A stretch of DNA of 64,000 nt, from the NCBI RefSeq assembly GCF_040712315.1, contig NC_134017.1:54965136-55029135 (forward strand), read 5' to 3'. Source of the stretch: Castanea sativa (taxonomy: Eukaryota > Streptophyta > Magnoliopsida > Fagales > Fagaceae). The notes under the pieces were generated by a model. That model did not search any database. It was given only the letters and a program-made list of their open reading frames with translations, and was not told where the DNA came from. Position 1 is the stretch's first letter; each line of letters opens with the position of its first letter. Position numbers and translations under genes: made by a program. Of this stretch, positions 1 to 64,000 are shown piece by piece.

Positions 1-2848
1 TTTGCATTGTTACTACATGCTGTTCGTTTCAGCACCAAATCATATATGACGTAAAAATTGGTATACAAACGTCATATAAGGAGAAGAGGTGGAGAAAATT
101 TCATACTTGAAAAACAATTAAGAGATATAGTTAATGCTAGATGACATAAACTTATCTCAATGGAACTGTTTATGATGTCAAATCCACAAGTGATGTGGAC
201 AAAAAGCCACAAGAAATCAAACACGTTTGTTTTAAGACAATAATCCTTGAATCCATAAGGTGAATTCTAGAATCCACTAGAAAATTATAGGAGAAAACTC
301 TCAAAAAAATTTTATTAACAAAAAACAAAATTGCCTTGGAGTTTACAATGTACATAAATAGGAAAAGATAGGGCTGCAAGGAGACCCTTAGAAAACCCTA
401 AACAAAAGTACTCCTGGGGTGGATAGGAGACACCTAAACTCCCTAATTTTTGTTAAGCACGGAATTAGGCTCAAAAATAGGGAAAATTACCAAAAAGAAG
501 AAAGATTAGAATATTACAAATCAAATGCTATAGTCTTTAGGAGATGTCTCAAAAAAAACTAGACCTTGTTTTGAAATTTAAATTGAAAGTTATAACATAA
601 AGAAAATCTATCATAACTAGCAAAAGGACTAATTAAAGGCCTATTTAAAGGAATTTTCCCAAAAAGCGGTGTAGGTCATGGTCGTAAGGCGACGAGTTTT
701 GATCCTCACAATGATTCCCTTCAAGTCACCAAATTTCACCGTAATTTTGTTTTTGGCTCGGATGATTTTTATTAGTACTTTTCTACGCCTAAATTTCTTA
801 CGTGTTGACTTTTGACATTCTCTCTATAGAAGGAAAGTCTATATTGTCCATTCTAAATCAACTAGCCCATTGTGGTTGGAAAAGACATTAAGAAAATTAA
901 TGGTACAGAGAATAATGATGGATTGACAATGGATTTCACATTTCAGATTGAGGTGTGGAGGTAAGTTTTATAGTCGAGTTAGAAGCTGAGGTGCAAATTA
1001 AGCATCAACATGGTAATGATGAATTGATTGCATCTGAAATCAATTGAAAGCTAAATTTTGTGAGTATATAATAAATGGAATTTTATGTTATCCTTTTCTT
1101 AAAAGACAATAATGCACTACACAGTGGCAGCCCTCACATAACCAAGAAGCAGCCCCTGCACCACCCCTGAATCTGCATCATCAAAACCACTAACTCATGC
1201 ATGCCCTAGGATTTGATTGTGGGGTCTTCAGCACGATTGTGATGATAAATCAATCATTAAAGTTTTTTTTACTAATTTATCTTTGTGTGAGGTAACACTG
1301 GGAGCAGGGTTGTGATGTGAATCAAGCTATAATATTGGCTTTTGATTGGCTTGCAAATGTCTCATTAGAGATTGTGGTGAGATGTAAGAGGCAAGCTATT
1401 AAGATTTGTTTATTTTCAGGCAAATGCATGTTTACTTTAAAGCCAAGCTCAAGCTGAACGAGGTATGTTTTAATAGGCTTATTAGTGCTTTTAATATTCT
1501 GAGCTACTACTTGGTCTCAACTTATGGTTGGCTCAACTAGAGGCTTCTTTGGTGATCACTCTTGAGATAAACAAAACAAAGACAAATCCTGCTTGGGGAT
1601 CATTAAATTTAAATCTTAGCTTTCATGACCTATTGGTCAATGTGGTTTGCCTTGTATATTATCTTATATGAAAACCTATATAATTTTATTCTCTTTAAAT
1701 TTTCATTGTTGAATAGGGGTTCGTTCATCAAGTTGAAGATTTTAGGATTGGATATATGCTATTACAATGCTTAGTTTTTGATCATGTTCTATTTGATATG
1801 CCATGGTTAACTACTGTATACGGTAACAAAAGGTCTAGAAAATGTATTTGGTAAGGGAAACAAAAGTTGACCTTTCTAATTGGAGGAAAAGTTTGATGCA
1901 AGGAGCTCCAAAATCATTAAGATTTTATTTTATTTTTGAATATTTTTTTAGAATTTAGAATATTGATTTTAATGTTGAGGGTTTTATGGGATTTAATTAG
2001 ATATTTTCCATATTGGTGTAATCCCTAAAACCTTGCAATTAATCTAAAAAAAATTAAAGCAATATGAGAACATCTTCTTTACGCTAATGCAAATTCATAA
2101 AATAGAGAAGGATAACGGTGGGAGAGGGGGGGGGGGAGTGGAGGCAGAGGAGACCTTTGGCAAGCATAGCTTCAAGGCCTAAATAGGAATGCTTCATGCT
2201 CTTTAGAGTCAATTTTGGGGCTTGGGGGGGAATCAAATGCTTCCCAGCAAAAATTTCACCTATTTGACTCCTTCCACTAACAAAAAAGCAATGAGATATC
2301 ATTTTCTATGTAGCTCTTCCTAATATACCTCCCATGAGCTGGACAAAAACATAGAAACTCTATCATTTTTTTAATACCGTGCAATTATTCTAGCAAACTG
2401 AACTAAAAATTTGTAATGTTATGTAATGAAGTGAGATTTTACATTCCAAGAGATGTATTATTATCTCCCAGCTATGAAGTCTTTGTTTTGACCTCAGCTC
2501 ATATACGATGGGTAATCAGCTTTCTTGGAATCATATTTACTCAATATAAAAGTACCAGTCAAAGACAAGATAGAAGGCCTTTCAAGTATGACCTACAGCA
2601 TGAAATGCACATGAGATGGAAGTATCCATGGATTTTCCCTTTTCACCTTTGCAAAGAACATAGAAAACTAATATACAATGTGTACTCCATTCATTATCTG
2701 CATAAATAAGAGAGATTTCAAAGAGTCACTTTTAAGGACAAATTTCCTTATTCATTCCCTTCCACATGATGACATTTTTGTCTACTTGTGGGTGTTTTGC
2801 ATTATGTCATCTCTATGTAAAATTATTCAAACATAATATGATGGGCAG
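1..2848. other. Intergenic or intronic sequence, no exon recognised
   Basis: AT-rich sequence with stop codons in all frames. It could be the long intron before the first visible DEG5 exon. I looked for the expected preceding exons (the catalytic His block and the Asp-containing DLAVLK-type block) and did not see them. A repeat remnant occupies about 230-760. A G-run of about ten lies near 2128-2137. Confidence 0.5.
230..760 (-). repeat. Diverged dispersed repeat, copy 1 (possible LTR remnant)
   Basis: Shares a collinear series of short blocks with 6300-6850: ATCCATAAGG, then TTGCCTTGGAG versus TTGTCTTGGAG followed by a TACAAT block, then a pair of stretches with AAAACCCTAA, AATTAGG, and GACATCTCAAAA-type motifs. 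Divergence is high. The arrangement suggests an old antisense LTR or non-autonomous retroelement, but no termini or TSD are visible. Confidence 0.4.
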
Positions 2849-5584
2849 GTTAATGTTGAAGGGATTGAATTAAAGCCTGTTGCTGTTGGCACATCTCAGA
2901 ATTTACATGTGGGTCAAAGCTGCTTTGCCATTGGAAATCCTTATGGATATGAGAACACTCTGACAACAGGGGTAATGTCTCTAATATGTCTGCTATATAA
3001 CCAACCAAAAGAAAAGAAGAAGCAAAAAAAATAAATAAATAAATTTAATACCAAGTGTGAACTATGAAATTTCACAACTGAGGTCATAATCTATTTTAAA
3101 TCTATTGTACCTTGTTTTGGAGTACTTTGAGGCTTTGAGCAGTCAATTGAGAGTGTTCTTTTCTCATTGGCATGTGGCCCTGTCTTTGGTAAAGGAGTCT
3201 AACATCCATGCATTTGTTACTTTGAGTTGTGCAGGTAGTCAGTGGATTAGGCAGGGAGATACCCTCGCCAAATGGAAGGGCCATTCGAGGAGCAATTCAA
3301 ACAGATGCTGACATTAATGCAGGTAAATTTCATTTTGCTTTCAAATATTTGAAATTCCTTGATAATCATCACTCTTTCTCTTACTTCAGTAAAGATTGTA
3401 TTTATTGAATCCATCCTGTTATATATAAATTCTTTATTGTTGAAGATTTACTCAGTTTTGTATATTGCAAATATGCAACCATTACTCTTTGTCGTTGTCG
3501 AGTGATGTAAGATCATACTACTATAATTAGCTACCCAGTTACCTAGTGCACTGGCGGAACCATAGACATTTGAGTGGGGGCAGTTGTCTTCACAAAAAAT
3601 TTCTAAGATTTTATGAAGTTATGGTTTGTTCAAATTTTCAGAATAGTTTTGGATATTTATCTGATTATTACACCCACTGATATAAGAATCAAGTATAGAG
3701 TTTTTATTCAAGTAAAATGTAACTTTGTATTGAAGTGTCCTTTAATTTCATTTTAATTTTTCCTCCATTAAGTAACCTTATGATCAATTGAATTATTTGG
3801 ATATAATTTGTACTTTGATCGAATCATTTTCTTTTTATCTGCATTAAGGATTGTTTTATAGTTTAGGATTTGCATTCCACAATCTTGAATAGATTAGAAT
3901 TATTGTTTTTTATATGACAAAGTGGAACCGAGTTCTTACCAATGCTAATTTTATAGTTAAATGAATTGCTATTCTTACCAATGCTAATTTTCATTCCATT
4001 ATCCTTCATACTTCGATGCATGGACTCTGTATAGGTAATTCAGGAGGGCCATTAATTGATTCATACGGCCATGTTATCGGAGTCAATACTGCAACTTTTA
4101 CTCGCAAAGGTGAAGAGATGCTTCTTAGTTAATTTTATTTCCCTTAATTGCACCTTTGACCTGACATTTTGATAAATAAACATCATGCACATGTTTTTTT
4201 CCCCCACTGTAATAGTTTGAGCCACTTGTTTGTTCACTTCAAAGGTGCTTTGCCTTTTGTGATATAATCTTCAGTAACTCGTTCAGCATTTGGAAGGATA
4301 AAGAATGGGAGAAAGTAAAGGGGAAAAGAGCAAAACTTAGGTACATTTCCCTAGGTATTGTACCACAGGTTCTCCAACTAAACACGACTGCATAAATAAA
4401 TTAAAAGAAATGGAATTAAAGAGAGAGAGAGAGGAGAACGATGAGGTCCACCATTCACTGCCATTCCTTTCCTTTTCTTTTTTTGGATAAGTAAAAATAT
4501 ATATTAAACAAATAAAAAATAAAACTATAAAAAGGCAAAGGGTCATACCCCAGAGAAAGGCCAGCCCCTCCAAAAGCATTCAAGTTCAATGGGAGACTAC
4601 AACATAAAGAAGAGTCTTAGCATGAACTTGGGGAACAACATGGATGAACAAACTAAACAGGACTAACAAAAATGTCATGAGACAATCCCCAAGATCTCAT
4701 AAGATAAGCCATCTATATTCTTAGGATGGCTTGCAACCTTGAAGAGTACTCAGCCTAGCTCTAACATAAAGAGTAATATCATTAATGACACATTCATTTC
4801 TAGCTCTAGCCTTGAAAATTCTTGAATGGCATGTTAAACACACTTGCCAGTACATATATTCATCATTTTTGAAATATCACCAATTTGTGTGTGTATAAGT
4901 TACACTTGATGAAACATTTGTATAATGTTATACAATCAACTATACTTTTCATATTAATCAAACATTAAGATGATCAAAGATTAAAAACTATTTTAATTTT
5001 AAATTATTTATAAGTTTAGTTTTATTTTTAAATGTCAATTGGATAGTAAATGATGCAATTAATATGAAATTTTTCATGCCTAATAAGCATGTACTTTGTT
5101 GCATACTATTAATAAGCATTAATAGCCGAAAAGCATTTTTTCAAAGCCAAAACCAAACATGTACTTTGTTGCATATTCATCGGAGTTCATGTTTTCACTT
5201 TTCAGAGCTCTATCAGTGTACACTCTTGGTGTATGAGACTTACAAATTATATAATCTTTTTTATTTTTGAACCTTAAGAAACTTCATATTTCACGAACCT
5301 TATTTCTACTAGAATAATATATATATGTTAAGTTATTACAATTTATAGTTGAGGGATTAAATTGAACTTCACCCAATAATTAGAGGAACAAATTAGTTAT
5401 TCAATCTAAAATATAATAAAGATGCTAGAAGCCTAGATCAAAGTTTTGAATGCTATTGGTTTTTCATTGTACTGCAGGGACAGGAGTATCATCAGGTGTT
5501 AACTTTGCAATACCAATCGACACTATTGTTCGAATTGTACCTTACCTCATTGTGTATGGAACATCTTATAAGGACAGGTTTTGA
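2849..5584 (+). CDS. DEG5: DEG5-like chloroplast Deg/HtrA protease, last four exons (partial)
   Basis: Four exons at 2849-2971, 3235-3322, 4035-4109 and 5478-5584 (stop TGA) join in frame across GT-AG introns. The product contains CFAIGNPYGYENTL, VVSGLGREIPSP, QTDADINAGNSGGPL and GVNTATFTRKG, and ends IVYGTSYKDRF. GNSGGP holds the nucleophile serine (codon 4040-4042). This fits the C-terminal half of the trypsin-like domain of plant DEG5, a thylakoid-lumen protease that works with DEG8 in photosystem II repair. Termination soon after the protease domain, without a PDZ domain, is the known feature separating DEG5 from DEG1/DEG8. Exons for the transit peptide and the catalytic His and Asp are not visible in 1-2848, so they lie upstream of the window or are lost. 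The last intron (4110-5477) holds an antisense LINE tail and a dispersed repeat. No stop or frameshift interrupts the visible exons. Confidence 0.85.
4470..4860 (-). mobile_element. 5'-truncated LINE 3' end in a DEG5 intron
   Basis: On the minus strand the segment includes the plant LINE-type 3' tail: a GGCCTTTCTCTGGGGTATGA block, a T-rich stretch, then a sequence ending TTTTTACTTATCC followed by an A-rich run (T-run at 4482-4486 on the plus strand). The upstream part reads as a decayed LINE 3' untranslated region. It is antisense to the host gene and inside the last intron, where it should be spliced out. A TSD was not resolved. Confidence 0.5.
4900..5420. repeat. Dispersed repeat, copy 1 (pairs with about 23540-24080)
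   Basis: Shares AAGATGATCAAAGA, TAAAAACTATTT, GGATAGTAAAT/AGATAGTAAAT, TTAATATGAAATTT and ACCCAATAATTA blocks in the same order as 23540-24080. The type is unknown; both copies are non-coding and diverged. Confidence 0.45.
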
Positions 5585-7689
5585 TCATGTTTGTAAATAA
5601 TATGAAACATGTACTTGGTTGGTCTATTGGTCTTACATCAAGCTTCGAAGAGTGGGTCATGTTTGTCCATAAATATTCTTTTGAGTGGTGTTTATTACAC
5701 ACCACTTAACGCACATAAACAAATGCACACATCATTTTTGCACTGACAGTACATGTGTATTTATCCTAAATCATAATTCCTACTATCATACTTAATATCT
5801 TGGGCCACCACATGATGTCATAATATATAATATCTTAGGGCTGGAGCATGCCCATGGATACTCTCAGCCCTCATGGCAAAAGGAGGTACCACTTTGCCCA
5901 ACAATAGCTATCGTAGTCATAAAACGATTAAGCTGTAAAACATAACTCTTTTAATTGAATCATGCACGTTGCCGTGGGTAGTGTTAATTATGCACACCAT
6001 ATTGCACTCAGGTCCATTTGAACTAAAATCGTGAGTTGAAGATACAAAATTCTAACTGTTTGTTTTGCCTCTTAACACCAAACAATCTTTATCTCTTTCT
6101 TAAAACCAAAATCATATATAAACGACATGATGTGAATGCTCTAACCCCATAAACTAAATTCTAGCAATTAGGAACAGTTACAACCAAATTTTGATCTCTA
6201 ACTTATCACTGATAGACGTGTTTTAATAAAAGCTACAAGAAAATAAAAACATTGCTTTTTTAATGGAAAATAAACTAAGCACGTTAACTTCTGAATGAAA
6301 ACCTCGAATCCATAAGGGGTTCCTTGAATTCACAAGGTGATAAGGTTTTGGAATTCACAAGAGAGAAATAGACAAAGTCTGTATTTTTTATAAATCTGAA
6401 AACTGAATTGTCTTGGAGGCTACAATATGTTTAAATAGCAAAAGAAAACCTACAGCGGCTAGGAAAACACCCAAAAACCCTAATTCAAGCTAATCACGTA
6501 ATTAGGTGGCAAAATGGTAATTTTTACCAAACATAGCAAAATTGAAATAATTACAAAAATTGAAAATACTGTCTTTAAGAGACATCTCAAAACAGACAGG
6601 ACCTTATTCTGACTTTTAAACTAAAAGTTATTAAAAAAAACAAATATTACTATAAATAGCAAAAACACTGTTTTCAGGGCCTTAACGAAGGAATTTGCCT
6701 AAATTTAGGTGACACTCGAGGTAATCTCAAGTCTGGATCAAAATGCCGATTCTTGTCAACTTGCCAAATTTTATGCAATTCTAACACTGTTGTCGCGATG
6801 GCCTTTACTAGCACCCCTTGATCTTGCACTATGACTTCTAGCGCCCTTGTTGCTCCAAGAAGGCATATCTTGTATGTTCTATGTGAAAAACACATTAAAT
6901 AACTAATAATAGCTTATGCTCTAGCAAGAAGAGCCAAGTTTTCATCTAATTATTTTGTTTTGGATATGAAGCTACATTTGTGACTTATAAGAGTCATGCT
7001 GCCCAATTATAAAGTTAAGTATTATACAAACCTTATGGTGTTAATATTTAAACATAAAATGAAAATATAGTTTTCGTTTATTATGTTGTTGATTAAAAAA
7101 ATCATATTTATTATCACATTAATTTATAAACTTTTTTTATTATAAAACTAGTTATAATTTTAGCATTTTAAAACTATAGGGAATTAATGATGGGTGTATA
7201 ATTTTTTGGAGAACCCTATTGGCTAATATTATATCAGCAAAAAAAATATTATATCAGAATATTGATGAAGCCAGTTTACATAAAATCAGCCCCTCTCCAT
7301 CTCTCTCGGATCTCCGTGTCTCTCAATTTTCGACCTGGGCTCTAAGTTTGAGAGGGTTTCAGTTCGGTGAGGTTAGGTGTGGGCTTGCTAGGTTTTTATG
7401 TAAATGGAGGTTTCTGACTGGGCTTGAATTTGACGTAGGCTGCAATTTATTTATTTCAAATGGGGCTTTGTATGAGCTTAAATTATGGGCTGGTCTGATT
7501 GTAAAGGAAGTGTAAGGTTGGGTTTGGACCTGGGCTTGGTGCTGATTGAGACTGGCTTGAAAGGCGTGTGTTTATTAGAGTGATAAATTTGGGTTTGAGA
7601 GGGTTGTGCGGGTTCGATGCGCCAGACCTATGACTAGGCCGCATGCATCATCAATTTCGAAACATTGTGGGTTTTTTTTTTTTTTTTTT
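5585..7689. other. Non-coding region downstream of DEG5
   Basis: No exon-like or protein-like reading frame recognised. It contains the second copy of a diverged repeat at about 6300-6850. From 7260 to 7600 the sequence is less AT-rich, resembling a promoter or 5' leader, but it carries no recognised coding sequence. Confidence 0.45.
6300..6850 (-). repeat. Diverged dispersed repeat, copy 2
   Basis: Collinear with 230-760 (shared ATCCATAAGG, CTTGGAG, AAAACCCTAA, AGACATCTCAAAA blocks). Probably the same retroelement family in the same orientation. Confidence 0.4.
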
Positions 7690-9281
7690 GGTTGTGAAAA
7701 TGCACTTTTGATCCCTACATTTTGGGTCAATTCCCATTTTGGTCCCAAAATTGATTTCTTTGCTAATGTCATCCCTAAAAAAAGAAAATCGTTTTTAAAA
7801 TGGTCCTTTCCGTCAGGCTAGAAACGGAAAAATCCTACGTGGCTAACGGAATACCCTATTTGCTGACGTGGCACTGACGTGGCTATTAAAATATTATTAA
7901 AAAAGATTATTTGGCATATTTTAAATGCCATGTCAGCATTTTAATTTTTTTAAATAAAGCCACGTCAGAAATTTTATATAAAAAAGAAATTAAATTTAAA
8001 AAAAACCTTAAATCTAATTTAATTAAAAAAACTTGTTTCTCAAAAAAAAAAAAAAAGTGTTCTTCCCCATCAAACCCAGGAAGAACTCAAACCCACATTC
8101 CCAAAAAAGAAACCCAGCAACCAAACAACAAACACATACCCAGATCGGCAAAACCACAACAGCACACCACAACAGAAACAAAAACCCAAACCAACAGCAC
8201 ACCACACGGCCAAACCCACAAATTTGACCACCACTTCCACCGTCACCCACCAGCCACAAGCCCAAATCACAGCAACAGAAAAAAAGAAAAAGAAAAAAAT
8301 CAACCACAACAAGAAATCACCACTTCCTCCTCCACAACTTCTCAAGAAATCACCACCATCCACAGCAAGAAAAAAAGAAAAAAAAAGAACCCACAAACCA
8401 AATCAACCAAATCGGACCACGACTCCTACGATCCACGCTCCGACCCATGAACAATCAGACCCACGCTTTGATCCACCATTCGATCCACGCAGACCCACGA
8501 AGAGAGAACAAAGAACAGAGAAAGAGGGAGAGAAGAAGAAGCCTCCGCGACGTTGGGTTCTGGGTTGGTGGGTTTGGGTCTCGGTGAGAACAGAGAAAAG
8601 AGGGAGAGAAGAAGAAGCCTCCGCGACGTTGGGTGCTGGGTTGGTGGGTTTGGGTCTCGGCGAGAACAGAGAACAGAGGGAGAGAAGAAGAAGAAGCCGT
8701 CGCGACGTTGGGTGCTGGGTTGGTGGGTTTGGGTCTCGGCGAGAACAGAGAACAGAGGGAGAGAAGAAGAAGCCGCCGCGACGTTGGGTGCGGCGAGAAC
8801 AGAGAAAAGAGGGAGAGAAGAGAGAGCAAAGAAAAGAAGTGAGAGAGGAGAGATAATTAGATTTAAGGTTGGGTTGTGTTTGTTGTTGGGTTTGAGTTCT
8901 TCCTGGGTTTGATGGGGAAGAACACTTTTTTTTTTTTTTTGAGAAACAAGTTTTTTTAATTAAATTAGATTTAAGGTTTTTTTTTTTAAATTTAATTTCT
9001 TTTTTATATAAAATTCCTGACGTGGCTTTATTTAAAAAAATTAAAATGCTGACATGGCATTTAAAATATGCCAAATAATCTTTTTTAATAATATTTTAAT
9101 AGCCACGTCAGCAAATAGGGTATTCCGTTAGCCACGTAGGATTTTTCCGTTTCTAGCCTGACGGAAAAGACCATTTTAAAAACGATTTTCTTTTTTTAGG
9201 GATGACATTAGCAAAGAAATCAATTTTGGAACCAAAATGGAAATTTACCCAAAATGTAGGGATCAAAAGTGCATTTTCGCC
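7690..9281. mobile_element. Mutator-like non-autonomous element with about 400-bp TIRs
   Basis: The left arm (7690 to about 8096) is repeated in inverse orientation in the right arm (about 8880-9281) with few mismatches. The outer termini read GGTTGTGAAAATGCAC and, on the opposite strand, GGCGAAAATGCAC. Both ends abut T-runs (left 7672-7689, right 9282-9291), consistent with a 9-bp TSD of nine Ts, although a T-tract cannot prove it. A second 9-bp direct repeat, ACATTGTGG, lies outside both ends (7662-7670 and 9316-9324). The central part is CA-rich then GA-rich low complexity and encodes no transposase. Long TIRs and 9-bp TSDs are typical of MULEs. Confidence 0.75.
8541..8830. repeat. 76-bp minisatellite inside the long-TIR element
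   Basis: Units start at 8541 (GCCTCCGCGACGTTGGG), 8617, 8696 and 8772, spaced 76, 79 and 76 bp. The third spacing has an extra AGA in the GAA run. The fourth unit is shortened. It is GC-richer than its surroundings and lies between the two arms of the element. Confidence 0.85.
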
Positions 9282-9873
9282 TTTTTTTTTTATGAGAATC
9301 GACATTGGACTCTCGACATTGTGGTTAATTGGTTGGTTGGTTGTATTTATAAACAAGGCAACTGTGATTAACGAATTTGTATTTGCTTGGGGTTACCAAA
9401 ATGTGTGAGTATATTTGTGACTGTGTTTGAAATTGAACTAGACTGTGTGTGGGGGTGAGCATGTGACATTTACGAACACTATTATGTGACTGAGGTTATG
9501 GGGGAGATATAAGCAGATTTCATGTAATTAATATGTACAAAGAATATAACACAGATGCAGAAACTAATGAGAGACAAAGAAAAAAAAAACATAACACACA
9601 TGCAGAAACTCCATGTGTGTGGGTGAGCATGTCACATTTATTTTATGTTGTTTTATTTTTGCTAACGTAAGTGTTTAGGGAAACTGGTGAAGCAAGTCTG
9701 GGGTGGTTGTTCGCAATCATCAAGGGCTGGTACCAACTTCTCTAGCTGAAAAGGTTCGACTTTAATTTTTATACTCAATAATTCACTTGGCACAAAATTA
9801 AAAATTAAATAGTGACATGTGGCGCAAAATTAAGAATCTAATTGTAATCTAATTGAATTTTCTCTGAGTTTTA

Positions 9874-9878
<5 letters not shown>

Positions 9879-9914
<36 letters not shown>
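9879..9914. repeat. (AT)n microsatellite
   Basis: Eighteen uninterrupted AT units. Confidence 0.95.
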
Positions 9915-9918
<4 letters not shown>

Positions 9919-11748
9919 TTAAATATGCTACTTGCAAGAAGTTGCATTCAATGATAATCATGCAGCAAGGAAAATAATACAAATTCTCCCAATAAGAATA
10001 TAAATCATACAATGAGCAAAAAATGATACGAATTCTTCAAGCAAGAATATAAATCTAACGACAAGCAGAATATAAATCATATGACAAGTGAAAGTCATTC
10101 CACAAAATGCAATCACTTGACGAACAACAACGGAAAAACATCAAGTCTTCCCCAAAGCTCCATCGTCAAAACAACCAAGGTAAAATAAACACTTTAGCAT
10201 TAAGAGTTAATTTGTGCAACCAAAAAAAATATATATATTCAGCGATACATTCTTTGTGAAATAATAAAATTATGCAATCAATGGATGATTAAAATTCTTT
10301 ACACAAGAATATAAATCATGGAAGAATAAGATTGTTCAAATATCAAAGTTCTTCAAGCAACAGAAGAATGATGGAAGCATCCAAAGAGGCCACTAAACTC
10401 ACTAGGTCGTCAAAAGAATTTAGCTTACTCACAAGATCAAGCTATATATGATCCCTCGAACATCCAAAAGGAAATTCAAAGGCAGACACTAAAAAGTTGT
10501 CACCAATAAACCACCATCCCTAAAGAAGTAAGTAATTGAAGACAAGGAAGTTTGAATTTAAACAAGTCAAAAACATTCTCTAAGCCTGACCAGCATAAAG
10601 CAAATCAGATTCGGGAATGAGGGCGATTGATGAGTTCAAGAAAACCAATTGTCCGTCCACCATAATGGACAACATTAAGTCATCAGCAAGCCATCAAAGA
10701 AAGATAAGTAATCGCTCAATCACAGTCAATATATATTCATTGATGACCATTACTCAAAGGTATTAAACACTCATCAAGAAAACAACTGTTATACTCAAGG
10801 TAATAATCACTTACAATTATGTCTAACAGCTACCTAAGTCAGCTATAAATGGAACAATCTGCCTCACTTACTAAGATAAGTCAAAAACTACTATAAAAGA
10901 CCATCTATATATGAAAGATATGGGCTAATACTGACTCAAATATCAGAGGCTCCCCCATCGGGTACAACCTGATGATCTCTTCGATCAAACTCTCTTTATC
11001 TTGCAAATCCTACAAGATTGCCAAATGCTCTGGATTAGACAAGTTACCCAACTGACGATTTTTTGTTTCATCAAGTATAGAAATAAAGAAGGTTTGAATT
11101 AGGAAACTTACAATTAAATATGATTTTAAATTATTTAGAAATCCACGTGCTTATAATTGACTTAGTTAAATATACAATGTAGTAACAATACTTGTAGCAT
11201 ATCCAAATGACTAAAGTTATTTATATGATGTTGTTGTGTTTTATAAACACTAAGCTGATTAGTATATGGCCCAAGACATCCACTTCCCCAAAATTGATTT
11301 AGATGACCCTACAAATACAAATTTCATTAAACAAAAAAGGGGTAAATGAAAACTCTTGACAAGTATAACATTCAAGCCTTCTTATGTCATATACCAAAGT
11401 ATTTATAAAAAAAATAAATAAATAAATAAAAGCAAAAAGCAATTAAATTTAAAACCTACCTCACGTCCTTAACTCCACCATAATTTTCTCCCAAAGCTAA
11501 ATATAGTACAGTAATAATACTACTAATAATACTAAAAAACTACTAATTTTTTATTCTCTCTCAATTATTGCTCTCTCATCCTTAATTCTCTCACAATTAC
11601 TACCTCCCATAAATTATTTTGGAAATCTAAACTTCTTAAAGCATAAACCTATGAGGTATGGAAGAGTTATTAATTAAATAAAATATAATGATTTATTTTG
11701 AATAAAAAAAAAACTTAATTCATAGCAGAGTAGTATTAGTAGTCTAGG

Positions 11749-11905
11749 AAAATTATTGAATACTTCGAGAGTACCATAAATGCGTACTCCCTCCTCTCAC
11801 ATGAATTGCGAGTCCCACCATAAATTTAATTAGTAGAACTCACAGCTATGTGAAAGAGGGAAATACGCATTTATGATATTCCAAGAATACTCGATAATTA
11901 CCCAA
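11749..11905. mobile_element. Short hairpin MITE
   Basis: The left arm (AATTATTGAATACTTCGAG, then CATAAATGCGTA, CCCTC, CACATG) is mirrored by the right arm (TATGTGAAAGAGGGAAATACG, CATTTATG, GAATACTCGATAATT) over about 65 bp per arm. No convincing TSD was seen. Superfamily unassigned. Confidence 0.55.
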
Positions 11906-12799
11906 TAATCTATATAGTTATTAGTTATATACTAGTATTAATAACCCATTATTGATCCTTTAATGTGTCAACATTTAAACAAAAGAAGATAGAGGAATTG
12001 AAAAAACCAAATGAACATTAGGATCTTTAAATGGAATTTCAAAGTATCTTAAATCATGGTAGAGTCAATGAGTCATAGACAAATATTTTGAAATGAATTT
12101 TTTTATGGCCATTTGAGATAGCATATCAGATTTTTAGTGCAATAAACTTGCATTAGGAAACTTGCAATTGACCCATCAATCAAAGTCAATTTGATTTCCT
12201 TACACACATGACCGAATTCAAAGGGATTGGCTTTCCCAATTTACCAAACTTTTCTGGAAAATACTTACTATTCAAACTTCAGACTAAAGGGTTTCCTTTT
12301 AGAAATTCAATTAGTCAAGTAATACACATAGAAATGTAATAACAATAACACCCTTAAAAAAATAATTGACTCACCCGACCCGGGTTGGTGTATGGGTCAG
12401 ATCTGAACCCATCCCAACTAGAACTGTGTTCAGTCCTAGCAGAATCATAGTCATTCTTTTATACTGATATGTTAAAAGTTTAAACTAAAAACTTAGGCAG
12501 AGCATGAGAGTCAGTCCAACAACGATGTAATGTTCTTTTTATAGCAATTAAGGATCCAAACTTAAAATAATGACGATGTCGTTACACTTAAATCACGCTG
12601 ATACAATACAAGAGACGAGAGCACAGATTCGTAAAGAAACGGTGACGTTTCTATTTAAGTAGTAGTTCCTCTTTTAAAATGAAACACGGATTCACGCGCC
12701 TCTCTATTTTTAGTCTATTGAGTTCGTTACTGATGGAATCAACATAAAAAGATATCAAACGACACCATCTTTTTGTTTGATTTTTTTGATACACAATAA

Positions 12800-13543
12800 T
12801 GTGGCGTTTGGTACGGAGAATCCACATTACTCCTGGCATCTAGATTCCCAGGAATGTGATTCTTAGGAATCACATTCCTAGGAATATAGCTATTCCTATG
12901 TTTGGTTTTATTGGGAGATTCCCAGGAATGTGAGATGATAATGTTTGGTGTATTCCTATGAATCTTAAATGAATTATTTGTTTTTCCCATTTTGTCCTTA
13001 GATTTGAATGTGAAGTACCAAGCCCATTAAAAAAAAATCTTCCTTTAAATAAATAATGAAAAAATATATATAAACTATTAATTAGTCATTTAAAAAAATA
13101 TCTTACTCTAAATAGATAGATAAAAAACATTATATAAACTATCAATTAGCAACACATTCATTAAAACTGTGATCTAACGTTTCAAAATGACAAGAATAAT
13201 ACAAAAATAACTATTAGCAGAGTTATTTATCCTGTTTATGTTGTTTTAGCGGGAAAAGATAAAGACAAGAGAGAAGATATTGATAATTTGTTTTATAGTT
13301 TATCTTAATTGCTTAAATGATAAGGAAAAAGGGTTAAAATTGTCAATTTATAAAAAATACAATTTCTTTTAAGTTTGGGAATCTGGATTCCCACCTGTTT
13401 TAAAAGGAATCCACATTCCTACTGAGAGGGGTTTAAGGATTCCCCTGGCATCTGATTCCCTAGCATAATTTGCAACCAAACATGGGAATCTTTAAACATT
13501 CCTGGGAATCCTAAAACATTACCCCGTACCAAACGCCACCACC
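12800..13543. mobile_element. Non-autonomous TIR element with internal ATTCCCAGGAATGTG motifs
   Basis: The left end GTGGCGTTTGGTACGGAGAAT is matched by the inverse of the right end (ATTACCCCGTACCAAACGCCAC). Inside, near-palindromic motifs such as ATTCCCAGGAATGTG recur near 12842-12940 and, inverted or diverged, near 13390-13510. The rest is AT-rich and non-coding. No TSD could be read, so the superfamily (hAT or Harbinger) is open. Confidence 0.65.
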
Positions 13544-14349
13544 AACTTGTTGTCCAATTTGATATCTTCTTAAATACGCACTATAACAAAGTGTAGTTAT
13601 TTCAACCCTTTTTTATCGAGGGTTTACTAAAATCTGTCGATACAACTTATAAATAAAAATGTAGAGAGCTTTATTACTAAACTTTATTTCAAATGTTATT
13701 TGGTCCCTCAAAATAAGTCAAAGCACCCTTGAAATAAATGGGAAAAAAAAAAAACTCACTAATTTTTTCAGCCAACAACCCTTGGTAAAATATTACAAAT
13801 TTTTCAGCCCTTCAATATATGGGTGCCTGGCTGATGAAATACATCCTCAGAATGCCCTTCGAAAAAAACCCACAACAAAATTTTCAACCCTTGCAAAAAG
13901 CCCACAACTAAATTTAAAACTATACCCGTATTATATAAATTTAAAACAAATTAAATAAACAAAACAAAGAGCTTATAACTACTTTCACTCTCAGAGCATA
14001 GAAATCGCAGATATTCCAATGGCTAAGTTCTCAGAGCATAGCTCGTCGATCATGGAGATCTCATAGAGCTCGACGATCATCGATTTTGTACGAGTTCATC
14101 TCCATTTTGTGACTCTTCATCTCTCTGCCGAGTTCATCTCCATCGATTTTGCTCGACGATCACCGTTTCTCAGCTCCGATTAGGTACGAATCACAAACCC
14201 TAATTTCGTCTTTGATTTTTTTGTTTTTTTGGTTTACCCACACTTTTTCATCAATTTCCCCATGATTTCGTTTCATATTTCTCAGAAAACGGAGCTCATC
14301 ATCGATTTCCCTATAGAAAGCTGTGCAGCACCATCAGGTAATGATATTC

Positions 14350-14450
14350 CAGCAAACGGCGCGAAGGTTGAAGAAGGTCTCAGCGTCTTCAAGTCCGATA
14401 AATTCGATGCCGATTCTTTCGTCCAGTCTCGCTGCTCTCTGAACGAGAAG
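14350..14450 (+). pseudogene. EXO84B: EXO84B exon 1 fragment captured in CACTA element
   Basis: The frame reads ANGAKVEEGLSVFKSDKFDA then DSFVQSRCSLNEK, followed by a GT donor at 14451. This matches the N-terminal segment of plant exocyst subunit EXO84B (VEEGLS-FKSDKFDAD-VQS-CS-NEK), which acts in vesicle tethering at the plasma membrane. The next exon (RQLCSYLLDLK-type) is absent. Upstream (13990-14230) is sequence resembling a 5' leader with repeated CTCGACGATCA blocks. The fragment is open from about 14229, and an ATG lies in frame at 14262, but the joined product would not be EXO84. Confidence 0.7.
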
Positions 14451-15862
14451 GTTTTTTTCTTTTTCTTCTTTTTCATCTTAATCTCTGTTTGGTTGCTCAG
14501 ATAACAAAATCGAATCGGAATTGACTTTCTCTAACAATGAAATTCTGTTCATTTTCCTTTTGTTTAGTTCGGTTTAGGTTTTAACAGCTACAATTAGAAT
14601 TGCAGTTCCGATTTTATGGATTTTTAGCTTGTTAGGTTTTGATTTCAAGGTTCTGTGCTTGAAATATAATTATACAAGTAGAATTTAGAAGTTCATCTCT
14701 GCGAAATTTTCTCTAGCATTGGCAATTTTCACGAAAATTGTGTTAAAAAGAGTTCTTTGGCATGTTGATTTTTGGCGTTGTTGTGAAGCTGTTTGTGATT
14801 AGAGAACAGAACTAAATATGATCTTTTCTTATACACACAAGATCGATATTTGTGTATCCGTGGCTGTTTTGGCCTCATCTTCACATTCCAATTCAAGTGA
14901 TCAAGCTAGATGAACTCAAATTTAGTAGTCTCCCATATAGATTTTCGGAACAATCTGCATTGTTCGGTTGAAAATTTCATATTGGTTGTCTTCTACTGCC
15001 TGTGTGTATGACCGGTACAATGCATTTGTCAAAGCATTGAACATTTGCTTATCACCTTTGGATTAGACATCCATTTGTTTACTTCATTTTATACATCTAT
15101 CAATAAGTCTACGGACACAACTTTGTTGACATGGTGTATTGTGATTGGTGCATAATAAGAGTGTTGTCATGGTGGACCTAGGTGAAAGTGATGTTGCTCT
15201 AACTATAACAGGCTATGTTGATAGTTGTAAAAAAATGATATTTTATTTTTGATAAGTAAATAGCTGTGAAACAAAGTTGTGTTCCTAGCATTATGTGTTT
15301 TTTTTTTTTTTTTTTGGGTTTCATCATAGACTATACTAACAGGAAAGAATGGGGAACTAAAGCAAATCTAATCTTATCCATTTAGAGACATCAAGCAAGA
15401 GCAGTGAAAGTCTTCTCCAGATAGTGACATGGAATCCTAATAATGCTTTTTTGTTTCAATATCTCAATTTGCTGCTCCTCCTCAGCATGGTAATATTCTT
15501 ATATGTGATTAGTGTTATTGATGTGGTAATTGTTTTCTATTTAAAATTAAAAGGCTAGTAGGCAGTGTGCAAAGATCCATCTTCTGCAAGGTCTGGGAGA
15601 CGTGGTTTCTTGGTTTATATGCAACATCACTCAAACCCCCCGAGTCATTTTTTTGGGGCAGAGGGCACTTGCTTTGGCAATGTGATCTATTTAAATTGCC
15701 TTTATAAACTATAGGATTGGTCTCTGATTCCGTAGGTTGGTTGAACAAAGTAAATTTGCGGATTTTGTTAGTGCTAGAATTAGTATTCTTATGGTTTGCA
15801 AGCGATTGTGTTTGACAATCTAGAGAGCTATTGACCATTTTGTCTTTTTGAATTTATTACAG

Positions 15863-17916
15863 AACTTGCATTTGCATTTGTGTATCGAGAAGTTCTGGCG
15901 TCCACACCCGTGACAGATGGTGCAGCTGCAAAAAGAAAAGCAGGTATATTATTGATGAGCAGGGGCGGAACTAGAATTTTAAGAGTGAGGGGGCCAAAGT
16001 AATAACAAAAATAAAATTTATCCAATTTAAGAATGCTACATGGGAATTATGTGAGATTAGGGCCTCAATGATTATCCACCAAAGAGAAGAGAGAAGGAAT
16101 TAGGCAAATGCATAAGTGACATGAATCCAAATGCGATTCCTTGATAATTGAGAATGATTAAGTTTAGAGGTGATGAGTGGCTTTTATTAATAAATAATAA
16201 GTATTGGGTTGTTGTTGCATTGCTGTTGTAGATACTCCCTTAATACTATTCTTATTTTATTTTTAAAAAAGTTGTAGATGCTTCATTAACATCACTGTAT
16301 CAAGACAACTAAGTTCCAGTTCCAGTATCAGTATCAGTAGGTTGAATTGTCAGAAATGACCATGGCTTAGGTGGAAAATTTGTAAGTTTGGTGCTATTGT
16401 ATGCTCATTTGCCCATTAGATCAATCAAGTCTTCTGTATGATGTTGGCTGTTTGCATTTTAGTTTGAGTTGATGGCTTGAAATTTGGACGTTTTAGAGAA
16501 TTTGATATATTGAATGATACTTACAGGATTTGTTCGTTTATTTCTTTTTGTTTCTGTGCAGAGGATTTTGTTTCTGAAAACAAGAGATTTAAAGGTATTG
16601 GCATTGGTGCTCCTGAGGGTCCAATCTCTCTTGATGATTTTCGAAGCCTCCAGCGTTCAAACAAGGTATCTTTATTTGGGTTACTGTTATGATTGACTAT
16701 GGAAATAACTTCAGTTATGGAGTTAGATAAAAGGTCTTTGTTACATAATTTATTCACATCAAATATTCCATTAAGCAGGAACTGAGGAAGCAGTTGGAAA
16801 GTCAGGGCCTTACAATTGATACATTGCGCAATGAGAATCGTGCGTCTGCTCAGCATCATGAAAATGTAAGTGGTGCTGGTGGATTGAGACTCTCTCTCTT
16901 ATGTGTGTGCTAGGATGTGTTCAGTTGTCACAAGTGAGCGAGTGCATATGCTTGTGCTCATGTTAATCTCTTCCAGTAAAAAACTTGTGTTTTTTCTTAC
17001 AGCATGAATCATAAGGCCTATGAATCGAAAACTCCAGAAAGAAGATAAGGCCTATGAATCTATGATAGGTTAAAAGCCAGTATAAAATTTACACTATTAT
17101 GTACATTAGTACATAGATAATTAATAGATCCACTATAGATACACAATGGGATGTTCCTCCTGTTAACTCCCTAGCTACAATAGAGTCTAACCATGGAGAT
17201 GACAGAATAAGAGACCCCTTAGATGAGTTGATGGATACACAACTTCCTTCTTTGAACACCAACATTCCCTCCTTCTCAACTAGACCATCATGGCAACCTC
17301 CACCAAAATCCACCAAAATCTAATTTAATTTAAAAAGATTCCCAAGAAAAAATGCAACTTCTCAATTTAAGAAGAAAAAAAAAATAAAAATTATCAACTT
17401 CTCAATAAGTTGCTATTTTTAATTTGCTGGTTTCTTTTTAAAAATTATTTTTCAGAAAGAATTGTCTAAATTTATGTTATCTCTGTGGATTCAAGAAAAG
17501 GGCAGCAGCCAAGTCTCAAAGATTCAGTCAGATGGCTTCAAATAAAAAAAAGATTTGATTTTTACAGCTTTTAATTCTATTTTCATACAATTTCTGTATG
17601 TTTAACTACTCTATATATGATAACTGCTTTAACTTGTACTTATTTTCTACATGCCTGTGTATCAAAGTTCTCAACTTTTTGTACCATACCTCAAGGGGTG
17701 GTGTTGATCAAAGTTATTATCCAAATATTTTGGAAGAAGAAAGTGCCTTTTGAGCTGGAGCTCATTGGCTGTTATTGATTTACAATTGCTCGTGTTTGGG
17801 CATTATAGCTTATTCTTTTAAAGCCTTTTCTACCATAAGTAACCTCGCTCATACTAGTCATTTTTTCTGTGCAGGACCTACGTTCTTAGCTGGAGGAGTT
17901 GATTCCTGAGCAACAG
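15863..17916 (+). pseudogene. FHA-domain coiled-coil protein fragment, four exons, captured
   Basis: Exons at 15863-15943, 16562-16665, 16779-16865 and 17875-17916 each have AG/GT borders. The first three join in frame: LAFAFVYREV...AAAKRKA / EDFVSENKRFKGIGIGAPEG...LDDFRSLQRSNK / ELRKQLESQGLTIDTLRNEN... This resembles a plant SMAD/FHA-domain protein in the segment linking the FHA domain to its coiled coil. The fourth exon reads DLRS, then an in-frame TAG (17887-17889), then LEELIPEQQ, so the copy is broken. The FHA core and C-terminal coiled coil are missing. The family assignment rests on remembered resemblance; a database search would settle it. Confidence 0.6.
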
Positions 17917-19120
17917 GTATGCGTTACCAATTTTTAATTTTGATTCCCTTTTCCTCTTTGCTCGTGCAATTAAGTTATTATTATTATTTATGTTTTGGGG
18001 GGAAATTGTGAGAAAAGGATGGTCTGCCTTGGAGGTGGAAAGCCCCTGTTTGGTTCCATTTTGGTGGTTGGATTAACTATTTGAGTGACAATGTTTGCCT
18101 TGCTTATTCTCTATTGAAGTATGAATATCAATAGTCATTTAACTAAAGTTTAACTAAAGTTTTAACTAAAGTTTTTCAGCGACCCCAAATGGCGGAAAAT
18201 GTTGGACAATGTTTTTTTAGGCTGATACAAATGTGGCCTAAGTGTTTATCTGCATACAGTTGAATGAAAGGAACTTATAATAGGTTGATTTTTACCCAAT
18301 ACTGGCTATCTTATCTGTATTGGCAGAATCTATTTACCTAATTAAGAAGGGATTTAGGTGTTTGGCTTTTGGGAGAGACTGATTATTTGATTCTTAAGTA
18401 ACATCGCTGTTTTAGGAATTTGAAAGTGAACAAAAAATAACCAAAACATCTATGTTTTGGACAGAACCATCCAAACTGTTCTGACCCGCAAATGGTTCTA
18501 CAAATTTACCTGTTGAGCCATTGAGTTGAGAATTTTAACAATAATTTTACTAGAACAGTTTTAGGGGGTGTGTTGAACCATTACACTGATTACAGAGACC
18601 AGTTCATGGTTGGCGGTCCAGGCCGTTTGTTTTTTCAAACACTGGTCATAACATTTTAAAGGCGGCTTTTGAACCTTTCTCTTTAATCAATGTGTATGTA
18701 TTACACAAGGTAATTGGATTAGAAATCTGTGTATGTATCTGTGTTAGCATAGATTGATACCCAAGGTAATTAATTTAGAGTTTTCAATACTGTAGAAACT
18801 CTTTGGAAACCTTATAGGTAACTCTTTTAAACTTATATTCTCTTACACTACTTAATAGTTAATATAGTTGATCTATATAATAATCAAGTTTGTATAAGTC
18901 AATAATTATCTACTTATACCTCTGTTAGGTATACAAGATTAGGTAGGTATATATATATATATATATTCAACCCGTAGCACCCAATATAGAGATCAGCTTT
19001 TACCCTAAAATAACAGTTTAAAATACAGTTGATTTTAAATAATATATTTTTAAACTTTACAAACCCCAAGTTGTATTCATGGGCTAGGCTCTAGAATGAA
19101 AGTAAAAGCCCAATCACATT

Positions 19121-19207
19121 ATGAAGATCACTGCGGAGCTTGAGAATCTCACAAACCTTCAGCCCCAAGGTGGCTGTGACGACCCAAACTTCTCTTTCCT
19201 CTTTAAG
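19121..19207 (+). pseudogene. CZIB/UPF0587 zinc-binding protein exon fragment, captured
   Basis: ATG at 19121 opens MKITAELENLTNLQPQGGCD followed by DPNFSFLFK and a GT at 19208. This is the highly conserved N-terminus of the eukaryotic CXXC zinc-binding protein family (C1orf123/CZIB, UPF0587). The exons with the CXXC pairs are absent. It lies inside the CACTA element on the same strand as the other fragments. Confidence 0.65.
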
Positions 19208-19520
19208 GTCTTCTTCAATTTCTTTGTTCCATTTCTTAGGGATTTTAGTCTTGACTATTTCTTGTAGTTTTACTTTTAATCGTCCAATTTCTTCATTGTG
19301 TTACTTCATTATAGTTACAAATATGTACTCTTTTGGGACTTTAGCTTTTCACAATTCACAATTCACAATCATAGATTTTAGTTTAGCTTGTAACTCACAA
19401 TTGCCTTGTGGTTGTGTTCAAAGTGTAAATTCAGCCAATCACATTATGCCAATCACATTATGCTCATGTTGTTATCAAGTTCTTTCCAATATGGCTCACA
19501 AGCAATTGATTGTTTTACAG

Positions 19521-19757
19521 GTTCCTCCTGGGCTGGACAGCAAGGCTAGCACAGCCATAAACAAGGGGAGGATATACATATCCAAGGCCAGCCCACAAAA
19601 CGTCTTAGATTCATACCTTTATAAGAATCATCGAGGGATTTGTGTAGTTTTTGATTCTGCTAAACTGATAAGTGATAGGCCTAGACCTGTGTGTCTGTTA
19701 AAGCAATGGTATATTGAAATTTTCCGGAAGGATTTTATAGATGCTTCTCTCCCCTAA
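19521..19757 (+). pseudogene. Unrecognised exon fragment in CACTA element
   Basis: An AG acceptor (TTTTACAG, ending 19520) leads into an open frame of 78 codons beginning VPPGLDSKAST and containing GRIYISKASPQNVLDSYLY and DRPRPVCLLKQWYIE, ending at TAA 19755-19757. The composition looks like real protein and the frame is clean, so it is probably a fourth acquired gene piece. I do not recognise the family. Confidence 0.45.
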
Positions 19758-20289
19758 TGATTGTTTGATCATACAGGATTGTTGATACTTTTCACTTTGT
19801 GTATTTGGGTTCTTGTGCAGTCCTTTAATTTCTTGTTTTAAGCTTTCTTAATCAATTGCCAGGTTTATGGTTGGCATCAATTTGCCACCACTTGCTACCA
19901 TGTCTAACTTCATGAATGTATATATATATATATATATATAGAGTGCATGATTGTGGTTTTTTTTATAAATAAAATAAAATTTTATTTTGAGGGTCAAGAG
20001 ACCCTTTAAATAACATTATTTATCAAGGGTTATAAGTATAAATCTTTTAAACCTTGGTAAAAGGTTATTTAAGGGTCTTTTGACCCTCAAAATAAGATTA
20101 GAGCACTTGTTTTGAGGGGCACGAAGGCTCTCAAAATTTTTTTTTCGACGCTATATGTTTCAAAGGTTATCAAGGGTCGGTTGGACTCTTAAAATAATTT
20201 CTTTCAAGGTTTTTTACTACTTTTTTTAGGGGTTTTGACCCTTTTTTTAGGGGTTTTGACCCTTGAAAAAAGTCTAATTTGTTGTAGTG

Positions 20290-20609
20290 ACGGTAAATAC
20301 AAAATCTGACACGTGGCTTGCTACATGTCACAACAATACAATTCAGCTAAAGAGAAAATAAGTTGGCATTAAATGCATTAACCAATACCATTAGCATTGA
20401 CACCTCTGCATAAAGAAAATATCACAAATTGATATGCTCATCATCCAATTCCCAAACTTGTGAATTAATGTATCAGATGCCTACATATCAAATTTAGAAG
20501 AAAATACTGTTTACATAAAAGAGAAGAGAGTAGTCTTATACTTTTAGAAGAACCAAACTATTTATACAGAAGAAGAGCTAGAGAAAAAGTAAAACTAGCA
20601 TATATAAAT
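20290..20609. other. Spacer between two CACTA-type elements
   Basis: About 320 bp of AT-rich unique sequence starting with the ACG TSD of the upstream element. No gene recognised. Confidence 0.5.
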
Positions 20610-22485
20610 TACTACAACAAAAAATATTTATTACAAAAAAAAAATAAACCGTTGCAATAACATCAGAGTCATTGCAATAATTTATGCGAAGTGTTGCAAT
20701 AAAATTTGAGGTAATAGGTTTGTACTACAAAAGTATTTTGTTGCAATAAACCTTAAATATTTTAATGACAATTTTGATGTAATAATATATTTTCTGTTGC
20801 AATAAATAATTTACTACATCGAATATCTTGTAGCAATAGGCTATTATTTCACGAATTTTATTGCAATAAATTGCAAAGAATTGACAAAAATAATTTTGGT
20901 CAAATTATTCCAACGGTATCTTTATTGTAATAGATAATTGTTTTATATTTTTTATTACAATAGATTGTAAAATAATTAGTATTAGATCATTGTAATGATA
21001 TATCCATGGCAGTTTTATGTTTGTTATTGCAGTAGATTGTAAAATAATTGATATTTTGTTATTGCAATGTTATATTTGTTACAATAAGTTGTCTTTTTTA
21101 CATTTCTATTGCAATATATCACAAAATAATTGGTATCAAGTTATTACAATGGTTTCTTCAATATAAGTTATTGAAATTTTTTTTTAATTTTTTCAATTTA
21201 AGTTATTTCAAAAAAATTTCTAAATTCAACTTAGTATTTAAGCCTCTATTGCAAGAGCCTTAGCTCTTGCATCCTTGATGCTATTTGCTACTGCTTCTGA
21301 AAGCTCACATTATTTTATTCAGATGAAAGACTTTGAAAAAGCTGAAAATGCTTTTAAAAGGACTAGAGGTAGACTAATAGTTGCTGAATTTGACAAATTG
21401 GTAGCAGAGAGTGAGGAGTTTATAGTTCCTTGTTTCATCCCTTTAGCCTTTAGTATATGCCATATCTATTTATTGCATGTGTACGAAAGATGTTCATGCA
21501 AATGATGGGAATTTTTGCCATAAACTTCTTTGCCCCAGTATTTTTAACTTCTGTTGGTGTGTCTACCTCTACTTCTTATATTTCTTCCATGGCAGTTGAG
21601 TATACAAATTTCATTATGCTAATTTTGGGAGCTATGTTAGTTGGTCGATACAAAAGACGGGTAGTATTGTGATCTTCTGCATCTATGATGGCCTTCACAT
21701 TATTTATGATATTTGGTCTGCTGCCATTGAATGACTATAGTGTAGTGTACTTTGAAGTGGATGTTGTTGTTGCCAATTCTGTTTACATGTTTTTCTATGC
21801 GGGTGGGTACGCAGTGATCGGTGGACGACTAGGATGGCTTAGTGTTCCTTTACCTCAGAGAGCTAAATATATGGGATCTGTTTTGACATTGACAATTCCC
21901 ATGTTACTCTTGAAGAAATCAAATTTTTTTTGCAATAATTTGATACCAATTATTTTGAAACAGTTGTAATAATTTGATACCAATTATTTTGCAATATATT
22001 ACAATAAAAATTTCAAAGAGATAGCTTATTACAACAAATATATCATTGAAATAATTAAATATTAATTATTTTACAATCTATTGCAATAACAAACATGAAG
22101 CTGCAATAAATATATCATTATAATAATCTAATACTTATTTTACAATCTATTATATTGAAAAATATGAAAAAATTATCTATTACAATAAAGATACCGTTGC
22201 AATAATTTGACCCAAATTATTTTTGCCAATTCTTTGCAATAAAATTCGTGAGATAATAACTTATTGCTGTAAGATATTCTAAGTAGTAAATTGTTTATTG
22301 CAACAACAAAAATATTATTACATCAAAATTGTCATTAAAATATTTAAGGTTTATTGTAACAAAATTTTTTTAGCACAAACTTATTGCCTCAAATTTTATT
22401 ACAACACTTCGTGGAAACTATTGCAATGATTTTGATGTTATTGCAACAATTGTTTTTGTAATAATAAATATTTTTTGTTGTAGTA
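20610..22485. mobile_element. CACTA-like non-autonomous element carrying a sugar-transporter fragment
   Basis: The left end TACTACAACAAAAAATATTT and the inverse of the right end are identical over more than 20 bases. This is a CACTA-like terminus with C replaced by T at position 1. Both arms (20610-21240 and 21915-22485) are inverse copies packed with TTGCAATAA, TTATTGCAA and CAATTATTTTG(C/A)AAT motifs. Between them is a plus-strand transporter fragment. Flanking triplets are AAT and TAT, so the TSD is not exact. There is no transposase. Confidence 0.7.
21241..21912 (+). pseudogene. STP/MFS sugar-transporter fragment (captured)
   Basis: Conceptual pieces include ALASLMLFATASESSHYFIQ and MKDFEKAENAFKRTRGR, then EFDKLVAESEE, QMMGIFAINFFAPVFLTS, SSMAVEYTNFIMLILGAMLV, GRYKRR and GRLGWLSVPLPQRAKYMGS. 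They align in order with the central loop to TM8-TM10 of the plant STP hexose:H+ symporter family (AEFDDLV, QQLTGINVI-F-APV, GPLGWLVPSEI-type positions). A TGA follows GRYKRRVVL, and a frame change lies between the loop and TM7. The canonical QLTGIN motif is altered to QMMGIF. The N-terminal transmembrane segments are absent. Confidence 0.7.
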
Positions 22486-22781
22486 TATCCTATATGTCAG
22501 ATTAAGATTGACTGTCAATTACTTTTATATAGATCCACTATTTTTTTCACCACTCACAATCTGTTACATGGACAATTTTAACAAAAATTATGCTTTCATC
22601 TAAAACTAATTCATCTTTCAATTTAGTACTCGGAAAAAAAAAAAAAAAACCCCTCTTTGTATAGGAAATAGCCTACATATATTACTATGTATTACCAAAA
22701 AAGAATACCAGAGTTACAGAGTAAAGGACTCACTGACTATACATGTAAAGAAGGTATGAAAATTTGTTAATATATCTGTTA

Positions 22782-22865
22782 CTTACAACCATCCAGATTT
22801 TCCCACTTGTCCCTCTCCTTACAACCATCCAGATTTTCTAGTAGTCCCTCTCTTTACAACCAACT
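22782..22865. repeat. 36-bp tandem repeat, about 2.3 copies
   Basis: TTACAACCATCCAGATTTTC followed by a variable CCACTTGT/TAGTAG part and TCCCTCTC; the third copy is truncated after TTACAACCA. Confidence 0.75.
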
Positions 22866-23165
22866 CTTTAGCTTTCTAATTTAACATACCTATAACCCGT
22901 GCCATATACAGAAACTTTTCTTTATTATTTATTTTTAATTTTGTTGTCAACAAAACTTGTAATGTCCCTTTATTTGCAAGGCAAATAGCTAAAATCACGA
23001 TGAAATCCTATTAATAGAAAAATGCATTAGATTATACTTTTAAGGATAATTTTGAATGCATTAGATTATATTGATATGAATGAATTTTTGTGGTTTTCAG
23101 ATTATATGGATTTGTGGATCCTTGATGAATTTCAGATTTGGTTGCTTGGATTAGATACCAAAGTT

Positions 23166-23210
<45 letters not shown>
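23166..23210. repeat. Compound (TG)n(GA)n microsatellite
   Basis: About 12 TG units run directly into about 11 GA units. Confidence 0.95.
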
Positions 23211-23211
<1 letters not shown>

Positions 23212-24077
23212 AAATTTCCCATTAATTTTTGTACTTAAAGATTAATGGGACAACTAAATTAAATAAAGTCGAAACTTAGAGATTTTTTTTTTGTTGAAAA
23301 TTTTAGAGAACTTTTTCTTAATGAAACAAAAGTTACAAGATTTAATTAAGTTTTAGATGAAATTAAAAGATGCAATTTGTAATTTAAGCAATAAATTAAT
23401 ATGGTAAACAAATGACAAAAACGGAATGGAACACTGTGTTTCCTTCTATTATGATGACTTACTAACAATACAGCCAAACTTGTAGTAAGAGAAGAAATGG
23501 CACGTTAAAGTTGACACACTTACATTTATGCTTCTATATTGAATTTCACCACTTACCATTAATTTATATGTTTTGCTCATATTTGTCAAATATTAAGATG
23601 ATCAAAGACTAAAAACTATTTCACCTATAAATGATTCAAATTTTAGTTGTATTTTTTCCCTCAAATATACTAAGGAATAAAATTATGAACTAGATAGTAA
23701 ATAATTTTTTAATTAATATGAAATTTGTGATACATCATAATAAGTTCATGGAGAACATGTAATTTATCAGTGTGATTGACACAGTATTAATCTATTTTTT
23801 TTCTATGGTATATTATAGATAAGATGGTTTTTATTTTATAATTCTCAATCTTAATATTTGATGAGTACTAAGAAAACATATAATCTAATCAAACTAATAT
23901 GGGCACAGGTTAAAAGACGAAATTATTGGTAAATACTTAACCAATAATTTAACTATACTTTAGTCAAAATATGGGTTAAATTATAACAATAATTAGTAAG
24001 GAATTAAACTGAATTTTACCCAATAATTAAAGGACCAAATTAGTAAGGAATTAAGCTGAATTTTAATATATTTTTTT

Positions 24078-24612
24078 TTAATTTCAATATCAGCCATTGT
24101 CAAACTCAAAAAGAAATTGTACTTATCGTGATTGTTCATGCTTTGGAATTTGGATAAGGAAATCGGATAAGTTAATTGCTTTCCAAATCAGTAACAAATG
24201 ACCCACCTGATCCGTTCCATGGGGTTGGGCCCCAAATGGTCAACCCAAAGCCCATAATTCCTCCATTACCTCCATACCCAATCCACGCCTTCTACTGCAC
24301 ATGGACCTCATATACCCAGCCCACAATCTTCTAAAAACTCATGGACCAAACTACGACGTTCAAATTCTGCATACCCAATTAACCCAACCTTGATAAAGAC
24401 TTTTACACGCATTGAAAGCTTGATGTTCATTTCTCAAAATGTCAGCTCAAAATGTACAATTAACAGAAGTAAAATGAACCCCCCCCCCCCCCCCCGGGGG
24501 GGAAAAAAAACAGAAGTAAAATGAGCTAAGAAGCATCAAAGCATGTACAATCACGATAAGTACAATTTCTTTTTGAGTTTGACAATGGCTGATATTGAAA
24601 TTTAAAACAATA
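24078..24612. repeat. About 70-bp inverted repeat flanking a C17-G7-A8 homopolymer
   Basis: Left arm 24078-24147 (AATATCAGCCATTGTCAAAC ... TGATTGTTCATGCTTTG) recurs almost perfectly as its inverse at 24538-24610. Between them, at 24479-24510, is a run of about 17 C, 7 G and 8 A, flanked on both sides by ACAGAAGTAAAATGA. Confidence 0.8.
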
Positions 24613-24792
24613 TTAAAAGTTACGAAGGATCATGGAATGAAATTTAGAAGCTTTTGTACTCCAAAAAGCATCAACTATGTCATCTCAGCAAAGGGAGAAC
24701 ATATTAGTCTGAAATCATTTTTTTTAGGAAGTTGGCTTGTTCAAGTTTCTTGGATGTGCCTAGTATTTGGATAAAAAACACAATAATCATTA

Positions 24793-25935
24793 TTGGTAAA
24801 AATGCAAAACTAACCCTCTAACTTTCACCGTTTTTCATTTCAGTCCTCTAACTTTCATTTTTGTCAATTTAGTCCTCTAACTTTCAATTTTTTGTCAATT
24901 CAAGGCTCCGTTACTGGTTTATTACTGCTGCCAACAGACCCACTAAAACGAAGCCGTTTTGGTTGTGTTTTTTTTTTTTATTAATTTGGAATTAAAATAA
25001 GAAAAAATTAAGGGGAACGACGAGTTGTTCCCCTTCCCCTGAAATCAAAAGAAAACCCGGGTACCCAAATCCCTAACCCGTGAAACTTTGAGAGAGAGAG
25101 AGAGAGAGACTGAGTTCACCACCAGCACCCCACCGTAAAATTCGCCGTGTAAACCACCACCACCCTCTTTGCTCTGCCTCAACTGAATCAGTGATGGGTG
25201 TGCTCTGCCTTGCCTTACCATAGCTCCTCCTCGCCTGTCCTTCATGGCTGAGATGCTTTTGGATCATCCCTTTCTTGCCGGCGTGGATGAATCTGAGCTA
25301 CCCGCTGTTCTTAGTTCTTCTTGCATGTTTTTTCAGTGTAGCAGAACAATGATTTTGTGCATCGTTTTGATAGCCTTTGTGCATCGTTGCTGAACTGATA
25401 ATGTTGGCATCGTTCTACATCGTTCTGATAGCCTTTGTGCATCTCTCTTTTTCTTTTTCTTTTTTAAAATTTCTCTGTATCTGTTTCTTTAATGATTGGA
25501 ATTTGGTTTGAACAACTTATGATTTATCTTTTGTTGAATACTGTTATGATATATGGTTTTGTTGAACTCAGTCTCTCTCTCTCTCTCTCTCAAACCGGCT
25601 CACTCTCTCTCTCTCAAAGTTTCACGGGTTAGGGATTTGGGTACCTGGGTTTTCTTTTGATTACAAGGGAAGGGAAACGACGTCGTCATTCCCCTTAATG
25701 TTTTCTTTTTCTTTTTCTTTTTTCAGATTTTTCTTATTTTAATTCCGATTTTAAAAAAAAAACAACCAAAACAACATCGTTTTAATGGGTCTAACGGCAG
25801 TAGTAACAGAATAGTAACGAAGCCTTGAATTGACAAAAAATTGAAAGTTAGAGGACTGAATTGACAAAAATGAAAGTTAAAGGATTGAAAAGAAAAACGG
25901 TAAAAGTTAGAGGGTCAGTTTTGCATTTTTGCCAA
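24793..25935. mobile_element. Long-TIR Mutator-like element (about 1.1 kb)
   Basis: Arms of about 320 bp (24793-25112 and about 25590-25935) are inverted copies, with termini GGTAAAAATGCAAAACT and the inverse of the right end GGCAAAAATGCAAAACT. Recurrent CCTCTAACTTTCA blocks lie near the ends. Candidate 9-bp TSDs ATCATTATT and AAAATTATT agree at 7 of 9 positions. The interior has (GA)n/(CT)n runs and no coding capacity. The termini resemble those of the element at 7690-9281. Confidence 0.7.
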
Positions 25936-26029
25936 AATTATTTTCAAACAAATATGAAATATATGATCTAATGCATCTTAATTAGAAAGATTTGTCTTTA
26001 ATCCTTCATTATTATATATATTGCATACA

Positions 26030-26150
26030 TTATTACAATTTTTTCAATTCAATAGTTGGGAGTGGGTGATTTTGAATCTTGGATATTTTCATTAGAAAGA
26101 AACACCAGAATGTGTCAATTAGTAGAGATACAAGGTTCTTGGCAATTATT
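26030..26150 (-). mobile_element. tRNA-derived SINE-like copy
   Basis: On the minus strand, an ATTCAAAATC-type B-box region is followed by CCCACTCCCAACTATTGAATTG and an A-rich tail. This matches the 3' part of the copies at 41545-41640 and 62020-62132. The 5' A-box part is poor. Confidence 0.4.
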
Positions 26151-26514
26151 ACGTATTGATCCCACTGTCATGCATCAATTTGAGTAGTATAAGCCTTTAA
26201 ATAAAATGTCATCGGGATAAGATAAACTCTAATCTTAAATTCTTGTATTTAATTTAAGAAATAAATTTAAAATAAATGTCTGTGACTAAATGTATATTTC
26301 TATAAAATCCATAATAACAAACATTATTTTATATTGACATAACAACAAATATATTTGACTATAAATTGATCTTAAAACAATTAAATTTATGGAACGATTA
26401 TAAAATGAGATCAGTAGTTCTAAGCTCCTTCTTTTCGTATATCAATTTCATTCAAAGTGCAAATATTTCCATGCTTACCTACTTGCAAATAAGAGGAAGG
26501 TGTTGAATTTGATA

Positions 26515-26640
26515 AATGTCTTAATTTTGCTTTTAATAATTTGATAATTGAGGAAGGGAGATTAAACCTTGAACATCTCTATTAAATATTGATCTATTAA
26601 GGAGTACCGTTAAGCTAAAGGCTCTAAAATAAAATTTCTT
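26515..26640 (-). mobile_element. tRNA-derived SINE-like copy
   Basis: On the minus strand, GAGCCTTTAGCTTAACGGTA (A-box-like) is followed by GTTCAAGGTTTAATC (B-box-like), then CTCCCTTCCTCAATTATCAA and an A-rich end. This layout is typical of plant tRNA-derived SINEs. Confidence 0.5.
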
Positions 26641-27159
26641 AATTAAAAATTTTTCATAAATCTTTGTAAACTCAATGCACATTGCACAATGATAAGACCA
26701 TAACGAACTTTATCTTTGACGTTTCTATGCCACTCCTTGAGTTGTTGTCATTTTATCATTTTATTTGTGGTTTAAAATGGGGGAGAGTTAGTAAAAATCT
26801 AACCGACCCGCTCAACAAACAAAAGATTGAAAAGAAGGAAAAAAAATTATTCGACATTGTTAAACCTTCCTTTTCAATTCATTTCATATGCAGATATTTG
26901 TGGCATGAACCCGGCCATATACATGAACCCGATGGTCTCTGAATACTTCTAGACCTAGACGCAGAAAACAAACCCCTCAGTCTATACTCCAAACTGAGTG
27001 GTGCCTTTTACAGCCACTTAGCCCACTACCAAGCCAAGTCTACAACCGCCCCGGCCCAGCCCCAACCATGGCAGAGTTTCCTCTTTCATTAACCTTGGCT
27101 TTGCCATCTATTTGTTAATTTTATTTTTTTCGTGATGGTAAATTTGGTTTAATCATTTT

Positions 27160-28110
27160 TAAGTTACTATTGCAACGACTTTTAATTTGTAAATGTGGGC
27201 TAGAGCATACATGGCAAAAAGGAGAACAACATATTCCTTGTAGGTGCATCCAACGGGCACTGATATGTAGGCCATTAAGCTCAAGAGTAACATGGAAATT
27301 GTCAATGTCAAAACAAATCCCATACATTTAGCTCTCCGATGTAAAGGAATACTAAGCCATCCTAGTGGTCCACTGATCACTACATATCCACCCACATAGT
27401 AAAACACGTAAACAGAAATGACAATAACAACATCCACTTCAAAGTACACCACATTATAGTCATGCAATCACAATAGACCAAACATCATAAATATTGTGAA
27501 GGCCATCACATATGCAGAAAATCACAGCACTACCTGTCTTTTGTATCGACCAACTAACATAACTCCCAAAATTAACATAATGAAATTTGTATACTCAACT
27601 GCCATGGATGAAATATAAGAAGTAGAGGCAGACACACCAGCAGAAGTTAAAAATACTGGGGCGAAGAAGTTTATGGCAAAAATTCCCGTCATTTGCATGA
27701 ACATCTCTTGTACACATGCAATAAATAGATATGGCATATACTGGAGGCTAAAGGAATGAAACAATAAACTATAAACTCCCTCTCTCTGTTACCAATTTGT
27801 CAAATTCAACAACTATTAGTCTACCTCTACTCCTTTGAAAAGCATTTTCAGCCCTTTCAATGTCTTTCATCTCAATAAAATAATGTGGACTTTCAAGAGC
27901 AGTAGTAAATAGCATCAAGGATGCAAGAGCTAAAGCTCCTGAAAGACCAAAAGACCACCTCTAGCCTGACTTGGTCTCTGCCACTAAATAATTTATGGTT
28001 GATGACACAACGAATCCCCCCAAATTAAAACCATAGACATATTTAGTAGCTAAGGAGTTTGCATACTCAGCTAGAGCCTGGAGCAGATTCTGAAATATAG
28101 ATAGGAAGAA
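27160..28110 (-). pseudogene. STP-like sugar-transporter fragment, module 1 (C-terminal half)
   Basis: On the minus strand, a central-loop exon (27785-28110; KDIERAENAFKR-like, with in-frame stops) is followed by FIACVQEMFMQMTGIFAINF, SSMAVEYTNFIMLILGVMLV, GRYKRQVVL, a break, then GPLGWLSIPLHRRAKCMGFV to about 27160. These are the same transporter positions as 21241-21912, closer to a functional QxTGI motif and extending further towards the C-terminus. Stops and frameshifts exclude a working gene. Confidence 0.65.
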
Positions 28111-28622
28111 TCTACAATAGAATGTAATAGTTTACACACATCACATTGTCAACGTTCATGAAAAAATCATTATAATTAGTTGCAATAGTAACTTCAAAGT
28201 AGTAAATTATTATATTAATAATAATTAGTTGCAATAATTTATAATTTTCAGTTGTAATAGAGGCTTTAAAAATAAATTGAATTAAATTTTTTTTTTGCAA
28301 TAACTTAAATTGAAGAAATCAAATTTTTTTTGCAATAACTTATATTGAAGAAACCATTTTAATAACTTAATACCAATTATTTTGCAATACATTACAATAG
28401 AAATTTTAAAGAGACAGCTTATCGTAACAAATATAACATTGCAGTAACTAAATATCAATTATTTTACAATCTATTGAATGACAAACATGAAGTTGCAATG
28501 AATATATTATTATAATGATCTAATACCAATTATATTACAATCTATTATGATAAAAAAAATATGAGACAATTATCTATTACAATAAAGATACCATTGCAAT
28601 AATTTGACTTAAATTATTTTTG

Positions 28623-29400
28623 TCAATTCTTTGTTAGTCTACCTCTAGTCCTTTTAAAAGCATTTTTAGCTCTTTCAATGTCTTTCATCTCAATAAAATA
28701 ATGTCGACTTTTAGGAGCAGTAGCAAATAGTATCAAGGATGCAAGAGCTAAGGCTCCTAAAAGACCAAAAGACCACCTCCATCCTAACTTGGTCTCTGCC
28801 ACTAAATAATTTATGGTTGATGACACAACGAATGCCCCCAAATTAAAACCATAGGCATGTTTAGTATCTAAAGAGTCTGCATACTCAGCTGGAATAGATC
28901 TGAAATATAGACAAGAAGAATCTACAATAGAACGTAATAGTTTACATACATCACATTGTCAACATTCATGAAAAAATTATTTTCTCATAATCATACACAA
29001 ACATCACGTACGTTAATTTTTAAAATTCTAAAATAAGAAGTAATACTTGTAGAATACTTCCTACTCCAAAACCACAAATGATTCGACTAATGGATAGGGT
29101 AGGAAGGTTCTTTACTGTTAAGAGTATGGATCCCACCAACACGAATCTGAAACCAATAACAACCAATAGCCTTCTACCATATAGCTTAGAACATACAAAT
29201 GCAGGGAGGATTGACATAGCAGCAGCAAAGTATAGGCATGCAACCAAACTATTAATTTTATTGTCATAAAACGACCAATAATTGGTTGTCTTTGTAAATT
29301 GCATTTCTCGGTAAACACCAGAAAGTATGAGTGATTCCTTCGTGTTAGCAACACCTCCTAGAATCAAAATAACTAATATTAAACCCATATTCAAATGTAT
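28623..29400 (-). pseudogene. STP-like sugar-transporter fragment, module 2 (N-terminal half)
   Basis: On the minus strand, 29020-29394 encodes VNTKES-like loop residues and YFAAAMSILPAFVCSKLYGR RLLVVIGF, GSILLTVKNLPTLSISR, and CGFGVGS. This fits TM2-TM4 of STP transporters (ASLVAS-ATRxxGRK and GRxxLGxGxG positions). After an intron-like gap, 28623-28920 encodes LGWRWSFGLLGALALASLIL and KDIERAKNAFKRTRGR. The order is that of the parent gene. No TM7-TM12 piece is present in this module. Confidence 0.65.
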
Positions 29401-29989
29401 ATATCATTTCTTTCGATGTAAAACATTTTGCTTAGCATTATTTTCCTATATTTCACTACACTAAAATTAGTCTATTACATCAAGTGTTAATTCAAAAAAA
29501 TTAGTATAGTGGTATTAGACATAATATCACATTTAAAAATTAAAAGTCGTTGCAATAGTAACTTAAAAGTAGTAGATTATTACATTAATAATAATTAGTT
29601 GCAATAATTTATAATTTTCAGTTGCAATAGAGGCTTTAATACTTAATTGAATTTAGAAAATTTTATGCAATAACTTAAATTGAAGAAATCAAAAAAAATT
29701 TACAATAACTTATATTGAAGAAACTGTTGTAATAACTTGATACCAATTATTTTGCGACATATTACAATAGGAATTTCAAAGAGACAACTTATTGCAACAA
29801 ATATAACATTGCAATAACTAAATATCAATCATTTTACCATTTATTGCAATGACAAATATGAAGCTGCAATGAATATATTATTATAATGATCTAATACCAA
29901 TTATCTTACAATCTATTGTAATAAAAAATATTAAACAATTATTTATTACAATAAAGATACCATTGCAATAATTTGACCTAAATTATTTT

Positions 29990-30760
29990 TGTTAGTCTAC
30001 CTTTAGTCCTTTTAAAAGCATTTTCACCTCTTTCAATGTCTTTCATCTTAATAAAAAATGTGGACTTTTAGGAGCAGTAGCAAATAGTATCAAGGATGCA
30101 AGAGCTAAGGCTCTTGAAAGACCAAAAGACCACCTCCACCCTGACTTGGTCTCTACTCTCTGCCACTAAATAATTTATGGTTGATAACACAACGAATTTC
30201 CCCAAATTAAAATCATAGACATATTAAGTAGCTAAGGAGTTTGCATACACAGCTAGAGCAGATTCTGAAATATAGACAGGAAGAACCTACAATAGAATGT
30301 AATAGTTTACACACATCACATTGTCAACATTCATGAAAAAATCATTTTCTTATAATCATATACAAACATCACATACGTTAATTTTTAAAATTCTAAAATA
30401 AGAAGTAATACCTGTAGAATACATCCTACTTCAAAACTACAAATGGTTCGACCAACGAATAGGGTAGGAAAGTTCTTTACTGTTGAGAGTATGGATCCCA
30501 CCAACACGAGTTCAAAGCCAATAACAACCAATAGCCTTCTACCATATCGCTTAGAGCATATAAATGCAAGGAGGATTGACATAGCAGCAGCAAAGTAAAG
30601 GCATGCAACCAAACTATTAACTTTATTGTCATAAAATGAACAATAATTGGTTGTCTTTGTAATTGCATTTCTCGGTAAACATTAAAAAGTGTGAGCGATT
30701 CCTTTGTGTTAGCAACACCTCCTAGAATCAAAATAACAAATATTAAACCCATATTCAAAT
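29990..30760 (-). pseudogene. STP-like sugar-transporter fragment, module 3 (N-terminal half, repeated)
   Basis: Repeats module 2 at an offset of about 1,365 bp: 30385-30758 carries YFAAAMSILLAFICSKRYGR and GSILSTVKNFPTLFVGR; 29990-30290 carries the loop exon with additional frameshifts (duplicated CTCTACTCTCTGCCAC block). A one-base loss breaks the first exon, compared with module 2. It is non-functional. Confidence 0.65.
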
Positions 30761-31030
30761 GTATATTTCATTTCTTTTGGTGTAAAACATTTTGCTTAAC
30801 ATTATTTTCCTAAAATAAGTCTATTACATTAGGTGTTAATACAAAAAAATTAGTGTAGTGGTATTAGATATAATATCACATCTAAAATTAAGAGTCGTTG
30901 CAATAGTAACTTAAAAGTAGTAAATTATTACATTAATAATAATTAGTTGCATAGAGTCTTTTTATACTAAATTGAATTTAGAAATTTTTTTGCAATAACT
31001 TAAATTGAAGAAAAAAAAATTCAATAACTT

Positions 31031-31530
31031 TTTATACCAATTAAGATTGCCACCCCTCTTGCCAATCAAATTTGTCACCCTCTCTTACCAATTAAATTGC
31101 CTGGTTTCACTATCAAAAACTTGTCAAAATATGAGTTCTATTGTAATATATAGATATAGAGATATCTAAGAATCTATAGTGTAGAATAGATGACCACTTT
31201 ACTAAACGAATTCTATCTATATTATCTTTATGTATAGATTTTTTATCTTACCTATTTCTTTTACTTTACTACATGCTACTTATTCTTACGGCATGATGAT
31301 CCAAATTATCCAATGGGCTTTATATTGTACTCCACCATTTATTTGGCGGCTCTGTACAGCTAGTGCCACTGAATTCCTTCTCCCTCACGGAATTGGGGGT
31401 TAGGTAGAACCTCTAGGAACTCCATAAAAAACGTTCAAATTTCAAATTACATGAATGCCTTCAAAATGTGCACATCGAATACTCTAGAATTTCAGTATTT
31501 CACGTCTTCACCTTTAAAAGCAAACGAAAT
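31031..31530. other. Non-coding sequence upstream of the LINE
   Basis: AT-rich and without a recognised gene. It ends with AAAAGCAAACGAAAT (31516-31530), the left copy of the putative LINE TSD. Confidence 0.45.
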
Positions 31531-31693
31531 ATCTAAAAAAGTTCTCTTTCTCTCCCTTGTAGGAGCCTGTTCTCTCGTCAAAGTCTCTTTCTCCCACACG
31601 TTTTCCTTCGTCTGGGTTTCTTTCTCCCACACGTCCTTCTGCCGTCTGGGTTTTTCTCGAAGGGTTTCGGCCCTTTTCTCTTCCATCACTACC

Positions 31694-33551
31694 ATGGATC
31701 AATTGGTAGTGGAGGGTTTACTTAATCTGCGTCTCACTAAAGAGGAAGAAGAGGAAATATCAATAAAATCAAGGTGTAAATCTGATCTACTTGATGAATG
31801 TTCTCTTATGGCCTGTTTGGGAGTTTAGAGAGGGAGGAGAGTAGAGGGGAGTAGAGGGGAGGGGAGTAGTGGGGAGGAGAGTAGAGGAGAATGATTACCC
31901 TCCACCTTGTTTGAATGTTTTTATAATTAGTAAGGGGGAAGGGAGTAATTAGCCCTTCCCCTTGTTTTTAACATTGTAATTTTATAAATATAATAAGGGT
32001 AAATTAGGTAATTTACTTTATAAATAATTTTATGTGCTCTACTTTCCCTCCAAATCTCTCCAATTTGGGGGAATTAAAAATGAGGGGGTTGGAGGTAGTT
32101 GAAACCCCTCCAAATCCCTCCCCCTCCTTCCTTAAAAAACTCCCAAACAAGGTAATTGAATTACTCCCCTTCCCTCTACTCTACTCCCCCTCCTTTTTTA
32201 AACATCCAAACATGCCATTAGTCTCTTTGGTAGGCTATTAACAGATAGGAACCAAAATCAGAGGGCTTTGAAGAATACGATGAGATTGGCGTGGAAGATG
32301 GGCTCGGATCTTCAGATTGTGGATGTGGGAAATAATGTCCTGCAGTTCAAATTTGGGTCTGAGTATCAACTGAAATGGGTAGAACAAAATGGGCCATGGA
32401 ATTTTGACAACAACTTGTTGTTGTTGTGCAGATGGAGAAGGGGGCTTTCAGCTGCAAACATTAAGTTCACCCATTCCCCTTTTTGAGTTCAAATATGGGG
32501 ACTCCCCTTTGAGCTCATGTCAGAGGAGGTGGGCAGAGAGCTTGGCAATAGCATCGGGAGGTTTATTGAAATGGATCGGCGAGCAAGGCAGTCTAAACAA
32601 GCTAAATTTATGAGAATCAGAGTTGATCTTCAGCTAGATAAACCTCTAAGGAGAGGAGGAAGAGTGGCTAGTGTTGAAGGGGAGAAATGTTGGGTAAGCT
32701 TTAGGTATGAAAGGCTCCCTGTATTCTGTTTTCAGTGTGGTAAATTGGGACATGATGAGAGGCATTGTATGGAGCCTCCAGACCAGCAAAATCCTAAACA
32801 ATATGGGGATTGGCTTCGGGCTCAAGGGAATATAAGGATGGGAACAGAGAGGCCTAAGTCAACTAGCAGTGGAGAAAGAGATGGTGGTAGTAAGGATAGG
32901 ACGAATGAAAATGAAAATGTTGCAACTAAGTTCTCTGCTGGTTCAGTCTCCAACGGTGGGGAGAATCACTCCGGTGATACAGGCTACCAGAAAAATTCAA
33001 ATGAAGGGAGTACGGGGCAGTGTGAAGTCAAAGCAAGTGATAGTCTGCAGGGTGCAACACGTGATTTTACTGTTCAGATGGGACTGAAGGCTACAGCGAA
33101 TCTAGAGTCACGTGAAATGGATCTCGTCCCCCCAACTAGCTCCCCACGTGACATAGACGAAAATAAGGGCTTTGAAGATGCATTCTCTTTAGTGGGCCAG
33201 AAAGCCCATGCAGGAAAGGAGCATCAGGAAGTGACTAGCCCAATGAAGTGCAATGCTGGGCTTAATGAAAAAGAAAGATGCTCAACTGAGCCCACGAATA
33301 AAGAAACGGTAAGGAAAGCAAAGGCAAAGGCAAATTGGAAAAGAATCGCTAGAGAGAAAGGGAAGAGTAAAAGCCCAAAACCAAATATCCAGTTTTTAAG
33401 TACTAGCTCAAAGAGGGCAGGGAAACTTGTCTTTGAGGAAGATGAGACAGAAGCACCACAGAAGAAGCAATGTACTGAAACAGTTACAACACAGAACCAA
33501 TCTGATGAGGGATCGGCAGTGGCTGCATGGCAGCACCGCCGGGAGCCATGA
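31694..33551 (+). pseudogene. LINE ORF1: DUF4283 and CCHC zinc-knuckle protein, interrupted
   Basis: The frame starts at ATG 31694 (MDQLVVEGLL) and is cut at codon 38 by a MITE. It resumes in the same frame at 32221 and continues SLFGRLLTDRN through a DUF4283-like stretch. A TGA replaces the tryptophan of the expected F-W-V-Q-I-W-G-L-P-F motif (32484-32486). A CCHC knuckle, CFQCGKLGHDERHC (about 32728-32769), follows. A long charged tail ends at TGA 33549-33551. This is the nucleic-acid-binding ORF1 protein of plant L1 elements. Its stop overlaps the ORF2 start as ATGA. Confidence 0.8.
31809..32217. mobile_element. Harbinger/Tourist-type MITE inside LINE ORF1
   Basis: Termini TGGCCTGTTTGG (31809) and, inverted, TGGCATGTTTGG (ending 32217) are flanked by TTA on both sides (31806-31808, 32218-32220). 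That is the PIF/Harbinger target duplication. GAGGGGAG/CTCCCC-rich subterminal zones are also inverted. Removing the MITE and one TTA restores the ORF1 reading frame exactly, which confirms the borders. Confidence 0.9.
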
Positions 33552-36500
33552 ATCCCATAAGTTGGAACTGCCGAGGACTTGGGAACCCCTGGTCAGTTCG
33601 AGCGTTGCACGACATGGTGCGACGATGGAATCCCAAAGTAGTTTTTCTAATAAAGACTAAGGCGAAAGTCCGATGAATGGAAAGAATAAAATGCAGGCTG
33701 GGTCTTGCTAACGGTCTCATTGTCCCCTGTGTTGGCCGGAAGGGTGGTCTTGCTATGCTATGGGCTAGGGAAGTAGACCTGGAGATAAAGAGTTACACTC
33801 AGAATCATATTGATGCAGTAATCAGTGATATAGAAAGGAATTTCAAGTGGAGACTAACAGGTATCTATGGCCATCCAGAGACACATCGAAGGTATGAATC
33901 TTGGCACCTCCTTGCTTTTCTAAATAATCAAATGCAGCTACCATGGTTATGCCTAGGTGATTTTAATGAGATTTCATCTAACACAGAAAAATCAGGGGGG
34001 GCTATTCGGTCTCAACATCAAATGGATGGTTTTAGGAAAGTTGTGGATTACTGTGGCTTTAAGGATTTGGGATACTATGATTCTAATTTTACATGGAGCA
34101 ACATGCAGGGGGGGATGACAGAATATATCTAAGGTTAGATAAGGCTTTTGCCAACTTAGAGTGGTGTGAGAAGTTTGGGGATATGAGAGTGCATCACTTA
34201 CCTGATTCAACTTCTAATTATTGTGCACTTCTTGTTTCCGCTTTTGTAACTTAAAGACAACCCTGAGCAAAGCGTTTCCACTTCGAGGCAATGTGGGTTA
34301 AAAATGCTGAATGCAAATATATAATTGAAAATTCTTGGGGTGTGGATTTTGATCTTGGTACTCCAGAGGGGGTGATGGCCAATCTCAGTAGATGTGCTAC
34401 AGAATTATTGAAATGGAGCTCTAATGTTTTTGGGCAAATTCCAAAGAAGATCCAAGCAAAAAGAAATGAGCTGAACTCCCTAACTCTCCAAGATAAGGAT
34501 GGAGCATTAAGTACAGAGATCAATAGTTTAAGAAAGGAAGTAAACGATTTGCTTGATGATGAGGAGATATATTGGGGTCAAAGGGCTAAGGCACACTGGC
34601 TTAAGGAGGGCGATAAGAACACAAAGTTTTTTCACACCCAAGCTTCAGAGCGTCGTAAGCAAAACACAATTTTGGGAATCGAAGATAGCCAAGGCAGATG
34701 GTGTAACGAAAGGGACAGTATTGCTCAAGTTGCCGTTGAATATTTTGAGACTATATATGAGACGAACTCCCCAACTCTGATTCATGAGATAATTGCTGCT
34801 ATTCCCACTAAGGTGATTGCTGAGATGAATGAAAGCCTCAATAAGAACTTCACAAGAAAGGAGGTAGTCATGGCACTTAAGCAGATTCATCCCACAAAAG
34901 CGCCCGGCCCCGATGGTATGTCGGCAATTTTTTATCTTAAATACTGGAATATTATAGGGTGTAGCATTACTAATATGGTTCTAAATGTACTAAATGGTAA
35001 TTTGCCTATGGCTAGTCTTAATAGAACAAACATTGCTCTCATCCCAAAGATTAATAATCCCAAAAGAATGACTGATTTTCGACCTATAAGCCTTTGTAAC
35101 GTTGTGTATAAACTCATATAAAAAACCATTGCAAATAGATTTAAGGCTCTCCTTCCTCATATTATCTCAGAAAACCAAGGTGCTTTCACTTCTGACAGGT
35201 TGATAACTGACAATGTCCTTGTAGCGTTTGAGTTAATGCACTTTCTAAATTACAAAAATGTAGGGAATGAGGGATATATGGCGGCGAAACTTGATGTGAG
35301 TAAGGCGTTTGACAGAGTAGAGTGGTGCTTCATTCAGGCAGTTATGCAGAAACTGGGGTTCAACCCCAAGTGGGTAAATCTGGTTATGAGATGCATCACC
35401 TCGGTGTCATACTTAGTCTTAATAAATGGTGCTGCCTATGGGAATATTACCCCAACCCGAGGCCTCAGGCAAGGGGACCCTCTCTCCCCAACACTCTTTC
35501 TCATTTGTACTGAGGGACTTTCTGCCCTTATTCACGAGGCAGCCCGAAACCAGCTTTGGACAGGAATTTCTATAAGTAGGGGCTGCCTAAGAGTCACCTA
35601 CCTTTTTTTTGCGGATGATAGCATCCTCTTCTGCAAAGCTAGTGCTGAGGAATGTCGGGGTTTTGAAGCACATCCTCCAAAAATATGAGGAGGCCTCAAG
35701 TTAGAAAATTAACACGGAGAAATCCTCTGTTTTCTTCAGTCCCAACACATCTCAAGAAGTCAAGGATGAGATTTTTGCTACCTTAGGCCCTATGCAAGAC
35801 TCTAGACACACAAGATATTTGGGCCTCCCATCCCTCATTGGAAGATCGAAGAAGCAAGTGTTTGCTATTCTTAAAGAGAGGATTGGGCAAAAATTAGTTG
35901 GCTGGAAGAGTAAACTTCTATCTATGGGGGGGAAGGAAATTCTTATAAAAGCGGTAGCACAAGCAATTCCCGCGTACACTATGGGGTGTTTTCTTCTTCC
36001 TCAAAGCCTTTGTGAAGATATTGAAAATATGATGAGAAATTTCTGGTGGGGACAGAAACAGCAAGAAAATAAAATGAGTTGGGTCAGCTGGAAAACTATG
36101 TGTAAGCAGAAAGCAAATGTGGAATGGGCTTTAGGAATCTACATACTTTTAACAAGGCCATGCTAGCTAAGCAATCATGGAGGATTTTACAAAATCCAAA
36201 CTCTTTGGTGGCAAAGGTTCTCAAATCTAGATACTTTCCTACCGGGGACATCCCAAATGCTAAACTTGGTAACACCCCATCATACTCTTGGAGAAGCATC
36301 CATAGCAACCTGGATATTATTAGAGAGGGCACTCGTTGGAGAGTGGGTAACGAGAAGCTAATCTACATTTGGGATGACAAATGGCTGCCAACCCCTTCCA
36401 CTTACAAGGTAATTTCGCCTCCAAATGATACCCCCTAATTCCCAATGGTCTCATCTCTTATTGATCCTATAAAAAGGTGGTGGAATGTGGACTTGATAAG

Positions 36501-37647
36501 AGCATCCTTTCTGCCATTTGAGGCGGACACAATCTTGAGAATTCCACTAAGTCACACTCTTCCGGATGACAAAATAATCTAGATTGGAAATAAACGAGGT
36601 GAGTTCTCAGTCAAAAGTGCCTAACACATTGCATATAACATGATTGAGTCAAATGATCAAGGAGAAAGTTCATCTAGGGATCCATGCAAACCTTTATGGA
36701 AAAGGCTCTGGCACCTCAACTTGCCGCCAAAAATCAAGGTTTTTGCTTGGAGAGCATGTGTAAATGGTCTCCCTACTATGGAAGCCTTTGTTAGAAAAGG
36801 AATTTCTCAAAATAAGACTTGCCTTATTTGTGGCAATGAAGCTGAAAATATTGATCATGCTCTTATTGGCTGTGGTTTTGCTTCCTTGGTTTAGAACCTT
36901 TGGCCTGAAAATCCTCTTCGTACGCTCAGCTTTGGAAAGTCTTTCCTGGATTCTGCACTATTTATTCTTTCTCACTCAACGTCTCAAGACCTGGAGTTAT
37001 TCTTTGCCATGGCTTGGGCCTTATGGTCAAACAGAAACAGAATTGTGCACAAGGAAGATAGCCTCTCCCCACTTCAGGTTTGGCATATGGCAAAAAACAC
37101 TGTGGATGACTACTCATGCTATACCAATTGGAAGCTCGGCCTAACAAGACCAGCCCTCTCTAAATGGATTCCGCCCCCTCTTGGATCCCACAAAGTGAAT
37201 GTTGACGGTGCATCTTCAGATCAGGAAAATCACTCTAGTGTGGGAGTTGTAATTAGGGACTGCAAGGGCCAAGTTGTGGCTGCCCTTAGCTTGCCACTTC
37301 AAGCTTATTATTCTGCTGAGCTTACAGAAATTTTTGCACTTGAGCAAGGTGTCCTCCTCGCTCAAGAACTACAGCTGCCTTGGGTTATAATTGAGTCTGA
37401 CTCTCTGGCAGCCATTTAAACACTCAATGAAAAGGCTACGGGAAGCACCTTCGGGCACCTTATTCAGGGAATTCTTTGGGTATGTGATTCGTTTGAGTCT
37501 TATCATTTTAAGCACTTAAGTAGAAGCTATAATGCAGTAGCTCATGAACTTGCTCAATATGCTAGAAGATCTGGAAACTACCAAATTTGGAAAGGAGCTG
37601 CTCCCTCCTTTGTCTTACCGTTTCTGCTTACTGATATGATGTACTGA
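33548..37647 (+). pseudogene. LINE ORF2: endonuclease, reverse transcriptase, zf-RVT and RNase H
   Basis: ATG 33548 opens MNPISWNCRGLGNPWSVRAL, the N-terminus of the APE-type endonuclease. LCLGDFNEI (about 33950) is its catalytic block. Reverse transcriptase follows with KAPGPDGM (34900-34923), LDVSKAFDRVEW, GLRQGDPLSPTLF and FADDS (35608-35622). A zf-RVT segment with C-LIC-N-E--DHAL follows (36820-36870). An RNase H domain starts VNVDGASS (about 37197) and contains AEL-EIFALEQG and ESDSLAA. Lesions include TGA 33674, frameshifts near 34130, 35680 and 36120, TAA near 35119, and several stops after 36430. It cannot be functional. Confidence 0.85.
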
Positions 37648-37761
37648 ACTTGTTTCTCTTCCCTGCTTAGCAGGTCTCATTGTATTGACAGTTATTGTTT
37701 TAATGAAATGTTATTCCCTTTCAAAAAAAAAAAAAGCAAACAAAATGTTTTTGGGACCATA

Positions 37762-39084
37762 TGAAGGAAAAATTCTGGTTTTGTATCTCATACAAAACAC
37801 ATAGCGGAAGCAACGAACAAGGATCTATTTCATTCATAGTTGATAACGTGCACTATGTAAATTTCAGAATTTAAGAACAAGATAGCGTACCTTGGTGTGG
37901 AGAAATTCAAAACCAAGATTGGAAGCACTTGGGAACACTTTTAATCTCTTCAAAATAAAAATTCTATATGTTTCTCCCTTTATAACTAACTGATTATCTA
38001 ATTGGGCTGACCTATTGGGCCTTTCCAATTGGGCTTTAGTATGTGGCTTGGAGTGGGACCAAAAGGGACCAATAAGACACTAGCTCCAATGGGCCTTGGG
38101 CTTTTCCGTCAACTCTTGACAAGTCCAAAGTTACCATTAATTATATTTAATACCACTATATAAATATAATTGCACTCTAGGCCTTATTAATAAATTATAT
38201 CCCAAGACTTTATTATACACGTAACCCCTTCATAAAATATTCGTAGTAACACAAAGTCATAAATGTAGACTGCCACTTTGTAAATTACTACATCTTATCC
38301 TTGAGTACCCGGTTTAATTCTTTAAAGTTATTCATTATATATTTATGAAATCCAATTTCATAAATATATATACTTTAGTAATTTCTTACTAAAGTGGTTA
38401 GGCCTAACTCTCTGAATAACTGAAACCATTAAACTTATCTCAAGGGAATATTTTATATCTCCATCAAGAGACTATGAATTCCATCTTGAGAATATATGTT
38501 CTATTAACACTAAATGTGGCTGCCCAACATACTGAGGTTTTGACCGTCACTTCAAGTCTCACTCCTGATATATCAAAGCAACCTACACTTCATGATCAGG
38601 TCCATTATTCTCTCAGGATTAAGAGTTCATGCAAATAGAAGTCGTGAGATTTATTATTCATTTGACAGTCGTTAGGAAAATAATAAATCTCACAGCGGTC
38701 CTGTTCAATATATTTTAACTCTTAAAACATATCAACATATCAATTAGAAGTTTCCACTTCCATGATCAAGACAAATCATCTTAGTTGACACGTTATAGTG
38801 TTCGCAGATAAAATGCCCAATTTCATCACCGACTACGAACTATAAATTCTGAGTTTACAAAGAACTTGTAATTTACATCTTCTGTGACTTTTCACATAAA
38901 TCACATACAATGCATCTCATGGACTATATGATAATGTCCCATATTTATGTTACTATTATTTTAGATAATAATAAAATAACTTTATCAACCACAATATTAA
39001 GTCATACATCATGTCGTACATAATGTCATACATAATATCATACATAACATCACACAATAGGATTTAAGGGCACTAATCCTAACA
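37762..39084 (-). mobile_element. Solo LTR (Copia-like), TSD CCATA
   Basis: On the minus strand the element starts TGTTAGGATTAGTGCCCTTA and ends ...TTCCTTCA, with TG...CA borders. Flanking CCATA occurs at 37757-37761 and 39085-39089. No internal domain, primer-binding site or second LTR is present, so this is a solo LTR from intra-element recombination. A degenerate 14-17-bp tandem array (CATAATGTCATA-type) lies at 39003-39056. The Copia assignment is by resemblance only. Confidence 0.85.
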
Positions 39085-39120
39085 CCATATATTTGGTGCG
39101 TAAACTTCGAATCATACCTT

Positions 39121-39507
39121 TTAAATATTCCATTGTTTGGAAGTGCCAAAGGATTCAAAACCAGTAAACCACCATAATCCCAATGGCTCAGGGAGCGGAA
39201 TCCAATTGTTTGGGATGGTGTTAATAATTAGAAGTTTCTCTTCGTGATTTTGCTGGCTAATCAGTTTCAAATGTGCACTGAAGACATTGGAATTTCGACT
39301 TTGTGATTCGAAATTATGTATTAAAACTATTCCAAGCGCTAGAATTGTTTTGGCAGTTTCCAAATAAAATACATCGCTGGCCACAAGGCAAAACTCTCCA
39401 TACTGAAGTGCCATAAAAAAGATCACATCTGATCCTACTAGATGCAGAAGTCTCAGCTGGGAATTCAGCAAGGGAACAACTTCAGAACCATTTCCCTCAA
39501 GTCCCAA
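39121..39507 (-). other. Unrecognised 128-codon ORF, possible gene fragment
   Basis: An open minus-strand frame contains EGNGSEVVPLLNSQLRLLHL, GSDVIFFMALQYGEFCLVAS and LGLWWFTGFESFGTS. It continues upstream without a stop into YWTRESSVSEAFTKFRKGFG near 39570. The composition is protein-like, but I recognise no family. It sits next to the solo LTR and about 500 bp downstream of the decayed MYB gene. Confidence 0.3.
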
Positions 39508-40017
39508 TATACAACGGCCAAATCCTTTCCTAAACTTTGTAAATGCCTCACTTACACTAGACTCCCTAGTCCAATAACTCTTTTTATATTTGTGTTACTA
39601 GCTAATTGAATTAGTCACAAAGAGATGGATTAAATATATTTTCTGTGAATTACACATAATTAGCCACAACATCTATATGTTCGGATGTTTAGTAGTAGTA
39701 CCATGCACCTAAGTCGAATGGTTGAATAGAGTAGACTGTCACACACGATCAATATTGAAGTACTGAGGAGAAAAACAAATAATATAAGACACAAAATTCA
39801 AGGACTCGAACAATGTCTCTAATGGTGGATACACTAAGATGCTGTGACCTACAAGCTAAGAACTGAATTTAGTTAATTAATTTAATTAAAAACAACCTTA
39901 ATAGTCCAAAACTAAACCAAACCAAACTGCACATTATCAGTCCTGTATTAACAGTAAACTGTCAAGCTCATCCATCATCGAGCTAACCCATGATCTTGAG
40001 ATCAGAAATGCCGTCCA

Positions 40018-41358
40018 TCAAACTGCATGGATTGGCCTGCTACTTGAATTGATGTTTGAACTTCCAGAGGCTGGATTTGCATGAAAGGCAGACTGCCTAG
40101 AAGATCCTTCAAGCAGCTTTAGTGAAAGAGAGGATGGACCAGCATGACCAATAGATTCTCCTAAGCTCAGTTTTGACATGCCAACCAGCTCATCAACATT
40201 GATTGGGCTCTTCAAATGTACTGCAGTTGGCTTGAGAACCCTATGTGTCTCCTCCTTCTTAGTTGCCTCTAGAGTGTTGTATCCTGACCAATATGGCAAA
40301 GGAAAGGGGAAGTATGGAGAGATATAAGCAGGATATACCACTGGGTAGCAAGGTTGTGAGCTCTCTGTCTTCGGAGGAATAGGATCTCCATCACTGGAGT
40401 TGATAGATTCCATCGATTCACATTCTTCGTCCAGGGCAGGAGGAGCAGGCAATGGAGGATTGCTCTGTGTTTCAGCCTGTGAGTCATTGACAGATAAGAA
40501 GTCAAGAGGTACCATCGGAGTGTCGGCTGACTGCAGACATATTAATAGGAATTATATCAGATACCTAGAAGGGAGTTTATAAAGATATATTTAAAAAAAA
40601 TTTTATTAAAAAAAAGGAAAAAGAAAAAGAACTTCAACTTATAAAGATTTTGTTCAAGTGTGCATCACAAGTAAAAGGCAATAGTTGTCTCTAAAGACAG
40701 TCAAATAGCACAATCACACAAAGAATGGAGTTGGATTGGACCTGAGAATTGGAAGAGTTTGACAAGCTTTAACAACTCAATAATCCTATAACAAAATAAA
40801 GGTACACACATATTGTTTGCACAAAGCCAGTAAAAGATCATTTTAATAACCAGGGGAAAAGGGTATATCCTCACTTCCAGGACAAAAACCATTTAAAAAC
40901 TGGCCCATCCATGTAATACGCCTTGCTGTGCCGTCTTAGTTCTCTGTTACTGATGCATGAAGGGTCGAAAAACCAACCAAAACTTATATGCCAGTAACAA
41001 ATGACAGTGAGTGCATACCAGACAATGTTATCTACAGGCCTATAGAAGCTTCATGCAGCTTTTTTGTCTCCGCTTTCATGTTTAGTGAGTCAATGTATGC
41101 ATGTGGATACAGTATACTAGTTTATAACATCAGATGGAAAGAAAGGAACTAACTTCATCTGATATAATATCAAACAGGCCGGAACGTCTCTTTCTCCGAG
41201 ATACATTGGTTTGCCTGATGAAATATTTTTGAGCATGGCTGGCCACTTGAGTAGGTGTCCTTGATATAACATAATTGGGAGCTATTCCACGCCAATCACC
41301 TTTGCCAAGCTTCTGTAGTCCAAGTAATCCTATGTTCATCTTCAGTCCATGGAACACC
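40018..41358 (-). pseudogene. SHAQKYF-class MYB transcription factor (MYBS3/KUA1-like), decayed
   Basis: Exon 41154-41358 starts [10 protein letters not shown], then shifts frame. The next frame reads [20 protein letters not shown], then [26 protein letters not shown] and LFDIISDE. Relative to the family's HR-MF-LLG, about 5 nt are missing after the HR codons, and the usual GIARNYV is GIAPNYV. Exon 40018-40530 joins in phase (ADTPMVPLDFLS ... INVDELVGMSKLSLGES ... RPIHAV stop). These are single-repeat nuclear MYBs that bind the I-box/TATCCA element. The expected first exon with the C-x2-C-x4-H-x4-C knuckle was not found before the next gene. Frameshift and missing exon point to a pseudogene. 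Confidence 0.75.
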
Positions 41359-41544
41359 TGCAGAACCAATAACTAGTCATTTTATAGACAAACGGGGCAA
41401 GTACAGTACAACCAACACATAGAGATAAGATTAAAAGCATCTCAAGAGGTCATAGCCTAAGAACCACAGATATGGACATGAATAAGAACACAACACTACA
41501 ACAACACAGCAATTACTATATATATATATTGAATTTTTATTCTT

Positions 41545-41640
41545 TTTTTTTTTTTAATAATTTGATAGTTACAACAATGGGGGATAAGAGATTTGAATCC
41601 TGGATATCTCTGTTATAAACACTAAGAGGTGCCAGGGAAT
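41545..41640 (-). mobile_element. SINE-like 3' fragment
   Basis: On the minus strand, GGATTCAAATCTCTTATCCC then CCATTGTTGTAACTATCAAA and an A-run (plus-strand T-run 41544-41555). This is the same 3' module as at 62020-62132. It lies upstream of the MYB exon. Confidence 0.5.
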
Positions 41641-42375
41641 TAGAAAGTGAAACCGAAAGGAAATAAAAAGAATTTGGAGTGATGTGAGATCAAGACAACA
41701 ATAGACACCTATAAGAGCTCGCATAATTTATAGCCACAACTGCTCCAAATGAGTGGTTAAGTAATTGGTAAACAGTAAGACAGCGATTAACGCCGATTGC
41801 TGTACCAGGCCAAGAGAGAGAGAGGTTGATCTAAAGGTCGACCCATTGAGTAAGAATTTGGAAGAAGCAACAGATCACATCCTTGCCATGCTTTAATCGA
41901 GTAGACAGCCATGTACTGGAAGAGGAAAAAAGAGATCAACAATGAACTTTAATCGGAACTGATCTAACTGTTCTGAGTGGATGGAGATCAAATGGGAGAG
42001 AGCAGATCACATGGCAAATCTGAGAAGTATCCTCTTTCTTCTCCTTGAGACTGTAAGATATTTACATTGACCTTCAATAAACTGCAACCTCAGTGGAGTT
42101 GAATCCTGACATGAGGAAATTTCTTCCTTAACAGTTTTCTGTGCCTTCAACAAACAGCAGATTTGGATGAAATGCTGGCTGGATCACAAGAATCGCAAGA
42201 ACACATAAAAAATATCCAAAGACTGCTGGTCCCATCATCTTTTACTGCAAGACTATTCAAGTGGAAGGCTTGTAAAGCATACTTCTACAACCCTTAACCA
42301 TAGAAATTTCTTCTCATAAACTAATACCACCTTCAATGAGTTTAGTTTTTACTTTTTATCATACCAAGCCACTTG

Positions 42376-44272
42376 TCACAATGCAGTCAGACTTTGGCTT
42401 GCACATGTGCCAAATTTTCTCATAAGCTCTACACTCTCTGCAATAGTAGACCCCGCAGTCCCAACAAAACCAAGTGAAGCACAGCTGCAAACAGCTTCCT
42501 CTATGAATAGAAGTACATCAGGTAATCTCTCAGAAGGGCAATGTTTTTTTAGTCCACCCATGCTCTCTGGAACAAATGCAAACCTCAGGCTATGCTTAGC
42601 AGCCACAACTTTTTTGGATGTTTTTATCACTAACTCTTCTTCTTCTCTCAGAAAATGCAGCTTAAAATGACGTGAATCGCTAGCCAAATCCCCCAAGTAA
42701 CTTCCAGTCCAATTACCTTTGGGAAGATCAGTCATCACAAAAATATGAATAGGGAGTGGACACTCTCCCAAAGATTCTACTTTCTGTTTTAAACTCAGAA
42801 AAGTAGCTTTCCAATGATTCTTGAACTGCCCATCTAACAATCTGAGCTGTGCACAAAGAAAATGGGCATTTATGTTCTTATCAGCAAACTCCTTTCCTGC
42901 ACTCAAAATTTCAGGGACAAAATGAAGAAATTCAATCTTTTTAATCAAAGACTGTATCCGCTGATCTCTTGGAGCTTCATGAATATCGATGTACAGCTCT
43001 GAACCTCTATATGGAGAGGTGAAAAGACTTCCAAATGCCAGCAGAGTGGCTGATTCAGCTGCAGAACTGGGTCCAAGAGTCTGATATACATCTCTTCGCC
43101 TCCTAACATATGAAATTTTCTTCTTCATCTTGAGCTTTTCATCAGGTTGGAATGAATCTAATACCCCATCCTTTTCACCAATTTGGTAAGTCCAAACTGT
43201 AGTCCTACAATCTTCACCTACTGCATGTACACATTTATCAACATTACCATTTAGCCCAGATAGTAGAGATCCACATTGCTTTAGGCTATCAAACAAAGAC
43301 AACCGCTCATTTGATTCATTGAAACAATCGAAATCTTTCACCCCACACCATAGGGATGCAAAAACCCTGAAATCTATCGTTTGAATAACAGATGAAGACA
43401 CTAACGACGAAATATCAATAATGTCAGCCATTGAGACATACCTGCAGCAAGAGGTTCATATAAAGCTATAATTTACAAAAGGATAATAAAAATAGGAAGC
43501 CATCCAATAATAAGATGCCAAACATGAAATTTGATAGCAAAAGGGAATGCCAAATAGACCCAAATTCTAGTTTTTCATAATACACAATTAAAACCAAGTT
43601 TAGACTCAAGTTGGTAACTTTTACTTAGATTTTAGAGAACAAAAACCGCTATTCCACAAAGCCTAATAAGACCATTGTCCTAGTAATGGAGACAGTTTCA
43701 ACATTCATTCTCTCACCAACCAAACAAAAAAGTTGTTTGTATGCCACAATACAAACATGAAAATCAAAAGAAACCCAATAGAACCCACATTCTAATCTGA
43801 TCAAATTCACACACTCACACAGAACGAGTGATCAAAGTGACTCACCTGCCAGTCCTGAGGAGCTCAACCACATGGTTCCAAACGTCAACCCGAATTTGAT
43901 TGGGATCGGAAACCCGAAACTTGGGGCCGCTTCCGAGAGCAACAGCGTGGTGATCGAGAACCGGAGGAACAATCAAGGTCCGGTTGAGAATGGCGGCCAT
44001 TAAGATAGCATTCTTGAACTCGGAAACCTGGTTGCTGAAGCCACTGTGGGGCGCGTACCAGAGGAATTTTTGGGCTAATTGGGAAATGGGGCATTGGGGG
44101 AATTGGGTTTTTGTAGAGGGTGAGATGTGGTAATTGGGGGTGAGGGAATGGTAGGAGAGGAAGAAGAGAAGAGTGAGGAGAGAGAGAGAGAGAGGAGAGG
44201 GGATCTGTGTGAGGGCTTTTTAAGGGGCCATGGTTTAGGAGTGGGTCTGTTGGAGTTGAGGAACTGGTTCAT
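42376..44272 (-). CDS. Plant O-fucosyltransferase family protein (possible 5' frameshift)
   Basis: Exon 1 (43846-44272) and exon 2 (42376-43441) join across a GTGAG...GCAG intron to give LAQKFLWYAPHSGFSNQVSE, AILMAAILNRTLIVPPVLDH, WNHVVELLRTGRYVSMADII and onward to FVGTAGSTIAESVELMRK. This is the PF10250-type GDP-fucose O-fucosyltransferase fold of Golgi type II membrane proteins. AQLRLLDGQ is the conserved Arg-containing region, and the GTAGSTIAES block near the C-terminus is typical of the family. The hydrophobic anchor LSLLTLLFFLSY is present, but only in a frame that meets TAA just upstream. The ATG at 44272 is in another frame, and the two meet inside a CT microsatellite (minus-strand view, about 44178-44195). 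A two-base difference there would join them. The rest of the gene is intact, so this may be an allele, an assembly error or recent decay. Confidence 0.8.
44178..44195. repeat. (AG)n microsatellite in the O-fucosyltransferase signal-anchor codons
   Basis: A short AG run (CT on the coding strand) encodes alternating Leu-Ser in the membrane anchor. Its length decides whether ATG 44272 is in frame with the catalytic domain. Confidence 0.75.
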
Positions 44273-44311
44273 GGCTCACTGGTGGTGGCGGTGGGCAAAG
44301 ATGGTGGATTT

Positions 44312-44590
44312 GGATTAAGATTACCTAGAGTTTCTAGGCTATTCTACCAAGTATATTTCATTAAATCCTAACCACTCTTTAATGATTTAATGGTCTAGAT
44401 TCTGTCATGTCAACATTTCATTAATAATTATCTTAATTGTTTTGTTTATAACATTATTTTATTATTTTAAGAATATTATTAATAAAATACTGATATGACA
44501 AAATCTAAACCATTAAATCATTAAAGAGTAGTTAAGATTTAATGAACTCTACTTGGTAGAGTACCTAAGAACTCTAGAGGATCTGAATCC
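44312..44590. mobile_element. Hairpin MITE, 9-bp TSD family, copy 1
   Basis: Termini GGATTAAGATTACCTAGAG and, inverted, GGATTCAGATCCTCTAGAG. The arms continue as CTACC-AGTAGA, TTCATTAAATCCTAACCACT and TTTAATGATTTAATGGT. Flanks GGTGGATTT (44303-44311) and GGTGAATTT (44591-44599) agree at 8 of 9 positions. It inserted just upstream of the O-fucosyltransferase start. The 9-bp TSD suggests Mutator-type mobilisation. Confidence 0.8.
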
Positions 44591-44599
44591 GGTGAATTT

Positions 44600-45245
44600 T
44601 GATCACTATTGCTAATGATCTAAGTTCCCACTCTATTTATTTTTGAAGTGAAAAAAGAAAAAAAAAAAAAAAATTTTTTTTTTTTTGAGAAACAGAAAAA
44701 ATAAAAATCTCATAACACAATTCTATGTATCATATTGGGAGATGGTGGAGAAAAAAATACTGATTATATGTGAAATTAATAAATAGTCATTCACAATTAG
44801 ATGCATCAAAAGTTGTGACAAAAAAAAAAAGTGTTCTTAAAACAGTTGCAATGTGTTCTTGTTTCAATGTGTTATATGTTTGATTATAATTTTTAATTTT
44901 ATTTTTACCTATGGTGAGTTGTTTGTTGTGTCATAATGTACCTCTGGTTTTTAGTTAGATTCAATCCTACGTAGTTGTAGTAAAAAATGTGTTATTTTCC
45001 CGATGACACTTAAGTTCAATTATATGACTTTAGTCATATGGTAGAATATAATTAGAGAATTTAGATACAATATCTAAGGAGTCTATATAAGTTTTGTACA
45101 AAACCATAACTCCCTAAAAATATTCTCAAAGGCTAAAAAAAATTATTGCATCCCTTTAATTTTCCAAAAAAAAAAAAGAGAGGAGGGTTTCTATAAAGTC
45201 CTTATTAGTATTTTCAAATTTATAAAAATAAGCATAGATATTATC
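44600..45245. other. AT-rich intergenic sequence
   Basis: It contains A/T homopolymers at 44657-44685 and no gene or recognisable element. Confidence 0.5.
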
Positions 45246-45251
45246 AAATAG

Positions 45252-45462
45252 GCTATTCTTCTGTCCTACTTTTCCTGCTCCACTCTATACTCCACTAATA
45301 AAAACTTGTCACGTGTTCACCTAATTAATTAAATACTATTATTAATTAATAACAGTAGTATTAATAAATCAATAATGATAATATTTAATTAATTAGGTAA
45401 ACACGTGGCAAGTTTTTATTGGTGGAGTATAGAATGGAGCAGGAAAAGTGGGACAGAAGATT
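45252..45462. mobile_element. Hairpin MITE, about 95-bp arms
   Basis: The left arm TTCTGTCCTACTTTTCCTGC ... AATAAAAACTTGTCACGTGT is mirrored by the right arm (inverse TTCTGTCCCACTTTTCCTGC ... AATAAAAACTTGCCACGTGT). The arms meet in an AT-rich loop of TTAATTAAT repeats. TSD not resolved. Each arm contains an ACGTG core (G-box-like). Confidence 0.7.
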
Positions 45463-45773
45463 TGGACTCATTCTTATATACTACATCTAGGTGTGGACCA
45501 TGTGGTATCTAATATCTATTATCTATTAAAATTTGAATCGTTTATAGCTTAGCCTTTTATTTATATTTATAAAAGGAACGGTGGAAATTAAAACACCCAA
45601 AAATACATAATTATGATTTTATTTTTTGTAGATTGGATTTGGAATGTATAAAGTATGTCTTGCATAGACGTGCACTAAATCACACATCAATATAAACTAT
45701 TTAAATGATTATAAGGAACATTAAATATTTTTATGATTAACACCAATAGACATTTATTTATATATAAAATAAT

Positions 45774-46032
45774 GGATTCAGATCCTCTAGAGTTTCTAGG
45801 GTACTCTACCAGTAGAGTTCATTAAATCCTAACCACTCTTTAATGATTTAATGGTTTAGATTCGCATTGCATTTCATTAATAATATTCTTGAAATAATAA
45901 AATAATGTTGTAAACAAAACAATTAAGATGATTGTTTATGAAATTCCGACATGGCAAAATCTAGACCATTAAATCATTAAAGTGGTTGATTTAATGAACT
46001 CTTTAAATGCGCAAACTTAGATGATCGAATCC
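45774..46032. mobile_element. Hairpin MITE, 9-bp TSD family, copy 2
   Basis: Termini GGATTCAGATCCTCTAGAG and, inverted, GGATTCGATCATCTAAG. The arms are shared with copy 1. An exact 9-bp TSD, TAAAATAAT, lies at 45765-45773 and 46033-46041. The duplicate locus at about 58022-58034 has a single TAAAACAAA-like site and no element, which gives an empty-site proof of insertion. Confidence 0.88.
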
Positions 46033-46979
46033 TAAAATAATTGGAGATGGGAAGATTCAAACACGAGTTTTCCCTGTACAAAAACAAGGCTTCACAAAAG
46101 GCTAATAGAATTTCTATGTCCTCAAATCTAAGATACTAAAATAATCAAACGTCATTGTAGTACTCATCATTGAGTTCTCAATGAATCCATCTGTCATAAT
46201 TTGTTCTTGGCTTTACATCTATGAGCTGACCATGTTAAGTGCCTAATCTATCACCTTCAAACATCCCATGATAGTTTGGAAGATCTAGAATTATCATCTT
46301 ATTTTAGATTTCAATAAAACCTATCGGATTTGAACAATACCAATTTAAATATCTCAGAAAAAGGTACTTAAGAGTTAAAATTGACAATTAAACTTATTTT
46401 ATCAAGTTGGTTTTCATGCATAAAAATGAGCATGTAACTGTCAGGAAGGAACTAACATGCAAATAACAAAACCAAAAGCTTATATCAATTTCTTGTTTTT
46501 CTTGGGTTATCAGTATATCAAGCCTTTTCAATTAAAATGATCTATTTTCTTTAAACATCAAAATAGTTCCAAATAGGAGACAAAAATCAAAACCAACAAT
46601 AGCTCTTAATGGTGAACATAAATCAAATTTCAACACAAACTGTGTAAATGGTCTAATTCAAAACCTCAATTGTAGAAGCAACTTTGTTTCAAGTATAAAG
46701 TTCATAATTAAACCATAGTACAAAATATTCTAAACACTCATATCACCAACCACCTATGGAAAAGCAAAATAAACAACAAAACAAACACTTGTGTGGAGGC
46801 AGACAGAGAACACCTGGAAGATAATAAGTCATACTGTCTGATTCATCACATCATTTTAAGCTAAAATTCCATGGTAAACTCAAATCAAATCTCCAATAAT
46901 CATAAACAAGAAGAATGTCACATTTTTTATCAGATCGATTTAAGCAGAGAAGTTCTGAAATTCAGAATGTTTTTGATTT

Positions 46980-47318
46980 CTATAAATTTAGCAGAGACAA
47001 TTGCTCTTCAATAGAACAACCAACATGACAAGATGAACGACAGGAGGAAGGAATGAGAATAAGACCAAGGCACCGCTGTTCCATTGGAGAAGTAGAGGAG
47101 CGTCGGGTGCTACGGTACTCCACAGCATCTTGGAGAATGATGTTTCCTTGCTTGTCTATGCAGTGGAAGGTGCCCAAGAAAAATCTTCCATCTCTAATTC
47201 CCACCAACATTCGGCGAAACAGCAGTTTCCTTACACGAGCTACAAGATCTGAACTGTTTGAGTTTGGCCCATCAGAACTCTCAGCCTGAATCAAGGATTT
47301 CTCTGGCTCTAGTTCCAT
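46980..47318 (-). CDS. NAA38: LSM-domain protein, NatC auxiliary subunit NAA38-like
   Basis: A 112-residue protein starts MELEPEKSLIQ at ATG 47318. An Sm1 motif (VRKLLFRRMLVGIRDGRFFL then GTFHCIDKQGNIILQDA) and an Sm2 motif (RCLGLILIPSSCRSSCHV) cover residues about 29-98. The G-DGR--LG-F-C-D---N-IL spacing fits the LSMD1/NAA38 subfamily, the small auxiliary subunit of the NatC N-terminal acetyltransferase. An snRNP-type role is the alternative. The gene is uninterrupted in a single coding exon. An untranslated exon may lie near 48900-49120, where GC content rises. Copy B at 58990-59325 is frameshifted, so this looks like the working copy. Confidence 0.8.
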   Translation of the reverse strand: MELEPEKSLIQAESSDGPNSNSSDLVARVRKLLFRRMLVGIRDGRFFLGTFHCIDKQGNIILQDAVEYRSTRRSSTSPMEQRCLGLILIPSSCRSSCHVGCSIEEQLSLLNL

Positions 47319-49373
47319 AACCGTGCACTTGAATCTATAACTATTTCTGACAAATAAACAGAAAAAGAAATTGTAACTCTGTTGCTTGCTGATAAGCCAA
47401 GTTAATTAACTAAATAAAAACAAGCTTAAGCTTGTTTCACAAAATCACTACTGGTAATGTCCAGCCCTGGAAGCTACTTTCATGGAAGGTTACAAAATAC
47501 TCAATTGACAAGTTCTATTAGTGACTAGGATTATTGAAGAAAGAAAGGTTCCCCTTTCTAATATTTAAGAAACAGATTTTTATATTTTGCTCCTCATAAA
47601 CCATCCTTACAGCATGAGAAGTAAAAATTAAGTGTCAATTTAAAAATAAGTGCCAACCAATAAAACATTCATAAGAGATATAGTGGCTGATAGAAGCTGA
47701 AAAAATGTTGGCCCTATAGAAATAAAGCCCACCAAGAGGCTGCATGAGAATCAGCTAGGCTGAAGTAGTATTATATCAAAAAAGGAAGATTTGATTTTCA
47801 ATTCAACAAAGATATATATCGCCTTCATTTTATCAACCACTTACAGGAGACAAGGGAATAGGGAATTCCTTGAGAGATTCCAAATATATAGAGGACTGCC
47901 AATGTGTATGCAAAAAGCCATTGAACCCCAAGTAGCATAAATTGATTCAGGTAAGAATGACTAACTCAGTAGTGGAGTAGTAAAGTTGTTGGCATGTAGA
48001 AAAGGGTCCAGTACGCATCATAGAGCAAGAATTGGCATGTTTTTCGTTTTGGCAAGAACAAAATGCTCTAGTAGCAGGGGACTTTTAGTGATCAAGTTGC
48101 TGTTTCTATTTCTTAGATCCCTTTATGAGTAAAGTAGTATCCCCTTTTCTTCATTCTGGGACTTTTGTATCATTTTAAACTCTAGATTTTGGTCCTAATT
48201 TTTTTTTTTTCATTTAATCTTTCTTATGGAATTTCTCTTATTTACTTCCCATGTACTTGGGCAACACCTTTGTTGCACTTTTTGATGAATTCTATTACAT
48301 CTATAAAAATAAATTAAGAAAGAAAGTACACCCAACTCCTCTGTAGACAGATACTTTGTTGTTAGTAACTATGGAGAATAAGAACAAGAAAATAAATTTC
48401 ATACGGAACTCATAATACATTAAATCCTAGATTTTTAACTTTGGCATCTGAAAAAGAAATTCACTAAAAAAAATTGACATTGGTTCCTATTTCAACTCTA
48501 AACAGATAAATGAAAAGATCGAATTTGAAGTAAATACAAAAAATAAATAAAAAATAAATAAAATAAAAAAAGAAGAAGAAGAAGAGGAAACTGGAAATTG
48601 TTTACTTTGATAATATAGACAGCGACAAACAGCTCAACAAGGCCAGTTTTTTGGTATCATCAAGGATTCAAGGCAAGCATGGTCTTACCTCACACAAGGA
48701 TAAGGCCAGTTCAAAGTAGAATGGTGAGTGCTTCAATTAGACCAAACAGATGCTATAAATTCCTGAAAAATGCAAAATAAATTGCTAGACTAGATCAGGC
48801 ATTTTTCACCAAGTATAATAGATTGGGTCTTAGCCCAGTAATTGCACCAGCAACAACAATCCAAAAAGGCTAAGAAAGATAATTATCAGTAAGTAGTACC
48901 GGAAGGAAGGAAGGAAAATTGGAGAGGCTTTGGATTGCTCCGGAGACTCTTGCCGTTAAACTGGCCCCAAAGAATCTATCTGGGATTGAACATAAAGCCT
49001 CCAAATCATTTGTGAAAGGCCGACGAGTTGAATCCAAAACACACAGGCTGGCAGCGGCGGAGAGCAACTCTGGTAAGGAGAAAGAAAGCACAGATTGATT
49101 TGGGGCGAAGAAGATCACGTCTGGAATTGTTTCAAACGGAACTGAAGGTGGGTTGGGTTGATTATGGCTGGAACGTGGGCCTCATGGTAAGTGGGGGATT
49201 AGCTGGTCCAAGGTTCTTGAGGTGGACTCTTCGGTTGGCCATGTTCCAAACCCAGAGCCCATTAACAATAATAATAAGCCCAAACAAAAACCTGTTTTTA
49301 AGTGGCAGCCCAGACCATCCCAGCCCATTATCCCTTCCATTTTGGCACAAAATCAGACCCACCCACACGCTAA
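47319..49373. other. Upstream region of the LSM gene
   Basis: No coding exon recognised. Up to about 48895 it is the duplicated segment. 48900-49200 is GC-richer and may hold the minus-strand 5' leader and promoter of the LSM gene. Confidence 0.45.
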
Positions 49374-50359
49374 GAACATTCTCATCATGTATTGCATACC
49401 AAATGCCATTTTCACACATAAAAACCTACATTTTTTCTATTTTAACACACCATTTTACAATACATCATTTAACAGATATTCTATTCTTCCCTTCAACACA
49501 TTAAAATAATATATACAACATATTAAAATAATCTAAAATAACTCTTACAGGTTACAACTCCACCGCCACAGATCACCCCACCACAGCCCACAACCAACAA
49601 CCACCTCCACAAGATCAACCAACAACCACCAATATCAGCCACTACTACAACCAAAAAAAAAAAAAACCACCACAACCAATATAAGCCACACCACAAGATC
49701 AACCACCGACCACCAATATTAGCCACTGCTACAACAACAACAACAAAAAAAAGCACCACAACAACAACCACCACAATGAATATCAGTTGCTGCACAAAAA
49801 AAAAAAAAAAAAAACAACAACAACAACAACAACCACAACGACACGACCGAGATCTTGAGGAGAGGAGATTGAGCGAATCAGTGGCGAGTTCAGAGGAGAG
49901 ATCGGCAGTGAGATTGAAGGCAAGATTGGATGTCAGTGGCGGCGCGAGGTTGAAAGGTTGGCGGCGTGAGGTTGAGAGAGTGAATGAGTAAGATTGGCTA
50001 AGAGGAAGAGAGGTTGAAAATGTCCGATTGGGAGGATCAGTGAAGAGGAAGAGAAGCTTGTGGTCAATGGCGTGGTGAGATTGACAATGGCAAGACGGTG
50101 ATGAGAGAACCAGATAGAGAAAGAGAGAGAGATGTGTATAGACGGAGAGAGAGATATATGATGGGAGGAGAAAGAAAAGTCAATCAAATAAGCCGAAATA
50201 TTTTTGGCATTGATATTCGTACCGTCTCATATTTGAGACGGTACTGTAGCTATGTAGCATAATTATTGAGATATGAAATACCTAATGAGGATTAGTTTTT
50301 GGTGTATGGTGTGCCAAATGCCAAATATTTGGCATTTGGCACACCTGATGAGAATGCTC
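49374..50359. mobile_element. Harbinger-like non-autonomous element (GARCATTCTCATCA ends)
   Basis: Left end GAACATTCTCATCATG (49374) and, inverted, right end GAGCATTCTCATCAGG (50359) are both followed by CCAAATGCCA blocks. The TSD TAA lies at 49371-49373 and 50360-50362. The interior holds ACCACCACAACC-type low complexity (49550-49830) and a GA-rich part. No transposase seen. Confidence 0.75.
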
Positions 50360-50362
50360 TAA

Positions 50363-50799
50363 GGTGGTGTTTGGATTTTGTGTTTTCCATCACTCATCAC
50401 TCTAAACTCATCACTTATCACTCAAAATTAGTGGGTCCCACACATGCTACACTTGTTTGGATGAGTTTTTATTTTTTGTTTTCATCACCCAAAACTCACT
50501 AAATTGAGTTATGAGTTAGTGAAAACGAAAACAAAAAAAATGGTGTTTTTGAGTTATGAAAACAGAGTTGTGCTGGCATTTTTGTAATTTCACTCAACTA
50601 ATGGGCCCCACATTTTGTGCGTTGTCAAATCCATGCCCACTTGACTCCCCAGCTCTCTCCTCTCTCATCATACTAGACTTCATTTTTTCTTTGTTTATTG
50701 ACTTTTTGTGTTCTTCATCATCACTTTGTCGTTTTCTTATTTTATTTTCCTTTTCTTTTCTTCCCTTTTCACGCTGGGTCTGAGCTTTCTTTCTCTATT

Positions 50800-50834
<35 letters not shown>

Positions 50835-51382
50835 TCCCCTCTTTTCTTTCCTTTTCACATTGGGTTTCTGGGTTGGGTTTCTATTCTTTTTTTTTTTCTC
50901 TCTCTCTTTCTTTCCATTCCTTTTCACTGGGTTTCTGGGCTTGGGTTCTTTTTTTTCTTCTTTTTTTTCTTTCTTTCTTTCTTCACTTATCACGATATTT
51001 TCTCTTCTCTTTTTTCCCTCTTTTCATTCTTTCTAAGCTTTATAGTGTAATTTGTTGTGGTGTTGGTAGTGTGAATGGCCGGATCTATTATGGTGGATTG
51101 GTTTGATGTTTTATGATTTGCACGGTGGTGGGTTTTTTCAATTGGGTGCTGGGTTTTATGTTCTGTTTGCACTGCGCCAACTTAATTTGCGGGTCCCACA
51201 AAAAGTTGAGATTTTTGAGCTTTTGGAATGAAAACTCAACTGGGTTTAAGGGCCAAACAGAGCTGGGTATAAGTTGGGGATTTTCATGTGATAAAAAATG
51301 AGTTATAGGGTGATAAGTTTTGAGTGATGATTTTTTGGTTATGAGAAATGAAATATCAATCACTCACCATCCAAACAAGGCC
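50363..51382. mobile_element. Harbinger-like non-autonomous element (GTTTGGAT ends)
   Basis: Left end GGTGGTGTTTGGATT (50363) and, inverted, right end GGCCTTGTTTGGATGG (51382), with subterminal ATCACTCA motifs in both orientations. TAA lies on both sides (50360-50362 and 51383-51385). The centre is a long CT-rich low-complexity tract (50690-51020) whose apparent reading frames are only Phe/Ser/Leu runs. Confidence 0.82.
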
Positions 51383-51385
51383 TAA

Positions 51386-54300
51386 GCCTTCCTCGCGTGT
51401 TCCTTTCTCTCACCCAAATACTTCGGCATCAACAATAGCTTCTCTAGTGGGTAGCGATAAAATCGATGTTAACCCAACTCCGACCCACATGGCACCAAGA
51501 AGCTTTTCTTAATGATCAACAATTCTGATGCTTCCGTGGATAAGTCCCTGTGTTCCGATAGTGATGTAGCCTTGCAATGTGACATCCAAAGGATCATCCA
51601 GGAGCATATAGACAACATCATCAAGAAATCGGGTAATTCCGAGCAGTGGGTTCTTGAATTAAGAGATGGGAGGAGGGTGGCAGTTTCGATTAAAATTTCT
51701 TTGCCATAGGTAGATTTCATTGACAATGAGGATGACTTGAATTAGTTGGCAATGGTATCGGGGGTGTCATCAAAATGTAAGGAGATAATATTAGGGCAGG
51801 AAAAAGGGGATGATGTTGTTGTGTAGGATTGGGCTTCAGATGTCTATTCCAAGGATGCTTTTCTATATATTGAGGGGTCTTCGCTGCCTCTAACTGTTAA
51901 ACCACTGACTTTCTCTTTGCCTATGAATTTTATGGATAACTGTGAAGGGCTAGCAACTCTGGATGTGGAGAAATTGCTGGGTAAGGACAATTACTTTTCA
52001 TAGTAAATTCAGTAGGTTTGATGATTTTCTGGGGACATCCCTCAAAGGTTTGGAAGAGCCAACAACCAAGTTTCTGTTGGTTGTTGAAGTTGAGTTACGA
52101 CAAAGGGCTACTGAGGAAAAAATTCAAAAAACTGTGGAGAGCTCAGGGAGGAAAGGAATAAGGGAATTGAGGGGTTTATTTAGCTCTATCAAATATGGTT
52201 CAACTTCAACAAGGCGCAGTGGTAATAGGAAGGAAATGGCTCTAATTGTTTCCCAGTGAACTTGAAGTTTTTATCTTGGAATGTTAAAGGTTTGAATGAG
52301 AAGGAAAAACGACTTCATATTCGTAACTTATTACGCACTTAATTAGAGGGCTATATATTTTGTTTGCAAGAGACGAAATTGGAATGGGTTACAATAGGAC
52401 TTGTTAGAAGTATATAGAGTTATCCTTATATAGATTAGTTATATCTTCAAAGGTTGCTTTTGGTGGAATTCTACTCATGTGAGACTGAAATGGTGGTTGA
52501 AAAGATAAAGGAAGCAGTGGGACATTTTTTGGTTTCTTATAGGTTCAAAAATGTCAATGATCAATTTGAATGGGCTTTCACAAGTACCTATGATCCAAAT
52601 TTGAATAGGAAGTGTCAACTTATATGGGAGGAATTGGCAGGCTTTGACAGCTGATGGAATTTTCCATGGTGTATGGGAGGTGATTTTAATGTTATTTGTT
52701 TTCCATTGGAGAGGCTAGGGGTGGGAAGATTTACTCGCTTCATGTATGACTTTGCAGATTTTATATCTCTTCATGGGCTAATGAATAATCCTTTGAAGGG
52801 AGCTCTTTACACATGGTCTAAATCTACCTCAGCTTCTAGAATAGATTGGTTTCTCTTCTCTCTGGTTTTGGCAGAGTATTTCATACTTTTCTCCCAAAAA
52901 AAAGCTACGTAGAGTGTTATCTGATCACTTTTCAATTCTTTTGGAGAAGTGGGAGTCATCGAAGAGGCCAAATCCCTTTTCGTTTTGAGAATATGTGGTT
53001 GAAGGGGGAGGGGTTTGGGGACAAGGTGATGTCCTGGTGGGAGAATTACCATTTTCAAGGGACTCCTAGTTACATACTTGCCAAGAAGTTGACTGCTCTA
53101 AAAATGGATCTAAAGAATTGGAATGAAACAGATTTTGGCATATCATAGCCAAGAAACAGCAACTATGGGGTTAATTGAATGCTTTAGATGTTAAAGAGGA
53201 GAATCAACCTCTAACAAATGAGGAAAAATGGAAAAGCAACCTGTTGCTTTGAACTTGAGAAGACCACCTTGTTAGAGGAGATTAGCTAGAGACAAAAGTA
53301 CAAAGTGTTGTACTTAAAGATGGGGACTCCAATATGAGGTTTTTTCATAGGATGACCAACTCTAATAGAAGAAATAAATGTATTGAAAGTCTTATAATTG
53401 ATTGGGCTTTGTCTTCCAACCAGGATATGATTGCCAACCCTATTGAACAATTCTATATGAATTTATACTCTAAGCAGTAAGATCATCGGCCTTTCCTAGA
53501 TGTGTTGGATTTTCCAACGATTTTAGGGGATAATGTGGATTGGTTGGAGAGACATTTTGAGGAAATTGATATTTTTGAAGTTATCAGGGATTTTAATGGG
53601 GACAAATCACTTGAGAGTATTCCTTCAAGCTTGCTGGGGGATTCTCAAATTAGATATCGTGACTATGTTCCACCATTTCCATGTTACAGGTCAATTTGAA
53701 AAAAGCTTGAATGCAGCTTTCATTGCTCTCATTCCTAAAAAAACTACAGCAGTGGAAATAAAGGATTTTCAGCCTATTAGTCTTGTTGTTGGGGGGGGGG
53801 GGGGTTATAAAATACTTGCTAAAGTTTTGGCTATTTGACTTTGCATGGCTTTAGGAGATATCATTTTAGAACCTCATAATGCTTTTGTTTTGATTAGACA
53901 GATTCTTGATTCCATTCTTATTGCTAATGAATGTCTTGACAGTAGATTGAAGTCTGGTCTACCAGGGTTGTTATGTAAATTGGACATAGAGAAAGCCTTT
54001 AATCATGTGAATTGAGGATTTCTTACACGCTTAAGCACTGTGGGTTTCCTAATAATGGAGGCGGTGGATTTCATTTTGTTTATCAACTATTCATTTTTCT
54101 ATCCTTATTAATAGTTCTCCTTATGGTTTTTTGGGAGTTCAAGGGGGTTGCGGCAAGACGATCCTTTGTCCCTTTTGTTATTTGTGTTGGTTATGGAAAT
54201 CGTTGATAGAATGTGGATAAGGCTGTTCATGAAGGTCGTCTGTCAAGTTTTCGTGTAAGTGATACCAGGAAGATCTTTGGTGGTTTCTCATCTCCTTTTC

Positions 54301-55556
54301 GCTAATGATACTCTCATTTTTTGTGATGCTAATCTTGATCAAATGTTTATTCTCCATATGGTGCTCATTTGGTTTGAGGTTGTGTTGGGTCTAAAGATAA
54401 ACCTGGGTAAGACTGAACTGGTGCCTGGGGGCATTTCATAACATTGAGCTTTTGGTGGCTGTCCTAGGCTGTAAGCAAGGGTTTCTTCCTATGAAATATT
54501 TGGGTCTTCCTTTGGCAGCAAAATTCAAGGACAAGACAATTTGAAATCCAATTCTGGAGAAGGTGGAAAGAAATTTAGTAGGTTAGAAAAAATTATATTT
54601 ATCCAAAGAAGGTAAAGTCACTTTATTAGAAGTACCCTCTCAAGTCTTCCTACTTATTTTGTTTCTTTATTTACTATTCATGCTTCAGTGGCTAATCGAA
54701 TTGCAAAACTTCAGCGGAACTTTCTATGGGATGGTATAGGGGATGAGCCCAAATTTCATCTTGTTAATTGGGCTACTATTTGTTCTCCACTTTCTTCAGG
54801 TAGTGCGGGGATTAGGAACTTGAGAATTTTTAATGTAGCTTTATTAGGGAAGTAGTTATGGAGATTTAGACAAGAAATGGATGCTTTTTGGCGACAAGTG
54901 ATAGAGGTGGAATATGGTTGTGAAGGTTGGTGTTCTAGCTCATTCTCTAGTCCATATGGAGTTAGTTTGTGGAAAAATAGACGAGGGTGGCCCTCTTTAT
55001 CTTGTATGAAATTGGAGATGGATCAAAAGTGAAGTTTTGGCTAGATCAATTGTGTGGAACATCTTCTCTTACAGACTGCTATCCTAAATTTTATAGGATT
55101 TGTCGAAAGAAAGTAACAAGTGTGGCTAATCTAATGATGTACAACAATGGAGTCTTTCATTGGGATATACATTTTTGTAGGGATGTGCATAATCAGGAAT
55201 CGGAAGTTTTCTAGAGCTTCATGGATACTATTTATGGCACTCCTGTAAAGGGGATTGGGGAGGATAAGAGATGTTGGTTACCTGACAAGAGTACAGGGTT
55301 TATGGTTAGTGCATATTACCATATTCTAGCTAGCCATAGTAAGCAGTTTTTCCCTTGGAAGAGCATTTGGAAGCAAAAGATTCCTTCTAGAGTGGCTTTC
55401 ATTGTATGGACTACTGCTTTGGGGAAATATCTGACAATTGACTATTTAAGGAAAAGAAAGGTATCCATTTTGGATTGGTGTTATATGTGCAAGTGTAATA
55501 GTGAAATTATTGACCATCTATTCCTTCATTGTCTGGTTGCTTTAAAGCTACAATAA
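51386..55556 (+). pseudogene. Second LINE, heavily decayed
   Basis: ORF1-tail-like text ends near 52259 (RKGIRELRGLFSSI), followed by LKFLSWNVKGLNEKEKRLHI (endonuclease start, about 52262), GGDFNVICFPLERLG (about 52676), and a weak reverse transcriptase: FIALIPKK (53721), [20 protein letters not shown] (near 53980), LLFANDTLIF (54286-54315, the YADD-equivalent with FAND). LPLAAKFKDK follows, then a zf-RVT-like C--C----IDHLFLHC at 55485-55540. Stops occur every 50-100 codons. The lineage differs from that of the first LINE (no RNase H found). The 3' end appears truncated within zf-RVT. Confidence 0.75.
53788..53803. repeat. G homopolymer in decayed LINE
   Basis: A run of about 14 G inside the reverse-transcriptase remnant replaces expected coding sequence after PISLV. 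It is probably slippage or an assembly artefact. Confidence 0.7.
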
Positions 55557-55714
55557 AAAATAAAATAAAGAATATTTTCAATAAAAATATCCTCACTTAA
55601 AATGGTTACCTTAAGCCTCAAATTGTCTTAATAAAAACATTGTGGTGTATTAAAAAAAAACCATACACACGCATAATCGGCATAGAATATGAAAAGAAAG
55701 AAAACACATTAAAA

Positions 55715-55768
<54 letters not shown>

Positions 55769-56173
55769 ATCTGTTTGGTTGTGTTGTTTAAAAAACACAA
55801 CACATATTTTCTCAATACTTTTTCTATCACATGTATTTCCACAATACTTAAACAATGTTACTAGAACAACATTGCCGAATGAGATACTTCGAGGTGTTAA
55901 ACTTGAACATCAATTGCTTTGGAATCAACCAAATGGAAACAACGAGGTAATCATTCTTTCTTCTTTTTCTTTTTATTGTACAAATTGAGATCCTGTGCAA
56001 TACCAATAGCTCTGATCTCAGCCCTTGAGATAATCTATCAGCTACAATGAAAGGACACGTTAGCGATCCTTGTCACATTAGTTTTTTCTTCATTTTTTTT
56101 GCTCCTCTTCTTCTCTTTAGATTTACCAAATTCAAAAAAATCTCTCGCTTCAACCAGAAAAATTTGTGGCTAA
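55557..56173. other. Non-coding spacer with (AT)n microsatellite
   Basis: (AT)n lies at 55723-55765. A possible exon-like phrase ILRGVKLEHQLLWNQPNGNN occurs at 55880-55945 before a GT, but no partner exon was found. No gene is assigned. Confidence 0.35.
55723..55765. repeat. (AT)n microsatellite
   Basis: About 21 AT units following an A-run. Confidence 0.95.
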
Positions 56174-56361
56174 GGCTGTGTTTGTTTTGGCTGAAAAGGG
56201 TTTCAGGAAATCATTTTACACTCCTCTATGTGTTTGGTAAGCGCTAAAAATTGGGTCAAACGGATTTCAATTTCGGCGTTGACTGTAAAATACCCCTCTT
56301 GGCCCGTAAAACCATTTCAGTTGTTATTTTCACTTCAAAGCATTTCCGGGCTCACAGACGC

Positions 56362-56410
<49 letters not shown>

Positions 56411-56852
56411 AGAGTAGAGAGAGTCAAGGAGATCACGCCCCAACCCCAGTCGCGTCGGCGAGATCGCACCCCAACACTAGCGCCGCCTTCGCGATCACGT
56501 GATCGCGCCAGTGCTGGGTTTTCGCGATTGCGATCTCGCCTCGCTGGATCTTCCTTCTTCTCTCCCGGATTTTAAGATTTTTTTTTTTGGGTTTTGTTTC
56601 TTTTGTGTTTCTCTGTTGAGAAATGATGTTATATATTTGTTTGGGAGCTAAGAAAATGTGAGAAATGTGAGCAAAAGTAGAAAAGTATTTTCTATAATAT
56701 TTTCAAGATTACAACCAAACACCTGAAAATATTTTCCAAAGTATTTTTTAAAATGCTACCAAACACCTATAAGTATTTTCCTTTCTCAAAAATCTTTTCA
56801 GCTGAAAATATTTTACACCCGAAAAATATTTTACACCCAACCAAACGCAGCT
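56174..56852. mobile_element. Harbinger-like non-autonomous element
   Basis: Left end GGCTGTGTTTG (56174) and, inverted, right end AGCTGCGTTTG (56852), flanked by TAA (56171-56173, 56853-56855). TTTTACAC and CAGCTGAAAA-type subterminal motifs occur in both arms. It contains a (GA)n microsatellite (56365-56406) and a GC-rich centre (56430-56570), but no transposase. Confidence 0.7.
56365..56406. repeat. (GA)n microsatellite
   Basis: About 20 GA units inside a Harbinger-like element. Confidence 0.95.
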
Positions 56853-56855
56853 TAA

Positions 56856-57992
56856 ATCCTTTTTCTCTTCTTCACCGAATCTCCATGGTTGCACCTAGCA
56901 ACCACTGAGTCCAGCACACCACCACCTTTAGTGCTATTTGGTCTGGCATTCTCCGCTGCCACCGCTGGCAGCACTTCTCACTGACATCACCACCACTCGT
57001 GGTTACCAAGTTCCCTCTCTCTTTCCCTCTAATGTGTTTTCTATTTTCTTTTAGTTTTTGTTTCTCATTTTGTTTGCTTTTTAAACATGATGAAAAGCTG
57101 GATTTTGCTTGGGTTTGAAAAATGGTACTATGATTGAATGGAAAATTGCATGCTTGTAGTTGTGTGTAATGTGTATAGGTTTCTTTCCTTTGGCGTTAAG
57201 GAATTATGTTGACATCAGATTTATGAATTTTAATTTTCTTTCCTTGATTTCATTACCTAAGACCCATTCATTTCTCTCATTTATGTTTTATAACACTATA
57301 TATGATCACTTTCTTACTTTCTTTCATTGAAACACTACTCTGCTTTTTAGCTTAATATATTTCTTAGTTTATTGCTATTGTGGTTTGGGTTTCAAAATAG
57401 TTCATTGTCTTATTTTAATATTGATTTTGGAAATGCACATAAGATGTTTGTGAAAATTTCTATTCAAAACGTTTGATGTGAGGTTAATTAAATATTATAT
57501 GCATACTATGCTGTCTTGAGGATGATTCATCAAATTGAGAAATGCACCAAGATACTCTCTGATTGGGCTGATTCCCTTCACTTTCTACTCACAGAAGAGA
57601 AGACGGAATGGAAGGATGTAGCTGAGGTGAGGAATAGAGTACAGGAAGATGGTCAAGTTCTTGCATTTTCAATTTCAATTGGCCATTCCAATTTCAATTG
57701 GCCATTCCAATTCCAATTTTGGCTGTGGGGAATGCAAGAATTAATTGATGGCTTTTTCAACAATGATGAGGACAGAAAGACAAGTTTTTTGTATTTATCA
57801 CCGTATATCTTGTGTAAACGGGGAAAGAATGAAGTATGTAATGGACTTGTCCCAACCATTGTGTTGTGCCTTATGTTGTTGCTATGTAATTGAATCATTG
57901 AGCAAGTTGCAACTTCATGTTGTAGCTAATTTTGTGTTGATGAATAAATGTATGCAATTTTGTAGGGTTTGCAAAGTGTCAAATAATCAAAT
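56856..57992. other. Mostly non-coding, one uncertain ORF
   Basis: A 125-codon frame at 57516-57893 starts with plausible protein (KILSDWADSLHFLLTEEKTE) but passes through a 20-bp tandem repeat (CAATTTCAATTGGCCATTC units, 57668-57715). It has no recognised family. It may be a gene or transposon fragment. Confidence 0.3.
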
Positions 57993-58989
57993 GGAGATGA
58001 TTAACACCAATAGATATTTATTTAAAAATAAAACAAATGGAGATGGGAAGATTCAAACAAGAGTTTTCCAAGTAGAAAAACAAGGCTTCACAAAAGGCTT
58101 ATAGAATTTCTATGTCCTTAAATCTAAGATACTGAAATAATCAAACGTCACTGTAGTACTCATCATTGAGTTCTCAATGAATCCATCTACCATAATTTGT
58201 TCTTGGCTTTACATCCATGAGCTGACCATGTTAAGTGCCTAATCTATCACCTTCAAACATTCTATGATAGTTTGGAAGATCCAGAATTAACATCTTATTT
58301 TAGATTTCAATCAAACCTATCGGATTTATATAATACCTATCTAAATATCTCGGAAAAAGGTACTTAAAAGTTAAAACTAACGATTAAACTTATTTCATCA
58401 AGTTGGTTTTCATACATAAACATGAGCATGTAAGTGTCAGGAAGGAAACTAACATGCAAATAACAAAACCAAAAGCTTATATCAATTTCTCGTTTTTCTT
58501 GGGTTATCAGTATATCAAGCTTTTTCAATTAAAATGATCTATTTTCTTTAAACATCAAACTAGTTCCAAATAGGAGACAAAAATCAAAACCAACGATAGC
58601 TCTCAATGGTGAACATATATCAAATTTCAACACAAACTGTGTAAAAGGTCTAATTCAAAACCTCAATTGTAGAAGCAACTTTTCTTCAAGTATAAAGTTC
58701 ATAATTAAACCATAGTACAAAATATTGTAAACACTCATATCACCAACCACCTATGGAAAAGCAAAATAAACAATGAAACAAACACTTGTGTGGGTGCAGA
58801 CAGAGAACACCTGGAAGATAATAAGTCATACTGCCTGATTCATCACATCACTTTAAATGGTAAATAATATTTTCTATTAACTTAAATCAAATCTCCAATA
58901 ATCATAAACAAGAAGAATGTCACAATTTGTATCAGATTGTTTCAAGCAGAAAAGTTCTGAAATTCAAATTGTTTTTTATTTCTATAATT

Positions 58990-59325
58990 TTAGCAGAGAC
59001 AATTGCTCTTCAATAGCACAACCCACATGACAAGACAAACGACAAGAGGAAGGAATGAGAATAAGACCAAGGCACCGCTGTTCCATTGGAGAAGTAGAGG
59101 AGCGTCGGGTGCTACGGTACTCACAGCATCTTGGAGAATGATGTTTTCTTGCTTGTCCATGCAGTGGAAGGTGCCCAAGAAAAATCTTCCATCTCTAATT
59201 CCCACCAACATTCGGCGAAACAGTAGTTTCCTTACACGAGCTACAAGATCTGAACTATTTGAGTTTGGCCCATCAGAACTCTCTGCCTGAATCAAGGATT
59301 TCTCTGCCTCTAGTTCCATAACCAT
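58990..59325 (-). pseudogene. Frameshifted second copy of the NAA38-like LSM gene
   Basis: Identical to the 46980-47318 product for most of the first 70 residues (VARVRKLLFRRMLVGIRDGR retained; CMDKQENIIL instead of CIDKQGNIIL). One base is then missing near 59122 (GTACTCACAG versus GTACTCCACAG in copy A). The frame shifts after QDAV and the Sm2 half is lost. The change G to E in KQGNI is also at a conserved position. It is probably non-functional. Confidence 0.85.
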
Positions 59326-59571
59326 GCACTTGAATCTATAAATAATTCTGACAAATAAACAGAAAAAGAAATTGTAACTTTGTTGCTTGCTGATAAGCCA
59401 AGTTAATTAATTAAATAAAAACAAGATTAAGCTTGTTTCACAAAATCACTATTGGTAATGTGCATCCTCGGAAACTACTTTCATGGCAGGTTACAAAATA
59501 CTCAACCAACAAGTACTATAATTTACTAGGATTATTGAAAAAAGAAAGGTCCCCTCTTTCTAATATTTAAG

Positions 59572-60123
59572 TGATGAGGGTAAAACTAACATGACGGTCT
59601 TGCTGGTATGATTAAATTAAGGTGACGGGCAATATGGTCTAAAGAAGACGGATTGGTGGTAGTCGGACGGAACGAATTTATGCATCGCTCTCCAGGCTAC
59701 CTCAAACCACGCCATGAAATTAGGGCTGACATGGCCTTGAGTGTGATTCACGCAAACGTAAGTACGAAGAATTCTTGCGCTACACATTAGCCTTAATCCA
59801 AAGAATTTTATAAGGAAAGGAATTCTTGAAGGTACGAGAATGGAAAGAGTTTTGATCATGAAAGGAAAGAGCTTGGTAATCAAGGAAGAGAAGGCCGACT
59901 CTACGCCCCTATAAATACATCCAAAACCCCCATGACTAAAGGTACGCACATTTGACCCAACTCTAACACTTTAGGGTTGAGAAGAAATTCTAACTTGACC
60001 TTCGGAGGGTTTTTGGCCGGCACCACACCGGTGCTCTCTTTTAGGTCTCTTTGTTTTCTTTTGCAGGTTTGATTCGAATTGGAGAGTGCTTGCAACTTAC
60101 TGGTGATATTCTCCACATCATCA
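59572..60123. mobile_element. Solo LTR, 552 bp, TSD TTAAG
   Basis: Begins TGATGAGGGTAAAAC and ends CATCATCA. TTAAG lies on both sides (59567-59571, 60124-60128). Copy A reads straight through this point (TAATATTTAAGAAACAG near 47561), so the unoccupied site is known. Possible promoter-like CTATAAATA at 59909-59917 supports plus-strand orientation. GC is higher than in the neighbours. Likely Gypsy-type, unproven. Confidence 0.9.
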
Positions 60124-61557
60124 TTAAGAAACAGATTTTTATATTTTGCTTCTCATTAACTATCCTTACAGCATGAGAAGTAAAACTTAAGTGTCAATTT
60201 AAAAATAAGTGTCGATCAATAAAAACTTCATAAGAGATATATTGGCTAATAGAAGCTGAATAATTGTTGGCTTAAAGAAATAAAGCCCACCTAGAGGCTG
60301 CATGAGAATCGACTAGGCTGATGTAGTATTATATTAAAAATAGAAATATTTGATTTTCAATTCAACAAGATATATTTTGTCTTCATTTTATCAACCACCT
60401 TCAGGAGACAAGAAAAAATGGATTTCATTGAGAGATTCCAATTATTTAGAGGACTGCCAGTCTCCCATCATGTATGCTAAAAGCCATTGAACCCCAAGTA
60501 GCATAAATTAAATCAAGTAAGAATGACTAGCTCATTAGCATAGGTAGTACAGTTGTTGGCATGTAGGAAATGCTTTGGCAGCATCATAGAGCAAGATTTT
60601 GCATGTTGTTCCCTTTTGGCAAGAGCAAGATGCTCTAGTGGCAGGGGGCTTTTAACGATCAAATTGTTGTCTCTATTTCTTAGACCTCTTTACTAGTGGT
60701 CAACATCGTCAAGAGAGTATCTCCTTTTCTTCATTCTGGGACTTTTGTTTCATTTAAACTCTAGATTTCGGTCCTAAATTTTTTCATTTAATCTTTCTTA
60801 TGAAAGCATACCTAACTCCTCCATAGAAAGATACTTTGTTTTAATAACTATGAAGAATAGGAACAAGAAAATAAATTTCTTCAAAAGTAGCTATTTCATA
60901 CAGAACTCTAAATCATCAAATCCTAGATGTTTATCTTGACCGGTATTTACCATTCGTATCTAAGAGAGAAATGCATAAAAAAATTGACATTGATTTGTAT
61001 TACCCCTCAGAATAGAGAAATGCAAGAATGAATTTGAATTAAATACATTAAAAAAAAAGTAGAAGAGGAAACCAGAGTAAATAGATTGTTTTGGTAGTAT
61101 AGACAGCAGCAAACAGCACATAATGCCAGTCTCTTGGTATCAAGGCAAGAACTTTCTTACCTCACACTATCTATACCAAGTATAAGGGATCAATGATGTC
61201 ACAACCAGCCCAAGTAGAATGGACATATTCTGGCAATTGGTATTGGAGTGCTTAAATTATAGTGTATATTAGACCGAACAAGTAACATAAGAGGGTTGAT
61301 CAAGCAACATTATGCTATTAATTCCTGACAAATTCAATACACTTACTACAACTGACTAGATCAGGTACTTATCATCAAGTACATTACATTAATTTCCAGA
61401 ATAATAGATTGGGTCTTAGGCCGATACTTGCAAGGTATAAAATTAAAAAAAGAATAAGGACTAGCAATAACAATCCAAAACGGCTAAGAGAGAAGCATAT
61501 TAAGAACATGATTTTAGCCCTAAGAATTAAAAAGCAAAGAGAATTATCAGTAAGTTT

Positions 61558-62964
61558 CCAATAGGAGTGGACAGTCTTATGTCCTGAAAAATTCTTCTAC
61601 TTCTTTCCTTCCACAGATATCACATAAAACAAAGAGGTTTGACTTATCATATATCTTTGCTTAAAATTTTCAAATTATTGAACCCAAGTTTTAATGTGTA
61701 TTAACTAGATTGCAACATGCTTGAACTCCACAAGTTCATGAGTTCAAGACCTACCTAATGCGTGTGTGTAACTTATCAATTAATTCAAAATTTAATGTAG
61801 TGGGTAGAGTAAGAAAGAGAGGAATATGGAAATTTTAAGCAAACAGACTTGTCTTTGCATCACTGCTTCAAGAAGTTGACAAATCCATCGGAGAATTCAT
61901 TTCACTCACAGCCTTCTCAATTCAAAAATCACATTTTTAAAGAAAGTTAATAAGCCATAATATCCTACTCCATAAAACATGACTAGTATAGCACACAACA
62001 TATACTTTCTCATCACTAAGAGCTTTGCAGCTCAGTGGCACAACCTGCTCTCCTTTATTAGAAGACCCATGGATCAAATCCCCCCTCTCCCATTGTTGTA
62101 AATATCGAATAATTAAAAAAGAAAAATAAAAGATATTTTCTTCTCAACCAAAAATTTATGGAAATTCACAAAACAATCCAGTAGAACCGCCCTAAACCAC
62201 GGCGACCCTATTCTACTCCAATTGCTAGGTCCTCTCCTATCTCTCCCCTTCCGGGGATCATAGTTCTATCTATGCACAAGCAGTTAAACCAATACATACC
62301 CAGTTCAAACACAAAATAAAAAGACTAAATAAGATAATTCTTAGAGTGCATTAGGAAAATCCTCGTGCTTCAATATGCAAAAGCCCCACTAAGATTACAT
62401 ACATAGCCTATGCTATTTTTTTCAGTCTCATCTTTACAGTGGTAATGAAAAGCTCTCAAACACTTGCATATTCATCACTTTTAACCAAATGGGGTGCCCA
62501 TAAACGAGCCCTGTATCTATTCCATTATGATTTTGTTAACCAATTAATAAAATTAGAAAAAAATACATAGAACAAAGAAAAAAACTGACCCCCCCCCCCA
62601 AAAAAAAGGAAAAAACTTGTGTATGAATTTCATTGAAATAACAAATCAAAATCAATAATATTAGTAAGGTGGATTTACCTTCAATTTGCTTTTGTTTTTT
62701 CAGAGAGAGAGAGAGATAACAAAGTTTGGTAATTCTATGCCTGGTTTCCACACGTGTAACAATCATGTGTAGGAGGTGACAAAATAGGGAGCTTTAATCC
62801 CCTGCATCTCACAACAAATAAGAGATGCCCCCTTTTTTTTTTTTTTTTGCCTTCGATACCTGCTTAGTTATGCGGGGCCCAATAAGCTCAAAGCTATTCA
62901 ACGGTCTTGATTGTTTTTAACTCTTTGATAAGATACTGATGAAAACACATAATAAAAACACTGT
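61558..62964. other. Spacer between duplicate copies B and C
   Basis: No gene recognised. It contains a SINE at 62020-62132, a C10-A8 homopolymer at about 62590-62608 and a T-run near 62832. Confidence 0.45.
62020..62132 (+). mobile_element. tRNA-derived SINE
   Basis: GAGCTTTGCAGCTCAGTGGC at the start gives the A box, and GGATCAAATCCC 55 bp later the B box of an RNA polymerase III promoter. A CTCCCATTGTTGTAAATATC module and an A-rich tail follow. This is the clearest member of the family seen at 26515, 26030 and 41545. Confidence 0.65.
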
Positions 62965-64000
62965 TTTTACGTCTTCATTTTATCAACCACTATCAAGAGA
63001 CAAGGAAAAATGGATTTCATTGAGAGATTCCAATTATTTAGAGGACTGCCAGCCTCCCATCATGTATGCAAAAAGCCATTGAACCCCAAGTAGTATAAAT
63101 TAAATCAAGTAAGAATGACTAACTCATTAGCATAGTCAGTATAGTTGTTGGCATGTAGGAAATGCTTTGGTAGCATCATAGAGCAAGATTTAGCATGTTG
63201 TTCCCTTTTGGCAAGAACAAGATGCTATAGTGGCAGGGGGTTTTTAGTGATCAAATTGTTGTCTCTATTTCTTAGACCTCTTTACGAGTGGTCAACATCG
63301 TCAAGAAAGTATTTCCTTTTCTTCATTCTGGGACTTTTGTATCATTTAAACTCTAGATTTTGGCCCTAAATTTTTTCATTTAATCTTTCTTATGAAAGCA
63401 TACCTTACTCCTCCATAGAAAGATACTTTGTTTTAATAACTATGAAGAATAGGAACAAGAAAATAAATTTCTTCAAAAGTAGCTATTTCATATAGAACTC
63501 AAAATCATCAAATCCTAGATGTTTATCTAGATCGGTATTTACCTTTGGTATCTAAGAGAGAAACGCATAAAAAAATTGATATTGATTTGTATTACCCCTT
63601 AGAACTGAAAAATGCAAGAATGAATTTGAATTAAATACATAAAAAAAGAAGAAGAAGAAGAGGAAACCAGAGTAAATAGATTGTTTTTGGTAGTATAGAC
63701 AGTAGCAAACAGCACATAATGCCAGTCTTTTGGTATCAAGGCAAGAGCTTTCTTACCTCACACAATCTATACCAAGTATAAGGGGTGAATGATGTCACAA
63801 CCAACCCAAGTAGAATGGACATATTCTGGCAATTGGTACTGGAGTGCTTAAATTATAGTGTATATTAGACCGAACAGGTAACATAAGAGGGTTAATCAAG
63901 CAGCATTATGCTATTGATTCTTGACAAATTCAAAACACTTACTACAGTTGACTAGATCAAGTATTTATCTTCAAGTACATTACATTAATTTCCAGAATAA
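62965..64000. repeat. Segmental duplication, copy C (partial, runs off the window)
   Basis: Starts at CGTCTTCATTTTATCAACCA and matches copy B from about 60376 to 61410, with few differences, up to the last base. The LSM-coding part is not included on this side. Confidence 0.85.

Follow-up and report, generated by a model that had tools for sequence, protein, structure and literature searches.

The route by which plant transposons with terminal inverted repeats (TIRs) acquire host genes is unsettled, and the model for Pack-CACTA elements, in the literature considered here, has so far been one of tandem insertion. A stretch of 64,000 nucleotides from Castanea sativa (the window) raises this question in concrete form: how did pieces of several host genes come to lie between the ends of a single CACTA element? 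A preliminary description of this DNA had taken positions 13579-20289 to be one intact element with termini CACTATAACAAA and TTTGTTGTAGTG, and the sequence bore this out. The element of 6711 bp (plus strand) is flanked by exact ACG target site duplications (TSDs) at 13576-13578 and 20290-20292, and its TIRs begin with CACTA (CACTATAACAAA and CACTACAACAAA, matching at 11 of 12 bp). The subterminal motifs typical of CACTA elements were likewise recovered; RCCCTT/AAGGGY, a motif picked after inspection of the sequence, occurs 12 times in the outer 700 bp compared to 0.14 times per 700 bp inside, a count equalled in none of 2000 shuffles, and a cluster of such motifs occupies the family right end (19613-20289, plus strand). 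Sister elements complete the evidence, ten of those fetched having exact 3-bp TSDs (C3e, ATT; C11e, ATA; C4e, AGT; C1b, ATA; C8b, AAT; C11c, CCA; C5d, CTA; C12d, TAA; C3f, GTT; C9x, ACA), while C1e has TAG if a mutated last base is counted.

Only two open reading frames (ORFs) of at least 110 codons occur in the element, and these, at 112 and 205 codons, are too short for the transposase of sister C5d, which carries tnp2 transposase and Transpos_assoc domains (Transpos_assoc, Transposase_21, DUF4218) and has two ORFs in one frame separated by a stop; C8d has 4.8 kb in common with C5d at 98%. Without a transposase-length ORF and carrying host-gene DNA with copies elsewhere in the genome, the element is a non-autonomous Pack-CACTA. 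Its exact composition was found once among the matches listed (40 of 422 candidates scored), its TSD is exact and its family is multicopy. An Rfam scan of the window at the gathering threshold gave no match.

Five host genes are represented in the element, those encoding EXO84, an FHA-domain protein, mitochondrial citrate synthase, CZIB and a SABATH methyltransferase, together with DNA flanking a P4-ATPase gene. That it holds exons from several unrelated host genes had been proposed earlier, and this genome indeed contains both parental loci, which are not neighbours, and sister elements. A donor could be placed for every piece except the SABATH one, whose parent did not turn up in this genome; each of the five lies on another chromosome or 22 Mb away (on C1, C5 [22 Mb], C6 and C11). 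This scatter rules out syntenic host genes, and the retention of introns rules out RNA-mediated capture. The EXO84 piece (14355-15353, plus strand) covers exon 1 in part, to 14450, and a stretch of intron 1; it has kept its 5' splice site and lacks the native ATG and any 3' splice site. Its donor at C5:77.4 Mb (K2P distance 0.029) has Exo84_C at the same locus (E 9.9e-21), confirming the first identification. The citrate synthase piece (17500-17988, plus strand; donor C11:70.8 Mb) has an internal deletion of approximately 200 bp at 17541-17544 and contains one exon, 17875-17916, with both splice sites and a TAG stop. The P4-ATPase-adjacent DNA (18338-18680, plus strand) derives from C11:35.5 Mb, approximately 0.55 kb past the last ORF taken for the phospholipid P4-ATPase gene and antisense to that gene; sister C11e holds a longer piece of it. 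The CZIB piece (19055-19475, plus strand; exon to 19207) was also confirmed through its donor at C1:1.69 Mb, where another exon of the locus matches PF05907 at E 3.4e-13, the captured exon itself matching at E 4.6e-4, below Pfam's cut-off. It has lost 153 bp including the native ATG, and the filler at its junction, a copy of a CZIB intron motif, supplies an in-frame ATG at 19121.

The last piece (19467-19612, plus strand), with a 3' splice site and an exon from 19521, had been described as part of an unknown protein at 19521-19757; to 19612 it is a SABATH gene piece, and the remainder is the family's own right end. It matches PF03492 at E 1.6e-4, below Pfam's cut-off, an N-methyltransferase structure at E 1.4e-5, and a jasmonate O-methyltransferase-like protein of Fagus crenata at 86%. 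The single orientation noted at the outset holds for the five coding pieces of this element and does not extend to the family: a dioxygenase piece in C4e is antisense, which rules out sense capture as a family rule. Pfam had no match for two other antisense ORFs, one in C3e and one in C5d (searched over the first 137 of its 221 codons), and PDB had none for the C5d ORF.

The capture of the FHA-domain gene could be read most closely. Its piece (15457-17013, plus strand) consists of the end of the FHA-domain exon and three full exons (15863-15943, 16562-16665 and 16779-16865) with introns, 98.6% identical to the donor at C6:53.9 Mb, in whose joined exons the FHA domain is detected at E 1.9e-12. 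The FHA fold is not carried because the junction cuts the FHA-domain exon just short of its end. FHA exons had been assigned across 15863-17916, an assignment that stands to 17013; an FHA origin is ruled out for exon 17875-17916, which belongs to citrate synthase. The piece is absent from every other element among the matches listed (40 of 422 candidates scored). Immediately before it, backbone sequence at 15354-15470 (plus strand) is common to sister C3e and, from 15432, to C1e. At the FHA position, these two sisters run on through 432 bp that are absent from the window, and they have in common an unbroken 602 bp at 99% that spans both FHA breakpoints. Parsimony most simply makes this 432-bp state the one that preceded FHA capture. 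The FHA piece differs from its donor by a K2P distance of 0.013, close to the split between the backbones of the window element and C3e (0.011). Purifying selection on the FHA exons was rejected as an explanation for their lack of changes (0 of 20, in 18% of the length), about half of these changes being expected to be the donor's. At the junction of element and FHA piece, a 14-nt local alignment has a score reached by 1 of 20000 random placements, and exact overlaps at the junctions are short, 3 bp (chance approximately 7%) and 4 bp (approximately 2%). The junction of the FHA piece with the backbone is occupied by a 13-bp filler, AGGCCTATGAATC (17014-17026, plus strand), an exact copy of 17048-17060, 34 bp downstream; of the 22854 complex 13-mers in the window, 140 recur within 100 bp. 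Most simply, an internal segment was exchanged for donor DNA, with local homology and templated filler; such an exchange, with microhomology at the breakpoints, is the mark of gap-filling Pack-TIR elements.

The family left end and leader (13579-14357, plus strand) belong to the lineage of C8b, C1b, C12d, L025 and L042 and not to that of the backbone sister C3e, with a switch of lineage after 14222. In the leader tree, a six-row clade received support of 100/100 and grouping of the window element with C3e was rejected (p-AU 1.7e-55); the right-end tree lacked resolution, and the same grouping was not rejected there (p-AU 0.34). Thirty-seven sites agree with C8b and five within the leader with C3e. 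The ancestry of the leader thus differs from that of the backbone. Among 13 elements (78 pairs, not independent of each other; C8d partly fetched), 219 shared blocks were compared after matches overlapping better ones, including the inverted right-end palindrome, had been dropped; 0 were out of order, 0 were inverted and 41 were internal.

Given these observations, the element is an intact non-autonomous Pack-CACTA into which host pieces were likely patched stepwise by break repair, with template switching to sisters and host genes. Breaks would arise inside element copies, from transposon excision or at fragile sites, and be repaired by DNA synthesis, possibly gap repair of a polymerase-theta-like kind, during which the template would switch to sister elements and unrelated host genes. 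Successive repairs would add host-gene pieces one by one, and a transposase-bearing relative would presumably move the element. Counted in favour of such repair were the ends, TSD and motifs, the sisters, the donors, the 432-bp state, the fillers, the collinear modules and the mixed ancestry of the leader. Counted against template switching are the shortness of the exact overlaps, the right-end tree and the fact that end joining also yields microhomology and fillers; both donor and progenitor are known for three junctions only; and the bias towards nearby donors expected of gap-filling Pack-TIR elements is absent here, the donors being distant, whereas those in the animal study, as far as that account was considered, were biased to the same chromosome (PMC8277862).

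For Pack-CACTA and Pack-TYPE elements the published model, proposed for Arabidopsis in the parts of those papers considered (PMC8903248, PMC13317346), has two related elements inserting on either side of host DNA, deletion of the ends that face each other, and mobilization of the resulting hybrid through the outer pair; a donor would be acquired at a place where elements had landed. Such tandem insertion gives DNA-level capture including introns, can likewise yield a left part, host DNA and a right part, and leaves microhomology explicable by end joining. Yet it requires deletion ends 432 bp apart and in register in a 6.9-kb element, for which a hand estimate assuming uniform, independent ends gives approximately 6%, and 0 of the 219 shared blocks are out of order. 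Moreover, in none of the five donor surroundings (6.5-8.0 kb read per segment) did the family ends find a match (E 1e-8, over 60 bits), and a leader of another lineage is not explained by tandem insertion alone. We consider it an unlikely origin. A decayed gene neighbourhood or segmental duplication, flanked by chance by CACTA-like ends, would account for the introns and the single orientation of the pieces, as in adjoining genes, but is refuted by the dispersal of the donors, the exact TSD and the sisters, whose ends agree while their contents differ, and its probability is negligible.

A further question concerns function: whether the leader and the SABATH exon act as a cassette. The leader has a reading frame (MISFHIS...CAAPS; 14262-14337, plus strand), predicted to be an exon, that ends at a 5' splice site (CAG|GTAATG), and the predicted 3' terminal exon (19521-19757, plus strand) supplies an acceptor and a stop. 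It has 78 codons here because the TGA that ends the exon after 37 codons in 12 of 14 copies reads CGA. The preliminary description had credited most pieces with usable splice borders; both are present in the three FHA exons and the one citrate synthase exon, EXO84 and CZIB have the 5' border only and SABATH the 3' border only. The single chimeric transcript envisaged earlier survives in part: the longest frame among the enumerated splice combinations joins the leader, the three FHA exons and the SABATH exon over 194 codons in frame, and the leader would be transcribed and spliced accordingly, but no splice path considered joins all donors. A single protein across all of them is ruled out with these splice sites because neither EXO84 nor CZIB offers an acceptor and a stop interrupts the citrate synthase exon.

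On this basis, the leader first exon and the SABATH exon may form an exon trap that makes patched host exons into chimeric genes, some of them expressed, a reading compatible with any of the others and one we hold to be possible, if somewhat improbable. Besides the 194-codon path, it draws on the presence of the SABATH exon in 14 of the 25 family right ends examined, with the acceptor AG kept in 12 of these 14, and on annotated proteins. In Castanea sativa, the NCBI model 'XBAT35 isoform X2' lies within sister C9x and terminates on its SABATH exon, with complete identity (37 of 37 residues) starting at VPP; the Castanea mollissima protein ACB094_09G168100 has five pieces on the sister type C3f/C4e, with the SABATH exon last; and in a third protein, from C. 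mollissima, this exon is internal. In layout, the annotated chimeric proteins correspond to two sister types. Against the trap, annotated models may be computational, neither model begins on the leader, and the XBAT35 model's first exon, of 9 residues, finds a match only at E 0.33. The leader 5' splice site is kept in just 5 of the 11 left ends aligned, two ATGs precede the leader frame, the citrate synthase exon has to be skipped, the acceptor AG is gone in C3f and C10g, and a search for near-full-length relatives of the 194-codon frame came up empty. That the family as a whole is a gene factory, with host exons swapped by template-switching repair between the two parts of a mobile cassette, is a doubtful proposition; if true, this copy would encode a leader-FHA-SABATH protein, and the XBAT35-SABATH and bifunctional nuclease-SABATH genes of sweet and Chinese chestnut would be products of sisters. 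With the SABATH last exon present in annotated chimeric proteins, RNA-seq could test directly whether a transposon family traps exons.

The element clearly illustrates a kind of gene shuffling that is already known. With the copy, its sisters (most simply pre-capture) and the donor gene in one genome, both junctions of a young capture are readable base by base, and it is a good case for testing how such shuffling happens. No treatment of the transposon appeared among the top-ranked matches of a literature search on Castanea and CACTA, which dealt with cacti or other subjects; a search for papers on template-switch capture gave no hit, and only PMC8277862 named Pack-MULE among the top-ranked matches for Pack-MULE and gap repair; its authors, in the text considered, judged the applicability of template switching to plant Pack-MULEs worth exploring.

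CACTA elements that combine several donors and give spliced chimeric transcripts have been described before, and the view that such an assembly is unusual in kind was not upheld: Tgm-Express1, the soybean CACTA of the wp allele, is similar in size (5.7 kb) and contains exonic and intronic fragments of five unrelated host genes, through whose splice sites chimeric RNAs are made (PMC1947982, in the portion considered). Those RNAs start at its host gene, F3H, whereas the candidates in chestnut, predicted from sequence, are the leader that belongs to the family itself as first exon and, as last, a SABATH exon that was captured and is common to many sisters. Chenopodium CACTA elements also hold captured gene fragments, 5' of the transposase region, and the mechanism of Rubin and Levy is cited for them; in the part of that account considered, they differ in having one gene's fragments per element and in showing no pre-capture state (PMC8978399). 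The animal Pack-TIR elements attributed to gap filling, or FoSTeST, resemble the chestnut element in template switching at microhomology during TIR-element repair, as far as described in PMC8277862, but the present case brings several distant donors into one plant element. Finally, Pack-CACTA and Pack-TYPE elements of Arabidopsis, rice and maize are likewise non-autonomous, with TIR-transposon ends around captured coding DNA; the model in the sections considered is tandem insertion and remobilisation (PMC8903248), whereas the evidence from chestnut favours replacement in register, with a templated filler.

A non-autonomous CACTA element carrying pieces of host genes occupies positions 13579-20289 of the window (C5:54965136-55029135), and it is real. 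Its termini are CACTATAACAAA and TTTGTTGTAGTG, ACG flanks it on either side, and a subterminal motif, picked post hoc after inspection of the sequence, is present in 12 copies in its outer 700 bp vs 0.14 per 700 bp inside (0 of 2000 shuffles had as many); the sequence and this count bear out the ends, target duplication and subterminal motifs of the preliminary description. The element was compared with its own genome (716 Mb, 13 contigs; best 40 of 422 candidates scored), and a search with its left end gave at least 44 matches, spread over about 40 places with the window among them (best 40 of 94 candidates scored). The sister elements that were to be looked for were found: among the fetched loci, ten carry both termini along with exact 3-bp target duplications (C3e, C11e, C4e, C1b, C8b, C11c, C5d, C12d, C3f, and C9x), and C1e is an eleventh with its last base mutated. 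Transpos_assoc, tnp2 transposase, and DUF4218 domains were recognized in C5d, where a stop separates its two ORFs, and the partly fetched locus C8d has 4.8 kb of the same transposase-region DNA at 98% identity; a relative bearing a predicted transposase therefore exists in the family. Upstream of the transposase ORF, C5d 4135-4569 (L020/L021) has stretches that recur in the CZIB modules of both the window and C1e. The 18.6-kb C12d (L022/L023, C12:39357007-39375600) includes ORFs of an LTR-retrotransposon-like insert.

Other features lie elsewhere in the window. ORFs starting MAYFKCHVSILIFLNKAT occur at 7911 on the plus strand and 9074 on the minus strand, and 7911-9074 suggests an inverted-repeat element of roughly 1.2 kb. 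Two minus-strand ORFs 12 kb apart (46980-47318 and 58990-59325), which we take to be Sm-like, are nearly identical over their first 65 or so residues (...DLVARVRKLLFRRMLVGIRDGRFFLGTFHC...) and are perhaps a local duplication. A plus-strand ORF run at 32517-37419 presumably resembles LINE reverse transcriptase and endonuclease.

The captured pieces were placed by Blast against fetched loci, and the parental EXO84, FHA, and CZIB loci looked for in the same genome were found. The EXO84 piece (14355-15353) matches C5:77.4 Mb at 95.8%, a locus with an Exo84_C domain, and the CZIB piece (19055-19475) has its donor at C1:1.69 Mb. An FHA protein had been proposed for 15863-17916; FHA-gene DNA is indeed present at 15457-17013 (donor C6:53.9 Mb, 98.6%), and the citrate synthase piece at 17500-17988 proved to be separate. 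The upstream exons of this FHA donor, when joined, match the FHA domain (E 1.9e-12), and because the captured stretch begins in the final nucleotides of the exon encoding the FHA domain, the element lacks the FHA fold. The two captured citrate synthase exons, joined, match citrate synthase 4 (E 9.1e-8), as does a downstream exon of the donor locus at C11:70.8 Mb; Pfam returned no match with two ORFs of that locus. A flank of a P4-ATPase gene (18338-18680) derives from C11:35.5 Mb. The unknown protein earlier placed at 19521-19757 is a coding piece of a SABATH methyltransferase, gene-derived up to 19612, as judged by matches to N-methyltransferase structures and a weak Pfam match below the cut-off; among longer proteins found, a jasmonate O-methyltransferase-like one (Fagus crenata) is the nearest, and the parent locus of the SABATH piece was not located in the same genome. 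The pieces so placed leave gaps at 17027-17499, 17989-18337, and 18681-19054. All five coding pieces of the window are in sense orientation, as the preliminary description held, and with the sisters' tool-supported coding captures (XBAT35 and nuclease in sense, dioxygenase in antisense) the count is 7 of 8, two antisense ORFs without identity being omitted; no orientation bias is claimed because the set was not drawn systematically.

A chimeric spliced transcript across usable splice borders had been envisaged, and this stands in part. Splice borders are complete on both sides of three FHA exons and of a single citrate synthase exon; only 5' sites remain in EXO84 and CZIB, and the SABATH exon, the candidate 3' terminal exon, has a 3' site. 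The longest open frame among the enumerated splice combinations is a predicted 194 codons joining the leader (the family left-end part before EXO84), FHA1, FHA2, FHA3, and SABATH. It would require the 5' site of the leader, which 5 of the 11 left ends in the first alignment retain (those fetched later lie outside this count). The citrate synthase exon would have to be skipped, and a TGA would have to read CGA, as it does in the window copy alone among 14 SABATH right ends; of the other 13, 12 end after 37 codons and one has a frameshift. Two of the 14 have lost the acceptor AG. A search for a near-full-length relative of this frame found none. A single 205-codon frame (TTG start) runs from CZIB into the SABATH exon at 19140-19757 without splicing.

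Sister types match annotated models of predicted chimeric proteins. In C. sativa, the model 'XBAT35 isoform X2' lies within C9x, with its end on the SABATH exon of that sister (the match is at E 0.33 for 9 residues and strong for the remainder). A C. mollissima model with a bifunctional nuclease domain match below the Pfam cut-off and the SABATH exon is placed in five pieces on C3f, and on C4e too over two comparisons, and a third chimeric model, C. mollissima CMV_019731 (P0025), which stands outside these element matches, combines a tRNA deacylase domain with the SABATH exon in its middle. Searches with the SABATH-exon region, within the tool's length limits, returned these three models, a SABATH fragment, and one SABATH protein.

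On sequence comparison, the window copy is a recombinant among its sisters. Its identity in the leader's first 600 bp, gaps aside, is 97-100% to C8b, C1b, and the loci L025 and L042 vs 92% to C3e; beyond about 14180 its identity to C3e is 98-99%, with C8b just as close there. Of the discriminating sites, 37 (up to 14222) favour C8b, and 5 within the leader favour C3e; EXO84 onwards is common to the window and C3e. The leader tree places the window in a six-row clade (support 100/100), and a window and C3e clade is rejected by the leader data (p-AU 1.7e-55); the right-end tree gave no resolution, and the same clade was not rejected (p-AU 0.34). Approximately 48 bp of the window leader (13813-13860) is absent from C8b, C3e, and L042. 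Among 13 elements (78 pairs), 219 blocks are in common, 41 of them internal (in 25 pairs), after matches overlapping better ones, including the inverted right-end palindrome, were dropped; changes of order and inversions number 0, which is not readable as a probability because the pairs have common ancestry.

The window aligns with C3e in three stretches (13579-15470, 17029-18821, and 19467-20289), and where the window has FHA, between 15470 and 17029, C3e carries 432 bp of different DNA. C1e, whose left part differs, has an uninterrupted 602 bp in common with C3e across both FHA breakpoints (99%), and FHA is found in the window copy only among the matches listed. Most simply read, these 432 bp would be the older state, whose place FHA took. 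The K2P distances fit this order (FHA to donor, 0.013; window to C3e backbone, 0.011; EXO84 to donor, 0.029; citrate synthase to donor, 0.025), and a 13-bp filler found only in the window copy agrees with it. Over shorter stretches, two other pieces are equally close to their donors, CZIB at 0.009 (341 sites) and the ATPase flank at 0.012 (336 sites), but these occur in sisters too. Since C11e has a longer ATPase-flank piece and C1e longer citrate synthase and CZIB pieces, these three probably entered the window copy by way of other elements.

Repeated repair with template switching most likely formed the element: breaks would arise inside an element copy and be filled by copying sisters with register kept, and at short homologies the filling would copy host genes. 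At the leader/EXO84 junction the overlap is 3 bp (AAC; chance about 7%), and at the element/FHA junction it is an exact 4 bp (chance about 2%) within a longer imperfect match equalled by 1 of 20000 random placements. At the FHA/backbone junction, 13 extra bases are an exact copy of 17048-17060, 34 bp downstream; 140 of the window's 22,854 complex 13-mers have a copy within 100 bp. Bases intervening at a CZIB deletion common to the window copy and C1e copy a CZIB-intron motif and yield an in-frame ATG at 19121. Templated fillers are a mark of template-switching synthesis. The tandem-insertion model of capture remains as a rival, and since end joining under it could also leave fillers, the template-switch reading is weakened. 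Tandem insertion would require deletion ends 432 bp apart in register (about 6% by hand estimate, for uniform ends), and no family-end match was found in the 6.5-8.0 kb around each donor segment. Template switching is further weakened by the position of the located donors, all far from the window element, compared with the widespread same-chromosome captures (59.8%) of an animal gap-filling study (PMC8277862).

That study leaves the plant case open (PMC8277862). Among the papers listed by a search on Castanea and CACTA, none reported this chestnut family, which is slender ground for saying that no such report exists. Capture by Pack-CACTA and Pack-TYPE elements is treated elsewhere (PMC8903248, PMC13317346), and an account of Chenopodium CACTA elements with captured fragments cites Rubin and Levy (PMC8978399). 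A multi-donor exon assembly with retained splicing had been considered unusual, but the CACTA element Tgm-Express1 already shows both, with fragments of five host genes and 12 chimeric transcripts, and multi-donor elements with spliced chimeric RNAs are thereby established (PMC1947982). What is fresh here is the resolved history of capture and a last exon shared among sisters.
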